Positions 1 to 40,402 of a stretch of 40,402 bases of DNA are shown one piece after another (positions within the stretch are counted from its first letter, which is position 1; every line of letters begins with the position of its first letter). The position numbers were made by a program, and so were the translations under genes. Origin of the DNA: a virus; IMG/VR virus record IMGVR_UViG_3300043399_000267, positions 1 through 40,402 of that record, one strand, 5' to 3'. The notes below the pieces were generated by a model. The model was not told where the DNA came from. It searched no databases and saw only the letters and a program-made list of their open reading frames with translations.

Positions 1-127
1 GTTGTACTATTTTTACAACATGAACAATGAAGAATTTTTCAAGTTGGTTCCCGCCCGTCAATTTTTCACGAAGTATGCCCCGACGGTAAAACGGTATTAT
101 CACAAAATGTCCGGAATTGATGGCAAC
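1..127. repeat. Terminal direct repeat, left copy
   Basis: Bases 1-127 are identical to 40276-40402. The simplest reading is that a circular molecule (or circularly permuted concatemer) was assembled with a 127-base k-mer, leaving one k-mer of overlap. The unique genome length is then 40,275 bp. The boundary cuts through a promoter, which argues against a biological terminus. Confidence 0.95.
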
Positions 128-223
128 AAGCAACCGATCACATGGACGAAACAAGACCTTGAAGACATGCAAGCCGGCGTGAAGCGAATGGCGAACGACT
201 TGAAAAGTTTCAAATTCAAATGA
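20..223 (+). CDS. Hypothetical 67-residue protein, isolated transcription unit
   Basis: I do not recognise this small, basic, aromatic-rich protein (MNNEEFFKLVPARQFF at its start, ending in a lysine-rich tail). The ATG at 20 was chosen over an upstream in-frame TTG, because the TTG lies inside the promoter. The -7-like element TATTTTTA (8-15) ends four bases before this ATG, so the mRNA may be leaderless. Across the circle junction the gene is preceded by two terminators (40164-40194, 40234-40261) and it is followed by one at 308-332, so it is transcribed alone. An operator-like dyad overlaps its promoter. It could be a lysogenic-conversion or regulatory gene; no function can be assigned. Confidence 0.75.
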   Translation: MNNEEFFKLVPARQFFTKYAPTVKRYYHKMSGIDGNKQPITWTKQDLEDMQAGVKRMANDLKSFKFK

Positions 224-229
224 CGTTTT

Positions 230-452
230 TTGTTTTACCTCCCGGCCGAAACCCGCCACCATTGCGGATTGTTCGGACCCCTGCGGGATCACGGTTCACA
301 TTCTTTGAAACCCGCCACCACGGCGGGTTTTCGCTTTAAAACGGGTCCGTTTTCTTGTTTTACCCCCCACTTACGATTGCCACAAATTTGCATTTTTTGA
401 CGGAATTTACCACATTTGTTGTGTCTTTTGTTTTACCCCCCGTTTTACCCCC
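230..452 (+). repeat. Four-copy TTGTTTTACCCCCC-type repeat upstream of the integrase
   Basis: Copies lie at 230-243 (T for one C), 355-368, 428-441 and 442-452 (partial, GTTTTACCCCC). The last abuts the integrase start codon. Repeated short sites beside a tyrosine integrase gene are commonly arm-type integrase sites near attP, so that role is inferred here. No attP core can be named from this sequence alone. Confidence 0.5.
308..332 (+). terminator. Rho-independent terminator after the 67-residue gene
   Basis: AAACCCGCC (308-316) pairs perfectly with GGCGGGTTT (322-330) around a five-base loop, followed by further T residues. It closes the single-gene unit and separates it from the integrase. 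Confidence 0.75.
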
Positions 453-1535
453 ATGACACACAATTACACCATTCGCCCCGTTTTCCTTGCCCATAAGGCC
501 AATTCCCTTGGCATGGCCAACATCCGAATTGCCATCACCGTCAACCGGAAAGTGACGTACATGACGACCGAACACAAGATTCATCAAACACAATGGAATG
601 ATACAACGCGTCAAGTAACCGGACACGAAAACGCGGCATTGATGAACGTTGCCCTTCGTCGTCGGATTGCCGACATTGAAAAGGAAATTATTTCCCGAAA
701 CCTTGAAGGTGTGCCCATCACCCGGCGCGTCATCAAAGGTGACGGAAGCGTTGATCGTCCCTTCCCCAATTACGCCCGGGAAATTAGGGCCAACGAAAAA
801 GAAATTCGGCGTCTTATTGCATACGCCGGCGGTACGTTTATGTTATCGGAAATGAACGTCGCGTTCCTTCGCCGGTACGAACAATATGAACGCAACCGGG
901 GCATGGCCAACAACACGATCAACACGACCTTCAAATATTTGCGGCGGATCCTTACGCAAGCCACGATTGAAAAGTTGATCCGGGAAAATCCTTTCGATCA
1001 TTACGACGTCCCAAAATACCGGCAAACCGAAAGGGTTTACCTTACCCGCGAAGAATTGGATCAATTGCTTGACATCGTTGACGACCTTGATCGAAGCCTA
1101 AAAATTACCGCGTTCAATTTTCTTCTTGGTTGCTTTTCGGGGCTTCGGCATTCCGATTGGGTCCGCTTCGATCATGCACGCATGGTTGAAGGTGATTTCT
1201 TGAAATTACGCGCCAAGAAAAACCAAAAGGACGTGGTACTTCCCATCGGCCCCACGCTTCGGCGGATCCTTGATGCGGTGCGTGAACTTCCGCCACCGGT
1301 GTCGAATCAAAAATGCAATGTGATGTTGAAAGCAATTGGCGCGGTGGCCGGGATCCGAAAGCCCTTGACAACGCACGTTGCCCGTCATTCATTCGGTTAC
1401 ATGTGTGCATCCAACAAGATCCCCAAAAGCGTTGCGGCGGAATTAATGGGCGTGCATTCGTCCACGGTCGAAGTATATTACCATTTGTCGGGGCAAAACA
1501 TCATTGATCAAGCGTCGGTCTTGAAGACGTTGTGA
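453..1535 (+). CDS. int: Tyrosine recombinase, phage integrase
   Basis: This 360-residue enzyme should catalyse site-specific integration and, with a directionality factor, excision. The N-terminal ~100 residues resemble the arm-DNA-binding domain common in Bacteroidota integrases (MANIRIAITVNRKVTYM), followed by a helical core-binding domain (about 105-190) and the catalytic domain. Catalytic residues visible are Arg232 in SGLRHSDW, a lysine near 256-259, His308-x-x-Arg311 in THVARHSFG, His334 in LMGVHSS, and Tyr342 in VEVYYHL. Length is normal for the family. The ATG is directly preceded by the GTTTTACCCCC repeat. The repressor lies just downstream on the opposite strand. The fold assignment is firm; the attachment site is unknown. 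Confidence 0.96.
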   Translation: MTHNYTIRPVFLAHKANSLGMANIRIAITVNRKVTYMTTEHKIHQTQWNDTTRQVTGHENAALMNVALRRRIADIEKEIISRNLEGVPITRRVIKGDGSVDRPFPNYAREIRANEKEIRRLIAYAGGTFMLSEMNVAFLRRYEQYERNRGMANNTINTTFKYLRRILTQATIEKLIRENPFDHYDVPKYRQTERVYLTREELDQLLDIVDDLDRSLKITAFNFLLGCFSGLRHSDWVRFDHARMVEGDFLKLRAKKNQKDVVLPIGPTLRRILDAVRELPPPVSNQKCNVMLKAIGAVAGIRKPLTTHVARHSFGYMCASNKIPKSVAAELMGVHSSTVEVYYHLSGQNIIDQASVLKTL

Positions 1536-1671
1536 TATTTGTTTAATGTGTGCCCGGAATTATTTACAATTTTCTTAAACACGACCGGAAATATTTTCCC
1601 CAATTATTATCTTGGCGGCCGATTTATGCAGAAGAAGAAAAAAGCGAAAAAGCAAGCCGCACCCACCGAAA

Positions 1672-2100
1672 TCAAAGGGGTTCCCGTCTTAATTCGTGCA
1701 AGATTTTTGCAATATTATGTGAAAGGGATTTTTCCGCAAGTAACTGAATTTCCGTTACGGAACGGTTTGTGACGGCCGCCAACACCTCGACCATCAATTG
1801 GCGATTGGTTTGCAATTCGGCCTTCAAAAGAAGAACGTTTTCGGAAATCAATTGCATTGCGTCGGGGTGTTTTATTAACTCCTTCGGGCCACCGGTGTCA
1901 AAGTCTTGAATCCGGATTTCAAATACTTTTTCGAAGGCATTAAGAAACCCCGCACTTGGGGGAATCTTCCCGGTAATGTATGAAGAAACGGTCGCCTTGT
2001 TATACCCCGTTTTGTCGGCGATGTCTTTATCTTTTTTTATGACCCCAATACCGTAAAGGTGTTGGACGGCTTTTGCCAAAAGGTCCGATGTGTTTTGCAT
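1672..2100 (-). CDS. XRE-family transcriptional repressor, lysogeny control candidate
   Basis: The 142-residue protein has an N-terminal helix-turn-helix of XRE type (about residues 22-60: KDKDIADKTGYNKATVSSYI, then a dimer-helix-like segment). A helical C-terminal half (about 85-142) probably multimerises. It is the only leftward gene in the genome and lies between the integrase and a divergent small DNA-binding gene, the usual place for a prophage repressor. The ATG at 2100 was chosen because it sits just before the HTH; an in-frame ATG at 2172 would add 24 residues unlike the family and lies close to the predicted transcript start. A good promoter lies at 2186-2217. No peptidase-type LexA/CI cleavage domain is visible. 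Confidence 0.85.
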   Translation of the reverse strand: MQNTSDLLAKAVQHLYGIGVIKKDKDIADKTGYNKATVSSYITGKIPPSAGFLNAFEKVFEIRIQDFDTGGPKELIKHPDAMQLISENVLLLKAELQTNRQLMVEVLAAVTNRSVTEIQLLAEKSLSHNIAKILHELRREPL

Positions 2101-2185
2101 AAGTTTTGCAAGCCCGGCAAAAATTTCCAAACAAAGTTTTGGTTGTTTTAAAACATGGAAATAAATTCGCACCGGCTATCAAAAA

Positions 2186-2217
2186 CAAATATAAATAAAC
2201 AAATCTTGTTTTACAAA
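2186..2217 (-). promoter_or_regulatory. Bacteroidota-type promoter of the repressor
   Basis: On the minus strand, TTTG (complement of 2214-2217) is followed after exactly 20 bases by TATATTTG (complement of 2186-2193), a full match to the -7 consensus TAnnTTTG. The -33 element overlaps the ACAA-N4-TTGT dyad at 2213-2224, which suggests autoregulation. Confidence 0.65.
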
Positions 2218-2224
2218 CAATTGT
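2213..2224. promoter_or_regulatory. Candidate repressor operator (ACAA-N4-TTGT dyad)
   Basis: ACAAACAATTGT contains the perfect palindrome ACAATTGT. It overlaps the -33 box of the repressor promoter and lies three bases before the divergent start codon at 2228. The same dyad form recurs at 13208-13219 and, with one change, at 40269-40280. Operator function is inferred. Confidence 0.45.
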
Positions 2225-2227
2225 CAC

Positions 2228-2587
2228 ATGGACCCCGAAATGAAAACCTTGATCGAACGCTTCAACGAAAACATTGATTGGCTTCGGAAAAACCACGGGA
2301 AACTTCCGTACCCTTCCATTCCCGTCGAAAGTTTGACCGAAACAATGGGCATGGACGAAGCCCGGCAAATCCTTAAACGCGGCCGGACATGGATTTCCCG
2401 GCGAATGGTCACGGCCGAAAGCATCGACCCGGGCATAGATTCAACGCAATTCCTTGTGTACGGGTTGGATTGGTTCCGGGAAGGTAGCCAAATAAGATTC
2501 CACCGGTCAAGCGTGATCCGCTTAAAACAAATCCTTCGTGATATGGGCGACAAGTACCAACGCCGAAGCGTATTGGCCACCGCGTAA
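2228..2587 (+). CDS. Small DNA-binding-like protein, Cro/excisionase position
   Basis: A 119-residue protein divergent from the repressor. Residues about 40-62 (MDEARQILKRGRTWISRRM) look like a winged-helix or excisionase-type helix-turn-helix, and the protein is basic near its end (RLKQILRDMGDKYQRRS). In temperate phages this position usually holds a Cro-like regulator or an excisionase, and either would fit. The motif is suggestive only; no family was matched with certainty. The start ATG follows the shared operator region and a terminator lies downstream at 2630, so it is probably transcribed alone. Confidence 0.7.
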   Translation: MDPEMKTLIERFNENIDWLRKNHGKLPYPSIPVESLTETMGMDEARQILKRGRTWISRRMVTAESIDPGIDSTQFLVYGLDWFREGSQIRFHRSSVIRLKQILRDMGDKYQRRSVLATA

Positions 2588-2629
2588 GTGCGGGAACCGT
2601 TTTGCATGGACATAGGTTTTGGTAAACAT

Positions 2630-2660
2630 CCCCGGCGTTTCTACGTCGGGGTTTTTATTT
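2630..2660 (+). terminator. Rho-independent terminator after the divergent regulator
   Basis: CCCCGGCGT and ACGTCGGGG (within 2630-2651) pair around a short TTTC-type loop, followed by TTTTTATTTT. The same CGTTTCTACG core recurs in the hairpin at 40164-40185, and a close variant at 40234-40255. Confidence 0.8.
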
Positions 2661-2692
2661 TGTCAAAAAGTCGCAAAAACTTTCAAACTTTA

Positions 2693-2724
2693 TTTGTTTA
2701 GTATAATTTGTTTGCCTAATTTGC
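2693..2724 (+). promoter_or_regulatory. Promoter of the recombination operon
   Basis: TTTG (2693-2696), then 20 bases, then TAATTTGC (2717-2724). The spacing equals that of the repressor promoter and of the promoter at 40259-40290. The -7 element ends four bases before the ATG at 2729, predicting a leaderless or nearly leaderless transcript. Confidence 0.55.
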
Positions 2725-2728
2725 ACCC

Positions 2729-3148
2729 ATGATCACGAACAAACACATAAAACTTCACGCAAAGTGCCTTGACATCTTGACGATGATTCAAGAAGTCAAC
2801 AACCGGATCGCCCGTGCGAAAAGCGACATCCATGTGTACGACAACGGCGACCCGATGAACTTTCTTCGGCTATTTACGGACCGCGAAGAATTGGTCCACG
2901 AAGTGACCCGTCACACCCAAGTAAGGGAACGCCTTGTCCGGTACTATGCCGACACGATGTCGCAAATCATTGAACCCGTCATCATTAAAACCCTCAATAA
3001 TGGATCAATCCCAAGCGGTGCAACCGGCACCCAAACACCCGGTGAAGCATTTCTTCGAACGTCCGGAAGTTCAAGCCAAGTTCAAGGAACTATTGGGCAA
3101 ACGGGCAAGTTCGTTTGTGACAAGCGTGTTGCAAATTGTGGCAAGTAA
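2729..3148 (+). CDS. Hypothetical protein, first gene of the recombination operon
   Basis: The first ~90 residues look like a genuine helical protein (VNNRIARAKSDIHVYDNGD, then a charged helix). I do not recognise a family. The last ~49 residues are read out of frame through the start of recT and are low in complexity (Gly, Ser, Thr), as expected of overprinted sequence. A TAATG stop/start overlap in another frame (2998-3002) sits where this gene might be expected to end. The true C terminus may therefore be altered by an indel, or the 149-base overlap may be real. Confidence 0.6.
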   Translation: MITNKHIKLHAKCLDILTMIQEVNNRIARAKSDIHVYDNGDPMNFLRLFTDREELVHEVTRHTQVRERLVRYYADTMSQIIEPVIIKTLNNGSIPSGATGTQTPGEAFLRTSGSSSQVQGTIGQTGKFVCDKRVANCGK

Positions 3149-3896
3149 CGGCCTTTTGACAAAAGCGGATCCGGCTTCGATTTACCAGGCGGCGGCGGTT
3201 GCGGCAACTTTGGACTTGCCCTTGAACAACAACCTTGGCTTCGCGTATATCGTGCCGTATAACACCAAGCAACCCGACGGGACTTTCCGCGTCGTGGCGC
3301 AATTCCAAATGGGATACAAGGGATTCATTCAACTTGCCCAACGTTCCGGTCAATTCAAAAGCATATACGCGGCCCCCATTTTCGACGGTCAAATTGTTTC
3401 GGAAAACCCGCTTGAAGGTTACGAATTTGATTTCCGCATCAAGTCCGACAAGGTGATTGGATACGCCGCAAAGTTCAAGTTGATCAACGGATATGAAGCG
3501 ACGTTTTACATGTCCATCGATCAATTGAAGAAGCACGGCGAGAAGTTTTCCAAGACGTTTGGCAACAAAAACGGGCTTTGGAATACGGACTTCGATAGTA
3601 TGGCCATCAAGACCGTCTTAAAGTTGCTTTTGTCCAAGTTCGCCCCGTTATCAATCGACATGCAACGTGCCGTGATCACCGACCAAGCCGTGATCAATGA
3701 CGCCGAAACAACCGACGTGACGTACATCGACAACGAAGAACCGGAAATCGACAAAGAAGCCGAACGCGTGGCATTGATGATCCAGGACGCGACCACGGTT
3801 GAACAATTGATGAAGTTGCAACCCCACATCAAGCCGTCACAAGTTGAACTTTACGAAACCCGATTTGCCACCCTTTCCGAAAACGAAATGAAATGA
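3000..3896 (+). CDS. recT: RecT-family single-strand annealing protein
   Basis: At 298 residues this has normal RecT length. The N terminus fits the family (FFERPEVQAKFKELLGKRA, then SFVTSVLQIVASNGLL), followed by the conserved core (ASIYQAAAVAATLDLPLN, then NNLGFAYIVPY, QFQMGYKGFIQLAQRSGQFK, and MAIKTVLKLLLSKFAPLS). RecT proteins anneal complementary single strands during phage recombination together with a 5'-3' exonuclease, here probably the gene at 5361. The ATG at 3000 was chosen because the reading frame upstream belongs to the previous gene. The C-terminal ~60 residues are acidic. The stop overlaps the next start as ATGA. Confidence 0.95.
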   Translation: MDQSQAVQPAPKHPVKHFFERPEVQAKFKELLGKRASSFVTSVLQIVASNGLLTKADPASIYQAAAVAATLDLPLNNNLGFAYIVPYNTKQPDGTFRVVAQFQMGYKGFIQLAQRSGQFKSIYAAPIFDGQIVSENPLEGYEFDFRIKSDKVIGYAAKFKLINGYEATFYMSIDQLKKHGEKFSKTFGNKNGLWNTDFDSMAIKTVLKLLLSKFAPLSIDMQRAVITDQAVINDAETTDVTYIDNEEPEIDKEAERVALMIQDATTVEQLMKLQPHIKPSQVELYETRFATLSENEMK

Positions 3897-4294
3897 CATT
3901 GCAAGTATTCAACATGCAAACATTTTCGCACAAGGCGAACCAATATTCCGACATAAGCCGGCTACACGTTGATCAACGTGGCGTGTGGCGGATGAATTAC
4001 CTTCTTGCCAATAAGATTGGCTTAAAACATCACGATTATGTCGTGATGGTCCGCGACGAAGACGCCAATTGGTACATCCAAAAATCCGTCAAAGGGGTTG
4101 GCTTCCGGGTCCGTGAATGCCGGTTTCAAATGGGATTTGTTTACCAACACCGGGGCCTTTACCGGTTGTTCAAAGAAGACGTTCCCAAAGATTACCATTA
4201 CGCAACCAAGATCGGCGCAACGTTCATCGTCGCCGGCAAGCCGGAAATCATCGACGGCATTGAATCATGGGCACTTTTAATCCCTAAACAATAA
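3893..4294 (+). CDS. Hypothetical protein in the RecT operon
   Basis: A 133-residue protein translationally coupled to recT by an ATGA overlap. I do not recognise it. It looks like a mixed alpha/beta protein with many aromatic and basic residues (HHDYVVMVRDEDANWYIQ, CRFQMGFVYQHRGLYRLF). A second in-frame ATG lies at 3914, but the coupling favours 3893. Its position between RecT and the exonuclease group suggests an accessory role in recombination or DNA metabolism. Confidence 0.75.
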   Translation: MTLQVFNMQTFSHKANQYSDISRLHVDQRGVWRMNYLLANKIGLKHHDYVVMVRDEDANWYIQKSVKGVGFRVRECRFQMGFVYQHRGLYRLFKEDVPKDYHYATKIGATFIVAGKPEIIDGIESWALLIPKQ

Positions 4295-4305
4295 ACCCCC
4301 GCACA

Positions 4306-5355
4306 ATGAACATCACTATTGACAATGAATTGGCCATCGTGGCAAGTGAAACGGCCGTCGATGCCGAAATTCAAACAATGCTTGTGGAACGGTTTACGCC
4401 GTTCCTTGATCAAGCCAAAGAATGGCGCGAACGGGCTGAAAATTTGGTCGTCACCGACATTTCCCAAACCCGGGAAATGAAGATGGCCCGCGAAGCCCGC
4501 CTTGCCCTTCGTGAAATCCGGATCAATGCCGACAAACTCCGCAAAGAATTGAAAGAAGATTCCCTTCGGTACGGCCGGGCCGTTCAAGGCGTTTACAATG
4601 TTATCGAAGCGGCCATCACGCCAATTGAAAAGCATCTTGAACAACAAGAAAAGTTCAAGGAAATCTTTGAATTGAAGCAACGCGAAGCCCTACGGGTGGA
4701 ACGTGAAGAATTGACCCGGGACGTCCGTGACTACATGTTCGCCAATATCAACTTGGGTGAAATCACCGAAGACGATTTCCAACGCTTGTGGAACGGTGCC
4801 CGGCTACAAAAGCAAGCGGCCGAAGAACAAGCCCGCAAAGCGGAAGAAGACCGGATCGCCCGGGAAAAAGCGGCGGCCGAAGAACGCGAACGTTTGCGCG
4901 TTGAAAACGAAAGGTTGAAGGCCGAAGCCGAAGCCCGGGAAAAGGCCCGCCGCGTTGAAATTGAGCGAATGAAAGCCGAAGCGGAAGCCAAGGAACAAGA
5001 ACGACGGGCGGAATTGGACCGGATTGAATCGGAATTGCGGGCCGCAAACATCAAGGCCGCCAAGGAACGATTGGAAGCAGAAGCCCGGGCGGAAGCCGAA
5101 AGGATTGAACGGGAACGCGTGGAAGCCGAATTGAAGGCCAAGCAAGAAGCCGAAGCCCGCGCCGAAGCCGAACGTCAAGCGGCCATCGAAGCCGAACTTT
5201 CCAAGGGCGATAAGGCCAAAGCAATACAACTGATTGCCGATCTTCGAACCCTTCAAATAAAGTATGAATTTCGTTCTAAAAAGTATAAAACTTTGTACTT
5301 TAGCGTTAATGAATTGATCGCAAAAATTATCGTTTACATCACCTCCAAAATCTAA
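4306..5355 (+). CDS. Long coiled-coil protein of the recombination operon
   Basis: A 349-residue protein with an N-terminal helical domain (about 1-170), a long charged coiled coil (about 168-305, repeats rich in AEAEAREK and EERERLR), and a globular tail (KYEFRSKKYKTLYFSVNELI). Proteins of this organisation (DUF1351-like) are often found beside recT and exonuclease genes in phages; exact function is unknown. The gene uses GAA almost exclusively for its many glutamates. The last ~120 bases are visibly more AT-rich than the rest. It could act as a scaffold or partner for the recombination enzymes. Confidence 0.8.
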   Translation: MNITIDNELAIVASETAVDAEIQTMLVERFTPFLDQAKEWRERAENLVVTDISQTREMKMAREARLALREIRINADKLRKELKEDSLRYGRAVQGVYNVIEAAITPIEKHLEQQEKFKEIFELKQREALRVEREELTRDVRDYMFANINLGEITEDDFQRLWNGARLQKQAAEEQARKAEEDRIAREKAAAEERERLRVENERLKAEAEAREKARRVEIERMKAEAEAKEQERRAELDRIESELRAANIKAAKERLEAEARAEAERIERERVEAELKAKQEAEARAEAERQAAIEAELSKGDKAKAIQLIADLRTLQIKYEFRSKKYKTLYFSVNELIAKIIVYITSKI

Positions 5356-5360
5356 AGCAC

Positions 5361-6095
5361 ATGGACTTTTCACAAACCCTTTTCCGTTGTTCATCGTTGG
5401 GTTACATTATGACGGACCCCCGAAGCAAAAGCGAAACCCTTTCCGAAACGACCAAAACGCACTTGATCGACGTGTACGTTGCCAACCGGTACGGCCGGCA
5501 AGAAGACATCCAAAACAAGTACATCGAAAAGGGACTTGCCGTTGAAGAAGATTCGATCACCCTTTATTCCCGGATCAAGCGGGACATCTTCTTCAAGAAC
5601 GAAGAACACCTTTCCAACAAGTGGATCAAAGGCACGCCGGACCTTTACACCGGCCCAAACATCTTCACCGCCGAAACGATTACCGACATCAAATCGTCTT
5701 GGGACATTTACACCTTCATGCGGACGTTGACGAAGGACGTGAACAAAATGTATTATTGGCAACTTCAAGGGTACATGGACCTTTCCGGGGCGAAAAGCGC
5801 GACACTTGCTTATTGCCTTGTCAATACCCCGGCCCAACTTATCGCGGACGAAAAACGCCGGATGATGTGGAAAATGGGCGTTGCCACGGAAGAAAGCCCG
5901 CTTTTCATCGAAGCATGTGAAGTCCTTGACAAGGCCATGACTTACGATGACATCCCCTTGCATGAACGATTGATTGAATTTCACATTGAACGCAACGACG
6001 CCGACATAATGAAGATGCACGCACGCGTTGAAGAATGCCGGAATTGGTTGAACGAATTTGAAAATTCGCGGATCCCATTATCCTTGGTGCAATGA
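5361..6095 (+). CDS. YqaJ/RecE-like 5'-3' exonuclease, PD-(D/E)XK fold
   Basis: This 244-residue protein shows PD-(D/E)XK nuclease motifs: an acidic helix near Glu62 (KGLAVEEDS), Asp94 in KGTPDLYTG, Asp109-x-Lys111 in TDIKSSWD, and Gln134 in YYWQLQGYM, the helix that follows the active site in lambda exonuclease-like enzymes. It would resect double-stranded DNA ends and load RecT on the resulting strand. It sits five bases after the coiled-coil gene, in the same operon as recT. The N terminus (MDFSQTLFRCSSLGYIM) resembles related phage exonucleases. The fold is well supported; specificity is inferred. Confidence 0.88.
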   Translation: MDFSQTLFRCSSLGYIMTDPRSKSETLSETTKTHLIDVYVANRYGRQEDIQNKYIEKGLAVEEDSITLYSRIKRDIFFKNEEHLSNKWIKGTPDLYTGPNIFTAETITDIKSSWDIYTFMRTLTKDVNKMYYWQLQGYMDLSGAKSATLAYCLVNTPAQLIADEKRRMMWKMGVATEESPLFIEACEVLDKAMTYDDIPLHERLIEFHIERNDADIMKMHARVEECRNWLNEFENSRIPLSLVQ

Positions 6096-6310
6096 CACGC
6101 GACACACATGGACACGGCCTTCCGGGGCTTTCTACGGAAGGCCATGTTTCCCTTTACATGAATGGAAAGGAAATGCGAAGCCGGTATTTTACAAACCGAT
6201 CAATGCGGCGTGAAATCATGGCGCAATGGAATACGGAAATTAAAGGGTTGCAAAAATTGAACAAAAACCACGATTTCGAAATCCGGATCAAGTTGGTCAT
6301 CCGGCATTGA
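6092..6310 (+). CDS. Hypothetical small basic protein
   Basis: A 72-residue protein whose start overlaps the exonuclease stop as ATGA. The convincing part begins around residue 18 (VSLYMNGKEMRSRYF), and an in-frame ATG at 6158 would give a 50-residue protein. An eight-base-pair hairpin (6116-6143) lies between the two starts, so the short form could instead follow a terminator or attenuator. Basic and strand-rich; function unknown. Confidence 0.6.
   Translation: MTRDTHGHGLPGLSTEGHVSLYMNGKEMRSRYFTNRSMRREIMAQWNTEIKGLQKLNKNHDFEIRIKLVIRH
6116..6143 (+). promoter_or_regulatory. Hairpin at the end of the recombination operon
   Basis: GGCCTTCC (6116-6123) pairs perfectly with GGAAGGCC (6136-6143) around a 12-base loop. 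The downstream sequence is only moderately T-rich (TGTTTCCCTTT). The loop segment CTTTCTACG resembles the CGTTTCTACG core of the phage's terminators. It may be a weak terminator or a start-site control element for the gene at 6092/6158. Confidence 0.5.
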
Positions 6311-6334
6311 TCAAACCACTTCAAGCCCCATCCT

Positions 6335-6622
6335 ATGGCATACGATCACCAAACAAGCCTTCCCGCGTACAAAGAAAACCCCGACGGAAAAGATTATTGC
6401 CGGCAAGTTGTTCTTCTTACGATCCGAAAATTGGGCGTGTGCAATGACCGCCAAATATCGGAACACCTTGGTTGGCCAATTAACCGGATTACCCCCCGGC
6501 GCGGCGAATTGGTGGAAGCCGGATTGATCATCCGCGTCAAACGCGACCTTGACCCCGCGACCAAGCGGACCGTCAATTGGTGGATGGAATGCAAGCAATG
6601 GACGCAAATTCCCCTTTTCTAA
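6335..6622 (+). CDS. Winged-helix DNA-binding protein
   Basis: A 95-residue protein with a recognisable winged-helix arrangement: a first helix (QVVLLTIRKLG), helix-turn-helix (NDRQISEHLGWPINRITPRR), and a wing (ELVEAGLIIRVKRDLDPATK). It resembles MarR/DprA-C-terminal-like domains that read as a single DNA-binding unit. It is the last gene before a structured leader and the replication gene, so it may regulate early genes or bind the origin. No ligand domain is visible. Confidence 0.72.
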   Translation: MAYDHQTSLPAYKENPDGKDYCRQVVLLTIRKLGVCNDRQISEHLGWPINRITPRRGELVEAGLIIRVKRDLDPATKRTVNWWMECKQWTQIPLF

Positions 6623-6650
6623 AAATTCCCAAAACTTCCCACAAACTTTG

Positions 6651-6680
6651 TTTGTTAAATACAAACATTGTTTACTTTCG
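6651..6680 (+). promoter_or_regulatory. Promoter of the replication genes
   Basis: TTTG (6651-6654, also 6647-6650), 18 bases, then TACTTTCG (6673-6680), near the consensus TAnnTTTG. An ACAA-N3-TTGT dyad (6661-6671) lies between the boxes, one base shorter in spacing than the candidate operators. Confidence 0.5.
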
Positions 6681-6690
6681 CAAACAACTT

Positions 6691-6766
6691 GTGCAATGCG
6701 GTGGCACCATTGCACGGGTTTACCACCAACCCCCGGGGGCTTCTGTTGTGCCACGCAGTTGCCCCC
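6691..6766 (+). promoter_or_regulatory. Structured 5' leader of the replication gene
   Basis: Two hairpins occupy the ~100-base leader. GTGCAATG (6691-6698) pairs with CATTGCAC (6708-6715). GGGGGC (6735-6740) pairs with GCCCCC (6761-6766), with an inner CTG/CAG step. CCCCC (6730-6734) could instead pair with the adjacent GGGGG, so alternative folds exist. It may control translation or be part of an origin; no known riboswitch class was recognised. Confidence 0.4.
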
Positions 6767-6777
6767 ATTTCATTTTT

Positions 6778-7539
6778 ATGCCGAAGCGATTCACCGACAC
6801 GGAAAAATGGAAAAAGCCCTTCATAAGGGGCTTGAAAGCCCCTTACAAACTCCTTTGGCTTTACATCTGCGATGATTGCGACCATGCCGGCGTGTGGCAA
6901 GTTGATCTTGAAGTTGCCCAATTACGCATTGGCGAAAAGATTAACGAAGCGGACGCGATCCGGGTTTTTGGCGACAAGATCCGCGTTTTTGAAGCCGGGT
7001 CGAAATGGTTTATTCCTTCATTCATCGATTTTCAGTACCCGACCGGGTTGAACCCGGCCAACAAGGCACATGCCGGCGTCATCCAAATTTTGAAAAAATA
7101 CAAATTGGATGAAGCCCCTTCCAAGCCCCTTGAATGCCCCTTGCAAGGGGCCAAGGATAAGGATATGGATATGGTTATGGATAAGGATATGGAAATGGAT
7201 ACGGAAACGGATAAGGAAAAGCCACGCGCAAAAATTGAAATTGTCAACCCGTTTGGCGAAGCCGGCCGGCACATGTGGCAAGCCTGGAAGACTTACAAGC
7301 GGGACGAACACCGCAAGACCTACAAAAGCGAAAAGACGGAACAACAAGCAATCCAAAGCCTTTACGAAATGGCCGGCGGTAACCTTGAAACGGCTTCGAA
7401 AATCATTTCCCAATCCATCGCCAACCAATGGCAAGGATTGTTCCCCCTTAAAAATTTAAGCAATGGAAAACAACAACCAGGTTCAAACCTTCGCGCCGAT
7501 GTTCAAGCGGAATTTGATCGCCGCTTTGCAAGCCGGTGA
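6778..7539 (+). CDS. Replication initiation-like protein
   Basis: A 253-residue protein beginning MPKRFTDTEKWKKPF, then a winged-helix-like domain (about 15-90: GLKAPYKLLWLYICDDCDHA). An acidic linker (about 125-150) is built from Lys-Asp-Met-Asp units. The C-terminal domain (about 160-220: MWQAWKTYKRDEHRKTYKS) resembles the DnaD/DnaT-like helicase-loading part of phage replisome organisers. The ATG at 6778 was chosen because the N terminus fits there and upstream sequence is leader. The last 77 bases overlap the next gene in another frame. Role in replication initiation is inferred from architecture and position. Confidence 0.75.
   Translation: MPKRFTDTEKWKKPFIRGLKAPYKLLWLYICDDCDHAGVWQVDLEVAQLRIGEKINEADAIRVFGDKIRVFEAGSKWFIPSFIDFQYPTGLNPANKAHAGVIQILKKYKLDEAPSKPLECPLQGAKDKDMDMVMDKDMEMDTETDKEKPRAKIEIVNPFGEAGRHMWQAWKTYKRDEHRKTYKSEKTEQQAIQSLYEMAGGNLETASKIISQSIANQWQGLFPLKNLSNGKQQPGSNLRADVQAEFDRRFASR
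7156..7222 (+). repeat. Degenerate GATATG-type tandem repeat in the replication gene
   Basis: The linker of the replication protein is encoded by imperfect six-base units (AAGGATATGGAT and variants), producing alternating Asp, Met, Lys and Glu. Such repeats can change length by slippage while staying in frame. Confidence 0.6.
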
Positions 7540-8083
7540 TCGCCGTGAAATCAGTTTGGCGATCCGGGAATATAAACTTCCCGACGGCCGGGCCAATTAC
7601 CCCGCCCTTTTCAAGATCCCCACGGGCGAAAGATTGCCCGCAATGGCGGCACATGACATCCGCCAAACAAGTATGATGGTGACGGCCGGGATCACCCTTG
7701 CTATGGAATCGATGAACCTTTCCCGCCCTATGAACGCGGCGCAAATCATGGACCTTGCCGACGCGGTGATTGAAACGGCGGGGGAAGACAACCTTTCCTT
7801 CGAAGACATGATGATTTTTCTTCAAAAGATGACCCGGGGCGAATATGGGCCACTTTACGAAAGTATGGACATCCCAAAGTTTATGGAAAAGTTCGAAACG
7901 TACCGGCAAGACCGGCACGAATCGTACATGCGGATGCGGGAAGAAATGGACGCCCAATTCAAAGCGTTGCCGGTAAGTGAACGTTTTTCCGAAATGTACC
8001 CGGACGAAGAAGTCCGCAAGCACAAAGAAGCCCATATCGGACACATCATTGCCAGGGCGCAACAAAACCCCGAATCAAAATGA
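7463..8083 (+). CDS. Hypothetical early protein next to the replication gene
   Basis: A largely helical 206-residue protein. The middle (TAGITLAMESMNLSRPMN, then AQIMDLADAVIETA) and the C-terminal helix (MDIPKFMEKFETYRQDRHE) resemble conserved hypothetical proteins seen beside replication genes of Bacteroidota phages and mobile elements. I cannot assign a function. It starts inside the previous gene (77-base overlap in another frame), and its stop overlaps the zinc-ribbon start as ATGA, so it is translationally coupled on both sides. A helicase-loader or accessory replication role is possible. Confidence 0.75.
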   Translation: MENNNQVQTFAPMFKRNLIAALQAGDRREISLAIREYKLPDGRANYPALFKIPTGERLPAMAAHDIRQTSMMVTAGITLAMESMNLSRPMNAAQIMDLADAVIETAGEDNLSFEDMMIFLQKMTRGEYGPLYESMDIPKFMEKFETYRQDRHESYMRMREEMDAQFKALPVSERFSEMYPDEEVRKHKEAHIGHIIARAQQNPESK

Positions 8084-8235
8084 AAACGGTCACTAAATGG
8101 CTAAAATGCGAAGGGTGCCGAAAGTTGTTCACCCAAACCTTTTTCAAGAACACGAAGCCGGAAGGCCGTTGTCCGAATTGCGGAAAGATTGCCCGCCCGG
8201 GGCATACATTATCCCCGAAGACGTCACCGGCGTAA
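8080..8235 (+). CDS. Small zinc-ribbon protein
   Basis: A 51-residue protein coupled to the previous gene by ATGA overlap. Cys10-x-x-Cys13 (KCEGC) and Cys31-x-x-Cys34 (RCPNCGK) form a clear zinc-ribbon pair. After the second pair the zero-frame tail (HTLSPKTSPA) looks unstructured. At 8196-8202 the frame crosses C CCG GGG, which fits the X XXY YYZ pattern for -1 frameshifting. A shift there would join the zinc ribbon to a plausible beta domain ending at 8369, giving a 96-residue protein. Short stand-alone form and fusion are both possible. Confidence 0.65.
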   Translation: MKTVTKWLKCEGCRKLFTQTFFKNTKPEGRCPNCGKIARPGHTLSPKTSPA

Positions 8236-8369
8236 AGGGCCGCCAATACGCCCGGCGCGGCGACGTCGTGAAGATCGTGTCGGATCATGACAATGTGTTG
8301 ATCGTCGAAAACATAGAAACCGGGGAACGGTTCCCCGTACAAACTGAAAAATTGAAAAATGAAAGGTGA
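8097..8369 (+). CDS. Small beta-rich domain, possibly a frameshift extension of the zinc ribbon
   Basis: This frame is open from 8097, but only its second half looks like protein: about residues 36-87 (AYIIPEDVTGVKGRQY, RRGDVVKIVSDHDN, ENIETGERFPVQTEKL) resemble a small SH3/KOW-like beta barrel. The first 35 residues are overprinted on the zinc-ribbon frame. The natural junction is at 8202, after the slippery heptamer. If it is translated independently it must start at 8097 or 8106. The stop overlaps the next gene by 11 bases. Confidence 0.5.
   Translation: MAKMRRVPKVVHPNLFQEHEAGRPLSELRKDCPPGAYIIPEDVTGVKGRQYARRGDVVKIVSDHDNVLIVENIETGERFPVQTEKLKNER
8196..8202 (+). promoter_or_regulatory. Candidate -1 slippery heptamer C CCG GGG
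   Basis: In the zinc-ribbon frame the codons are CGC CCG GGG, so both tRNAs could re-pair one base back (CCC, GGG). Slippage continues into the open frame at 8202-8369. No strong downstream stem-loop was found within ten bases, so efficiency is uncertain. Confidence 0.4.
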
Positions 8370-8739
8370 AAGCGACATCGTAAGTGGATTGCAAGCAATG
8401 AAGCGGGCTTTTGATCATTGGGATAGTTTCATCCGGGAACGTCCTGGAAGCCTTGCCGAAAGGATGTTCGGCGGGTATTGCAAAAGGTTGGCATGGATCG
8501 CCAACGACTTGATCACGTGCCCACATTTCCCGCAAGTGGTCCGGGACGGGATCCGGAAGGAATGGACGGCGGATCCGTTTATGACAATGGCCATTGCCGA
8601 AAAAGCGGCCCTTCTTCCCCCGGACCAACGGGACATCATTGAAACCGTCATTGATCGATTGATCACCGGCGAACGCTTGCAAATCGAACTTAAACCCGAA
8701 GCACATGAACCGGAAGCCGTGGACGCCGACGCGCAATAA
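8359..8739 (+). CDS. Hypothetical helical early protein
   Basis: A 126-residue, mainly helical protein (GLQAMKRAFDHWDSFIRE, AIAEKAALLPPDQRDIIETV) with an acidic C terminus. I do not recognise a family. It overlaps the previous frame by 11 bases and the DUF1064-type nuclease by 35 bases, so it belongs to the same tightly packed early operon. Function unknown. Confidence 0.72.
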   Translation: MKGESDIVSGLQAMKRAFDHWDSFIRERPGSLAERMFGGYCKRLAWIANDLITCPHFPQVVRDGIRKEWTADPFMTMAIAEKAALLPPDQRDIIETVIDRLITGERLQIELKPEAHEPEAVDADAQ

Positions 8740-9049
8740 ATACGGGGCCAAAACATCCGTTTACAAAGATTACCGGTACGATTCCAACATGGAAGCCAAG
8801 TACGCGGAACAATTGGATTGGCGGATCGCGGCCGGGGAAATCGCGGAAGTCAAGCGGCAACACAAGTTGTCCTTGGACGTCAACGGCCACCACATCGCCA
8901 ATTATTACGTCGATTTCCGGGTGACGTACCCGGACGGCCGGGAAGAATTTCACGAAGTGAAGGGCTTTCCCACGGCCGAATGGCAATTGAAGTGGAAGTT
9001 GGCGCAATCGATATACGGGAAGGAAAATTTTGTTTTAATCACCAAGTAA
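8705..9049 (+). CDS. DUF1064-family endonuclease-like protein
   Basis: The 114-residue protein has the hallmarks of DUF1064: KYGAKT near the start, Glu30 in SNMEAKYAEQ, a GEIAEVKRQ strand, Asp70 in YYVDFRVTY and Glu84-Val-Lys86 in HEVKGF. These form a PD-(D/E)XK-type active site like that of T7 endonuclease I-related proteins. Members occur in phage replication regions and are thought to cut branched DNA, a role that would suit the RecT/exonuclease pathway. Catalytic residues are intact. Activity is inferred from the family. Confidence 0.82.
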   Translation: MNRKPWTPTRNKYGAKTSVYKDYRYDSNMEAKYAEQLDWRIAAGEIAEVKRQHKLSLDVNGHHIANYYVDFRVTYPDGREEFHEVKGFPTAEWQLKWKLAQSIYGKENFVLITK

Positions 9050-9060
9050 ATACAAAGCAC

Positions 9061-9288
9061 ATGGCACAACAAACGGCGGTTGATTTTTTGGTTCAAGACT
9101 TTAAGAAACTAACTGAACATTTATGGTGTGATACTACAACTGCAATATTGATTGCGGCGACTGTAAAGAAAGCTCAAAAAATGGAGAAAGAGCAGATGGC
9201 AAATTTTGCAAACGAATATGCGGATGCTGTAATGGGCGGATGTATGAAAAGAGCAGAACAATATTACAACGAAACATTTAACCAATAA
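9061..9288 (+). CDS. Small hypothetical protein of foreign codon usage
   Basis: This 75-residue helical protein (VKKAQKMEKEQMANFANEYA) belongs to a type of short hypothetical common in Bacteroidota phages; I know no function. Its base composition stands out: it uses ACT, CTA, TTA, GAG and CAG codons that neighbours nearly avoid. This suggests recent acquisition. It starts at the first ATG, 12 bases after the preceding stop. Confidence 0.75.
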   Translation: MAQQTAVDFLVQDFKKLTEHLWCDTTTAILIAATVKKAQKMEKEQMANFANEYADAVMGGCMKRAEQYYNETFNQ

Positions 9289-9299
9289 ACCAAAAACAA

Positions 9300-9572
9300 A
9301 TGGCAACAAACATCGGCGTCAAGTTGGACGTCACGAAGATTGACAAAAACCGGCTTTTCATCGGCGAAAAAGGCGTTTACCTTGACGCAACAATCATCAT
9401 GCGGGACGAACCCGACGAATACGGGTACAATGGATTGATTGTCCAAAACGTCACGGAACAAGAACGCAACGCGGGCGTCAAGGGCGCGATCCTTGGGAAC
9501 GTCCGGTTCATCGTCAAGAAGGAAAAAACCGAAGCCGAAAAGGCCGAAAAATTGAACGATTTACCATTTTAA
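9300..9572 (+). CDS. Single-stranded DNA-binding-like protein
   Basis: A 90-residue beta-rich protein (RLFIGEKGVYLDATIIM, GYNGLIVQNV, AILGNVRFIVKKE) followed by a charged tail ending in NDLPF. The terminal Leu-Pro-Phe preceded by an acidic residue resembles the protein-interaction tip of bacterial SSB (DDxPF). The body is shorter than a standard SSB OD fold. It lies in the early DNA-metabolism operon, which supports ssDNA binding alongside RecT. The assignment is by pattern and context, not catalytic motif. Confidence 0.65.
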   Translation: MATNIGVKLDVTKIDKNRLFIGEKGVYLDATIIMRDEPDEYGYNGLIVQNVTEQERNAGVKGAILGNVRFIVKKEKTEAEKAEKLNDLPF

Positions 9573-9619
9573 TCCAAAACCAAAGCGGGGGACGGCGCAA
9601 TCACCGAACGCAACACGCA

Positions 9620-10033
9620 ATGAGCCGATTTTTTATGCCGGAATTATCCAAAGGCGAAAGATTGTCCATCCTTCAAAACAATGCGGACAAGATCGAACAA
9701 ACAACGTACTTGAAGCCGTTGACGGAAGACGAATTGAACGAACGACGCGAAGCGTTGACCGACAATTGTATCAAGTTGGGCGACTTGGAAGAAGAAAAGG
9801 CCAACATCGTTGCCGACTTAAAGGCAAAAATGGATCCGTTGAAAGCCGTCAACAAGGAATTGTTGTGGGAATTGCGGGTCAAACAAGCCAAAGTTGACGG
9901 AACGTTGTTCCACATGGCAAATCACGACGATAACATGATGGAAACTTACGACCACAACGGCGAATTGGTGTCAACCCGTCGTCTTCGCCCGGATGAAAAG
10001 CAAACCCGTATCCCCTTAAACATCGCCAAATAA
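9620..10033 (+). CDS. Hypothetical coiled-coil protein
   Basis: A 137-residue protein with a central coiled coil (about 45-95: LGDLEEEKANIVADLKAKM) and a C-terminal strand-rich segment (NGELVSTRRLRPDEKQTR). Conserved hypotheticals of this shape are frequent in the early regions of Bacteroidota phages. Function unknown. It lies in an operon with the SSB-like gene upstream and the 239-residue unknown downstream. Confidence 0.72.
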   Translation: MSRFFMPELSKGERLSILQNNADKIEQTTYLKPLTEDELNERREALTDNCIKLGDLEEEKANIVADLKAKMDPLKAVNKELLWELRVKQAKVDGTLFHMANHDDNMMETYDHNGELVSTRRLRPDEKQTRIPLNIAK

Positions 10034-10043
10034 ACCCCAAAGC

Positions 10044-10763
10044 ATGAAACCGGAAATCAAAATTGAAGTCGGTCAAGGAAACACCTTGACAATACTTGAA
10101 GGCAAAGCCCTTGATCCCAAGTACCCCGAAAGGATCAACCTATCGGGCAACATTCATTCCGTCGCAAACTTCTTGGCCAAGCGGCACAATTTAGGCCAAG
10201 GGGTCGGGCTTCAAATGGTGGACGCGGAACGCGCCGTCGTGATCGTGGACGAAAGCAAGATGCAAATTGCCCTTTCCCTTGACCCGGAAAACCCGTTCGG
10301 TACAAAAGTGACCGGGACGTTGGAAATGGCCCCGGAAATCCAACAATTCGGCATCAACACGGCCAAACAATATTCCCGGGAAGAATTTGTCAAGTTGCTT
10401 CGCTTCAACCGTCGGTTTTTCGCAAGCGATCACGAAAAGTTGTTGTTGGCATACCAAAAATTGCAAATCCGAACGGCAAGCGAAATTTCGCAAGAGAGTG
10501 ACACCAGGGGCAACAAAGGCATGAATTACCAAAAGTTCGTCAATAGTGACGGCATCCCGGAAGACTTCATCCTTCGCGTCCCCGTGTTCAAGGGCTTCCC
10601 CGAATTTACCTTCCGGGTTGAAATTTGTTTGGATACCACGGACGCAAGTGTCCGGTTTTGGTTGGAATCGGTCGAACTTCATGAATTGATCCAATCCAAG
10701 GTGAAGGAAATCTTGGCCGAAGAATTGAAAGCGTGCGAAGATTTTGTCATCATCCACATTTAA
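10044..10763 (+). CDS. Hypothetical early protein (DUF2303-like architecture possible)
   Basis: A 239-residue protein of mixed alpha/beta character: an N-terminal strand segment (IKIEVGQGNTLTILEG), a central helical part (YSREEFVKLLRFNRRFF, HEKLLLAYQKLQ) and a C-terminal beta segment (ILRVPVFKGFPEFTFRVEI). The arrangement is reminiscent of DUF2303 proteins found near phage recombination genes, but I cannot confirm it. It is the last gene before a GC-rich hairpin (10770-10789) that probably ends the early operon. Confidence 0.7.
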   Translation: MKPEIKIEVGQGNTLTILEGKALDPKYPERINLSGNIHSVANFLAKRHNLGQGVGLQMVDAERAVVIVDESKMQIALSLDPENPFGTKVTGTLEMAPEIQQFGINTAKQYSREEFVKLLRFNRRFFASDHEKLLLAYQKLQIRTASEISQESDTRGNKGMNYQKFVNSDGIPEDFILRVPVFKGFPEFTFRVEICLDTTDASVRFWLESVELHELIQSKVKEILAEELKACEDFVIIHI

Positions 10764-10769
10764 TAAAAC

Positions 10770-10789
10770 GGGCCGGGTAATTCCGGCCC
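10770..10789 (+). terminator. GC-rich hairpin at the end of the early operon
   Basis: GGGCCGG (10770-10776) pairs with CCGGCCC (10783-10789) around a GTAATT loop. No long T-tract follows (TTATCATCC), so it is either a weak terminator or an mRNA-stabilising hairpin. Confidence 0.55.
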
Positions 10790-10816
10790 TTATCATCCCC
10801 CCAACAAATAATTTCC

Positions 10817-11341
10817 ATGAACAACAACATTGTCACCATCAAGAAGGGCACACATGCCCCGCTTCGCTTTCCGAAATTTGTAAAACGGGAAGACCCCCTT
10901 CGGTTTCGCGTCATGTTCACCCCGTCTTGCCGGTACACCCTGGACAACGGCGATCAAAACGACGTGAACAAATTATTCGGGATCGGGTATTATCCTTGGC
11001 ACCGCGTCAATTCCGTTCGGTTCGGATGGCGGTACGACCCCAAAGTGGATATGATTGAAATCTTGTGTTACTTCCGGGCCAAAGGTAAAATCAAATTTTT
11101 CCCGATGTGTTTTGTGAAATGCGATCATTGGTATCAAATGGAAATATACCGAACCGAATTTGGTTTAGAAACTTACAAGTTCACTATTGATGGCGGGAAC
11201 ATTCCCGGGCATGGTCAATACTACTTTACAAAGTCATTTTTGTTCCGGCCGTCCCCACGGTTTGGGTACCTTTTGCGCCCGTATTTTGGCGGGAATCAAA
11301 CGGCCCCCCATGACATGACAATCCACATGGAACGCCTTTAA
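10817..11341 (+). CDS. Hypothetical beta-rich protein, widespread Bacteroidota type
   Basis: A 174-residue protein with features of a hypothetical family seen across Bacteroidota: DVNKLFGIGYYPWHRVNS, SVRFGWRYDP, and an alternating strand pattern that suggests a jelly-roll or lectin-like fold. It has no signal peptide. It stands between the early operon hairpin and the terminase genes, a common place for accessory genes. Possible roles include host conversion or phage-host interaction, but no function can be claimed. Confidence 0.7.
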   Translation: MNNNIVTIKKGTHAPLRFPKFVKREDPLRFRVMFTPSCRYTLDNGDQNDVNKLFGIGYYPWHRVNSVRFGWRYDPKVDMIEILCYFRAKGKIKFFPMCFVKCDHWYQMEIYRTEFGLETYKFTIDGGNIPGHGQYYFTKSFLFRPSPRFGYLLRPYFGGNQTAPHDMTIHMERL

Positions 11342-11363
11342 AACAAAGTTTGAAAAGATATAC

Positions 11364-11371
11364 TAATTTTA
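11364..11371 (+). promoter_or_regulatory. Promoter-like element before the terminase genes
   Basis: TAATTTTA within CTAATTTTAG, 24 bases before the terminase small-subunit ATG. The same CTAATTTTAG lies before the gp36-like gene (14554-14563), and in both cases CAAAGTTT lies upstream (at slightly different distances). No TTTG at the expected ~20-base spacing was found, so the promoter call is weak. Confidence 0.3.
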
Positions 11372-11395
11372 GGCAATAAAAACAACGGGAAATCA

Positions 11396-11731
11396 ATGGC
11401 AAGAAAGGCAACCAACCCCCAAAATTTGAAGCCCTTTCCGAAGGGTCAATCCGGGAACCCGAACGGGCGTCCAAAAGGGGTGCCCAACACCGCGACCCGT
11501 CTTCGCCGGATCCTGGAATTGACCAACCAAAAAAAGAACATTGCAAACGGGAAGATTGAAGAATTTACCGTCGCCGAACAAATGGACATGGCTTTGATAA
11601 AAAAAGCGTTGCGCGGCGATGTCGTCGCGTACCGTGAAATCATCGACCGGTTGGAAGGCAAGGCGAAGCAATCCTTGGAAGTCACCGAAAAAACAATCAA
11701 GGTGTTGCACACCGACCCCGACGACGAATGA
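11396..11731 (+). CDS. Terminase small subunit-like protein (DUF5681 motif)
   Basis: A 111-residue protein starting with the DUF5681 signature (PFPKGQSGNPNGRPKGVPN), followed by a helical part (VAYREIIDRLEGKAKQSL). Such proteins precede the large terminase in many phages and are taken as the DNA-recognition subunit of the packaging motor. The stop overlaps the large terminase start as ATGA, which supports a shared complex. Recognition of the packaging site is inferred. Confidence 0.82.
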   Translation: MARKATNPQNLKPFPKGQSGNPNGRPKGVPNTATRLRRILELTNQKKNIANGKIEEFTVAEQMDMALIKKALRGDVVAYREIIDRLEGKAKQSLEVTEKTIKVLHTDPDDE

Positions 11732-13161
11732 TTACCGTTGAATGGCCGTCTTGGCGAAAGTTGATCAATGATAAGTTCATCCCCTTGACCAGGTGCCATG
11801 ACCGGTATGTCATTTTGTACGGGTCCCGGGGTTCGTCAAAATCGGATTACATCGCTAAACAATTGGTTTATAATTGCCTTACCCACCGTTATTTCAAGTG
11901 CATTTTATACCGGCGGAAGTACAACACGATTCAAGAATCATCCTACGAAAATTTAAAGCAAACGATCGAAGCGTTGGGGCTTCAAGCCCTTTTCACGTTC
12001 AAGGTGTCCCCGCTTCAAATCATTTGCGCCAATGGGAACCGGTTTATAGCCAGGGGCGGCGATGACCCGCACGCCTTGAAGTCGATCAAGGATCCGTCGT
12101 GCGTGTGGTATGAAGAAGACATCCCCAACGAAGAAGATTTCGCGACAATATCCTTGACGATCCGATCCGGGAAGGCCGACCGGCTTCAAGAATACTTTTC
12201 CATCAACCCGGAAGTTGAAGGCGACTTCACCGAAAATTGGTTTTGGAAGCGTTTCTTTGAAGGCCGGACCGAATTGGCATACCAAACCAAAACGGCAATC
12301 GAAGTGGAAGGCCGGCGCGTGGAATACGCGGTCACGGTCCATCATTCGGTATATCAAGACAACCGTTGGTTGCCGGACGCGGTAAAGGCCCAAATCGAAG
12401 CGTACAAGTTGACCAACCCTTACTTGTATAGCATATACGCCAAAGGGTTGTGGACCCGCAAGCAAACGGGCGGGAATTTTTACAAGTTGTTCGACCGGGG
12501 CCGGGACACCGGGCCGGTGGAATACAAAAAGGACCTTCCCCTTCACATATCCTTTGACTTCAACGTCAATCCGTACATGACATGCACGATTTGGCAATTA
12601 CAAGGCAAGCACGCCAGGCAAATCGATGAAATCACATTGGGAAGCCCAAAGAACCGGACCGAAGCCGTGTGTCTTGAATTTGTCCGCCGGTACCCTGGGC
12701 ATGACGCGGGAATCTTCGTGTACGGGGACCCGTCCGGGATGCAAGAAGACACCCGCACCGAAAAGGGATACAACGATTACGTCGTGATCCAACGTGCATT
12801 GAAAACGTACCGCCCAACGCTTCGGGTGGCCAAATCCGCGCCCCCGGTCGTCATGCGGGGCAATTGGATCAATTCCGTCTTCGCGGCCAATGTCGGGGGA
12901 ATGAAGATCACCATCGGGGACAATTGCACGAAAACCATTAGCGACTTGATGTACTTGAAAGAAGCGTCGGACGGTACCAAGGCCAAGATCAAGGAAAAGG
13001 ACCCGCAAACCGGCGTGTCATACGAACGGTACGGGCATTGTTCCGACGCGATGGATTACTTGCTTTGTTTCGCCTACATGTCCGAATTTACCCAATACCA
13101 AAAGGGCGGGGCACCCACCAAAATAAGCGTCGGAAAGAACGCCCCGAAGCGGCCATATTAA
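11728..13161 (+). CDS. terL: Terminase large subunit
   Basis: The 477-residue packaging ATPase-nuclease. Walker A is GSRGSSKS (about residues 32-39), Walker B is VWYEED (about 126-131), and the coupling motif is SINP (about 158-161). The nuclease domain shows Asp277 in SFDFNVNP, Asp334 in YGDPSG and the C-terminal acidic pair Asp440/Asp443 in HCSDAMDYLL. All key residues are present and the length is normal. It drives DNA into the procapsid through the portal and cuts the concatemer. The gene order small subunit, large subunit, then portal (after the accessory cassette) is typical. Confidence 0.95.
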   Translation: MITVEWPSWRKLINDKFIPLTRCHDRYVILYGSRGSSKSDYIAKQLVYNCLTHRYFKCILYRRKYNTIQESSYENLKQTIEALGLQALFTFKVSPLQIICANGNRFIARGGDDPHALKSIKDPSCVWYEEDIPNEEDFATISLTIRSGKADRLQEYFSINPEVEGDFTENWFWKRFFEGRTELAYQTKTAIEVEGRRVEYAVTVHHSVYQDNRWLPDAVKAQIEAYKLTNPYLYSIYAKGLWTRKQTGGNFYKLFDRGRDTGPVEYKKDLPLHISFDFNVNPYMTCTIWQLQGKHARQIDEITLGSPKNRTEAVCLEFVRRYPGHDAGIFVYGDPSGMQEDTRTEKGYNDYVVIQRALKTYRPTLRVAKSAPPVVMRGNWINSVFAANVGGMKITIGDNCTKTISDLMYLKEASDGTKAKIKEKDPQTGVSYERYGHCSDAMDYLLCFAYMSEFTQYQKGGAPTKISVGKNAPKRPY

Positions 13162-13195
13162 GCCCCAAAAAAAAGTTTGAAAAAAAGTTTACGAT

Positions 13196-13229
13196 TTTGT
13201 TCGTAGTACAAAACATTGTACTACTTTTA
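13196..13229 (+). promoter_or_regulatory. Promoter of the accessory cassette
   Basis: TTTG (13196-13199), 22 bases, then TACTTTTA (13222-13229). A 27-base block (13204-13230) matches 40265-40291 with four differences, all transitions, and contains an operator-like dyad. Expected start of transcription is near 13235, about 35 bases before the first gene. Confidence 0.6.
13206..13221. promoter_or_regulatory. Candidate operator GTACAAAACATTGTAC
   Basis: A perfect dyad: GTACAA and TTGTAC separated by AACA, placed between the -33 and -7 boxes, where a bound repressor would block RNA polymerase. Its core ACAA-N4-TTGT matches the site at the repressor promoter (2213-2224). Confidence 0.5.
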
Positions 13230-13269
13230 TGATGTCAACGAAACACAACAACACAAAAAACACACTATC

Positions 13270-13497
13270 ATGACAACGATTCAGATTGCAAAACAGAAAG
13301 CCCTTACCCTTCGCGAAAATTCAATGATTCGTTTAAACGCTGATTCTAAATCTTTGTGGGTTTACAATGTACGCGGAAGATTGATGATTGGCTATCCGGT
13401 TTCCGAACCCGTTCCGGAACTTATGGACGATTCTAAAAAAAGATATGAAATGCGCGATTCAAAAGGGCAAATAACCAATATCGTGCAATTTTTATGA
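13270..13497 (+). CDS. Small hypothetical protein of the accessory cassette
   Basis: A 75-residue protein, mostly beta-like (SKSLWVYNVRGRLMIGYPV), no recognised family. The ATG at 13270 was chosen; an in-frame TTG at 13216 lies inside the promoter. Codon use differs from the phage average (CAG, TCT, AGA present), suggesting acquisition from elsewhere. First gene of a four-gene unit with its own promoter and terminator. Confidence 0.7.
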   Translation: MTTIQIAKQKALTLRENSMIRLNADSKSLWVYNVRGRLMIGYPVSEPVPELMDDSKKRYEMRDSKGQITNIVQFL

Positions 13498-13561
13498 CAC
13501 CCTACCGGGGCGCGACGGGACACGCGCAACTTTCATCCCATCACACAAAAAACCCCAAGCC

Positions 13562-13834
13562 ATGCACGTAAAAATCGTCGCTTCAGCCAAAACCAATGCC
13601 GAAATCAAAAGCTTTGAAAACATTTGCGGCCCCGGTGTTTTGAGAAACCCCGACGGGTCGGCCTATTATTCATTCGAATATCAAACCAAGCGGGAAGCGA
13701 TCCAATGGTTGATCGGCCGCGCCCAATGTTTGGCGTTCAATTCGATTGAATTGGCCGAAATGATGGCCGAAATCAAAAAATACGGCCGTTTGACCGTCGA
13801 TGCCATCACGGTCCGGATTGAGCGCAACAAGTAA
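13562..13834 (+). CDS. Hypothetical accessory-cassette protein
   Basis: A 90-residue protein (MHVKIVASAKTNAEI, KREAIQWLIGRAQCLAF). Alternating strands and helices suggest a compact alpha/beta fold. I do not recognise a family. Codon use is phage-typical, unlike the gene before it. It is part of the unit transcribed from 13196-13229. Confidence 0.7.
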   Translation: MHVKIVASAKTNAEIKSFENICGPGVLRNPDGSAYYSFEYQTKREAIQWLIGRAQCLAFNSIELAEMMAEIKKYGRLTVDAITVRIERNK

Positions 13835-13861
13835 ACCATCAACCAATAAACCCCCGAACAA

Positions 13862-14137
13862 ATGGAAACGATTCACATTGCCTTGACCGTTCTTTTCGTT
13901 GTCATGACCTTTTTATTTGCCGTGTTTATCTTCAACCGGGAAGTTCGAAACGGGATCATCATGGAAGACTTCCGGGAAGACTTCAAGGAACATGAAAAAT
14001 CCATAAGATCATGCACGCCGGCCGACGCCGAAGAATTGATTGACCGTTTTTACAAGAAGTGGGAACCATACGTCCCTTACTTCACCCTTGTCGATCATAC
14101 CCACATACTTTACCAATCCATCATTTCCAAAAATTGA
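13862..14137 (+). CDS. Small membrane-anchored hypothetical protein
   Basis: A 91-residue protein with one N-terminal membrane segment (about residues 5-25: IALTVLFVVMTFLFAVFIF) and a hydrophilic, charged cytoplasmic or periplasmic part (about 26-91) containing a short helix (TPADAEELIDRFYKKW). The hydrophobic stretch lacks a clear cleavage site, so an anchor is more likely than a signal peptide. In an independently regulated cassette, a membrane protein could serve superinfection exclusion or host conversion, but nothing in the sequence proves that. Confidence 0.7.
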   Translation: METIHIALTVLFVVMTFLFAVFIFNREVRNGIIMEDFREDFKEHEKSIRSCTPADAEELIDRFYKKWEPYVPYFTLVDHTHILYQSIISKN

Positions 14138-14141
14138 AGCC

Positions 14142-14441
14142 ATGACCACCGTTGAAATGGAAGTCCCGTTCATTGACAAAGACGGCGAAGTTGATTTCCT
14201 TTACCCCTATTTTTCCGCAAGGATCATCATTGAAAACGATGGCATTGGTTCGTATGAATACGCCGGGATTCGGGGATACGACAAGGGTCAAGATTACCCG
14301 GCCATTCAAGATGACCCAACATGGGACCGGGAAAACTTTACCGACATCCAAAATGTCACAATTTCGGAATGGTACAAAATCAATTATGAACGCGTTGAAG
14401 AAGAACTTTACGAACAATTTAAAAAGGATTCAAAGGATTGA
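14142..14441 (+). CDS. Acidic hypothetical accessory-cassette protein
   Basis: A 99-residue acidic protein (MTTVEMEVPFIDKDGEVDF, YPYFSARIIIENDGIGSYEY) ending in a helix (YEQFKKDSKD). The start at 14142 lies four bases after the preceding stop; an upstream in-frame ATG would run antiparallel to the logic of the operon by overlapping the membrane-protein gene. Family unknown. Last gene before the terminator at 14468. Confidence 0.7.
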   Translation: MTTVEMEVPFIDKDGEVDFLYPYFSARIIIENDGIGSYEYAGIRGYDKGQDYPAIQDDPTWDRENFTDIQNVTISEWYKINYERVEEELYEQFKKDSKD

Positions 14442-14467
14442 TCTTGTTTTTTGTGTTTGACACTTTC

Positions 14468-14499
14468 GGGCCGACATTTCCATGTTGGCCCCTTTTTTT
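14468..14499 (+). terminator. Rho-independent terminator of the accessory cassette
   Basis: GGGCCGACA (14468-14476) pairs with TGTTGGCCC (14483-14491) with one G-U pair, around a six-base loop, then CTTTTTTTG. A strong terminator that insulates the cassette from the head genes. Confidence 0.85.
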
Positions 14500-14514
14500 G
14501 CCCGGTCGCAAAAT

Positions 14515-14562
14515 TTTGTATTGCTACAAAACAAAGTTTTAATACTTTACCCCCTAATTTTA
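14515..14562 (+). promoter_or_regulatory. Probable late promoter region before the head genes
   Basis: After the terminator an AT-rich stretch holds TTTG (14515-14518), TACTTTAC (14543-14550) and CTAATTTTAG (14554-14563). None gives the ideal 20-base spacing, but a new promoter is needed here for the head genes. CAAAGTTT (14532-14539) is shared with the region before the terminase genes. The exact start is uncertain. Confidence 0.35.
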
Positions 14563-14581
14563 GCGTACAAACGGCCCGGAC

Positions 14582-15460
14582 ATGGCATATTTGATCCTTT
14601 CGGATTATAAGAAACAAATTCAAACCGATAACTTAAACCAAGTCATCGGCAATGATCTTGCGGTCCTACACACGGCCGAACTTCAAGCAATCGAAGAAGC
14701 CTTCGGCTATCTTTCGCAGAAATACGATACGTCGATGGAATTTACATCGACCGACGTATGGGCCGCCGGCGTGACCTACAAGGCCGCCGCCCGGGTGTAC
14801 CTTGACGCCGCCGCGTACAATGCGGCATCGACGTACAACGTGGGTGCCTTGGCCTTGTACGGCGGGAAGGTTTACCGTTGCATTACACAAATCACCGTCC
14901 CGGAAGCATGGAACGCGGCCAAGTGGTCCGCCCTGGGCGATCAATACGACATTTTTTACGCGACATATCCAAAGCCCGTTTTCGATTACATGGCCCTTTA
15001 CCGGGTCGGTGATCAAGTCTTTTGGAAGGACAAGGTTTATACATGCCAACGGGCTTCGATCGATTACGGCGACAATATCCAATTCCGGGTGATCGAAAAC
15101 ATCCCATACCCGAACGTTTTCCCGGACGATCCGTTGAACGGCGTCATTTATTGGGGCGTGGGAACGGCGTATTCCATCCCGGCCGGCACATTGCCAACGG
15201 ACGCGGCCAAATGGACGGCCGGCGACAACCGGACGCAATCAGTATTGATGACCGTCATTGACATTTGCCTTTATCACGTTCATAGCCGAATCAGTCCGCG
15301 CAATATCCCCGATTTACGCCGGGATCGATACATGAACGCCGTTGACATGCTTCGTGCCTTTGCACGCGGCGAAATGACCGCCAAGTTGCCCGTCATCCAA
15401 CCCAAGCGCGGTGCCCGGATCCGGTACGGCGGTAACATCAAAAACGTCAATTCCTATTAA
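14582..15460 (+). CDS. Gp36-like head-tail protein with inserted carbohydrate-binding-like domain
   Basis: A 292-residue protein. Residues 1-50 (LILSDYKKQIQTDN, AIEEAFGYLSQKYD) and 217-270 (VLMTVIDICLYHVHSR, MNAVDMLRAFARGEM) match the two ends of Mu gp36-type (DUF1320) neck proteins. Between them, about 54-216, lies an insertion with repeated CBM5/12-like patterns: YNVGALALYGGKVYRC with PEAWNAAKW, and YRVGDQVFWKDKVYTC with DAAKW. Usual DUF1320 proteins are about half this size. The neck role is inferred from the ends and from the portal gene downstream, which overlaps at TAATG. The insert may bind glycans or decorate the connector. Confidence 0.78.
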   Translation: MAYLILSDYKKQIQTDNLNQVIGNDLAVLHTAELQAIEEAFGYLSQKYDTSMEFTSTDVWAAGVTYKAAARVYLDAAAYNAASTYNVGALALYGGKVYRCITQITVPEAWNAAKWSALGDQYDIFYATYPKPVFDYMALYRVGDQVFWKDKVYTCQRASIDYGDNIQFRVIENIPYPNVFPDDPLNGVIYWGVGTAYSIPAGTLPTDAAKWTAGDNRTQSVLMTVIDICLYHVHSRISPRNIPDLRRDRYMNAVDMLRAFARGEMTAKLPVIQPKRGARIRYGGNIKNVNSY

Positions 15461-16842
15461 TGGCCAAACGTAACCGCATATTATCGGTCAAGAACGCCGC
15501 CGGCTTCAACGCCAACACCCAACCAACAACATTTGGTGCCCCTGGAAGCGTTCAAGTACGTCAAGGCGGGGGATCCATCGACCTTTCCCGCAACCTTACC
15601 AACTACATTGCCCCGGTCCAACTTCAACGCCTTCGTCACGATGTGGCCATGTGGCGCGAAGCCGTCGGGGAAGCGGAAAACGCATGGTACCCGCACCGGG
15701 TCAAGATGCAACGCATGTTCATTGATACGATCTTAAACGGTCACGTTTTTTCGTTGATGGATCGCCGAAAGGATTTGACGCTTCTTCGTGATTGGTGTTT
15801 CGTGGATCAAAAGGGCGAAGAAGTCGAAGGGTTGAAAGACATGTTCAATGCGGAATGGTTTGACCTGGTTGTTGCTTATTCGCTTGACGCCTTGTTTTTC
15901 GGGTATTCGCTTATTTCCCTTGGCGACATCGAAGGCGATACCTTCAAAAGTACATCGTTGATCCGCCGTTGGAACGTATCCCCGGACCGGTTGAACGTGG
16001 CCGAATTTATTTATTCCTTGTCGGGCGCAAAGTTCGCCGAAGAACCATACAAAGATTGGCATTTGTGGGTATCAACGCCTTCGGAAAATGGCGTCGGAAC
16101 GTGTGGGTATGGCCTATTTTACAAAATCGCGCTTTACGAAATATTCCTTCGCAATACCCTTGGATACAACGGGGACTTTGTGGAGTTGTTCGCCATGCCG
16201 TACCGCGTGGGCAAAACAACGAAAACGGAAGAAAAGGAACGCGCCGAACTTGAATCGGCGATTCAAAACATGGGTTCCGCCGGATGGGCCGTGATCGACC
16301 CAATGGACGAAATCGAATTTTTGGAAACCGGCATGTCGGGCACCGGATACACGGCTTATGAATCCCTTGAAGAACGTTGCGAAAAAAAGGTGTCCAAGAT
16401 CATCTTGGGACATGAAGACGCCGTTTCAAGTACCCCCGGGAAGTTAGGTGCCGCCCAGGGCGAAGACAACCCGATCGCGTCCGCCCTTCGTGATAAGCAA
16501 GTCCGCGACGGAAAGTTCATCGAACGCATGGTGAACGGTCAATTGTTGCCGAAAATGCGAAATCTTGGCTTCAAGATCCCGCAAAACATCCGGTTTGAAT
16601 ACAAGAACGACGCGGAAAAGGAATCCTTCCGGGCACGTCAAGACGCTTCCAACAAGGTCACGGCCGAAATCGCACAAACGATGAAAAATGCCGGGTTGAA
16701 GATGGACGCCAAGTATTTCGAAGATCGTACCGGCATCAAGTCGGAAGAAATCACCGAACCGGCCCCGGCATCACCGGTCGCCGGCGAAAACGACGAAGAA
16801 ATCCGCCGGGTTCAAAACCGGCTTGAAAGTCTTTACCGATAA
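15460..16842 (+). CDS. Portal protein, DUF935 (Mu gp29-like)
   Basis: The 460-residue protein carries the DUF935 pattern: FGYSLISLGDI, a core CGYGLFYKIALYEIFLRNT, FVELFAMPYRVGKT, and NMGSAGWAVIDPMDEIEFLE. A C-terminal helical tail follows (ARQDASNKVTAEIAQTM). Portals form the dodecameric ring at one capsid vertex, docking the terminase and then the neck. It starts within the stop of the gp36-like gene (TAATG). The next intact head gene, MuF, comes after one small unknown. Confidence 0.9.
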   Translation: MAKRNRILSVKNAAGFNANTQPTTFGAPGSVQVRQGGGSIDLSRNLTNYIAPVQLQRLRHDVAMWREAVGEAENAWYPHRVKMQRMFIDTILNGHVFSLMDRRKDLTLLRDWCFVDQKGEEVEGLKDMFNAEWFDLVVAYSLDALFFGYSLISLGDIEGDTFKSTSLIRRWNVSPDRLNVAEFIYSLSGAKFAEEPYKDWHLWVSTPSENGVGTCGYGLFYKIALYEIFLRNTLGYNGDFVELFAMPYRVGKTTKTEEKERAELESAIQNMGSAGWAVIDPMDEIEFLETGMSGTGYTAYESLEERCEKKVSKIILGHEDAVSSTPGKLGAAQGEDNPIASALRDKQVRDGKFIERMVNGQLLPKMRNLGFKIPQNIRFEYKNDAEKESFRARQDASNKVTAEIAQTMKNAGLKMDAKYFEDRTGIKSEEITEPAPASPVAGENDEEIRRVQNRLESLYR

Positions 16843-16851
16843 ACAACGCAC

Positions 16852-17163
16852 ATGAAAAAAACAATTAGGCACAAGATCGCGGAATTTATTTTCAACCGGT
16901 TCTTGAAGCCATTTGAAAAGGTGATCATCGCCCAAAAGGTTTTGGCAACGCATGGATCACAACCGGAAGTCCGGGCGCAATTCGAAAAAGCCTTCGGCGT
17001 GAATGCTCAAAAGCGGACCGTCAAGCAATGGAACAACCTGGTTCGTGTGTACGGCATCGAAACCGTGGCCAAGGTGGAAGGGATAAGTGAAAAGGACGTG
17101 AAATTGAAGTGTTCGAAGTTGACCGAACAAGTATTGCATAAAATGAAAATGAATCGGGTGTGA
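16852..17163 (+). CDS. Hypothetical protein between portal and MuF
   Basis: A 103-residue basic protein, largely helical. The C-terminal half (QWNNLVRVYGIETVAKVEG, ISEKDVKLKCSKL) has a helix-turn-helix-like look. No known family is apparent. It lies nine bases after the portal gene and two bases before the MuF-like gene. It may be a small structural or assembly factor. Confidence 0.65.
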   Translation: MKKTIRHKIAEFIFNRFLKPFEKVIIAQKVLATHGSQPEVRAQFEKAFGVNAQKRTVKQWNNLVRVYGIETVAKVEGISEKDVKLKCSKLTEQVLHKMKMNRV

Positions 17164-17164
17164 C

Positions 17165-17968
17165 ATGTTTCGGCACAATGATAAATTCATCAATGCTTTG
17201 TTTCGGGCCATATACAACGGGCAAATCACAACCAAGATATTGCCCGCGACCCTTTACAATGCGTTAGCCGATCACTTGAAAGACGCGCTTTACGAAGGGT
17301 ATGGCGTGTCGTTTAGTTCATTGACAAAAAAGAAGTTGCCTGGCGGGTTTTCGACCCGGGACTTGGAATTGATGAAGGAACTTCGGACCAACATTTACTT
17401 GTTTAGCGCGGCCAAGACTTACCAACAAATCCGCACGATGTCAAGCGCGTTGATCAAGAACGGAACCGTTGTCCCCTTCAAGGAATTTCGGGAAAAGGCG
17501 GAAAAGACATACGACTTGTTCAACAAAGTATGGCTTCAAACCGAATACGACACGGCCATTGGTCAAGCCCAAGCGGCCCGCAAGTGGGTTGAAATTGAGC
17601 AAAACGCGGACCTTTTCCCGTTGCTTGAATATTCGGCCGTATTGGACCGCCGCACGTCGGACATTTGCCGCCCCCTGGATGGCATCATCGCCCCGGTGGG
17701 TGATCCGATATGGAAGAAGGTGGCCCCGTTGAACCACTTCAATTGCCGGTGTCTTCTTTTGCCAATATCCGAAGGGCGGAAGACGTCGGCGGCCGTGAAG
17801 AAAAAGAAGGTTGAAGAAACGGAATCAATGATGGACGATTTGTTCAAGATGAACCCGGGCCAATCCGGTTACGTTTTCAGCAAGGACCACCCTTATTTCG
17901 ACGTTGCGCCCAAGGACAAAGCATTGGCGAAAAAAAATTGGAATTTACCGATACCAACAAAAGATTGA
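17165..17968 (+). CDS. MuF-like minor head morphogenesis protein
   Basis: A 267-residue protein with a helical N-terminal domain (about 1-140) and the SPP1 gp7/Mu F signature: VLDRRTSDICRPLDGI followed by WKKVAPLNHFNCRC. Cys168, His191, Cys194 and Cys196 are the conserved ring of this domain. MuF proteins associate with the portal and are needed for infectious heads. The C-terminal ~70 residues (KKKKVEETESMMDDLF, YVFSKDHPYFDVAP) are an extension often seen in this family. The start follows the preceding stop by one base. Confidence 0.9.
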   Translation: MFRHNDKFINALFRAIYNGQITTKILPATLYNALADHLKDALYEGYGVSFSSLTKKKLPGGFSTRDLELMKELRTNIYLFSAAKTYQQIRTMSSALIKNGTVVPFKEFREKAEKTYDLFNKVWLQTEYDTAIGQAQAARKWVEIEQNADLFPLLEYSAVLDRRTSDICRPLDGIIAPVGDPIWKKVAPLNHFNCRCLLLPISEGRKTSAAVKKKKVEETESMMDDLFKMNPGQSGYVFSKDHPYFDVAPKDKALAKKNWNLPIPTKD

Positions 17969-17969
17969 A

Positions 17970-18335
17970 ATGAATATCGAAGAACTTGTTCGGATTTTTT
18001 TGGAAGTGGGAAATCAAGCCCGACTTTACCATTGGCAAACCGAAAGTTTCGCCGAACATGAAGCCCTTGGCGCATTTTATGACCAATGGACGACACTTAC
18101 CGACAAGTTCATCGAAAGTTATGCGGGACTTTACGGCCGGCCCAAAGGGGGCGCGGAAATGCGTGTGATACCATACGCCGCCGCTTCGGCCAACCAATAC
18201 ATTCTTTCGGTGGCCGCGCTTATGGCGTCACAAAACGTGCGAAGCGTGGCCCCGGAACCCGCATTACAAAACATCCTTGATGAAATTGGTGGGTTGGTAG
18301 CGCAAACGGCGTACTTACTTACCATGAAAAAATAA
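17970..18335 (+). CDS. Dps/ferritin-like four-helix protein
   Basis: The 121-residue protein resembles small Dps-like proteins of myophages: ARLYHWQTESFAEHEALG, then FYDQWTTLTDKFIESYAG. His21, His30, Asp38, Asp45 and Glu49 are placed as in Dps ferroxidase-like centres. Two further helices follow. A full Dps is about 160 residues, so this is a minimal form. The gene lies in the head operon directly after MuF, which would suit a virion or DNA-protection role. The fold is inferred from motif spacing; iron binding is unproven. Confidence 0.6.
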   Translation: MNIEELVRIFLEVGNQARLYHWQTESFAEHEALGAFYDQWTTLTDKFIESYAGLYGRPKGGAEMRVIPYAAASANQYILSVAALMASQNVRSVAPEPALQNILDEIGGLVAQTAYLLTMKK

Positions 18336-18910
18336 TGATGGGCAATAAATTTCGGCTTGACGTGGTATTAAAGAACGTGGATCGGTTGAAGCAAACCGTC
18401 CCGACGTTGCTTGCCAACGAAACCCAAAATTTTTTCGTTGCATCCTGGAAGAAACAAGGTTGGGATGACAAGGGCGTTGAAAAATGGCCCAAGCGTCAAG
18501 ACACGGGGCCGAAATCGGCCGGACGCGCCATCCTTGTCAAGTCCGGGAAGTTACGCCGCGCCGTCGGGCAATCCATCCGGATCAAAACCTTTGATAAAAT
18601 TCAACTTGTGGTCGCTTTGCCTTATGCGGCCGTTCACAATGACGGGTATAATGGTCCACGGAAGGGACACACAAAAGCCGTCTTTTCCAAGTCGCGTACT
18701 TCGGAATTTATCGGGCTACGGCGCAACAATGCCGGGCAATTGAAGATGAAACGCAAGTACACGACAATTTATATCCGGACCGGGGAAAACAAGGTCGGTG
18801 CCCATACATTGAATATGCCCCGCCGGCGATTCATGGGCGATAGTTTGGCCCTTCGAAAGATTCAAAAACGAATAATTGAAAAGCAAATCGCGAAAGTATG
18901 GCCGGCTTAA
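18335..18910 (+). CDS. Mu gpG-like virion morphogenesis / tail completion protein
   Basis: A 191-residue basic protein with the family pattern ILVKSGKLRRAVGQS, a central strand (PYAAVHNDGYN) and the C-terminal NMPRRRFMGDS. Members (P2 gpS, Mu gpG) help finish the tail-head connection. The start overlaps the previous stop (TAATG, with a second ATG three bases on). The stop overlaps the next gene by 13 bases. A loop (about 105-150) is longer than in the shortest relatives. Confidence 0.82.
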   Translation: MMGNKFRLDVVLKNVDRLKQTVPTLLANETQNFFVASWKKQGWDDKGVEKWPKRQDTGPKSAGRAILVKSGKLRRAVGQSIRIKTFDKIQLVVALPYAAVHNDGYNGPRKGHTKAVFSKSRTSEFIGLRRNNAGQLKMKRKYTTIYIRTGENKVGAHTLNMPRRRFMGDSLALRKIQKRIIEKQIAKVWPA

Positions 18911-19482
18911 AACAACCCTTGCAAGATATATTGACGCGATTGTCAACCATTACCGTCACGAACGGCGACGGGTCTTCCGTGCCATTGTATTCAAGGGTTT
19001 GGAACAATCAAATTGCCAGGGAAAAGGACGGGGAAACCTACGTGTACCCCAAGCCGGCGGCATTTGTTGAAATCGTTGGTCCGTTACCGTTTGAAGAAGC
19101 CGGGAAGAATCTTCGCAACGCGCAAATCGTTTGGGCAATTCACTTGGTGCATGAATATTACAACCAGGACGGCACGTTCGAACAAGATCTTGTCATTTAC
19201 GACATCCGGGATCAAGTGATTGCGGCACTTTCGCAATACATCCCGACGTCATGTTCAATGTTGGTGGCCACCGAAGAACAAGCCGATTATGACCACGACA
19301 ACGTATATCATTACATCATCAATTTTACATGCACGTTCATGGATTCCAAGTCAAGCCCATACGATGACGGGCGTGGCATTTACATTGACAAGCAACCACC
19401 AACCGGCATTCAAATAATCGGGGCCAAGGCAAACGTCCCGGTATTCAACCCCATTGATCAACCTTACAAGATACCCCAATAA
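18898..19482 (+). CDS. Mu gp37-like tail terminator/connector protein
   Basis: A 194-residue protein with a pattern of alternating strands and helices like DUF1834/gp37 proteins: an N-terminal helix (LKQPLQDILTRLSTI), central strands (PAAFVEIVGPLPFEEAG, QIVWAIHLVHEYY), and YDIRDQVIAALSQYIP. Such proteins cap the tail tube and join it to the head. The position after the gpG-like protein agrees with Mu order. The last ~30 residues look extended. It shares the TAATG overlap with the next gene. Confidence 0.65.
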   Translation: MAGLKQPLQDILTRLSTITVTNGDGSSVPLYSRVWNNQIAREKDGETYVYPKPAAFVEIVGPLPFEEAGKNLRNAQIVWAIHLVHEYYNQDGTFEQDLVIYDIRDQVIAALSQYIPTSCSMLVATEEQADYDHDNVYHYIINFTCTFMDSKSSPYDDGRGIYIDKQPPTGIQIIGAKANVPVFNPIDQPYKIPQ

Positions 19483-20327
19483 TGGCAAGGCAAATTTCCG
19501 ACATACAACAACAAATCCTTGACAACATCGCCGGTGATGCGGTCCTTTCCCCGCTTTTGACATCGACAAGCAAGCGGGCGATTTATCGTCTTTTCGCTTA
19601 TGTCGTGGCCGTGGCGATCAACGCCCTTGAACAATTGATGGACATTTTCACGGCCGAAGTGGAAGCCGTGGCCGACGCCGCCGCCCCCGCAACCCCGGCA
19701 TGGTTGCAATCCCAAATCTTCAAATTTCAATATAGTTCGACGACGCCCCAGGTGATCCAATTGATCGACTTTGCGCCGGCTTATCCGGTCGTTGATGAAA
19801 CCTTGCGGATCATCACGCGTTGCAGCGTCACGACTAACCTTTCCAATTCGGTGATCATCAAGGTTGCCACCGGGGAACCACCGGCCGCATTATCGGCCCC
19901 GCAACTTGCCGCCCTTCAATCATACGTCACCGAAATTGGCGTTGCCGGCGTCGTTTACAACGTCATAAGCCAAGCGTCCGACAAGTTGTACGTTCAAGCG
20001 AACGTGTATTATCAAGGCCAATATTCGGCGGTCATCAAGGCGAACGTCGTGGCCGCAATTGACGCGTTCCTTGCTTCCATACCGTTCAACGGGCAAGTGA
20101 AGATTTCCGACATCGAAGATGCCATCACGGCCGTTGAAGGCGTGACGGATGTGGTCCTTGTCAATGTCCGCGCCCGGGCGGATGGAACGGCCTTCGCTTC
20201 CGGGTCGTACCTGGTTCAAAACCAACAAACCGTTTCGCGCTTGTGGGGCACCATCGCCGGGTATATGGTGGGCGAAACAACGGCGGGCAACACCTTGAAT
20301 GATTCATTGACCTTCATAGCCGAATAA
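19482..20327 (+). CDS. Baseplate J-like protein
   Basis: A 281-residue protein matching baseplate J/Mu gp47: N-terminal helices (RQISDIQQQILDNIAGD), a central beta part, and the C-terminal signature VKANVVAAIDAFLASIPF-like (IKANVVAAIDAFL) with VKISDIEDAITAVEGVTDV. J forms the baseplate wedge. In P2 and Mu this gene follows gp25; here it lies about 12 kb upstream of the gp25 gene, before the capsid genes. It is shorter than Mu gp47. Confidence 0.85.
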   Translation: MARQISDIQQQILDNIAGDAVLSPLLTSTSKRAIYRLFAYVVAVAINALEQLMDIFTAEVEAVADAAAPATPAWLQSQIFKFQYSSTTPQVIQLIDFAPAYPVVDETLRIITRCSVTTNLSNSVIIKVATGEPPAALSAPQLAALQSYVTEIGVAGVVYNVISQASDKLYVQANVYYQGQYSAVIKANVVAAIDAFLASIPFNGQVKISDIEDAITAVEGVTDVVLVNVRARADGTAFASGSYLVQNQQTVSRLWGTIAGYMVGETTAGNTLNDSLTFIAE

Positions 20328-20330
20328 AAC

Positions 20331-21008
20331 ATGCCGAACACGATTTACGATATTGATTTCAGCAAGTTCGCGGGGCAAATGTTGCCGCCGGACAAGCGTT
20401 TCACGCGGTCCGTGGCATGGCTTAAAGTGATTCTTTCCCCGCTTCAATACCTTCGGGACGTTTACTTCGGATCCTTTCGCACCGGATCCACGGCCCCGCA
20501 ATGGGTGAACACGTCGCCATATCCCAAATACGCGCAAGTCAAGTACAACAAAATCATTTATGAAAGCCTTGTCGATAACAACACGGACGTTCCAACGACG
20601 GTCGCGACCTGGCGGGTGATTCAATTCAACTTCATTGGCATGTCGGAACGGATCTTGTATTCCGGCAACAAGTTGGTGTTGGAATATGCCATGAACACAT
20701 GGTTTGGAACCGTCTTCCGCCAACCGCCGAACGTGTCCGACATTTACATTGGCACCAATGGCGTCCCGATCCCCGTTTTCCGCGTGACGGGCACCGAACC
20801 GGGAAGTTCCGTCGTGTACGCAAACGGAAGTGTTGAATACGTCATCAACCAATATTCGTTCGCGGTGCAATTCAATTTCACAATCAATTGCCCCGTGGCC
20901 GTTTACAATGCTTTGGATCCTTCATTAATCAACAACGAAAAAATTTTCCGGGCTTTTGTGGACCGTTACGTCCCGGCCGGCATTACTTACAACATAACAA
21001 CATATTGA
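20331..21008 (+). CDS. Gp48/gpI-like baseplate protein with carbohydrate-binding-like insert
   Basis: A 225-residue protein immediately after the J gene, where Mu gp48 or P2 gpI would be. The N terminus (DKRFTRSVAWLKVILSPLQY) and the C-terminal part fit a small wedge protein. Residues about 61-97 contain a CBM5/12-like pattern (YAQVKYNKIIYESLVDNN, then an aromatic-containing VATWRVI), as in the gp36-like gene. Function is inferred mainly from order. Confidence 0.6.
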   Translation: MPNTIYDIDFSKFAGQMLPPDKRFTRSVAWLKVILSPLQYLRDVYFGSFRTGSTAPQWVNTSPYPKYAQVKYNKIIYESLVDNNTDVPTTVATWRVIQFNFIGMSERILYSGNKLVLEYAMNTWFGTVFRQPPNVSDIYIGTNGVPIPVFRVTGTEPGSSVVYANGSVEYVINQYSFAVQFNFTINCPVAVYNALDPSLINNEKIFRAFVDRYVPAGITYNITTY

Positions 21009-21009
21009 C

Positions 21010-21780
21010 ATGCGTAAGATTTCAACCACGGCGATAAGCAATTCAACCGGTATGCCGGTCAAAGGTGGCACCCTTGATCACCTTCAATTGGCATATCAAG
21101 AAGCCTTGAACGCCATTGCCCGCAACTTGATTGGTCGGGACATTGACAACACCCGGGGGTATATCCTTTTCGGTTGCATCAACACCGGATCGGCGGCGGT
21201 CATGAACGTAACGGCCGGGGCCATTTATTACAATGGCGAAGTTTTCCTTGTCGATGCCTTCAACTTGAACGTGTCCCTTGCGGCGGTGGCCGGTATTGCG
21301 ACATCGTATTACCAAACCAACGCGGACCCGGTGACGTTCACCGACGGCGTACAACGCAACGTTCACGAAGTGCGAAAGATTGTCTTCACCAACGCGGCAA
21401 GCGGATCGGGATTGTTCGACTTCAATAACATGGTGAACACTTCCCTTCCGTTGAAAAATGTTCAAGTCGCTTCCCTTCCGTCCACATATACGGTCAAGTT
21501 CGATCAAGACCAATCGATATTTTTTGCGGATGCCACGGTAAACGCGGCCTTGAATTTTGATTTCACGAACGCCCTTCCAGGAACCGTTGTGCGGATGAAA
21601 TGGATCTTCGGCGCGGGCCGGACATTGACGATCAATCAACCGGTGGACGGCGTGGTCCTTCAAGATTCGGGGAACCTTGCCAACGTCGCCAACAACATAA
21701 ACGTGATTTACTTCTTGTATGTCGGGCTTAATGCAACGGGCGTGCATGAAGTGTCGTACACCCTGAAACAACCGATCTAA
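21010..21780 (+). CDS. Tail fibre or baseplate periphery protein
   Basis: A 256-residue protein. The N-terminal third is helical (LDHLQLAYQEALNAIARNL); the rest is beta-rich (GAIYYNGEVFLVDAF, LPGTVVRMKWIFGAGRTL, typical of fibre shafts). The gene follows the J and gp48-like genes, as phage fibre genes do. The fibre call is from composition and place; no receptor-binding motif is identifiable. Confidence 0.62.
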   Translation: MRKISTTAISNSTGMPVKGGTLDHLQLAYQEALNAIARNLIGRDIDNTRGYILFGCINTGSAAVMNVTAGAIYYNGEVFLVDAFNLNVSLAAVAGIATSYYQTNADPVTFTDGVQRNVHEVRKIVFTNAASGSGLFDFNNMVNTSLPLKNVQVASLPSTYTVKFDQDQSIFFADATVNAALNFDFTNALPGTVVRMKWIFGAGRTLTINQPVDGVVLQDSGNLANVANNINVIYFLYVGLNATGVHEVSYTLKQPI

Positions 21781-22073
21781 TGATCAAACGATATGTGACA
21801 ATGATGTCCGGCGCGGCCGGCGGTGGCGGTGGGTACAACACCGTTCAATTGGCGGTAAGCAACGTCGAAGGTGTAATTTGTGCCCAATCCCCAAACCTTT
21901 ATTTCATAAGCAACATATATTCCAACATCGCGCAAGGTGTTGTGATATACACCAACCCGTTGTTGACCGTGCCTTTGGTGGGGTATAGTTTCGTCAAGAA
22001 CAACGCCGGGACGATCTATTATCTTGACGACGCCAACGGGACGGTCGGGGTCCCGACGGGCAACACGTGTTAA
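21780..22073 (+). CDS. Small beta-rich fibre-tip-like protein
   Basis: A 97-residue protein starting within the previous stop (TAATG). The segment ISNIYSNIAQGVVIYTNP, then VGYSFVKNNAGTIYYLDD and GVPTGNTC, follows a pattern recurrent in Bacteroidota secreted and phage fibre proteins. A glycine run (AGGGGGY) suggests a flexible link. It probably associates with the preceding fibre protein. Confidence 0.65.
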   Translation: MIKRYVTMMSGAAGGGGGYNTVQLAVSNVEGVICAQSPNLYFISNIYSNIAQGVVIYTNPLLTVPLVGYSFVKNNAGTIYYLDDANGTVGVPTGNTC

Positions 22074-22087
22074 AACACAATCCAAAT

Positions 22088-22306
22088 ATGGCCAATCGAA
22101 AAACCTATCAATCAACCAAAGAAGCCTTGAAACGCCGGGTTCATTCATACCCGCCGCCCAAGTATCACACCCTTACGATTGCTTATGCGGCCGCAAACGA
22201 AATGCGGAAGTCGGAAGTCGTGACGCAAGCATTGAAGGAATTTTTCGACCGTATGCCCAAGCAAGAACAAGAACGCATTTTGCGCCAGGGCAAAAACCAC
22301 TATTGA
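22088..22306 (+). CDS. Ribbon-helix-helix-like small protein
   Basis: A 72-residue basic protein: a short strand (YHTLTIAYAA) followed by two helices (EMRKSEVVTQALKEFFDRM) suggests an RHH/Arc-type DNA-binding fold. It lies inside the structural region just before the protease-capsid genes and a promoter-like region, so it may regulate late transcription. The ATG at 22088 gives a sensible N terminus. The family assignment is tentative. Confidence 0.6.
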   Translation: MANRKTYQSTKEALKRRVHSYPPPKYHTLTIAYAAANEMRKSEVVTQALKEFFDRMPKQEQERILRQGKNHY

Positions 22307-22315
22307 CATCATCTT

Positions 22316-22328
22316 CCCGACGTCGGGG
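22316..22328. promoter_or_regulatory. Palindrome before the protease-capsid genes
   Basis: CCCGACGTCGGG (22316-22327) is a perfect 12-base palindrome just after the RHH-like gene. It could be a binding site for that protein. Promoter-like TTTG (22346-22349) and TAATTTAC elements follow but are not ideally spaced. Confidence 0.35.
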
Positions 22329-22401
22329 AAACGATCAATTCAAACTTTGTAGCGTATTATGACCCTTGCAAAAAAGTGTCCAATTAATTTACGTCATATT
22401 T

Positions 22402-23544
22402 ATGCCCTACGTTGACAAGTCATACATGGAATATTGCCGCAACCCGGACGCGGACGAACCAATCATGATGTTGGATCGGCACATCGGATACGATGAAAAA
22501 AACGGGTACGGCGTCGATGGAAGCCGATTCGCGGCCGAATTGATGGCCCTTGACGAAATGGGCAAAAAGCGGATTCAAGTTTGGATCAATAGCGTTGGCG
22601 GATCCGTCGTTGACGGTTACAACATTTGCAATGCGATATTGAAGACCAAAACCAAGGTTGACACGTATTGCGCCGGTATCGCCGCATCAATGGCCGGTGT
22701 GATCTTCCAATGTGGACGAAAGCGTATCATGGCCGATTACGGCATTTTGATGTATCACAACCCGTATTCCGGGGATAGCGCGGACCAAGACAACGGCGTC
22801 TTGTCTTCCATGAAGGAATCCTTGAATAAAATCATTTGCGAAAAGTCCGGCATGGACGCCCAAGCGGTCGGCCTTATGATGGACCGGACAACGTTTATCA
22901 ATGCCGAAGAAGCCCGAACGATGGGCCTTTGTGACGAAATCGAATCCACGTCGGGATTGAACGCCCCCCGGAAAGCATTGGCCACAAGCCCCGTGGCATT
23001 TTGGAAAGAAGCCAATAACGTCTTGAATCAATATTTTGAAAACAAAACCCCCAAAAGGATGAAACTTGTCACAAACAAGTTGGGATTGCATGACGACGCG
23101 GCGGAAGCGTCAATTGTTGCCGCCATTGAATCCGTGCAAAACCAAATTGCCGAACGCGATACAACGATCCAATCGTTGAAAGACGCAATCACCGCCAAAG
23201 AAGCCGCCGCCCAAAAGGCCGTTGACGACCTGAAAGCCGCGCAAGATCAACTTGCCCAACTTCAAAGCGAAAAAGAAGCCGCCGAAGAAGCAAAGGCCAT
23301 CGCCGACGCGACCAACATGATCAAGGGTTATGCCGCACAAGGCCGCATCAAGAACGATGACGCCACGATTGCCGCATGGACCGCCAAGGCAAAGAACGAC
23401 ATGGATGGAGTTAAAACCATGCTTGAAAGTTTGCCTTTGAACAAGGCCGCCGTCACGATCAATGTTGACCCCAAGCCCGGCGAACAAAGCACTTCCGCCG
23501 CTTATCTTATGGCGAAGGTGATGAACAACATGAAAAAGAAGTAA
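22402..23544 (+). CDS. ClpP-like prohead protease fused to scaffold
   Basis: A 380-residue protein. Residues 1-190 form a ClpP/S14-type serine protease: NSVGGSVVDGY, Ser96 in GIAASMAG, His119 in LMYHNPYS and Asp161 in MDRTTFINAEEA complete the triad. The remainder (about 220-380) is a coiled coil (KEAAAQKAVDDLKAAQDQL), typical of scaffolding. Fused protease-scaffold proteins process the procapsid before packaging. The ATG at 22402 was chosen because upstream codons are promoter-like. Met220 (23059) begins a plausible internal scaffold-only product. Confidence 0.9.
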   Translation: MPYVDKSYMEYCRNPDADEPIMMLDRHIGYDEKNGYGVDGSRFAAELMALDEMGKKRIQVWINSVGGSVVDGYNICNAILKTKTKVDTYCAGIAASMAGVIFQCGRKRIMADYGILMYHNPYSGDSADQDNGVLSSMKESLNKIICEKSGMDAQAVGLMMDRTTFINAEEARTMGLCDEIESTSGLNAPRKALATSPVAFWKEANNVLNQYFENKTPKRMKLVTNKLGLHDDAAEASIVAAIESVQNQIAERDTTIQSLKDAITAKEAAAQKAVDDLKAAQDQLAQLQSEKEAAEEAKAIADATNMIKGYAAQGRIKNDDATIAAWTAKAKNDMDGVKTMLESLPLNKAAVTINVDPKPGEQSTSAAYLMAKVMNNMKKK

Positions 23545-23579
23545 ACCCATCACGAAAAACCAAGTAAAAACCAATCACA

Positions 23580-24578
23580 ATGTCGTTGATTATTAATGAT
23601 ACGCAATACGTCGGTACGTTCGCGTCGTACTTTTGGCTTCCGGCCACTTTCGGCATGGATACAATCCAAAAAGGGGCCGTTTATGTAAAGGATGGCATCA
23701 AGAAGAAGCACACGATCGGCCGAATCGACCTTTCCAATCCGCTTCAAGTTCGCACCCCAACCCCGACGAGCAATGCCAACAACGGTAAATTCACCATTGA
23801 TGGCCGTAGTTTGGAACCGCAAGACCACATGTTTTACACGGAGTTCAACCCCCGTGATTTCGAAGAACATTGGTTAGCCGAGCAACTTTCCCCAACCCTT
23901 TTGGCCCGTGAACTTCCGGTAACCGCCGAAAACTACATGATGCAAATTGCGTTGAACCGCACATTTGAAGTCATTGAACAAGAAATTTGGATGGGTTCGA
24001 CCACTTACAATGCCACCCCCGGTGATCCCGGAAACGGACAATTGATGTTCATGGACGGCTTTTTGAAAAAGATGGTCAATGATTCCGACGTTGTGCAAAT
24101 TGCCAACCCGGTTGCACTTACCGCCGGCAACATCCTTGACAAGTTGGATTTACTTATCGCTTCGGTTGCCACCAACAAAAAAGCCCTTCTTTCCCGCCCG
24201 ACCCGTTACGAAAGAATGAAGTTTTTCGTTTCCATCGAAACCGAACAACTTTACCAAACGGCGTTGACCACCGGTGTAACCTTCAAAGGTTTGAACACTA
24301 TGGACCGCGGAATCAAGCCTTGGAAAGGTTACGAAGTCGTACCCCTTGCCGGCTTCCCCGATGATACCATCTTGTTTTGCGAAGGTATCCCCGACACTTC
24401 GTCCAACCTTTACGTTGGTATGAATAGCACGGAAGACAACAATCTTCAATTGATGCGTCTTCAAAACAATTCCGAATTGTTCTTCCTGAAAGGGTTGATG
24501 AAGTTCGATACCCAATACGGATTTTCGAACCAAGTGTTCCTTTACACGACACTTACCCCCGGATATTTCAACGCATAA
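23580..24578 (+). CDS. Major capsid protein
   Basis: The 332-residue product follows the protease-scaffold gene directly, the normal place for the capsid protein, and has a length usual for HK97-fold subunits. Visible features are a short N terminus, an acidic E-loop-like segment (DFEEHWLAEQLSPTLL), and beta-rich central and C-terminal parts (PWKGYEVVPLAGFPDDTILF, QYGFSNQVFLYTTL). Codon use is strongly biased to GAA, CAA, CTT and TTG, as expected of a very highly expressed gene. A stable hairpin follows it. Confidence 0.88.
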   Translation: MSLIINDTQYVGTFASYFWLPATFGMDTIQKGAVYVKDGIKKKHTIGRIDLSNPLQVRTPTPTSNANNGKFTIDGRSLEPQDHMFYTEFNPRDFEEHWLAEQLSPTLLARELPVTAENYMMQIALNRTFEVIEQEIWMGSTTYNATPGDPGNGQLMFMDGFLKKMVNDSDVVQIANPVALTAGNILDKLDLLIASVATNKKALLSRPTRYERMKFFVSIETEQLYQTALTTGVTFKGLNTMDRGIKPWKGYEVVPLAGFPDDTILFCEGIPDTSSNLYVGMNSTEDNNLQLMRLQNNSELFFLKGLMKFDTQYGFSNQVFLYTTLTPGYFNA

Positions 24579-24593
24579 ACGAAACCACAAACC

Positions 24594-24617
24594 GGGGCGA
24601 TCTGAAAAGGTCGCCCC
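24594..24617 (+). terminator. GAAA-tetraloop hairpin after the capsid gene
   Basis: GGGGCGATCT (24594-24603) pairs with AGGTCGCCCC (24608-24617) with one G-U pair, capped by a GAAA tetraloop. No T-tract follows, so it probably stabilises or trims capsid mRNA or acts as a partial terminator. Confidence 0.5.
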
Positions 24618-24634
24618 CTAAATAAATACACGCC

Positions 24635-25066
24635 ATGAAAAATTTCATTTTTGCCCTTTTCGCCCTTGTTTTTTGCGCCGCAAGCGTAAACGCACAAAGC
24701 ACGTCCCCGCGTTTTGGTACGACCAAAAGCACCGACAACACCGGCCGCGTCTTGACCTTCAAACTTGTAAGCGTTACCGATGCCGCCGGCGCGGATAGCG
24801 TAACGATCGCACCGAACGCATGGGAAACAATCTACAAGGTTGCCGCCCTTGATTCCATCACCTTCAAAAGCCCGTCCGTAACGAATAGTTATTACGGCGA
24901 CCAAGTGACGCTTCAAGTGACCGGCACTTCCGGGGATCTTGTAAAGTTCACCGGCACCAATTGGGTATCCGCCGGCACCGCCACACTTTCAAGCGGGTTG
25001 AATGCGATCATAACTTTTCGTTTCAACGGCACGAAGTGGGTTGAACAAAGCCGCGTCGTACTTTAA
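24635..25066 (+). CDS. Secreted beta-rich protein following the capsid gene
   Basis: A 143-residue protein with a clear Sec signal peptide (residues 1-20, MKNFIFALFALVFCAASVNA, cut before Gln21). The mature ~123 residues are beta-rich (FTGTNWVSAGTATLSSG, IITFRFNGTKWVEQSR). Proteins in this slot often decorate capsids, but an exported protein could not do so in the cytoplasm. It may instead change the host envelope, or coat particles on release. I do not recognise a family. It lies between capsid and sheath genes with phage-typical codon use. Confidence 0.78.
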   Translation: MKNFIFALFALVFCAASVNAQSTSPRFGTTKSTDNTGRVLTFKLVSVTDAAGADSVTIAPNAWETIYKVAALDSITFKSPSVTNSYYGDQVTLQVTGTSGDLVKFTGTNWVSAGTATLSSGLNAIITFRFNGTKWVEQSRVVL

Positions 25067-25090
25067 ACCATAAACTAAACAACAACCACA

Positions 25091-25333
25091 ATGGGACGTC
25101 CCAAGAAACAACCGGTACCAAATCCATTGGCCGACGTAGATGATGAATTGCCATTTTACGACGACGCCCCGGAACAACCCGGCACCAAGCCGGCAATCGA
25201 CCCGGAATTGAAGGCGACGTTGGTAAAATACCCGCACATCAATTGCGTGTGGATGGATGAAAGCGGTACTTGGTTCTTTGCCGAAAAACCCGGGTTCACG
25301 CCTTACGATCGTGAACAAATTTTGAACGGATAA
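25091..25333 (+). CDS. Small acidic connector-like protein
   Basis: An 80-residue protein with a basic start (MGRPKKQPVPNP), an acidic middle (VDDELPFYDDAPEQPG) and a short folded C terminus (CVWMDESGTWFFAEKPGF). It lies between the secreted protein and the sheath gene. It may be a small head-tail or tail-assembly factor. The N-terminal GRPKK is AT-hook-like but unproven. Function unknown. Confidence 0.65.
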   Translation: MGRPKKQPVPNPLADVDDELPFYDDAPEQPGTKPAIDPELKATLVKYPHINCVWMDESGTWFFAEKPGFTPYDREQILNG

Positions 25334-25347
25334 AACCCCACCGCCTA

Positions 25348-26877
25348 ATGGCACTCAATAACATAACATTCAATCTTGGACAAGGCGGCCTTGGCCGACC
25401 CTTGGCCGGTGAAGATCATATTTCCGGTCTTGTGTTTTACACGGCGGGCAACCTTCCCGCCGGGTTTACCGTGTCCAACCGGATCAAGCAATTTTTCAGC
25501 CTTGCCGACGCGGAAGCGGCCGGCATCGTCAACACCTTCGCCGATGAAACCAAGGCGACGGCATCGTACTTGGTTACGGCCGTCGGTGCCAATGGTGACA
25601 CGGTGGAATTGAAAGTCGCGGAATACCTTGGCCGCACCGTTTCCCTTGGAGTTTACACCAAAGTTTCAACGGATTCAACCGCCGCCAACGTGGCAACGGC
25701 CATCGCGGCATTGATCAACGCCGGGACCAACACCCACGGTTATACCGCAACGGTCAACACCGCCACGGTGACAATCACGGCACGCCCCGGAATGGGCGTG
25801 TACTTGAACACCGGAAGCCCCTTGACCGCGACGTATAGCGCGGGCGCAACACTTGCGGGCACCGTCACCCAATTCACCGGTGGCGTGGCATCCAAGTACG
25901 CCGTTTGGCATTATCACATATCGGAATACTTCCGTTTGCAGCCCCAAGGCAACGTTTACGTCGGTATTTTCGCGGTGCCCAACCCGTACACGTTCACGGA
26001 AATAACGACCATGCAATCCTTCGCCAATGGCAAGATCCGGCAAATCGGCATCTTCAAGGATAGCGCGGCCTTTGCAAGTGCGGACATCACGGCCATACAT
26101 GGAGTATGTGCGGCCAACGTATCGGCACACAAAGAATTGATCGCCCTTTACGGTGCGGACATTTCCGGAACGGCCGATGTGTCAACCCTTGCCGACCTTT
26201 CCGCCCTTTCCGCCAATTATTGCACGGCGATAATCGCGCAAGATGGCGGGGCACGCGGTGCGTCCTTGTTCTATGCTTCCGGAAAGTCGGTCACAACCCT
26301 TGGTGCGACACTTGGTGCCGTGGCAAAGGCGAAAGTTTCCCATTCGATTGCATGGGTGGCGCAATTCAACATTTCGAACGGTACGGAATGCGACGTGTTG
26401 GCCTTCGCCAATGGCGTCCTTTTCTCACATAGTAGCGTCACGGATTCTTTGCTTTCCACGTTGCAAGATCGCCGGTACCTTTTCCTTCGCAAGTTCGTTG
26501 GAATCGCCGGTTCGTACTTCAACGAAAACCCGACAAGCATTGCCCTAAATTCCGATTACGCGTACATCACCGACAACCGGACCATGCAAAAGGCGACCCG
26601 GGGAATTTATACGGCCGTTCTTCCGGCCCTAAATTCGCCGATCACCTTAAACGCGGACGGTACTTTGTCGGATGAAGCCGTCGCCTATTTTGAAGGGTTG
26701 GCCGAAGGTCCGCTTTTCGAAATGGTCCGCAATGGTGAATTGTCCGGGTTTGACGTAAGCGTCAACACGCAACAAAACGTCCTTTCGACCGGTATTTTGG
26801 TCATCAACGTCACGTTGGTACAAATTGCCACCGGACGGAATATCACCGTAAACATCGGTTACAACGTAACGATATAA
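25348..26877 (+). CDS. Contractile tail sheath protein
   Basis: A 509-residue protein of normal sheath length. Its N-terminal part (ITFNLGQGGLGRPLAGED) and long beta-rich middle are followed by the conserved C-terminal domain (LPALNSPITLNADGTLSDEA, then VNTQQNVLSTGILVINVTLV), which builds the sheath lattice. The tube, chaperone and tape measure genes follow in canonical order, fixing the identity. Resembles DUF2586-type sheaths. This gene makes the phage a myovirus. Confidence 0.87.
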   Translation: MALNNITFNLGQGGLGRPLAGEDHISGLVFYTAGNLPAGFTVSNRIKQFFSLADAEAAGIVNTFADETKATASYLVTAVGANGDTVELKVAEYLGRTVSLGVYTKVSTDSTAANVATAIAALINAGTNTHGYTATVNTATVTITARPGMGVYLNTGSPLTATYSAGATLAGTVTQFTGGVASKYAVWHYHISEYFRLQPQGNVYVGIFAVPNPYTFTEITTMQSFANGKIRQIGIFKDSAAFASADITAIHGVCAANVSAHKELIALYGADISGTADVSTLADLSALSANYCTAIIAQDGGARGASLFYASGKSVTTLGATLGAVAKAKVSHSIAWVAQFNISNGTECDVLAFANGVLFSHSSVTDSLLSTLQDRRYLFLRKFVGIAGSYFNENPTSIALNSDYAYITDNRTMQKATRGIYTAVLPALNSPITLNADGTLSDEAVAYFEGLAEGPLFEMVRNGELSGFDVSVNTQQNVLSTGILVINVTLVQIATGRNITVNIGYNVTI

Positions 26878-26887
26878 AACTTGAAGC

Positions 26888-27310
26888 ATGGCAACACCGC
26901 TTATCAACGGGGTCAATTATAGTTGGGCGAATATCAAATTCAACCTTTTCGGGGTGCCGGTCGTCGGGATCACCGAAATCAATTACACCCGTAAGCAAAC
27001 CAAGGAAAACCAATACGGCGCGGGAACCGAACCCGTAAGCCGTGGATATGGCAACGTTGAATATGAAGCCGACATCACCATTTACCTTGACGAATGGCGA
27101 AGGATCATTTCGGCGGCCCCTTCAAAGGATCCGCTTTTGATCAAGCCGTTTTCAATTCAAGTGATGTTTGGCGATAGTTCTTTGACCTTTCGCCAAGACA
27201 ATCTTGAAGCGTGCGAATTTTTGGAAGATCCCTTCAACGCCAAACAAGGCGATTCGAAGATCTTGATCAAGATTCCGTTGGTCATTGCCGGCATCACGCA
27301 CAAATTGTAA
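26888..27310 (+). CDS. Tail tube protein
   Basis: A 140-residue protein immediately after the sheath gene. The beta-rich pattern (FNLFGVPVVGITEINYTR, SRGYGNVEYEADITIYLDE) and ending (KILIKIPLVIAGITHKL) agree with myophage tube subunits, which stack in hexameric rings inside the sheath. Length is standard. The gene is followed by a hairpin and the chaperone gene. Confidence 0.85.
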   Translation: MATPLINGVNYSWANIKFNLFGVPVVGITEINYTRKQTKENQYGAGTEPVSRGYGNVEYEADITIYLDEWRRIISAAPSKDPLLIKPFSIQVMFGDSSLTFRQDNLEACEFLEDPFNAKQGDSKILIKIPLVIAGITHKL

Positions 27311-27318
27311 AAATAAAG

Positions 27319-27347
27319 GTGATCGTTCGGGGATCCCGGGCGATCAC
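27319..27347. promoter_or_regulatory. Hairpin between tube and chaperone genes
   Basis: GTGATCG (27319-27325) pairs with CGATCAC (27341-27347); GGGATCCC inside can form a further stem. No T-tract follows. It may lower expression of the chaperone relative to the abundant tube protein. Confidence 0.45.
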
Positions 27348-27373
27348 TTTACCACCAAACAACACATTGAAGC

Positions 27374-27730
27374 ATGGAACAAAAATTGAAAGCGGCCGTT
27401 GAAGCCGCCGATCAAAAGGCGTTGGAACTTACCCAACAAATGGGCGTCAAAGTTCATCCGTTGGTATTCCCGGACGAAGTAACCGAAGAACCCGTTGTCG
27501 GGTTTATGCAAGAACCCAAGCGGGCCGTAAAATTGGCCGTACTTGACAAAAGCGTCATGGGTGGATTTAGCGCGGCCGACGAAATGCTTGATTTGATATT
27601 GATCAAAGAACATAGCGACCCGCGTATTTATTCCGAAAAGTCGGAAGACGACCGTTTCCGGTTGGGCGCGGTGATGGCGGCCTTTGAGTTGGTGAAATTC
27701 AGCACCAATAGCGCAAAAAAAAAGATCTAA
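27374..27730 (+). CDS. Tail assembly chaperone, short form (gpG-like)
   Basis: A 118-residue helical protein located between the tube and tape measure genes. The zero frame ends in SAKKKI after the run of nine A residues (27715-27723). The A AAA AAG heptamer at 27718-27724 allows -1 frameshifting into 177 bases that continue to 27900. This is the arrangement of lambda gpG/gpGT and of many myophages. The short and long forms coat the tape measure while the tube is built. Expect a low ratio of long to short product. Confidence 0.85.
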   Translation: MEQKLKAAVEAADQKALELTQQMGVKVHPLVFPDEVTEEPVVGFMQEPKRAVKLAVLDKSVMGGFSAADEMLDLILIKEHSDPRIYSEKSEDDRFRLGAVMAAFELVKFSTNSAKKKI

Positions 27731-27746
27731 TTGACCGTTTTACGGT
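27718..27746 (+). promoter_or_regulatory. -1 programmed frameshift site of the tail chaperone
   Basis: Slippery A AAA AAG (27718-27724), in register with the zero frame, the same heptamer as Escherichia coli dnaX. Nine bases downstream ACCGT (27734-27738) pairs with ACGGT (27742-27746) around TTT, a small stem that may stimulate slipping. Confidence 0.8.
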
Positions 27747-27900
27747 GAATAACGAAAGCAGCGATGAAAGCCGGATCGCGGCATTGATTCATTGTTGTTT
27801 GCATATCGACCCGGACAACTTGACGGAAGAAGAATTTTGGAAGTATTGGGGCCGTGTCAAGTATTTCATGGGCCTTGCCTATCAAGTAAAATGGAATTGA
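27724..27900 (+). CDS. Tail assembly chaperone extension (gpT-like, -1 frame)
   Basis: Following a -1 shift, translation reads on from 27724 as 58 residues (LIDRFTVNNESSDESR, AALIHCCLHIDPDNLTEEEF, KYWGRVKYFMGLAYQV) to the TGA at 27898-27900. The sequence is helical and well formed, and ends one base before the tape measure start codon. A stand-alone product could begin only at GTG 27745. The combined protein would be about 175 residues. In known phages the extension contacts the tape measure. Confidence 0.8.
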   Translation, partial: DLIDRFTVNNESSDESRIAALIHCCLHIDPDNLTEEEFWKYWGRVKYFMGLAYQVKWN

Positions 27901-27901
27901 C

Positions 27902-29503
27902 ATGTCGCAAACGGTACAATACACTTTAACGCTCAAAGATTTACTTACAAGTAAAATCAAATCGGCGGATTCCGCCGTCAACGCGTTTGAAGGAACGTTG
28001 AACCGTGTTCAAGGGGCGGCAAATTCCTTGGGATCCGTCCTTGGTGTCACCTTCGGGGCGGCGGCCGTTGGCATGTTCGTAAAGAAGGTCGTGGACGCCG
28101 GCACAAGCGTTGAAAGTGCCCGAATTGGGTTGACAACGCTTTTGAAAGATGCCGGGGAAGCCAAAAAAGTCATCGACGAAACCAAGCAAGACGCCACGAC
28201 AACCCCCTTCGGTTTTGAAAGTTTGCTTGCGGTCCGCAAGGCGTTAATAAGTGCCGGTCTTGATGCCCAAACGGCCCGGACCGACATGATGGCCCTTGCC
28301 AATGCCATTGCGGCCACCGGCGGCGGCAACGATGAATTGTCCCGCATGGCTCAAAACCTTATGCAAATCAAGAATGTCGGCAAAGCAACGGCGGCCGACA
28401 TCAAGCAATTTGGATACGCGGGGATCAACATTTACCAAGCCCTTGCCGACGCAACCGGGAAGCCGATTGAAGCGGTGAAGGAAATGGAATTTTCGTATGA
28501 CACCCTTTCGTTGGCCCTTCGTGCGGCCCAAGCCGAAGGCGGCATTTATGCCAACGGTTTGCAAAACATGATGGGAAGCACCGGGCAAAAAATATCCAAC
28601 ATCGGTGACAACATCTTCAACACCTTAAACGACATCTTCGAAAAGTTCAAGCCAATCATCGACTTTTTCCTTAATGGGGTCAATGATGGATTGGCGGCCG
28701 TGTCATCGTGGTTCAATGGGCTTCAAGTGGACGCCCAAGCGATGACCGAAAACATCAAGTCGTTTTTCCAAGGGGTCCGCGTTTTCTTTGAACCGATCAT
28801 CGCGGCAATGAAACGCATGTGGGATACCGTGTCCGAAAGTGTCATGTATTTATGGAACGTCCTTTCGCAATTCAGCGCGGAAGGCGGGTCAATTCTTAAT
28901 GCCTTATCGTCCGCCATTTCATGGCTTATTGACGCGTTTACGTGGCTTTACGATATTGTTTACACATCACTTGCCACCGTTATTGATGTCCTTCACACCG
29001 TTTATGTGGCCCTTGAAAAGTTGGGTATCATTTGGATTGTGGGGAAGGCGTTTGAAGGTGTTTGGGCGGTGTTGAAAGGTATCGGAAACGGGTTGATGTG
29101 GATTTACGAAAACACGATCAAGCCCATCTTCGATGCCATTGCATGGGTTTACGGTGCCGTCAAGGAAATGTTGGGGATCAAAGAAGTCAAGGTCAAGAAG
29201 ACGGAAGAAGGCGTGAACAAGGCCATCGATATTGCGATGGACAAAGGATCCCCGGTTGCTGCACCGACCAACGTTGCCGGCAATGCCAAGGGGGCCGCCA
29301 TGCCGACCGCAACCGAAAAGCCCGAAACCAAGGGGGCGCAAGGAAACAAAGCCGTCACCATCACGGTCAACATCGATTCATTGATCAAGGACTTCAAGAT
29401 CCAAACCACAAACATCAACGAAGGGGCCGCGAAGGTCCGCGAAATGGTGGCGCAAGCCCTTATGAACGCGACAAATGATTCCCAATTAATCGCCGGCCAA
29501 TGA
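27902..29503 (+). CDS. Tail tape measure protein
   Basis: A 533-residue protein with the tape measure N-terminal domain (DLLTSKIKSADSAVNAFEG, LGVTFGAAAVGMFVKKVVD, ATTTPFGFESLLAVRKALI, LSRMAQNLMQIKNVGKAT), hydrophobic helical middle (about 290-420), and charged C terminus. The length predicts a tail of roughly 80 nm by the usual 0.15 nm per residue rule, which is short. It follows the frameshifted chaperones, as in other phages. The stop overlaps the next gene as ATGA. Confidence 0.92.
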   Translation: MSQTVQYTLTLKDLLTSKIKSADSAVNAFEGTLNRVQGAANSLGSVLGVTFGAAAVGMFVKKVVDAGTSVESARIGLTTLLKDAGEAKKVIDETKQDATTTPFGFESLLAVRKALISAGLDAQTARTDMMALANAIAATGGGNDELSRMAQNLMQIKNVGKATAADIKQFGYAGINIYQALADATGKPIEAVKEMEFSYDTLSLALRAAQAEGGIYANGLQNMMGSTGQKISNIGDNIFNTLNDIFEKFKPIIDFFLNGVNDGLAAVSSWFNGLQVDAQAMTENIKSFFQGVRVFFEPIIAAMKRMWDTVSESVMYLWNVLSQFSAEGGSILNALSSAISWLIDAFTWLYDIVYTSLATVIDVLHTVYVALEKLGIIWIVGKAFEGVWAVLKGIGNGLMWIYENTIKPIFDAIAWVYGAVKEMLGIKEVKVKKTEEGVNKAIDIAMDKGSPVAAPTNVAGNAKGAAMPTATEKPETKGAQGNKAVTITVNIDSLIKDFKIQTTNINEGAAKVREMVAQALMNATNDSQLIAGQ

Positions 29504-30114
29504 TCTATCAACCCGATAAACCATACATAATTGCGGCCGTCCCGTTGACGGCCTTAATCCGTACATACAATCTTGCCGCCATCCCCGCAATGACGGTTCG
29601 TGACAACCCGTATGAAGGCAAGGTCAAGCAAGAAGTCACCCGGGATCCGGAACTTTACAAATCGGCATTGGGGACCCCCGTGGTCATCGATGTTACTTTC
29701 CGGTCGGTCACGTACACCGATTTCGTGCAAAACCGGCAAATCACAACCGATCAAGTACGTCTTGAAACGGTCCTTTGCACGGTGTCCCGCCCCACGATCA
29801 TTGTGAAGACACAAATTCAAGGGCGCAACGGTACGGTCAAAGAATACATTTCCAAGGACGACTTCCAAGTGACGATCAACGGCATCATCGCCGGCCAAAA
29901 CGGTCAATACCCGGCGGCCGAAGCCCTTGCCGTGCAACGGATGGCCGAAGCCCCGGTTGCCATCCCCGTCGTGTCGCGATTCTTGAACGGTATGGGGATA
30001 TACAATATCGTCGTGGAAGATTATTCCATGCCGCAAAACGCCGGCGGCATAAGTCGGCAAGATTTCACTATTAACGCGATAAGCGACGAACCCTTGGAAT
30101 TGCAAATTCAATAA
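29500..30114 (+). CDS. Baseplate protein, DUF6046-like
   Basis: A 204-residue beta-rich protein (TYNLAAIPAMTVRDNPYEG, RDPELYKSALGTPVVIDVTF, GMGIYNIVVEDYSMPQ) that fits the protein usually found between tape measure and hub in Bacteroidota contractile phages. It probably forms the tail-tube end or central hub cap. ATGA overlap with the tape measure and TAATG overlap with the hub gene show tight coupling. Function is inferred from order. Confidence 0.68.
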   Translation: MIYQPDKPYIIAAVPLTALIRTYNLAAIPAMTVRDNPYEGKVKQEVTRDPELYKSALGTPVVIDVTFRSVTYTDFVQNRQITTDQVRLETVLCTVSRPTIIVKTQIQGRNGTVKEYISKDDFQVTINGIIAGQNGQYPAAEALAVQRMAEAPVAIPVVSRFLNGMGIYNIVVEDYSMPQNAGGISRQDFTINAISDEPLELQIQ

Positions 30115-31349
30115 TGTACCGCGTTCTTACCGAAATAACCTTCACCCAACAACCGACCAAGGATTACCCGGGTCGAAACGGGGTCATCGTTTACAAGTTT
30201 TGCAACGGGTTTGAACTCAATAGTAGTTGGCAAAACTTGACCGACGCGGGATCCGTCACGCTTCCAAAAAACGTGTACGTCACGGACAAAACCGGCCGCC
30301 GATATTCCCTTGGTGGCACGAACGTAAACCTTGGCGGGTTTTCCGAAACCGTGCCCACGTTTCTTTTGGGCGACAAGGTGACGATCAAATGGGGATATGC
30401 CCGATATGATGAACGGGGCAACGAAGTAAGCCCCTTGCAAACGATATTCGAAGGGTACGTTTCGTCGGTGACATCAAAGAAGCCGTTTGTCTTGGAAGTC
30501 CAAGACAACATGTACGCCTTGAAACTACATCAAGCCACGGGCGGGAAAAACGGGTTCTTCGCCGGATCCAAATACACGCTTCAATCGATGTTGGAAGAAA
30601 TGATCGGCAAAGCCGGTCTTCCCTTTACGGTCAACAAGAAGGCCAAAACAACGATTGGTGATTTCTTCGTTCAAAACGAAACGATCGCCGAAGTGTTGGC
30701 CCGTCTTCGAAAGGATTACCACTTCGAAGCCTTCTTCCGGGGAAATGAATTGCGTTGCGGATCCTTCAAGTACGACGAAGATGAAGCCATCGCCGCCGGC
30801 CGAAAGGTTTTCAAGTTCCAACAAAACATCATTTCCGACAATTTGGAGTATAAACGGAAGGATGACACCGTATTATCGGCCGTTGCGACTTCAACCATTG
30901 AACAAAACACCGGGAAAACGACAAAGGACGGCCACGCGAAGACAAAAAAGGTTCGATTGGAAGTCCTTGTCACCTTCCGCAATGCTTCCGCCACGCCGGA
31001 TGTGGTCATCGGGACCAAGAACAAGCCATTGCCCGAAAATACCGGCGGCGAACGGCGGTCGTTGAACTTCTTGAACGTTAAAACAACATCGGAACTTGCG
31101 GAACTTGCCGCCAATGAACTTCGGAAATATTATTACAACGGGTTCAAGGGCAAGTTTGTGACGTTCGGCATCCCATACGTCAAGCACGGTGACAATGTTG
31201 ACATCCTTGACACGGTTCTTCCGGAACGAAACGGCCGGTACAAGGTCCGGGGCGTACAATACACCGGCGGGATCGGCGGTCTTCGCCAAGAAATCGAACT
31301 TGATTATTTGATCACCCGTCTTGATCCGGACGGTAAACCAATCAATTGA
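30114..31349 (+). CDS. Baseplate hub protein (gpD/Mu gp44-like)
   Basis: A 411-residue protein with the organisation of phage late-control D/gp27-type hubs: beta barrel N-terminal part (KVTIKWGYARYDERGNEV), a middle domain (AGSKYTLQSMLEEMIGKAGL, IAEVLARLRKDYHFEAFF), and a C-terminal barrel (YVKHGDNVDILDTVLPERNG). The hub ends the tail tube and holds the spike, which is encoded next. The stop overlaps the spike ATG. Length is normal. Confidence 0.85.
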   Translation: MYRVLTEITFTQQPTKDYPGRNGVIVYKFCNGFELNSSWQNLTDAGSVTLPKNVYVTDKTGRRYSLGGTNVNLGGFSETVPTFLLGDKVTIKWGYARYDERGNEVSPLQTIFEGYVSSVTSKKPFVLEVQDNMYALKLHQATGGKNGFFAGSKYTLQSMLEEMIGKAGLPFTVNKKAKTTIGDFFVQNETIAEVLARLRKDYHFEAFFRGNELRCGSFKYDEDEAIAAGRKVFKFQQNIISDNLEYKRKDDTVLSAVATSTIEQNTGKTTKDGHAKTKKVRLEVLVTFRNASATPDVVIGTKNKPLPENTGGERRSLNFLNVKTTSELAELAANELRKYYYNGFKGKFVTFGIPYVKHGDNVDILDTVLPERNGRYKVRGVQYTGGIGGLRQEIELDYLITRLDPDGKPIN

Positions 31350-31972
31350 TGGGCGGCAATCGACAAATCATTGAAGCAATTCAACGGATGACGGGGACGC
31401 AACTTTCCGACAACGTAAGATTGTTGGCGGCCACGGTTGACACGGTTGATGAAGCGGCGCGGACATGCACGGTGACGACGGTATCTTCCAAAGGGGCCGT
31501 GACGATTGAAAACGTGCAATTGATGGCAAGCGTTGACGACGGGATGTTGATGGTGCCCGTGATCGATAGTACCGTGATTGTAGCGTATAGCACGTTCAAT
31601 CCGCCCTTTGTTGTGTTATTTAGTGGCGTGGCAAAGGTCTTGGTCGTTGGCGGTGAAAACAACGCCACGATTCAAGTTGACGACGATGGGGTGATGTTGG
31701 AAATCGCGGATACGAAGATCACGATTTCGGACGGGGAAATCACGTTGAACGACGGCGCAATGGGCGGCCTTGTGAAGGTCATCGAATTGACGCAAAAGTT
31801 GAACGCCTTGGAAAACAAAGTCAATGCACTATTGACCGCGTACAATAGTCACGTTCATAGCGGCGTGACGACCGGGCCGGGATCTTCGGGGCCAACGCCA
31901 ACCCAAGTGACGGGGACGTTGACACCCACGCAACGCGCCGACATCGAAAACGATAAAATCGTTCAAGGATGA
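31349..31972 (+). CDS. Baseplate spike, gpV/Mu gp45-like
   Basis: A 207-residue protein: an N-terminal OB-like domain (VDEAARTCTVTTVSSKGAV), a beta-helix-like stretch (ATIQVDDDGVMLEIADTKI), a coiled segment, and a C-terminal tip containing HVHSGVTTGPGSSGP. The His-x-His motif of such tips can bind a metal ion at the apex. The trimeric spike punctures the outer membrane on sheath contraction. Start at 31349 rather than the TTG three bases earlier. Confidence 0.85.
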   Translation: MGGNRQIIEAIQRMTGTQLSDNVRLLAATVDTVDEAARTCTVTTVSSKGAVTIENVQLMASVDDGMLMVPVIDSTVIVAYSTFNPPFVVLFSGVAKVLVVGGENNATIQVDDDGVMLEIADTKITISDGEITLNDGAMGGLVKVIELTQKLNALENKVNALLTAYNSHVHSGVTTGPGSSGPTPTQVTGTLTPTQRADIENDKIVQG

Positions 31973-32280
31973 ATCAAGATTTTGCGCTTCAAGATAATGA
32001 CTTGTATATCGTTGACGGGGATTTTGCCATCGCCGAAAGCGACACGCAACATATTGCGGATACCATCAATTCCTTCCCCGGATGGTGGAAGGAATACCCA
32101 CAAGATGGCGTTGGCGTCTTTGCTTATTTGAATAGCGCGGGCGAAGAACAAGCCTTGAAGCGTTCCATTCAAATACAATTGACTTCGGACGGATACAAAG
32201 TCACCAATCCAATTGTCACGGTAAGTGCCGGCGGACAAATCACCGTAAACCCGAACGCCGTACCCAATGAGAACATTTAA
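31969..32280 (+). CDS. Gp25-like baseplate wedge protein
   Basis: A 103-residue protein of standard gp25/gpW length. The IADTINSFPGWWKEYPQDGV pattern, followed by ALKRSIQIQLTSDGYKV and a beta-hairpin, is characteristic. Gp25 starts sheath assembly on the baseplate. The next gene overlaps by 14 bases. In P2 and Mu the J gene follows; here J is far upstream. Confidence 0.85.
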   Translation: MNQDFALQDNDLYIVDGDFAIAESDTQHIADTINSFPGWWKEYPQDGVGVFAYLNSAGEEQALKRSIQIQLTSDGYKVTNPIVTVSAGGQITVNPNAVPNENI

Positions 32281-32860
32281 CGCCATTGCCGGGCAATCCA
32301 TATACGACGTATGCCTTCAAACTTACGGGTCACTTGATTACCTTTTCAAGTTGATGCAAGATAACGGCATCACCGGCCTAAATGAAAACGTCGTAAGCCG
32401 GCAACCCTTTGTGTGGGATGATTCCCTTGTATTGGACCAAGTGCAAAACGCGGCCTTTGCGGCATCGAAAGTGTATTATTCAACCGACATGTCGTACTTG
32501 GGGAACGTTTATTACACGGTTCAACGCGGGCCGATTTCCAACATCCCCAACGTACCGTCAACACCTTATTCACCAAACACGCCGGGTCCGAATTCATATA
32601 TTGTGACACTCAATACAACTTGGACAAGCGGTGCCGACGGTACAACCGTTATCACGCCGCTTGACATCAACAACAATTCACTTGCCGGGTGTGACATTAT
32701 CCAAATCGAACTTGAAATAAAACCATTGATCCCGGAAGGGCAAGTCGGGGCGCAATACGTGTGGAACAAAACGCTTGGCGTTCTTACTCTTACGAACAAC
32801 ACTTACGCGGATTTCGGGCAAACATTGTCCATCCTTTACAACAAACTTGTCAACGCATGA
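32267..32860 (+). CDS. LysM-like tail protein
   Basis: A 197-residue protein whose first ~50 residues (TFNAIAGQSIYDVCLQTYG, YLFKLMQDNGITGLNENV) follow the tail-protein X/LysM pattern. The rest is beta-rich with a proline- and asparagine-rich linker (VPSTPYSPNTPGPNS) and a C-terminal domain. LysM units bind peptidoglycan or hold baseplate parts. It overlaps the fibre gene as ATGA. The C-terminal domain is unidentified. Confidence 0.72.
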   Translation: MRTFNAIAGQSIYDVCLQTYGSLDYLFKLMQDNGITGLNENVVSRQPFVWDDSLVLDQVQNAAFAASKVYYSTDMSYLGNVYYTVQRGPISNIPNVPSTPYSPNTPGPNSYIVTLNTTWTSGADGTTVITPLDINNNSLAGCDIIQIELEIKPLIPEGQVGAQYVWNKTLGVLTLTNNTYADFGQTLSILYNKLVNA

Positions 32861-35800
32861 AAAGACTTCTTATTGTCTTGAATTTATTGGCCATCACCTT
32901 TGGCGCAATCGCACAAAACGACACGACGCGTTATACGATGGTCAACGGATATGGCTTCACGTATAACCGGCTAAAAGCAAAAGCGGCACTTGTCATGCCC
33001 ACGGACACGGTACAAAATAAGTTGCCCGGATCCGTCGTCGTATTAAACGACACCCTTTACGTCCGCCGGGCCAACCGGTGGGAAGCCGTTTCGGGTGGCG
33101 GTGTTGGGATTCCTTCCGGGGGAACGACGGGACAAATACTTGCCAAGGATAGTGACACAAATTTTGACGTGTCTTGGATCGACAATTATACCGATGACGT
33201 CCGGGAAACCGTTAAGGCGTCCCAATCCATCAACAAGGGGCAAGCGGTGTATGTAAGCGGCGCGGACGGGGCCAACGTAATCGTGTCCAAGGCGTCCAAT
33301 ATGTCCGAATCAACATCAAGTAAAACCCTTGGTTTGCTTTATCAAAACCTTGCAACAAATGGACAAGGTTTTGTGATCATTCAAGGCCGCCTTTCGGGGC
33401 TGAACACCATAGGTGCCACCGCCGGGGATCCGGTATGGTTAGGCACGGACGGAAACCTTTTGTATGGCATGGCCAACAAGCCCGTCGCCCCGGCCCACAT
33501 GGTTTATTTGGGGGTTGTTACCCGTGTAAATTCCAACAATGGTGAAATTTTTGTGCATGTCCAAAACGGGTTTGAAATCCAAGAACTTCACAACGTATTG
33601 ATAACCGATAGCACCAACAACCAATTGTTGGCATACGATAGTACGACCCGTCTTTGGAAAAACAAAACCATTGCCACGGTCCTTGGGTACACCCCGGTCA
33701 AGACAACGGACACGGCCGCCATGCTCGACCCGTACTTGCGGGAAGCGGACACGGCCGCACTTTCGGCCCGCATTGATCAACGTGTCAAGTACACCGACAC
33801 GTCGGCCATGCTTGTCCCCTTTGCCCGTGACACCGGTGTTGTGCATAAGGCCGGGACGGAAACGATCACGGGTGCCAAAACATTCATTTCCCCGGTACAA
33901 ATTGGCACGACCAATCTTGGTCAATTGCTAACTTTTACCAATTACGGCAATTATGCAATGGGTGTTCAATCCGGACAACTTCAACTTATTGTGCCGGGAA
34001 TAGCGCAAAAAATATCATTGGGGTATGGTTCGTCCGGATCATTTACGCCATTGTTTGAAGTACGTGATTCCGACATTGTGGCGTACCGGAAACTTCGACT
34101 TTTTGACATGATGCAAAGCGACGTATCCACGTCAAATTGGGCGGATCCAACGGCGGCCGGTGGCACCGGTCAATTGTTTTCATACTTCCCCAATGCAACA
34201 AATAATTTCGGCCAAGGTATCGCGGCCGTTGCCGGCACCAAATATGACGCGTGGTACCAAGTCGGCGCGTTGAACGGTGGGGGCTTCCGTTTTTACCGGG
34301 GCACGACCGAACTTATGCGGGTGACGGATTCCACCAAGATTGCAAGCCTTGCCGGATCCGGGACACGAATGGTGACGGCAAGTGCAACCGGGGTATTGTC
34401 CGCAACGTCGGCCGTTCCTCCAAGCGGATCCGGGACGTTGAATTATATTCCCAAGTGGACGCCCAACGGTACGACGCTTGGAAATTCATTGTTGTTTGAT
34501 GGCGGCACTTACGTTGGCCTTGGCACCGCGTCACCTTCGGCACGGTTTGACATGCGTGGACCGTCCACGGATATTGGGATCCGTTACATTGAAACAACCA
34601 CGGGCAACACAAATCAAATCCAATTAGGGGCCGAATCCGGGGTGGGATATATTGAAGCCACGGCCGGGGTCGGTTCGCCAATTATGTCCATGCGTGTTGC
34701 CGGATCCGAACGGATGCGGATTTATTCAACCGGAAATGTGTTTGTCGGATCGTCACCTTCCGACGCGGGATACAAACTTGATGTGAATGGAACGGCAAGG
34801 TTTCAAGGCACAATTTACACAAGGGCCGGAACCGATGTTGGTATTCAAATGGTAAACACGTCCGCCATCCGAAACGCGGGAACGCAATATTTTGATTTTG
34901 GAGCGGGTGGAACCGGTGATTTTTATTTGCGCGGCGGGTCAAGCCTTTTGAATTATTTGAGCATATTAAATAATGGAAATGTAGGCATAGGCACGGCATC
35001 CCCAAATTATAAATTTGTAGTTGAAGGTTCCGGTTTCCCATTGGCAAGGTTTACGTCATCTTATTCAGGCGGTGGCGTTCAATATACATCCGCGCTTTTT
35101 GGGAATGTTGCAACCAATGAATCGGCGCAAATTGGATACGCATACAATAGCGGTACCCCCGCAAATTCGTTTTTCCATATTACCCCGTATGGGACATCGG
35201 AAGGAAGCACATTTTCAATAAAACCAAACGGGAACGTTGGCATTGGCTTTTCAAATCCCGGATCCAAACTTCAAGTAAACGGCGTCATTGATGCAGCCGG
35301 GGACAATGCCCCCGCAACCGGGAATGGTTTAGTTTTTGGAAGTTATGGGACCGGGGGGTACAAATGGATTCAGTCCTTTGCATCGCAACCGATACATATT
35401 AACCCGCTTGGGAATAACACAATAATAAACCCGGGGTCCGGTTTGGTCGGCGTTGGTACTACAAGTCCTTCCGAAAAACTTGACGTCAACGGTCGCGCCC
35501 GGGTTCGGACAATCGATAGCACGGCAAGCGCGATGAATGTTTTGTATGCCGACGCAACGGGCGTCATCAAGAAGGCAAGCGCAACGGCTTTCCCGGGTGG
35601 AAGCGGGACAACAAATTACATCCCGAAATGGACCGGCGCAAATACTTTGGGGAATAGTGTACTTTTTGAAAACGGCACAAGCATTGGATTGAATACATCT
35701 TCCCCATTAACTGCATCTGGATATGGTATTATGACCATTCGAAGCGGCGCAAATGGAAGTTTATTACAATTAACGGATGGGACGATTGATTACCGAATGC

Positions 35801-37944
35801 AATTAGTCAATTCTGACCCGATTGTAAAATTCGGCACTTATTCAAACCACGGCATCGAATTCATCCTGAATAATGTCCAAGCGCACAGATTTCATGCAAA
35901 CGCGCGGGTCGGCATTAATACGATTACAGATGCCGGATACCAGCTGGACGTAAACGGAACCCTCCGATCCGTCAACGGCGCAAACTTTGCGACGACTTCG
36001 GGGAATGTGGGGATAGGTACGACAAGCCCCGGATGGAAACTTACGGTCCGGGGTCCGGCAACGGATTACGCGGGCGTTTTTTATTCAAACAACGATTTCG
36101 TCGGAATTGGTCAATACAATTTGTCCGCCGGCACGATGGGCATTGAAGCCAATAGCAATTTGGCATTTTTGACCGGTGGATCAATTGAACGTATGCGGAT
36201 TACATCGGGTGGAACCGTCGGAATTGGGAACAATACATCCATCGCCGCAAATACAATTTTGCAAACCGCGCAAAGCGGGGATCAAACAATAAGATTTGCC
36301 CACACCGACAATGCCGTTGGAAGAACGGTCACTTTAAGATTGACAAACACAAACGCAAGTTATTCCGACGCGGGCGTTTACATGCAATCAATACAAGGTT
36401 CCGGGATTGACAATTATTCGATGGCTTTAGGGACCACCGGGGTCAATCAAACAACGGCGTCCGAACGCTTGCGGATCAATAATGCGGGAAACGTTGGAAT
36501 AGGTACGCAATCCCCCGCATTTAGATTGGACGTGCAAAATTTGACGGGTGGCGGATCAATGCGATTGAAAGGGGGAACCGCAAATTCGCAAGGGTCCGCA
36601 TATTTTGTTACGACGGCATCAAGCACCAATACATTGATGGCAATTGGGGACCGTGCCCCAATATTTGGCGGGAAAACCGATTCACTTGTAAGCATATACA
36701 CCGGAAGCGGGTATCCGCTTTTATTTGATGTTGGCGGAAGTGAAAAAGTGCGGATTGAATCCGGCGGAAATGTCGGCATAGGAACGACAACACCGGGTTC
36801 TTACAAATTGAATGTCGCGGGAAATATGTTTACAAGCGGTCAACTTATACTTGACGGGATAGGCCAAACCTTGTATCGCAATACAACAAATACAATCGGT
36901 TTTGATATTGGGTTATTGGGGGGATCATCCGACGCGACATCGTACATATATCAAAGGGCCAACGCGGATATGGTTTTCGGTACGAATAACGCAACCCGAA
37001 TGCGTTTGTTTGCAAACGGAAACTTGTTTGTTGGTTCGTCGCCAACCGATGCCGGTTATCGACTTGACGTAAACGGCAACACCCGCGTCACCGGCAAAAT
37101 TGACGTGACGGCCAATACTTCAATCGGGCAAAGTATCATCCGTTCCGGTACAGTTGACGTTGCGGCGCAAGTCTTCAATTCCAACGGATGGTTTTTGTAC
37201 GGTGCCGAAGGGGCGAACGGTGGGGCAATCTTCACCGGATCCACACCTTACGCGGCCGTCGCGGGAAGCGGATACAATCGCCCCTTGCAACTTGCCACCA
37301 ATAACACGGTCCGCATGGAAATTGATAGCGTGGGCCTTGTGGGCATCAATACGGTGACGCCAACGGAAAGATTGGACGTGAATGGACGCGCAAGGATCCG
37401 GACCGTGGATAGTACCGCAACGGCAACGAACATGTTGTACGTTGACAACAATGGGGTGATCAAGAAAACGGCCGTCCCGGGTTCGTCTTTGATGTTATTA
37501 ACCGACACGGTATCGGTCGCAACCGGGTTCACGGTGATACGGGATAGTGCCCGGAACAAAACCGTAAATTATGTGAACGTTACATTTGATCCGAACACCT
37601 ACGACGGGACGGCAACGGTGCAATTTGGGGTTTACCGAACAACGTCTTCATTTACAACCGGATCATGGCAAACCATCGCGACAATTCCGGCCCAATATGC
37701 CCCACAATCAACGGTCATATTTGAATTGCCGGGATATGTCCCCGCCGAAAGTTATTACACCGCCGCAATGGCGCGATTTGGTAGCGCGTCGGAATACACC
37801 GGGGCAAAGGTTGTCCGAATTGACGTAAACGGGAACGTTGATGTTCGCATCGGCACCGTAAGTGCGTCCGCCACACAAGGGGGCACAAACTACGTCCTTA
37901 TTCCAATCACCGCAACATGGAACATTTACAACATACCACTTTAA
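32857..37944 (+). CDS. Giant tail fibre/adhesin with signal peptide and VGIGT repeats
   Basis: A 1695-residue protein. Residues 1-19 form a signal peptide (MKRLLIVLNLLAITFGAIA, before Gln20). Then follow a beta region (INKGQAVYVSGADGANVIV, GDPVWLGTDGNLLYGM) common in phage fibres, many copies of GNVGIGTTSP and KLDVNG units, and a C-terminal domain (about 1550-1695) with VNYVNVTFDPNTYDGT. Repeats suggest a triple-stranded beta shaft. It starts at ATG 32857, overlapping the preceding stop, because the signal peptide begins there. Codon use changes at about 34880-36000. Either it is a virion fibre that is unusually exported, or a host-surface adhesin carried by the phage. Confidence 0.85.
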   Translation: MKRLLIVLNLLAITFGAIAQNDTTRYTMVNGYGFTYNRLKAKAALVMPTDTVQNKLPGSVVVLNDTLYVRRANRWEAVSGGGVGIPSGGTTGQILAKDSDTNFDVSWIDNYTDDVRETVKASQSINKGQAVYVSGADGANVIVSKASNMSESTSSKTLGLLYQNLATNGQGFVIIQGRLSGLNTIGATAGDPVWLGTDGNLLYGMANKPVAPAHMVYLGVVTRVNSNNGEIFVHVQNGFEIQELHNVLITDSTNNQLLAYDSTTRLWKNKTIATVLGYTPVKTTDTAAMLDPYLREADTAALSARIDQRVKYTDTSAMLVPFARDTGVVHKAGTETITGAKTFISPVQIGTTNLGQLLTFTNYGNYAMGVQSGQLQLIVPGIAQKISLGYGSSGSFTPLFEVRDSDIVAYRKLRLFDMMQSDVSTSNWADPTAAGGTGQLFSYFPNATNNFGQGIAAVAGTKYDAWYQVGALNGGGFRFYRGTTELMRVTDSTKIASLAGSGTRMVTASATGVLSATSAVPPSGSGTLNYIPKWTPNGTTLGNSLLFDGGTYVGLGTASPSARFDMRGPSTDIGIRYIETTTGNTNQIQLGAESGVGYIEATAGVGSPIMSMRVAGSERMRIYSTGNVFVGSSPSDAGYKLDVNGTARFQGTIYTRAGTDVGIQMVNTSAIRNAGTQYFDFGAGGTGDFYLRGGSSLLNYLSILNNGNVGIGTASPNYKFVVEGSGFPLARFTSSYSGGGVQYTSALFGNVATNESAQIGYAYNSGTPANSFFHITPYGTSEGSTFSIKPNGNVGIGFSNPGSKLQVNGVIDAAGDNAPATGNGLVFGSYGTGGYKWIQSFASQPIHINPLGNNTIINPGSGLVGVGTTSPSEKLDVNGRARVRTIDSTASAMNVLYADATGVIKKASATAFPGGSGTTNYIPKWTGANTLGNSVLFENGTSIGLNTSSPLTASGYGIMTIRSGANGSLLQLTDGTIDYRMQLVNSDPIVKFGTYSNHGIEFILNNVQAHRFHANARVGINTITDAGYQLDVNGTLRSVNGANFATTSGNVGIGTTSPGWKLTVRGPATDYAGVFYSNNDFVGIGQYNLSAGTMGIEANSNLAFLTGGSIERMRITSGGTVGIGNNTSIAANTILQTAQSGDQTIRFAHTDNAVGRTVTLRLTNTNASYSDAGVYMQSIQGSGIDNYSMALGTTGVNQTTASERLRINNAGNVGIGTQSPAFRLDVQNLTGGGSMRLKGGTANSQGSAYFVTTASSTNTLMAIGDRAPIFGGKTDSLVSIYTGSGYPLLFDVGGSEKVRIESGGNVGIGTTTPGSYKLNVAGNMFTSGQLILDGIGQTLYRNTTNTIGFDIGLLGGSSDATSYIYQRANADMVFGTNNATRMRLFANGNLFVGSSPTDAGYRLDVNGNTRVTGKIDVTANTSIGQSIIRSGTVDVAAQVFNSNGWFLYGAEGANGGAIFTGSTPYAAVAGSGYNRPLQLATNNTVRMEIDSVGLVGINTVTPTERLDVNGRARIRTVDSTATATNMLYVDNNGVIKKTAVPGSSLMLLTDTVSVATGFTVIRDSARNKTVNYVNVTFDPNTYDGTATVQFGVYRTTSSFTTGSWQTIATIPAQYAPQSTVIFELPGYVPAESYYTAAMARFGSASEYTGAKVVRIDVNGNVDVRIGTVSASATQGGTNYVLIPITATWNIYNIPL
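34423..34536 (+). repeat. Fibre module A, copy 1
   Basis: Encodes SGSGTLNYIPKWTPNGT followed by LGNSLLFDGG and VGLGTASP. A diverged second copy at 35602-35706 encodes SGTTNYIPKWTGANTLGNS. Confidence 0.7.
35479..35577 (+). repeat. Fibre module B, copy 1
   Basis: A 99-base unit encoding LDVNGRARVRTIDSTASAMN and following residues. The second copy at 37372-37470 has the same length and encodes LDVNGRARIRTVDSTATATN. The equal length points to intragenic duplication. Confidence 0.75.
35602..35706 (+). repeat. Fibre module A, copy 2
   Basis: Encodes SGTTNYIPKWTGANTLGNSV, then a VGLGT-like ending (SIGLNTSSP). Similar to copy 1 at 34423-34536. Confidence 0.7.
37372..37470 (+). repeat. Fibre module B, copy 2
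   Basis: 99 bases encoding LDVNGRARIRTVDSTATATN and the following NNGVIKKT, matching copy 1 at 35479-35577. Confidence 0.75.
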
Positions 37945-37960
37945 ACAAAACCAATAAGCA

Positions 37961-38383
37961 ATGAAGAAAACGATGATGACAATGATTGCCGCGCTTTTTG
38001 CGGTAATGACGATGGCACAAACGGCGGACACGACAAAACCGACACAACCGGTCCGGGAACGAAAGCCGATTCGGGAATTTAAGATTTGGAAGAACGGCCA
38101 ACAATTCGACGCGTCGGATATTGACGTCGTGTGCGTGTTCGACGATTACCGAACAACGGCCCGCGTGTATTATCAAATTTCGGATAGCCTTGGCGTGGTC
38201 GTGGCGGATGGCAACATCGACATCACCGGTGCGGAATATGAACAATACGCCCGCAAAGCCAATCATCCGGACACCGGTTTGCAATTAACGTTGAAAGCCT
38301 TGAAACTTCAAGAACGGGCGGCGGCGGCCGCACGTCAAGCGGCACGTCAAGCGGCGGCATCCGGCACAACCACCAACCAATAA
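37961..38383 (+). CDS. Secreted small protein after the fibre
   Basis: A 140-residue protein with a Sec signal peptide (residues 1-19, MKKTMMTMIAALFAVMTMA, before Gln20), a beta-rich centre (VCVFDDYRTTARVYYQIS, VVADGNIDITGAEYEQYA) and an Ala/Arg-rich helical tail (AAAAARQAARQAAASG). Located directly after the signal-bearing fibre, it could be a periplasmic chaperone or partner of that fibre. No family recognised. Confidence 0.75.
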   Translation: MKKTMMTMIAALFAVMTMAQTADTTKPTQPVRERKPIREFKIWKNGQQFDASDIDVVCVFDDYRTTARVYYQISDSLGVVVADGNIDITGAEYEQYARKANHPDTGLQLTLKALKLQERAAAAARQAARQAAASGTTTNQ

Positions 38384-38402
38384 AATCTTTGAATCACAAC
38401 AC

Positions 38403-38648
38403 ATGGAATCGCCGCGATCAGAAAAAAAAATCGGCATATCAATGGGCGAATTGCTTGGCGCAAGTATCGTCATCATTGGTGTCGTGTTGACTTTTTGGAA
38501 GAATACCGACGTTCGATTGTCGGCACTTGAAATGCGAATGAATGCCCGGGAACGTACCGACGAACAAACATCGACGAAACTTGACAAGTTGCAAGACGGC
38601 ATCAACGAAATAAAAATCACACTTCAAAACAAACAAGACAAACAATAA
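38403..38648 (+). CDS. XhlA-like lysis-associated membrane protein
   Basis: An 81-residue protein with one membrane segment (about 15-33: GELLGASIVIIGVVLTFW) and a C-terminal coiled coil (RLSALEMRMNARERTDEQ, KLDKLQDGINEIK). This is the XhlA/holin-accessory layout. It is first in the lysis cassette, directly before a holin-like gene. Confidence 0.72.
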   Translation: MESPRSEKKIGISMGELLGASIVIIGVVLTFWKNTDVRLSALEMRMNARERTDEQTSTKLDKLQDGINEIKITLQNKQDKQ

Positions 38649-38651
38649 ACC

Positions 38652-38831
38652 ATGAAAATCAAAAGTTGGAAAACTACCCTTTCCGGCGTGGCCGTGGGCC
38701 TTATCGCCGCTGCTTCGTACTTTAATTGGATCACCTCCGATCAAGCCGTATCCATCATGTCCGTATTGACCGCCCTTGGGTTCATTGCGGCAAAAGATGC
38801 AAACGTCACGGGCGGGGACGCGAAGCAATGA
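38652..38831 (+). CDS. Holin-like protein, two membrane segments
   Basis: A 59-residue protein: a first membrane segment (TLSGVAVGLIAAASYFNWI), a short turn, a second (VSIMSVLTALGFIAAKDA) and a polar tail (NVTGGDAKQ). Small size, two segments and the ALGF-AAKDA-NVTGG ending are typical of small phage holins. It would form the pore that triggers lysis. The stop overlaps the next gene as ATGA. Confidence 0.78.
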   Translation: MKIKSWKTTLSGVAVGLIAAASYFNWITSDQAVSIMSVLTALGFIAAKDANVTGGDAKQ

Positions 38832-39358
38832 AAACGCGGATCTTAATGGCGACCGGCCTTTTGGTCGGTTGCCTTTCCCTTCTTCGGTGCAACGTTGCCA
38901 AGAAGGACCAACGCGCCCTTGAACGCGTCCAAGCCAAGCGTCCATTGGTTGACGCCATGCTTCCCGTCGTTCAAAGCCTTTACCCTTGCGTCATTGATAC
39001 CATTGCCGTCGTCATCCCCGGGGGGATCGATTCCGTGTTTTACCCGGTGCCCATTATCGACACCGTGTACGATCGCGGAAGCGGATACGCCCAAGGATTC
39101 ATTGACGGGCAAATATCAATTTCAAAAAAGAAGTATGTCCGGGATCTTCCCGATACGGTATTGAAAACCGTCATCGATCGAACCGGCATCACGACGTACC
39201 AAACACAACTTTCATACATGAAGGGTCAATTGTCCGAAAGGAATGATCGACTTAAAGAATTGCAAGGGGCGCGACGTGAACGCGATTGGACCGTTTACGG
39301 GCTTATCGCTTTACTTGTCATCACGAATGTTGGATGGGCCGTGATACGGTTCAAATAA
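38828..39358 (+). CDS. Unimolecular spanin-like lipoprotein
   Basis: A 176-residue protein with an N-terminal lipoprotein signal (MATGLLVGCLSLL; lipobox LVGC, lipidation at Cys15), a periplasmic helical/charged part (ISISKKKYVRDLPDTVL, LSYMKGQLSERNDRLKEL), and one C-terminal membrane segment (about 154-173: VYGLIALLVITNVGWAVI). An outer-membrane lipid anchor plus an inner-membrane helix is the u-spanin design, which fuses the membranes at lysis. ATGA overlap with the holin supports this. Confidence 0.75.
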   Translation: MKTRILMATGLLVGCLSLLRCNVAKKDQRALERVQAKRPLVDAMLPVVQSLYPCVIDTIAVVIPGGIDSVFYPVPIIDTVYDRGSGYAQGFIDGQISISKKKYVRDLPDTVLKTVIDRTGITTYQTQLSYMKGQLSERNDRLKELQGARRERDWTVYGLIALLVITNVGWAVIRFK

Positions 39359-39366
39359 CGCCGACC

Positions 39367-39639
39367 ATGATCACCTACATCGAAGAATTTATCAAAAAAA
39401 AGTCGATGGAACATTCACCCGAAAGAAATTACGTTTTGCTTTCGATCAACATGAACGATGTTGAAAAAAGCGAACCCATGACGTGGCAAGAAATCATGAC
39501 CCGGGCCTTTACGATTGCCGCCGATCAACCCGTCCGGTACTTCAACGTTGATTGCCGCTTGAAGGTGGCCAATTTGAAGGAAGGGACGGTCCGGTCAATT
39601 GGTATCAAGTTATTTATCAAAACACAACCCGATGGATAA
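39367..39639 (+). CDS. Hypothetical protein in the lysis cassette
   Basis: A 90-residue protein (MITYIEEFIKKKSMEHSP, TWQEIMTRAFTIAADQP), mixed alpha/beta. It lies between the spanin-like gene and the M15 peptidase and overlaps the latter by eight bases. It has no signal peptide. It may regulate lysis or endolysin activity. Function unknown. Confidence 0.7.
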   Translation: MITYIEEFIKKKSMEHSPERNYVLLSINMNDVEKSEPMTWQEIMTRAFTIAADQPVRYFNVDCRLKVANLKEGTVRSIGIKLFIKTQPDG

Positions 39640-40135
39640 AATTACACTTGAACGGATTGAAAAATTGCATCCGAAAGTACGCGACGAAGCCCGGAAGATT
39701 TACGCCGAAATATGCGAAGCCCTTTCCGGTCGCGTAATTTGCCGTTTTGCGTTCACGTTTCGGACTTTCGCCGAACAAAACGCATTGTACGCCCAAGGCC
39801 GAACGAAGCCCGGGAAGCGGGTTACTAACGCCCGCGCCGGCCTTTCATACCACAATTGGGGTTTAGCAATTGACATGGTGTTGGTACACGACACCGATCA
39901 CGACGGCGATTACGACAAAGCGGTGTGGGATGTAAAAAAAGATTTCGACGGTGACAAGGTAGCCGATTGGATGGAAGTTGTCGCCATCTTCAAACAATGG
40001 GGTTGGGAATGGGGTGGCGATTGGAAATTCAACGATCCCCCACACTTCCAAAAAACGTTCGGTTATCCGGTCCGGTCATTGTTGGCATTACACGAAAAAA
40101 AGAAGGTTGACGCGGAAGGATACGTCCGCATTTAA
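39632..40135 (+). CDS. M15-family peptidoglycan peptidase (endolysin) with EF-hand-like loops
   Basis: A 167-residue Zn-peptidase. The zinc ligands of the M15/VanY-ChiX type are His74 and Asp81 in SYHNWGLAIDM and His138 in DPPHFQ, with FTFRTFAEQNALYAQGRTKP upstream. It cuts peptide cross-links of peptidoglycan. Between Asp81 and the last ligand, residues 87-95 (DTDHDGDYD) and 104-108 (DFDGD) look like calcium-binding EF-hand loops. No signal peptide is present, so release through the holin is expected. The gene ends before two terminators. Confidence 0.9.
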   Translation: MDKITLERIEKLHPKVRDEARKIYAEICEALSGRVICRFAFTFRTFAEQNALYAQGRTKPGKRVTNARAGLSYHNWGLAIDMVLVHDTDHDGDYDKAVWDVKKDFDGDKVADWMEVVAIFKQWGWEWGGDWKFNDPPHFQKTFGYPVRSLLALHEKKKVDAEGYVRI

Positions 40136-40163
40136 AAAAGTTCTCATGTGCAGTTGTTTAGGG

Positions 40164-40194
40164 GCCGGGCGTTTCTACGTCCGGCTAATTTTTT
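40164..40194 (+). terminator. Rho-independent terminator after the lysis genes, first
   Basis: GCCGGGCGT and ACGTCCGGC (within 40164-40185) pair around TTTC, then TAATTTTTTAT. The CGTTTCTACG core matches the terminator at 2630. Confidence 0.85.
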
Positions 40195-40233
40195 ATCTTC
40201 ATGGTCCACATTATCGACACACACAATTGATTG

Positions 40234-40261
40234 GCCCGACGTTTCAACGCCGGGCTTTTTT
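40234..40261 (+). terminator. Rho-independent terminator after the lysis genes, second
   Basis: GCCCGACGT and ACGCCGGGC (within 40234-40255) pair with one G-U/A-C-type irregularity around TTTC, then TTTTTT. In tandem with the first, it isolates the following promoter. Confidence 0.85.
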
Positions 40262-40290
40262 GTTTAGTGCAAAACGTTGTACTATTTTTA
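40259..40290 (+). promoter_or_regulatory. Promoter of the isolated 67-residue gene
   Basis: TTTG (40259-40262), exactly 20 bases, then TATTTTTA (40283-40290). The -7 box ends four bases before the ATG (40295, equal to 20), predicting a leaderless transcript. The block 40265-40291 matches 13204-13230 except for four transitions. Confidence 0.65.
40267..40282. promoter_or_regulatory. Candidate operator GTGCAAAACGTTGTAC
   Basis: Near-perfect dyad (one mismatch, GTGCAA against TTGTAC) between the promoter boxes. Core matches the operator-like sites at 2213-2224 and 13208-13219. Confidence 0.45.
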
Positions 40291-40402
40291 CAACATGAAC
40301 AATGAAGAATTTTTCAAGTTGGTTCCCGCCCGTCAATTTTTCACGAAGTATGCCCCGACGGTAAAACGGTATTATCACAAAATGTCCGGAATTGATGGCA
40401 AC
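40276..40402. repeat. Terminal direct repeat, right copy
   Basis: Identical to 1-127; see the left copy. It marks closure of the circle. Confidence 0.95.
40295..40402 (+). CDS. Partial second copy of the 67-residue gene (window overlap)
   Basis: The first 36 codons of the gene at 20-223 repeat here because the window overlaps itself. It is cut by the window end and is not a separate gene. Confidence 0.9.
   Translation, partial: MNNEEFFKLVPARQFFTKYAPTVKRYYHKMSGIDGN

Follow-up and report, generated by a model that had tools for sequence, protein, structure and literature searches.

A conserved predicted signal peptide on the tail fibre of a Bacteroidota-type phage points to export together with a partner protein

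Why should a phage tail-fibre gene begin with a Sec signal peptide? Tailed phages are thought to assemble in the cytoplasm, so a fibre placed in the periplasm could meet virions only at lysis. The question is raised by an IMG/VR viral record of 40,402 nucleotides (IMGVR_UViG_3300043399_000267), analysed over its whole length and hereafter called the window; its 48 genes were screened for signal peptides. An earlier note had described three apparently exported proteins in the structural region, encoded at 24635, 32857 and 37961 (genes are named by their first position), and had proposed either periplasmic or surface assembly of fibres or phage-encoded adhesins that change the lysogen.

Gene layout and start of the fibre

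Judged by its genes, the window phage is contractile-tailed and of Bacteroidota type. The virion genes identified comprised terminase, portal, minor head protein, baseplate wedge, capsid protein, sheath, tape measure and baseplate hub, followed on their 3' side by the fibre, 37961, the small membrane-type protein 38403, the lipoprotein 38828 and an M15 endolysin (Table 1). In the lipoprotein family (L002 14487 and L003 10630 in the sister phages), the first lipobox-like cysteine was absent in L003 and the second (LLRC/FIQC) was conserved in all three phages, so the lipidated residue is probably the second. The product of 453-1535 resembles a tyrosine recombinase by eye, and the phage is therefore probably temperate. 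The early half of the window also contains a 'GTHAPLR' family gene (10817-11341); in siphophages, members of this family (L098 8803; L107 9534) immediately follow the fibre partner or come one gene later.

Table 1. Features of the window discussed in the text.
Feature	Position	Strand	Remark
Major capsid protein	23580..24578	+	position and PHROG virion structural matches
Exported 143-aa protein directly 3' of the major capsid gene	24635..25066	+	model resembles phage tailspike/capsid-spike domains
Signal peptide of 24635, MKNFIFALFALVFCAASVNA↓Q	24635..24694	+	
Tail sheath	25348..26877	+	phrog_907; DUF2586
Baseplate hub	30114..31349	+	phrog_4930
Baseplate-region gene before the fibre	32267..32860	+	stop overlaps fibre start (ATGA)
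Tail fibre, 1695 aa, exported type, no Cys	32857..37944	+	PHROG tail fiber, E 6e-33
Fibre Q-rule SPI signal peptide, MKRLLIVLNLLAITFGAIA↓Q	32857..32913	+	
Mature N-terminal module (QNDTTRYTMVNGYGF...)	32914..33105	+	near-invariant across sister phages
Fibre module, residues about 84-269	33106..33663	+	common to many fibres without signal peptide
C-terminal tip	37525..37941	+	common to L002; unrelated tip instead in L003
Exported fibre partner, 37961 family, 140 aa	37961..38383	+	compartment co-varies with fibre
Partner signal peptide, MKKTMMTMIAALFAVMTMA↓Q	37961..38017	+	
Lipoprotein, C-terminal TM segment, spanin-like	38828..39358	+	lysis region
M15-type endolysin	39632..40135	+	

The fibre was found where the note had placed it, at the end of the tail and baseplate genes, with sheath, tape measure, baseplate hub and wedge all upstream. 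Homology assigned it to tail-fibre families (phrog_9942, E 6e-33; phrog_18345, E 9e-33); the window fibre gave no Pfam match, to the S74 domain or otherwise. Its N-terminus reads MKRLLIVLNLLAITFGAIAQNDTTR, and the sequence around the predicted cleavage site is MKRLLIVLNLLAITFGAIA↓QNDTTRY, matching the A/Q cleavage described before. The sister phages L002 and L003/L004 retained the fibre, and their virion proteins were mostly 75-90% identical. An in-frame GTG at 32761 might have suggested a longer product in the window, with the hydrophobic stretch arising by a misannotated start or by chance. In both L002 and L003, the fibre ATG is preceded at a distance of 4 codons by an in-frame stop, which makes a longer N-terminus impossible there; together with the conservation described below, this led us to reject that reading, whose probability we regard as negligible. 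The L002 fibre is broken by an in-frame stop (L002:9600-9900) into a 579-aa ORF followed by a 1281-aa open frame; the copies of the window and L003 are uninterrupted.

Conservation of the signal peptides

Signal peptides were called by a heuristic detector rather than SignalP. The three N-termini displayed a basic n-region, a hydrophobic core and a small-x-small cleavage site, read as AIA↓Q (32857), VNA↓Q (24635) and TMA↓Q (37961), and they were the only signal peptidase I (SPI) calls with Gln at +1 among the 48 window genes. With the lipoprotein 38828, the number of exported proteins came to four. Since the loose rule also accepted 6-17% of shuffled N-termini, a call on a single protein is weak evidence, and conservation was therefore tested.

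In each of the three families, the signal peptide was less conserved than the first 40 mature residues: identity was 0.37 vs 0.95 for the fibre, 0.29 vs 0.54 for 37961 and 0.45 vs 0.80 for 24635. Despite this drift, Gln at +1 was present in 26/26 aligned sequences from four alignments. The sister fibres start with MKKLILLVNLFAIIVSASA↓Q (L002) and MKKLIALFTVLSFTLAAIG↓Q (L003/L004), with 37-47% identity in the signal peptide vs 80-89% in residues 20-80. The N-termini of control virion genes from the same phages were conserved, and 38403 diverged equally on both sides. The conservation pattern and the invariant Gln rule out a chance origin. Gln at +1 is demanded by the Q-rule of Bacteroidetes (PMC5837995, PMC10653852) and reaches a mean of 71% per species in Bacteroidota hosts (PMC5837995). 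Collectively, these alignments indicated that the signal peptides are conserved as signals, not as sequence, in three gene families. The survey of related phages that the note had called for was thus positive for all three proteins, and we consider it very probable, on sequence grounds, that the fibre is exported from the cytoplasm.

The signal peptide of 24635 was retained in L114, L115 and the distant L117. A model of the mature protein, built from four sequences and of moderate confidence (pLDDT 73), matched the N-terminal/head domains of CBA120 TSP4 (E 5e-4) and the Pa223 capsid spike (E 2e-3). On this structural resemblance, it is plausible that 24635 is a capsid spike added late.

Exported fibres, partners and tips in other phages

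Within the internal module of the fibre (residues about 84-269), residues of about 85-250 were shared by 80 viral loci. Most of these fibres had a different N-terminus, without a signal peptide, so the exported N-terminus behaves as a swappable module. Further searches, for which the partner family and the new fibre N-terminus served as queries, revealed a second, siphophage-like group, in which the terminal fibre consists of a variable signal peptide followed by a near-invariant QQ[IV]N[PA]VPDYVFRNQMSVGR. These siphophage loci were gathered via A8, a tail gene two genes upstream of the fibre, which avoids choosing loci by their signal peptide. All A8-anchored loci with a readable fibre start (25/25) had a signal peptide ending in ↓Q, and many of these starts overlapped the preceding gene by ATGA. 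With a start that overlaps the tail gene before it or lies close behind, the fibre gene is arranged as in a late operon. L005 provided a further exported fibre. Another was encoded by a prophage on a 317-kb contig (G417), from a genome of the same family as a Chitinophagaceae MAG; here the gene order recurs, and the exported fibre, which has a weak GDSL/SGNH-hydrolase match below the Pfam cut-off, is followed by two large exported-type genes, a holin and a lipoprotein. The N-terminal modules of G417 and the siphophages aligned with each other; between the modules of the window group, the siphophages and L005, no relationship was detectable.

Among seven isolated Bacteroidota phages (phi14:2, phi19:2 in part, phi12:1, phi18:1, 11b, FCL-2 and B124-14), no fibre or annotated virion protein carried a signal peptide; for phi14:2 and phi18:1, proteins have been identified by mass spectrometry. 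Searches of named phages with the fibre N-terminus, the partner and 24635 returned no meaningful relative, whole-fibre searches of them returned distant fibres only, and the baseplate hub used as bait for relatives gave one weak match. Two Bacteroidota-type phages have a fibre without signal peptide (L018 928-7737; L079 11700-15326) and several other putative Q-rule exported proteins near the fibre and lysis genes.

The 37961 family is a small family located 3' of fibres. Fibre and partner both had a signal peptide in 13 lineages and both were without one in 9, partners of the latter kind starting with MKTIEAVSIWDNGT...; no mixed case occurred. This co-variation indicates that the two proteins share a compartment, although the independent events are few because the 13 and 9 lineages are related to each other. 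One exported homologue (L122 1578-1973) has no fibre gene beside it and is flanked instead by a head-morphogenesis gene and a putative capsid gene. Across 395 genomes of the class of G001, the partner family was found in the starting genome only. The AlphaFold model of 37961 (pLDDT 84) gave good BFVD matches to uncharacterised phage proteins only, and searches of PHROG, PDB sequences and PDB folds returned nothing, known chaperone families included. The natural guess is that this protein helps in assembly or attachment.

Exported fibres were also depleted in cysteine. Their mature parts contained 1 Cys in 12,716 residues vs 56 in 43,531 for fibres without signal peptide (0.08 vs 1.29 per 1000 residues), and Cys-containing proteins made up 1/16 vs 27/49. 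Including the G417 prophage fibre, which was found later and has 5 Cys, weakened the contrast to p = 0.007; as the sequences are related, these p values are indicative only. At the other end of the fibre, the tip of L003, which differs from the one shared by its sisters, was 75% identical over 137 residues to that of siphophage L128, and the tip of the exported fibre L147 was 46-62% identical to those of several fibres without signal peptide. These alignments indicate that tips are exchanged between phages, as in receptor-binding proteins.

Fate of the exported fibre

Two readings would leave the N-terminal segment without a role in export. It could remain in place and anchor the fibre to the baseplate or a membrane, an outcome against which the note had set its own interpretation; baseplate genes precede the fibre, and fibre N-termini usually bind the baseplate. 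Yet no part of the protein is less conserved than this segment: residues 1-19 are 37% identical, against 95% for the stretch that follows. In all families the segment closes with small-x-small↓Q, and segments of this type are also present on the partner and the capsid-linked protein. A divergent signal sequence before a conserved mature part, in phages whose control N-termini are conserved, fits signal peptides and not a baseplate anchor, which we consider improbable. It could instead be a functionless relic, captured with the N-terminus of a secreted host protein. The N-terminal modules of the window group, the siphophages and L005, which are not detectably related, may indeed have been acquired repeatedly. 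A working signal has nevertheless been retained through sequence drift in many lineages, and the co-variation of the partner and the low cysteine content also speak against a relic, making this reading very unlikely as well.

The main rival to a virion fibre accepts export: the protein would not be part of the virion. It would either let infected cells or lysogens adhere or, set free in soluble form at lysis, mask receptors so that progeny do not stick to debris and competitors are blocked. Parallels come from the Bdellovibrio MAT adhesins (PMC10769870; PDB 8ond, 8ojn). These relatives of phage tail fibres are long trimeric beta-helix fibres with signal peptides and are located on the surface of the predator. 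The window fibre shares the signal peptide, and its distal repeats weakly match solved MAT structures, suggesting that a fibre of such build can work after export. MAT genes differ in belonging to a predatory bacterium, outside a phage virion operon, and the S74 domain of one MAT subfamily was not found in the window fibre. Streptococcal PblA and PblB are likewise prophage tail proteins that act as surface adhesins, and one adhesion-promoting S. pneumoniae PblB has a putative signal peptide (PMC4508584); the host is Gram-positive, and the available part of that account notes no exported partner. Against this rival, exported fibres occupy the tail-fibre position in unrelated phages, and begin within the tail gene before them or right behind it; their tips are common to non-exported fibres; and elsewhere the same place is taken by a fibre without signal peptide. 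Nor did Pfam detect, in the window, L107 and L005 fibres, the C-terminal sorting domain with which cargo of the type IX secretion system (T9SS) passes the outer membrane. The late-operon start, the tail-fibre position in unrelated phages, the co-inherited exported partner and tip exchange favour a virion fibre over a lysogen surface protein. Of the two interpretations in the note, extracytoplasmic assembly therefore fits better than the lysogen adhesin; the adhesin or mask is the less probable reading, although one to be taken seriously.

We hypothesize that the protein is a receptor-binding tail fibre, made late with the virion genes and exported by the host Sec system. Signal peptidase I would cut it at A19↓Q20, and the new N-terminal Gln would be expected to be capped as pyroglutamate under the Bacteroidota Q-rule. 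The partner 37961 and the capsid-linked, spike-like 24635 would take the same route; all three would wait folded in the periplasm and bind the heads and tails of virions once lysis breaks the inner membrane and wall. Cleavage and capping in the host, periplasmic folding and attachment at lysis are steps that we propose from the conserved signal peptides, the late-operon position, the shared fibre/partner compartment, the low cysteine content and tip exchange. We give even weight to the proposal that the three exported proteins join virions at lysis, and likewise see the attachment of the exported fibre itself as roughly evenly balanced.

Parts of this arrangement have precedents. Ordinary Caudoviricetes tail fibres (PHROG 9942, 18345) share the internal module, the locus and the type of partner gene with the window fibre, but fibre and partner are without signal peptide and the fibres contain more Cys. 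Phages of P. gingivalis, also a Bacteroidota host, encode SPI signal peptides with Gln at +1: five Q-rule genes of unknown function have been described (PMC10367356; again PMC10653852), as well as signal peptides on spanins and on major capsid proteins, the latter thought to be cut by the prohead protease (PMC10367356). Unlike in those phages, it is a tail fibre, its partner and a capsid-linked protein that carry Q-rule signal peptides here. Target proteins of phage DGRs are said to be without signal peptides (PMC6199706). A search of a literature collection that covers subscription journals only in part found neither an exported tail fibre in a Bacteroidota phage nor an exported fibre/partner pair. 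Tail fibres and Q-rule phage proteins are thus known, and what is unusual is the export route of the pair.

It is conceivable, at slightly less than an even chance, that some Bacteroidota tailed phages have a second, extracytoplasmic arm of assembly, in which a Sec-exported, pyroglutamate-capped fibre, partner and capsid spike are added during lysis. If fibres are exported first, particles would be without their receptor-binding part until lysis, fibres would fold in the host export pathway, and infectivity would depend on Sec, signal peptidase and glutaminyl cyclase. A fibre that stays with the cell would instead be a phage-encoded adhesin or receptor mask. The fibre/partner pair offers a sequence handle for exported fibres in uncultivated Bacteroidota phages.
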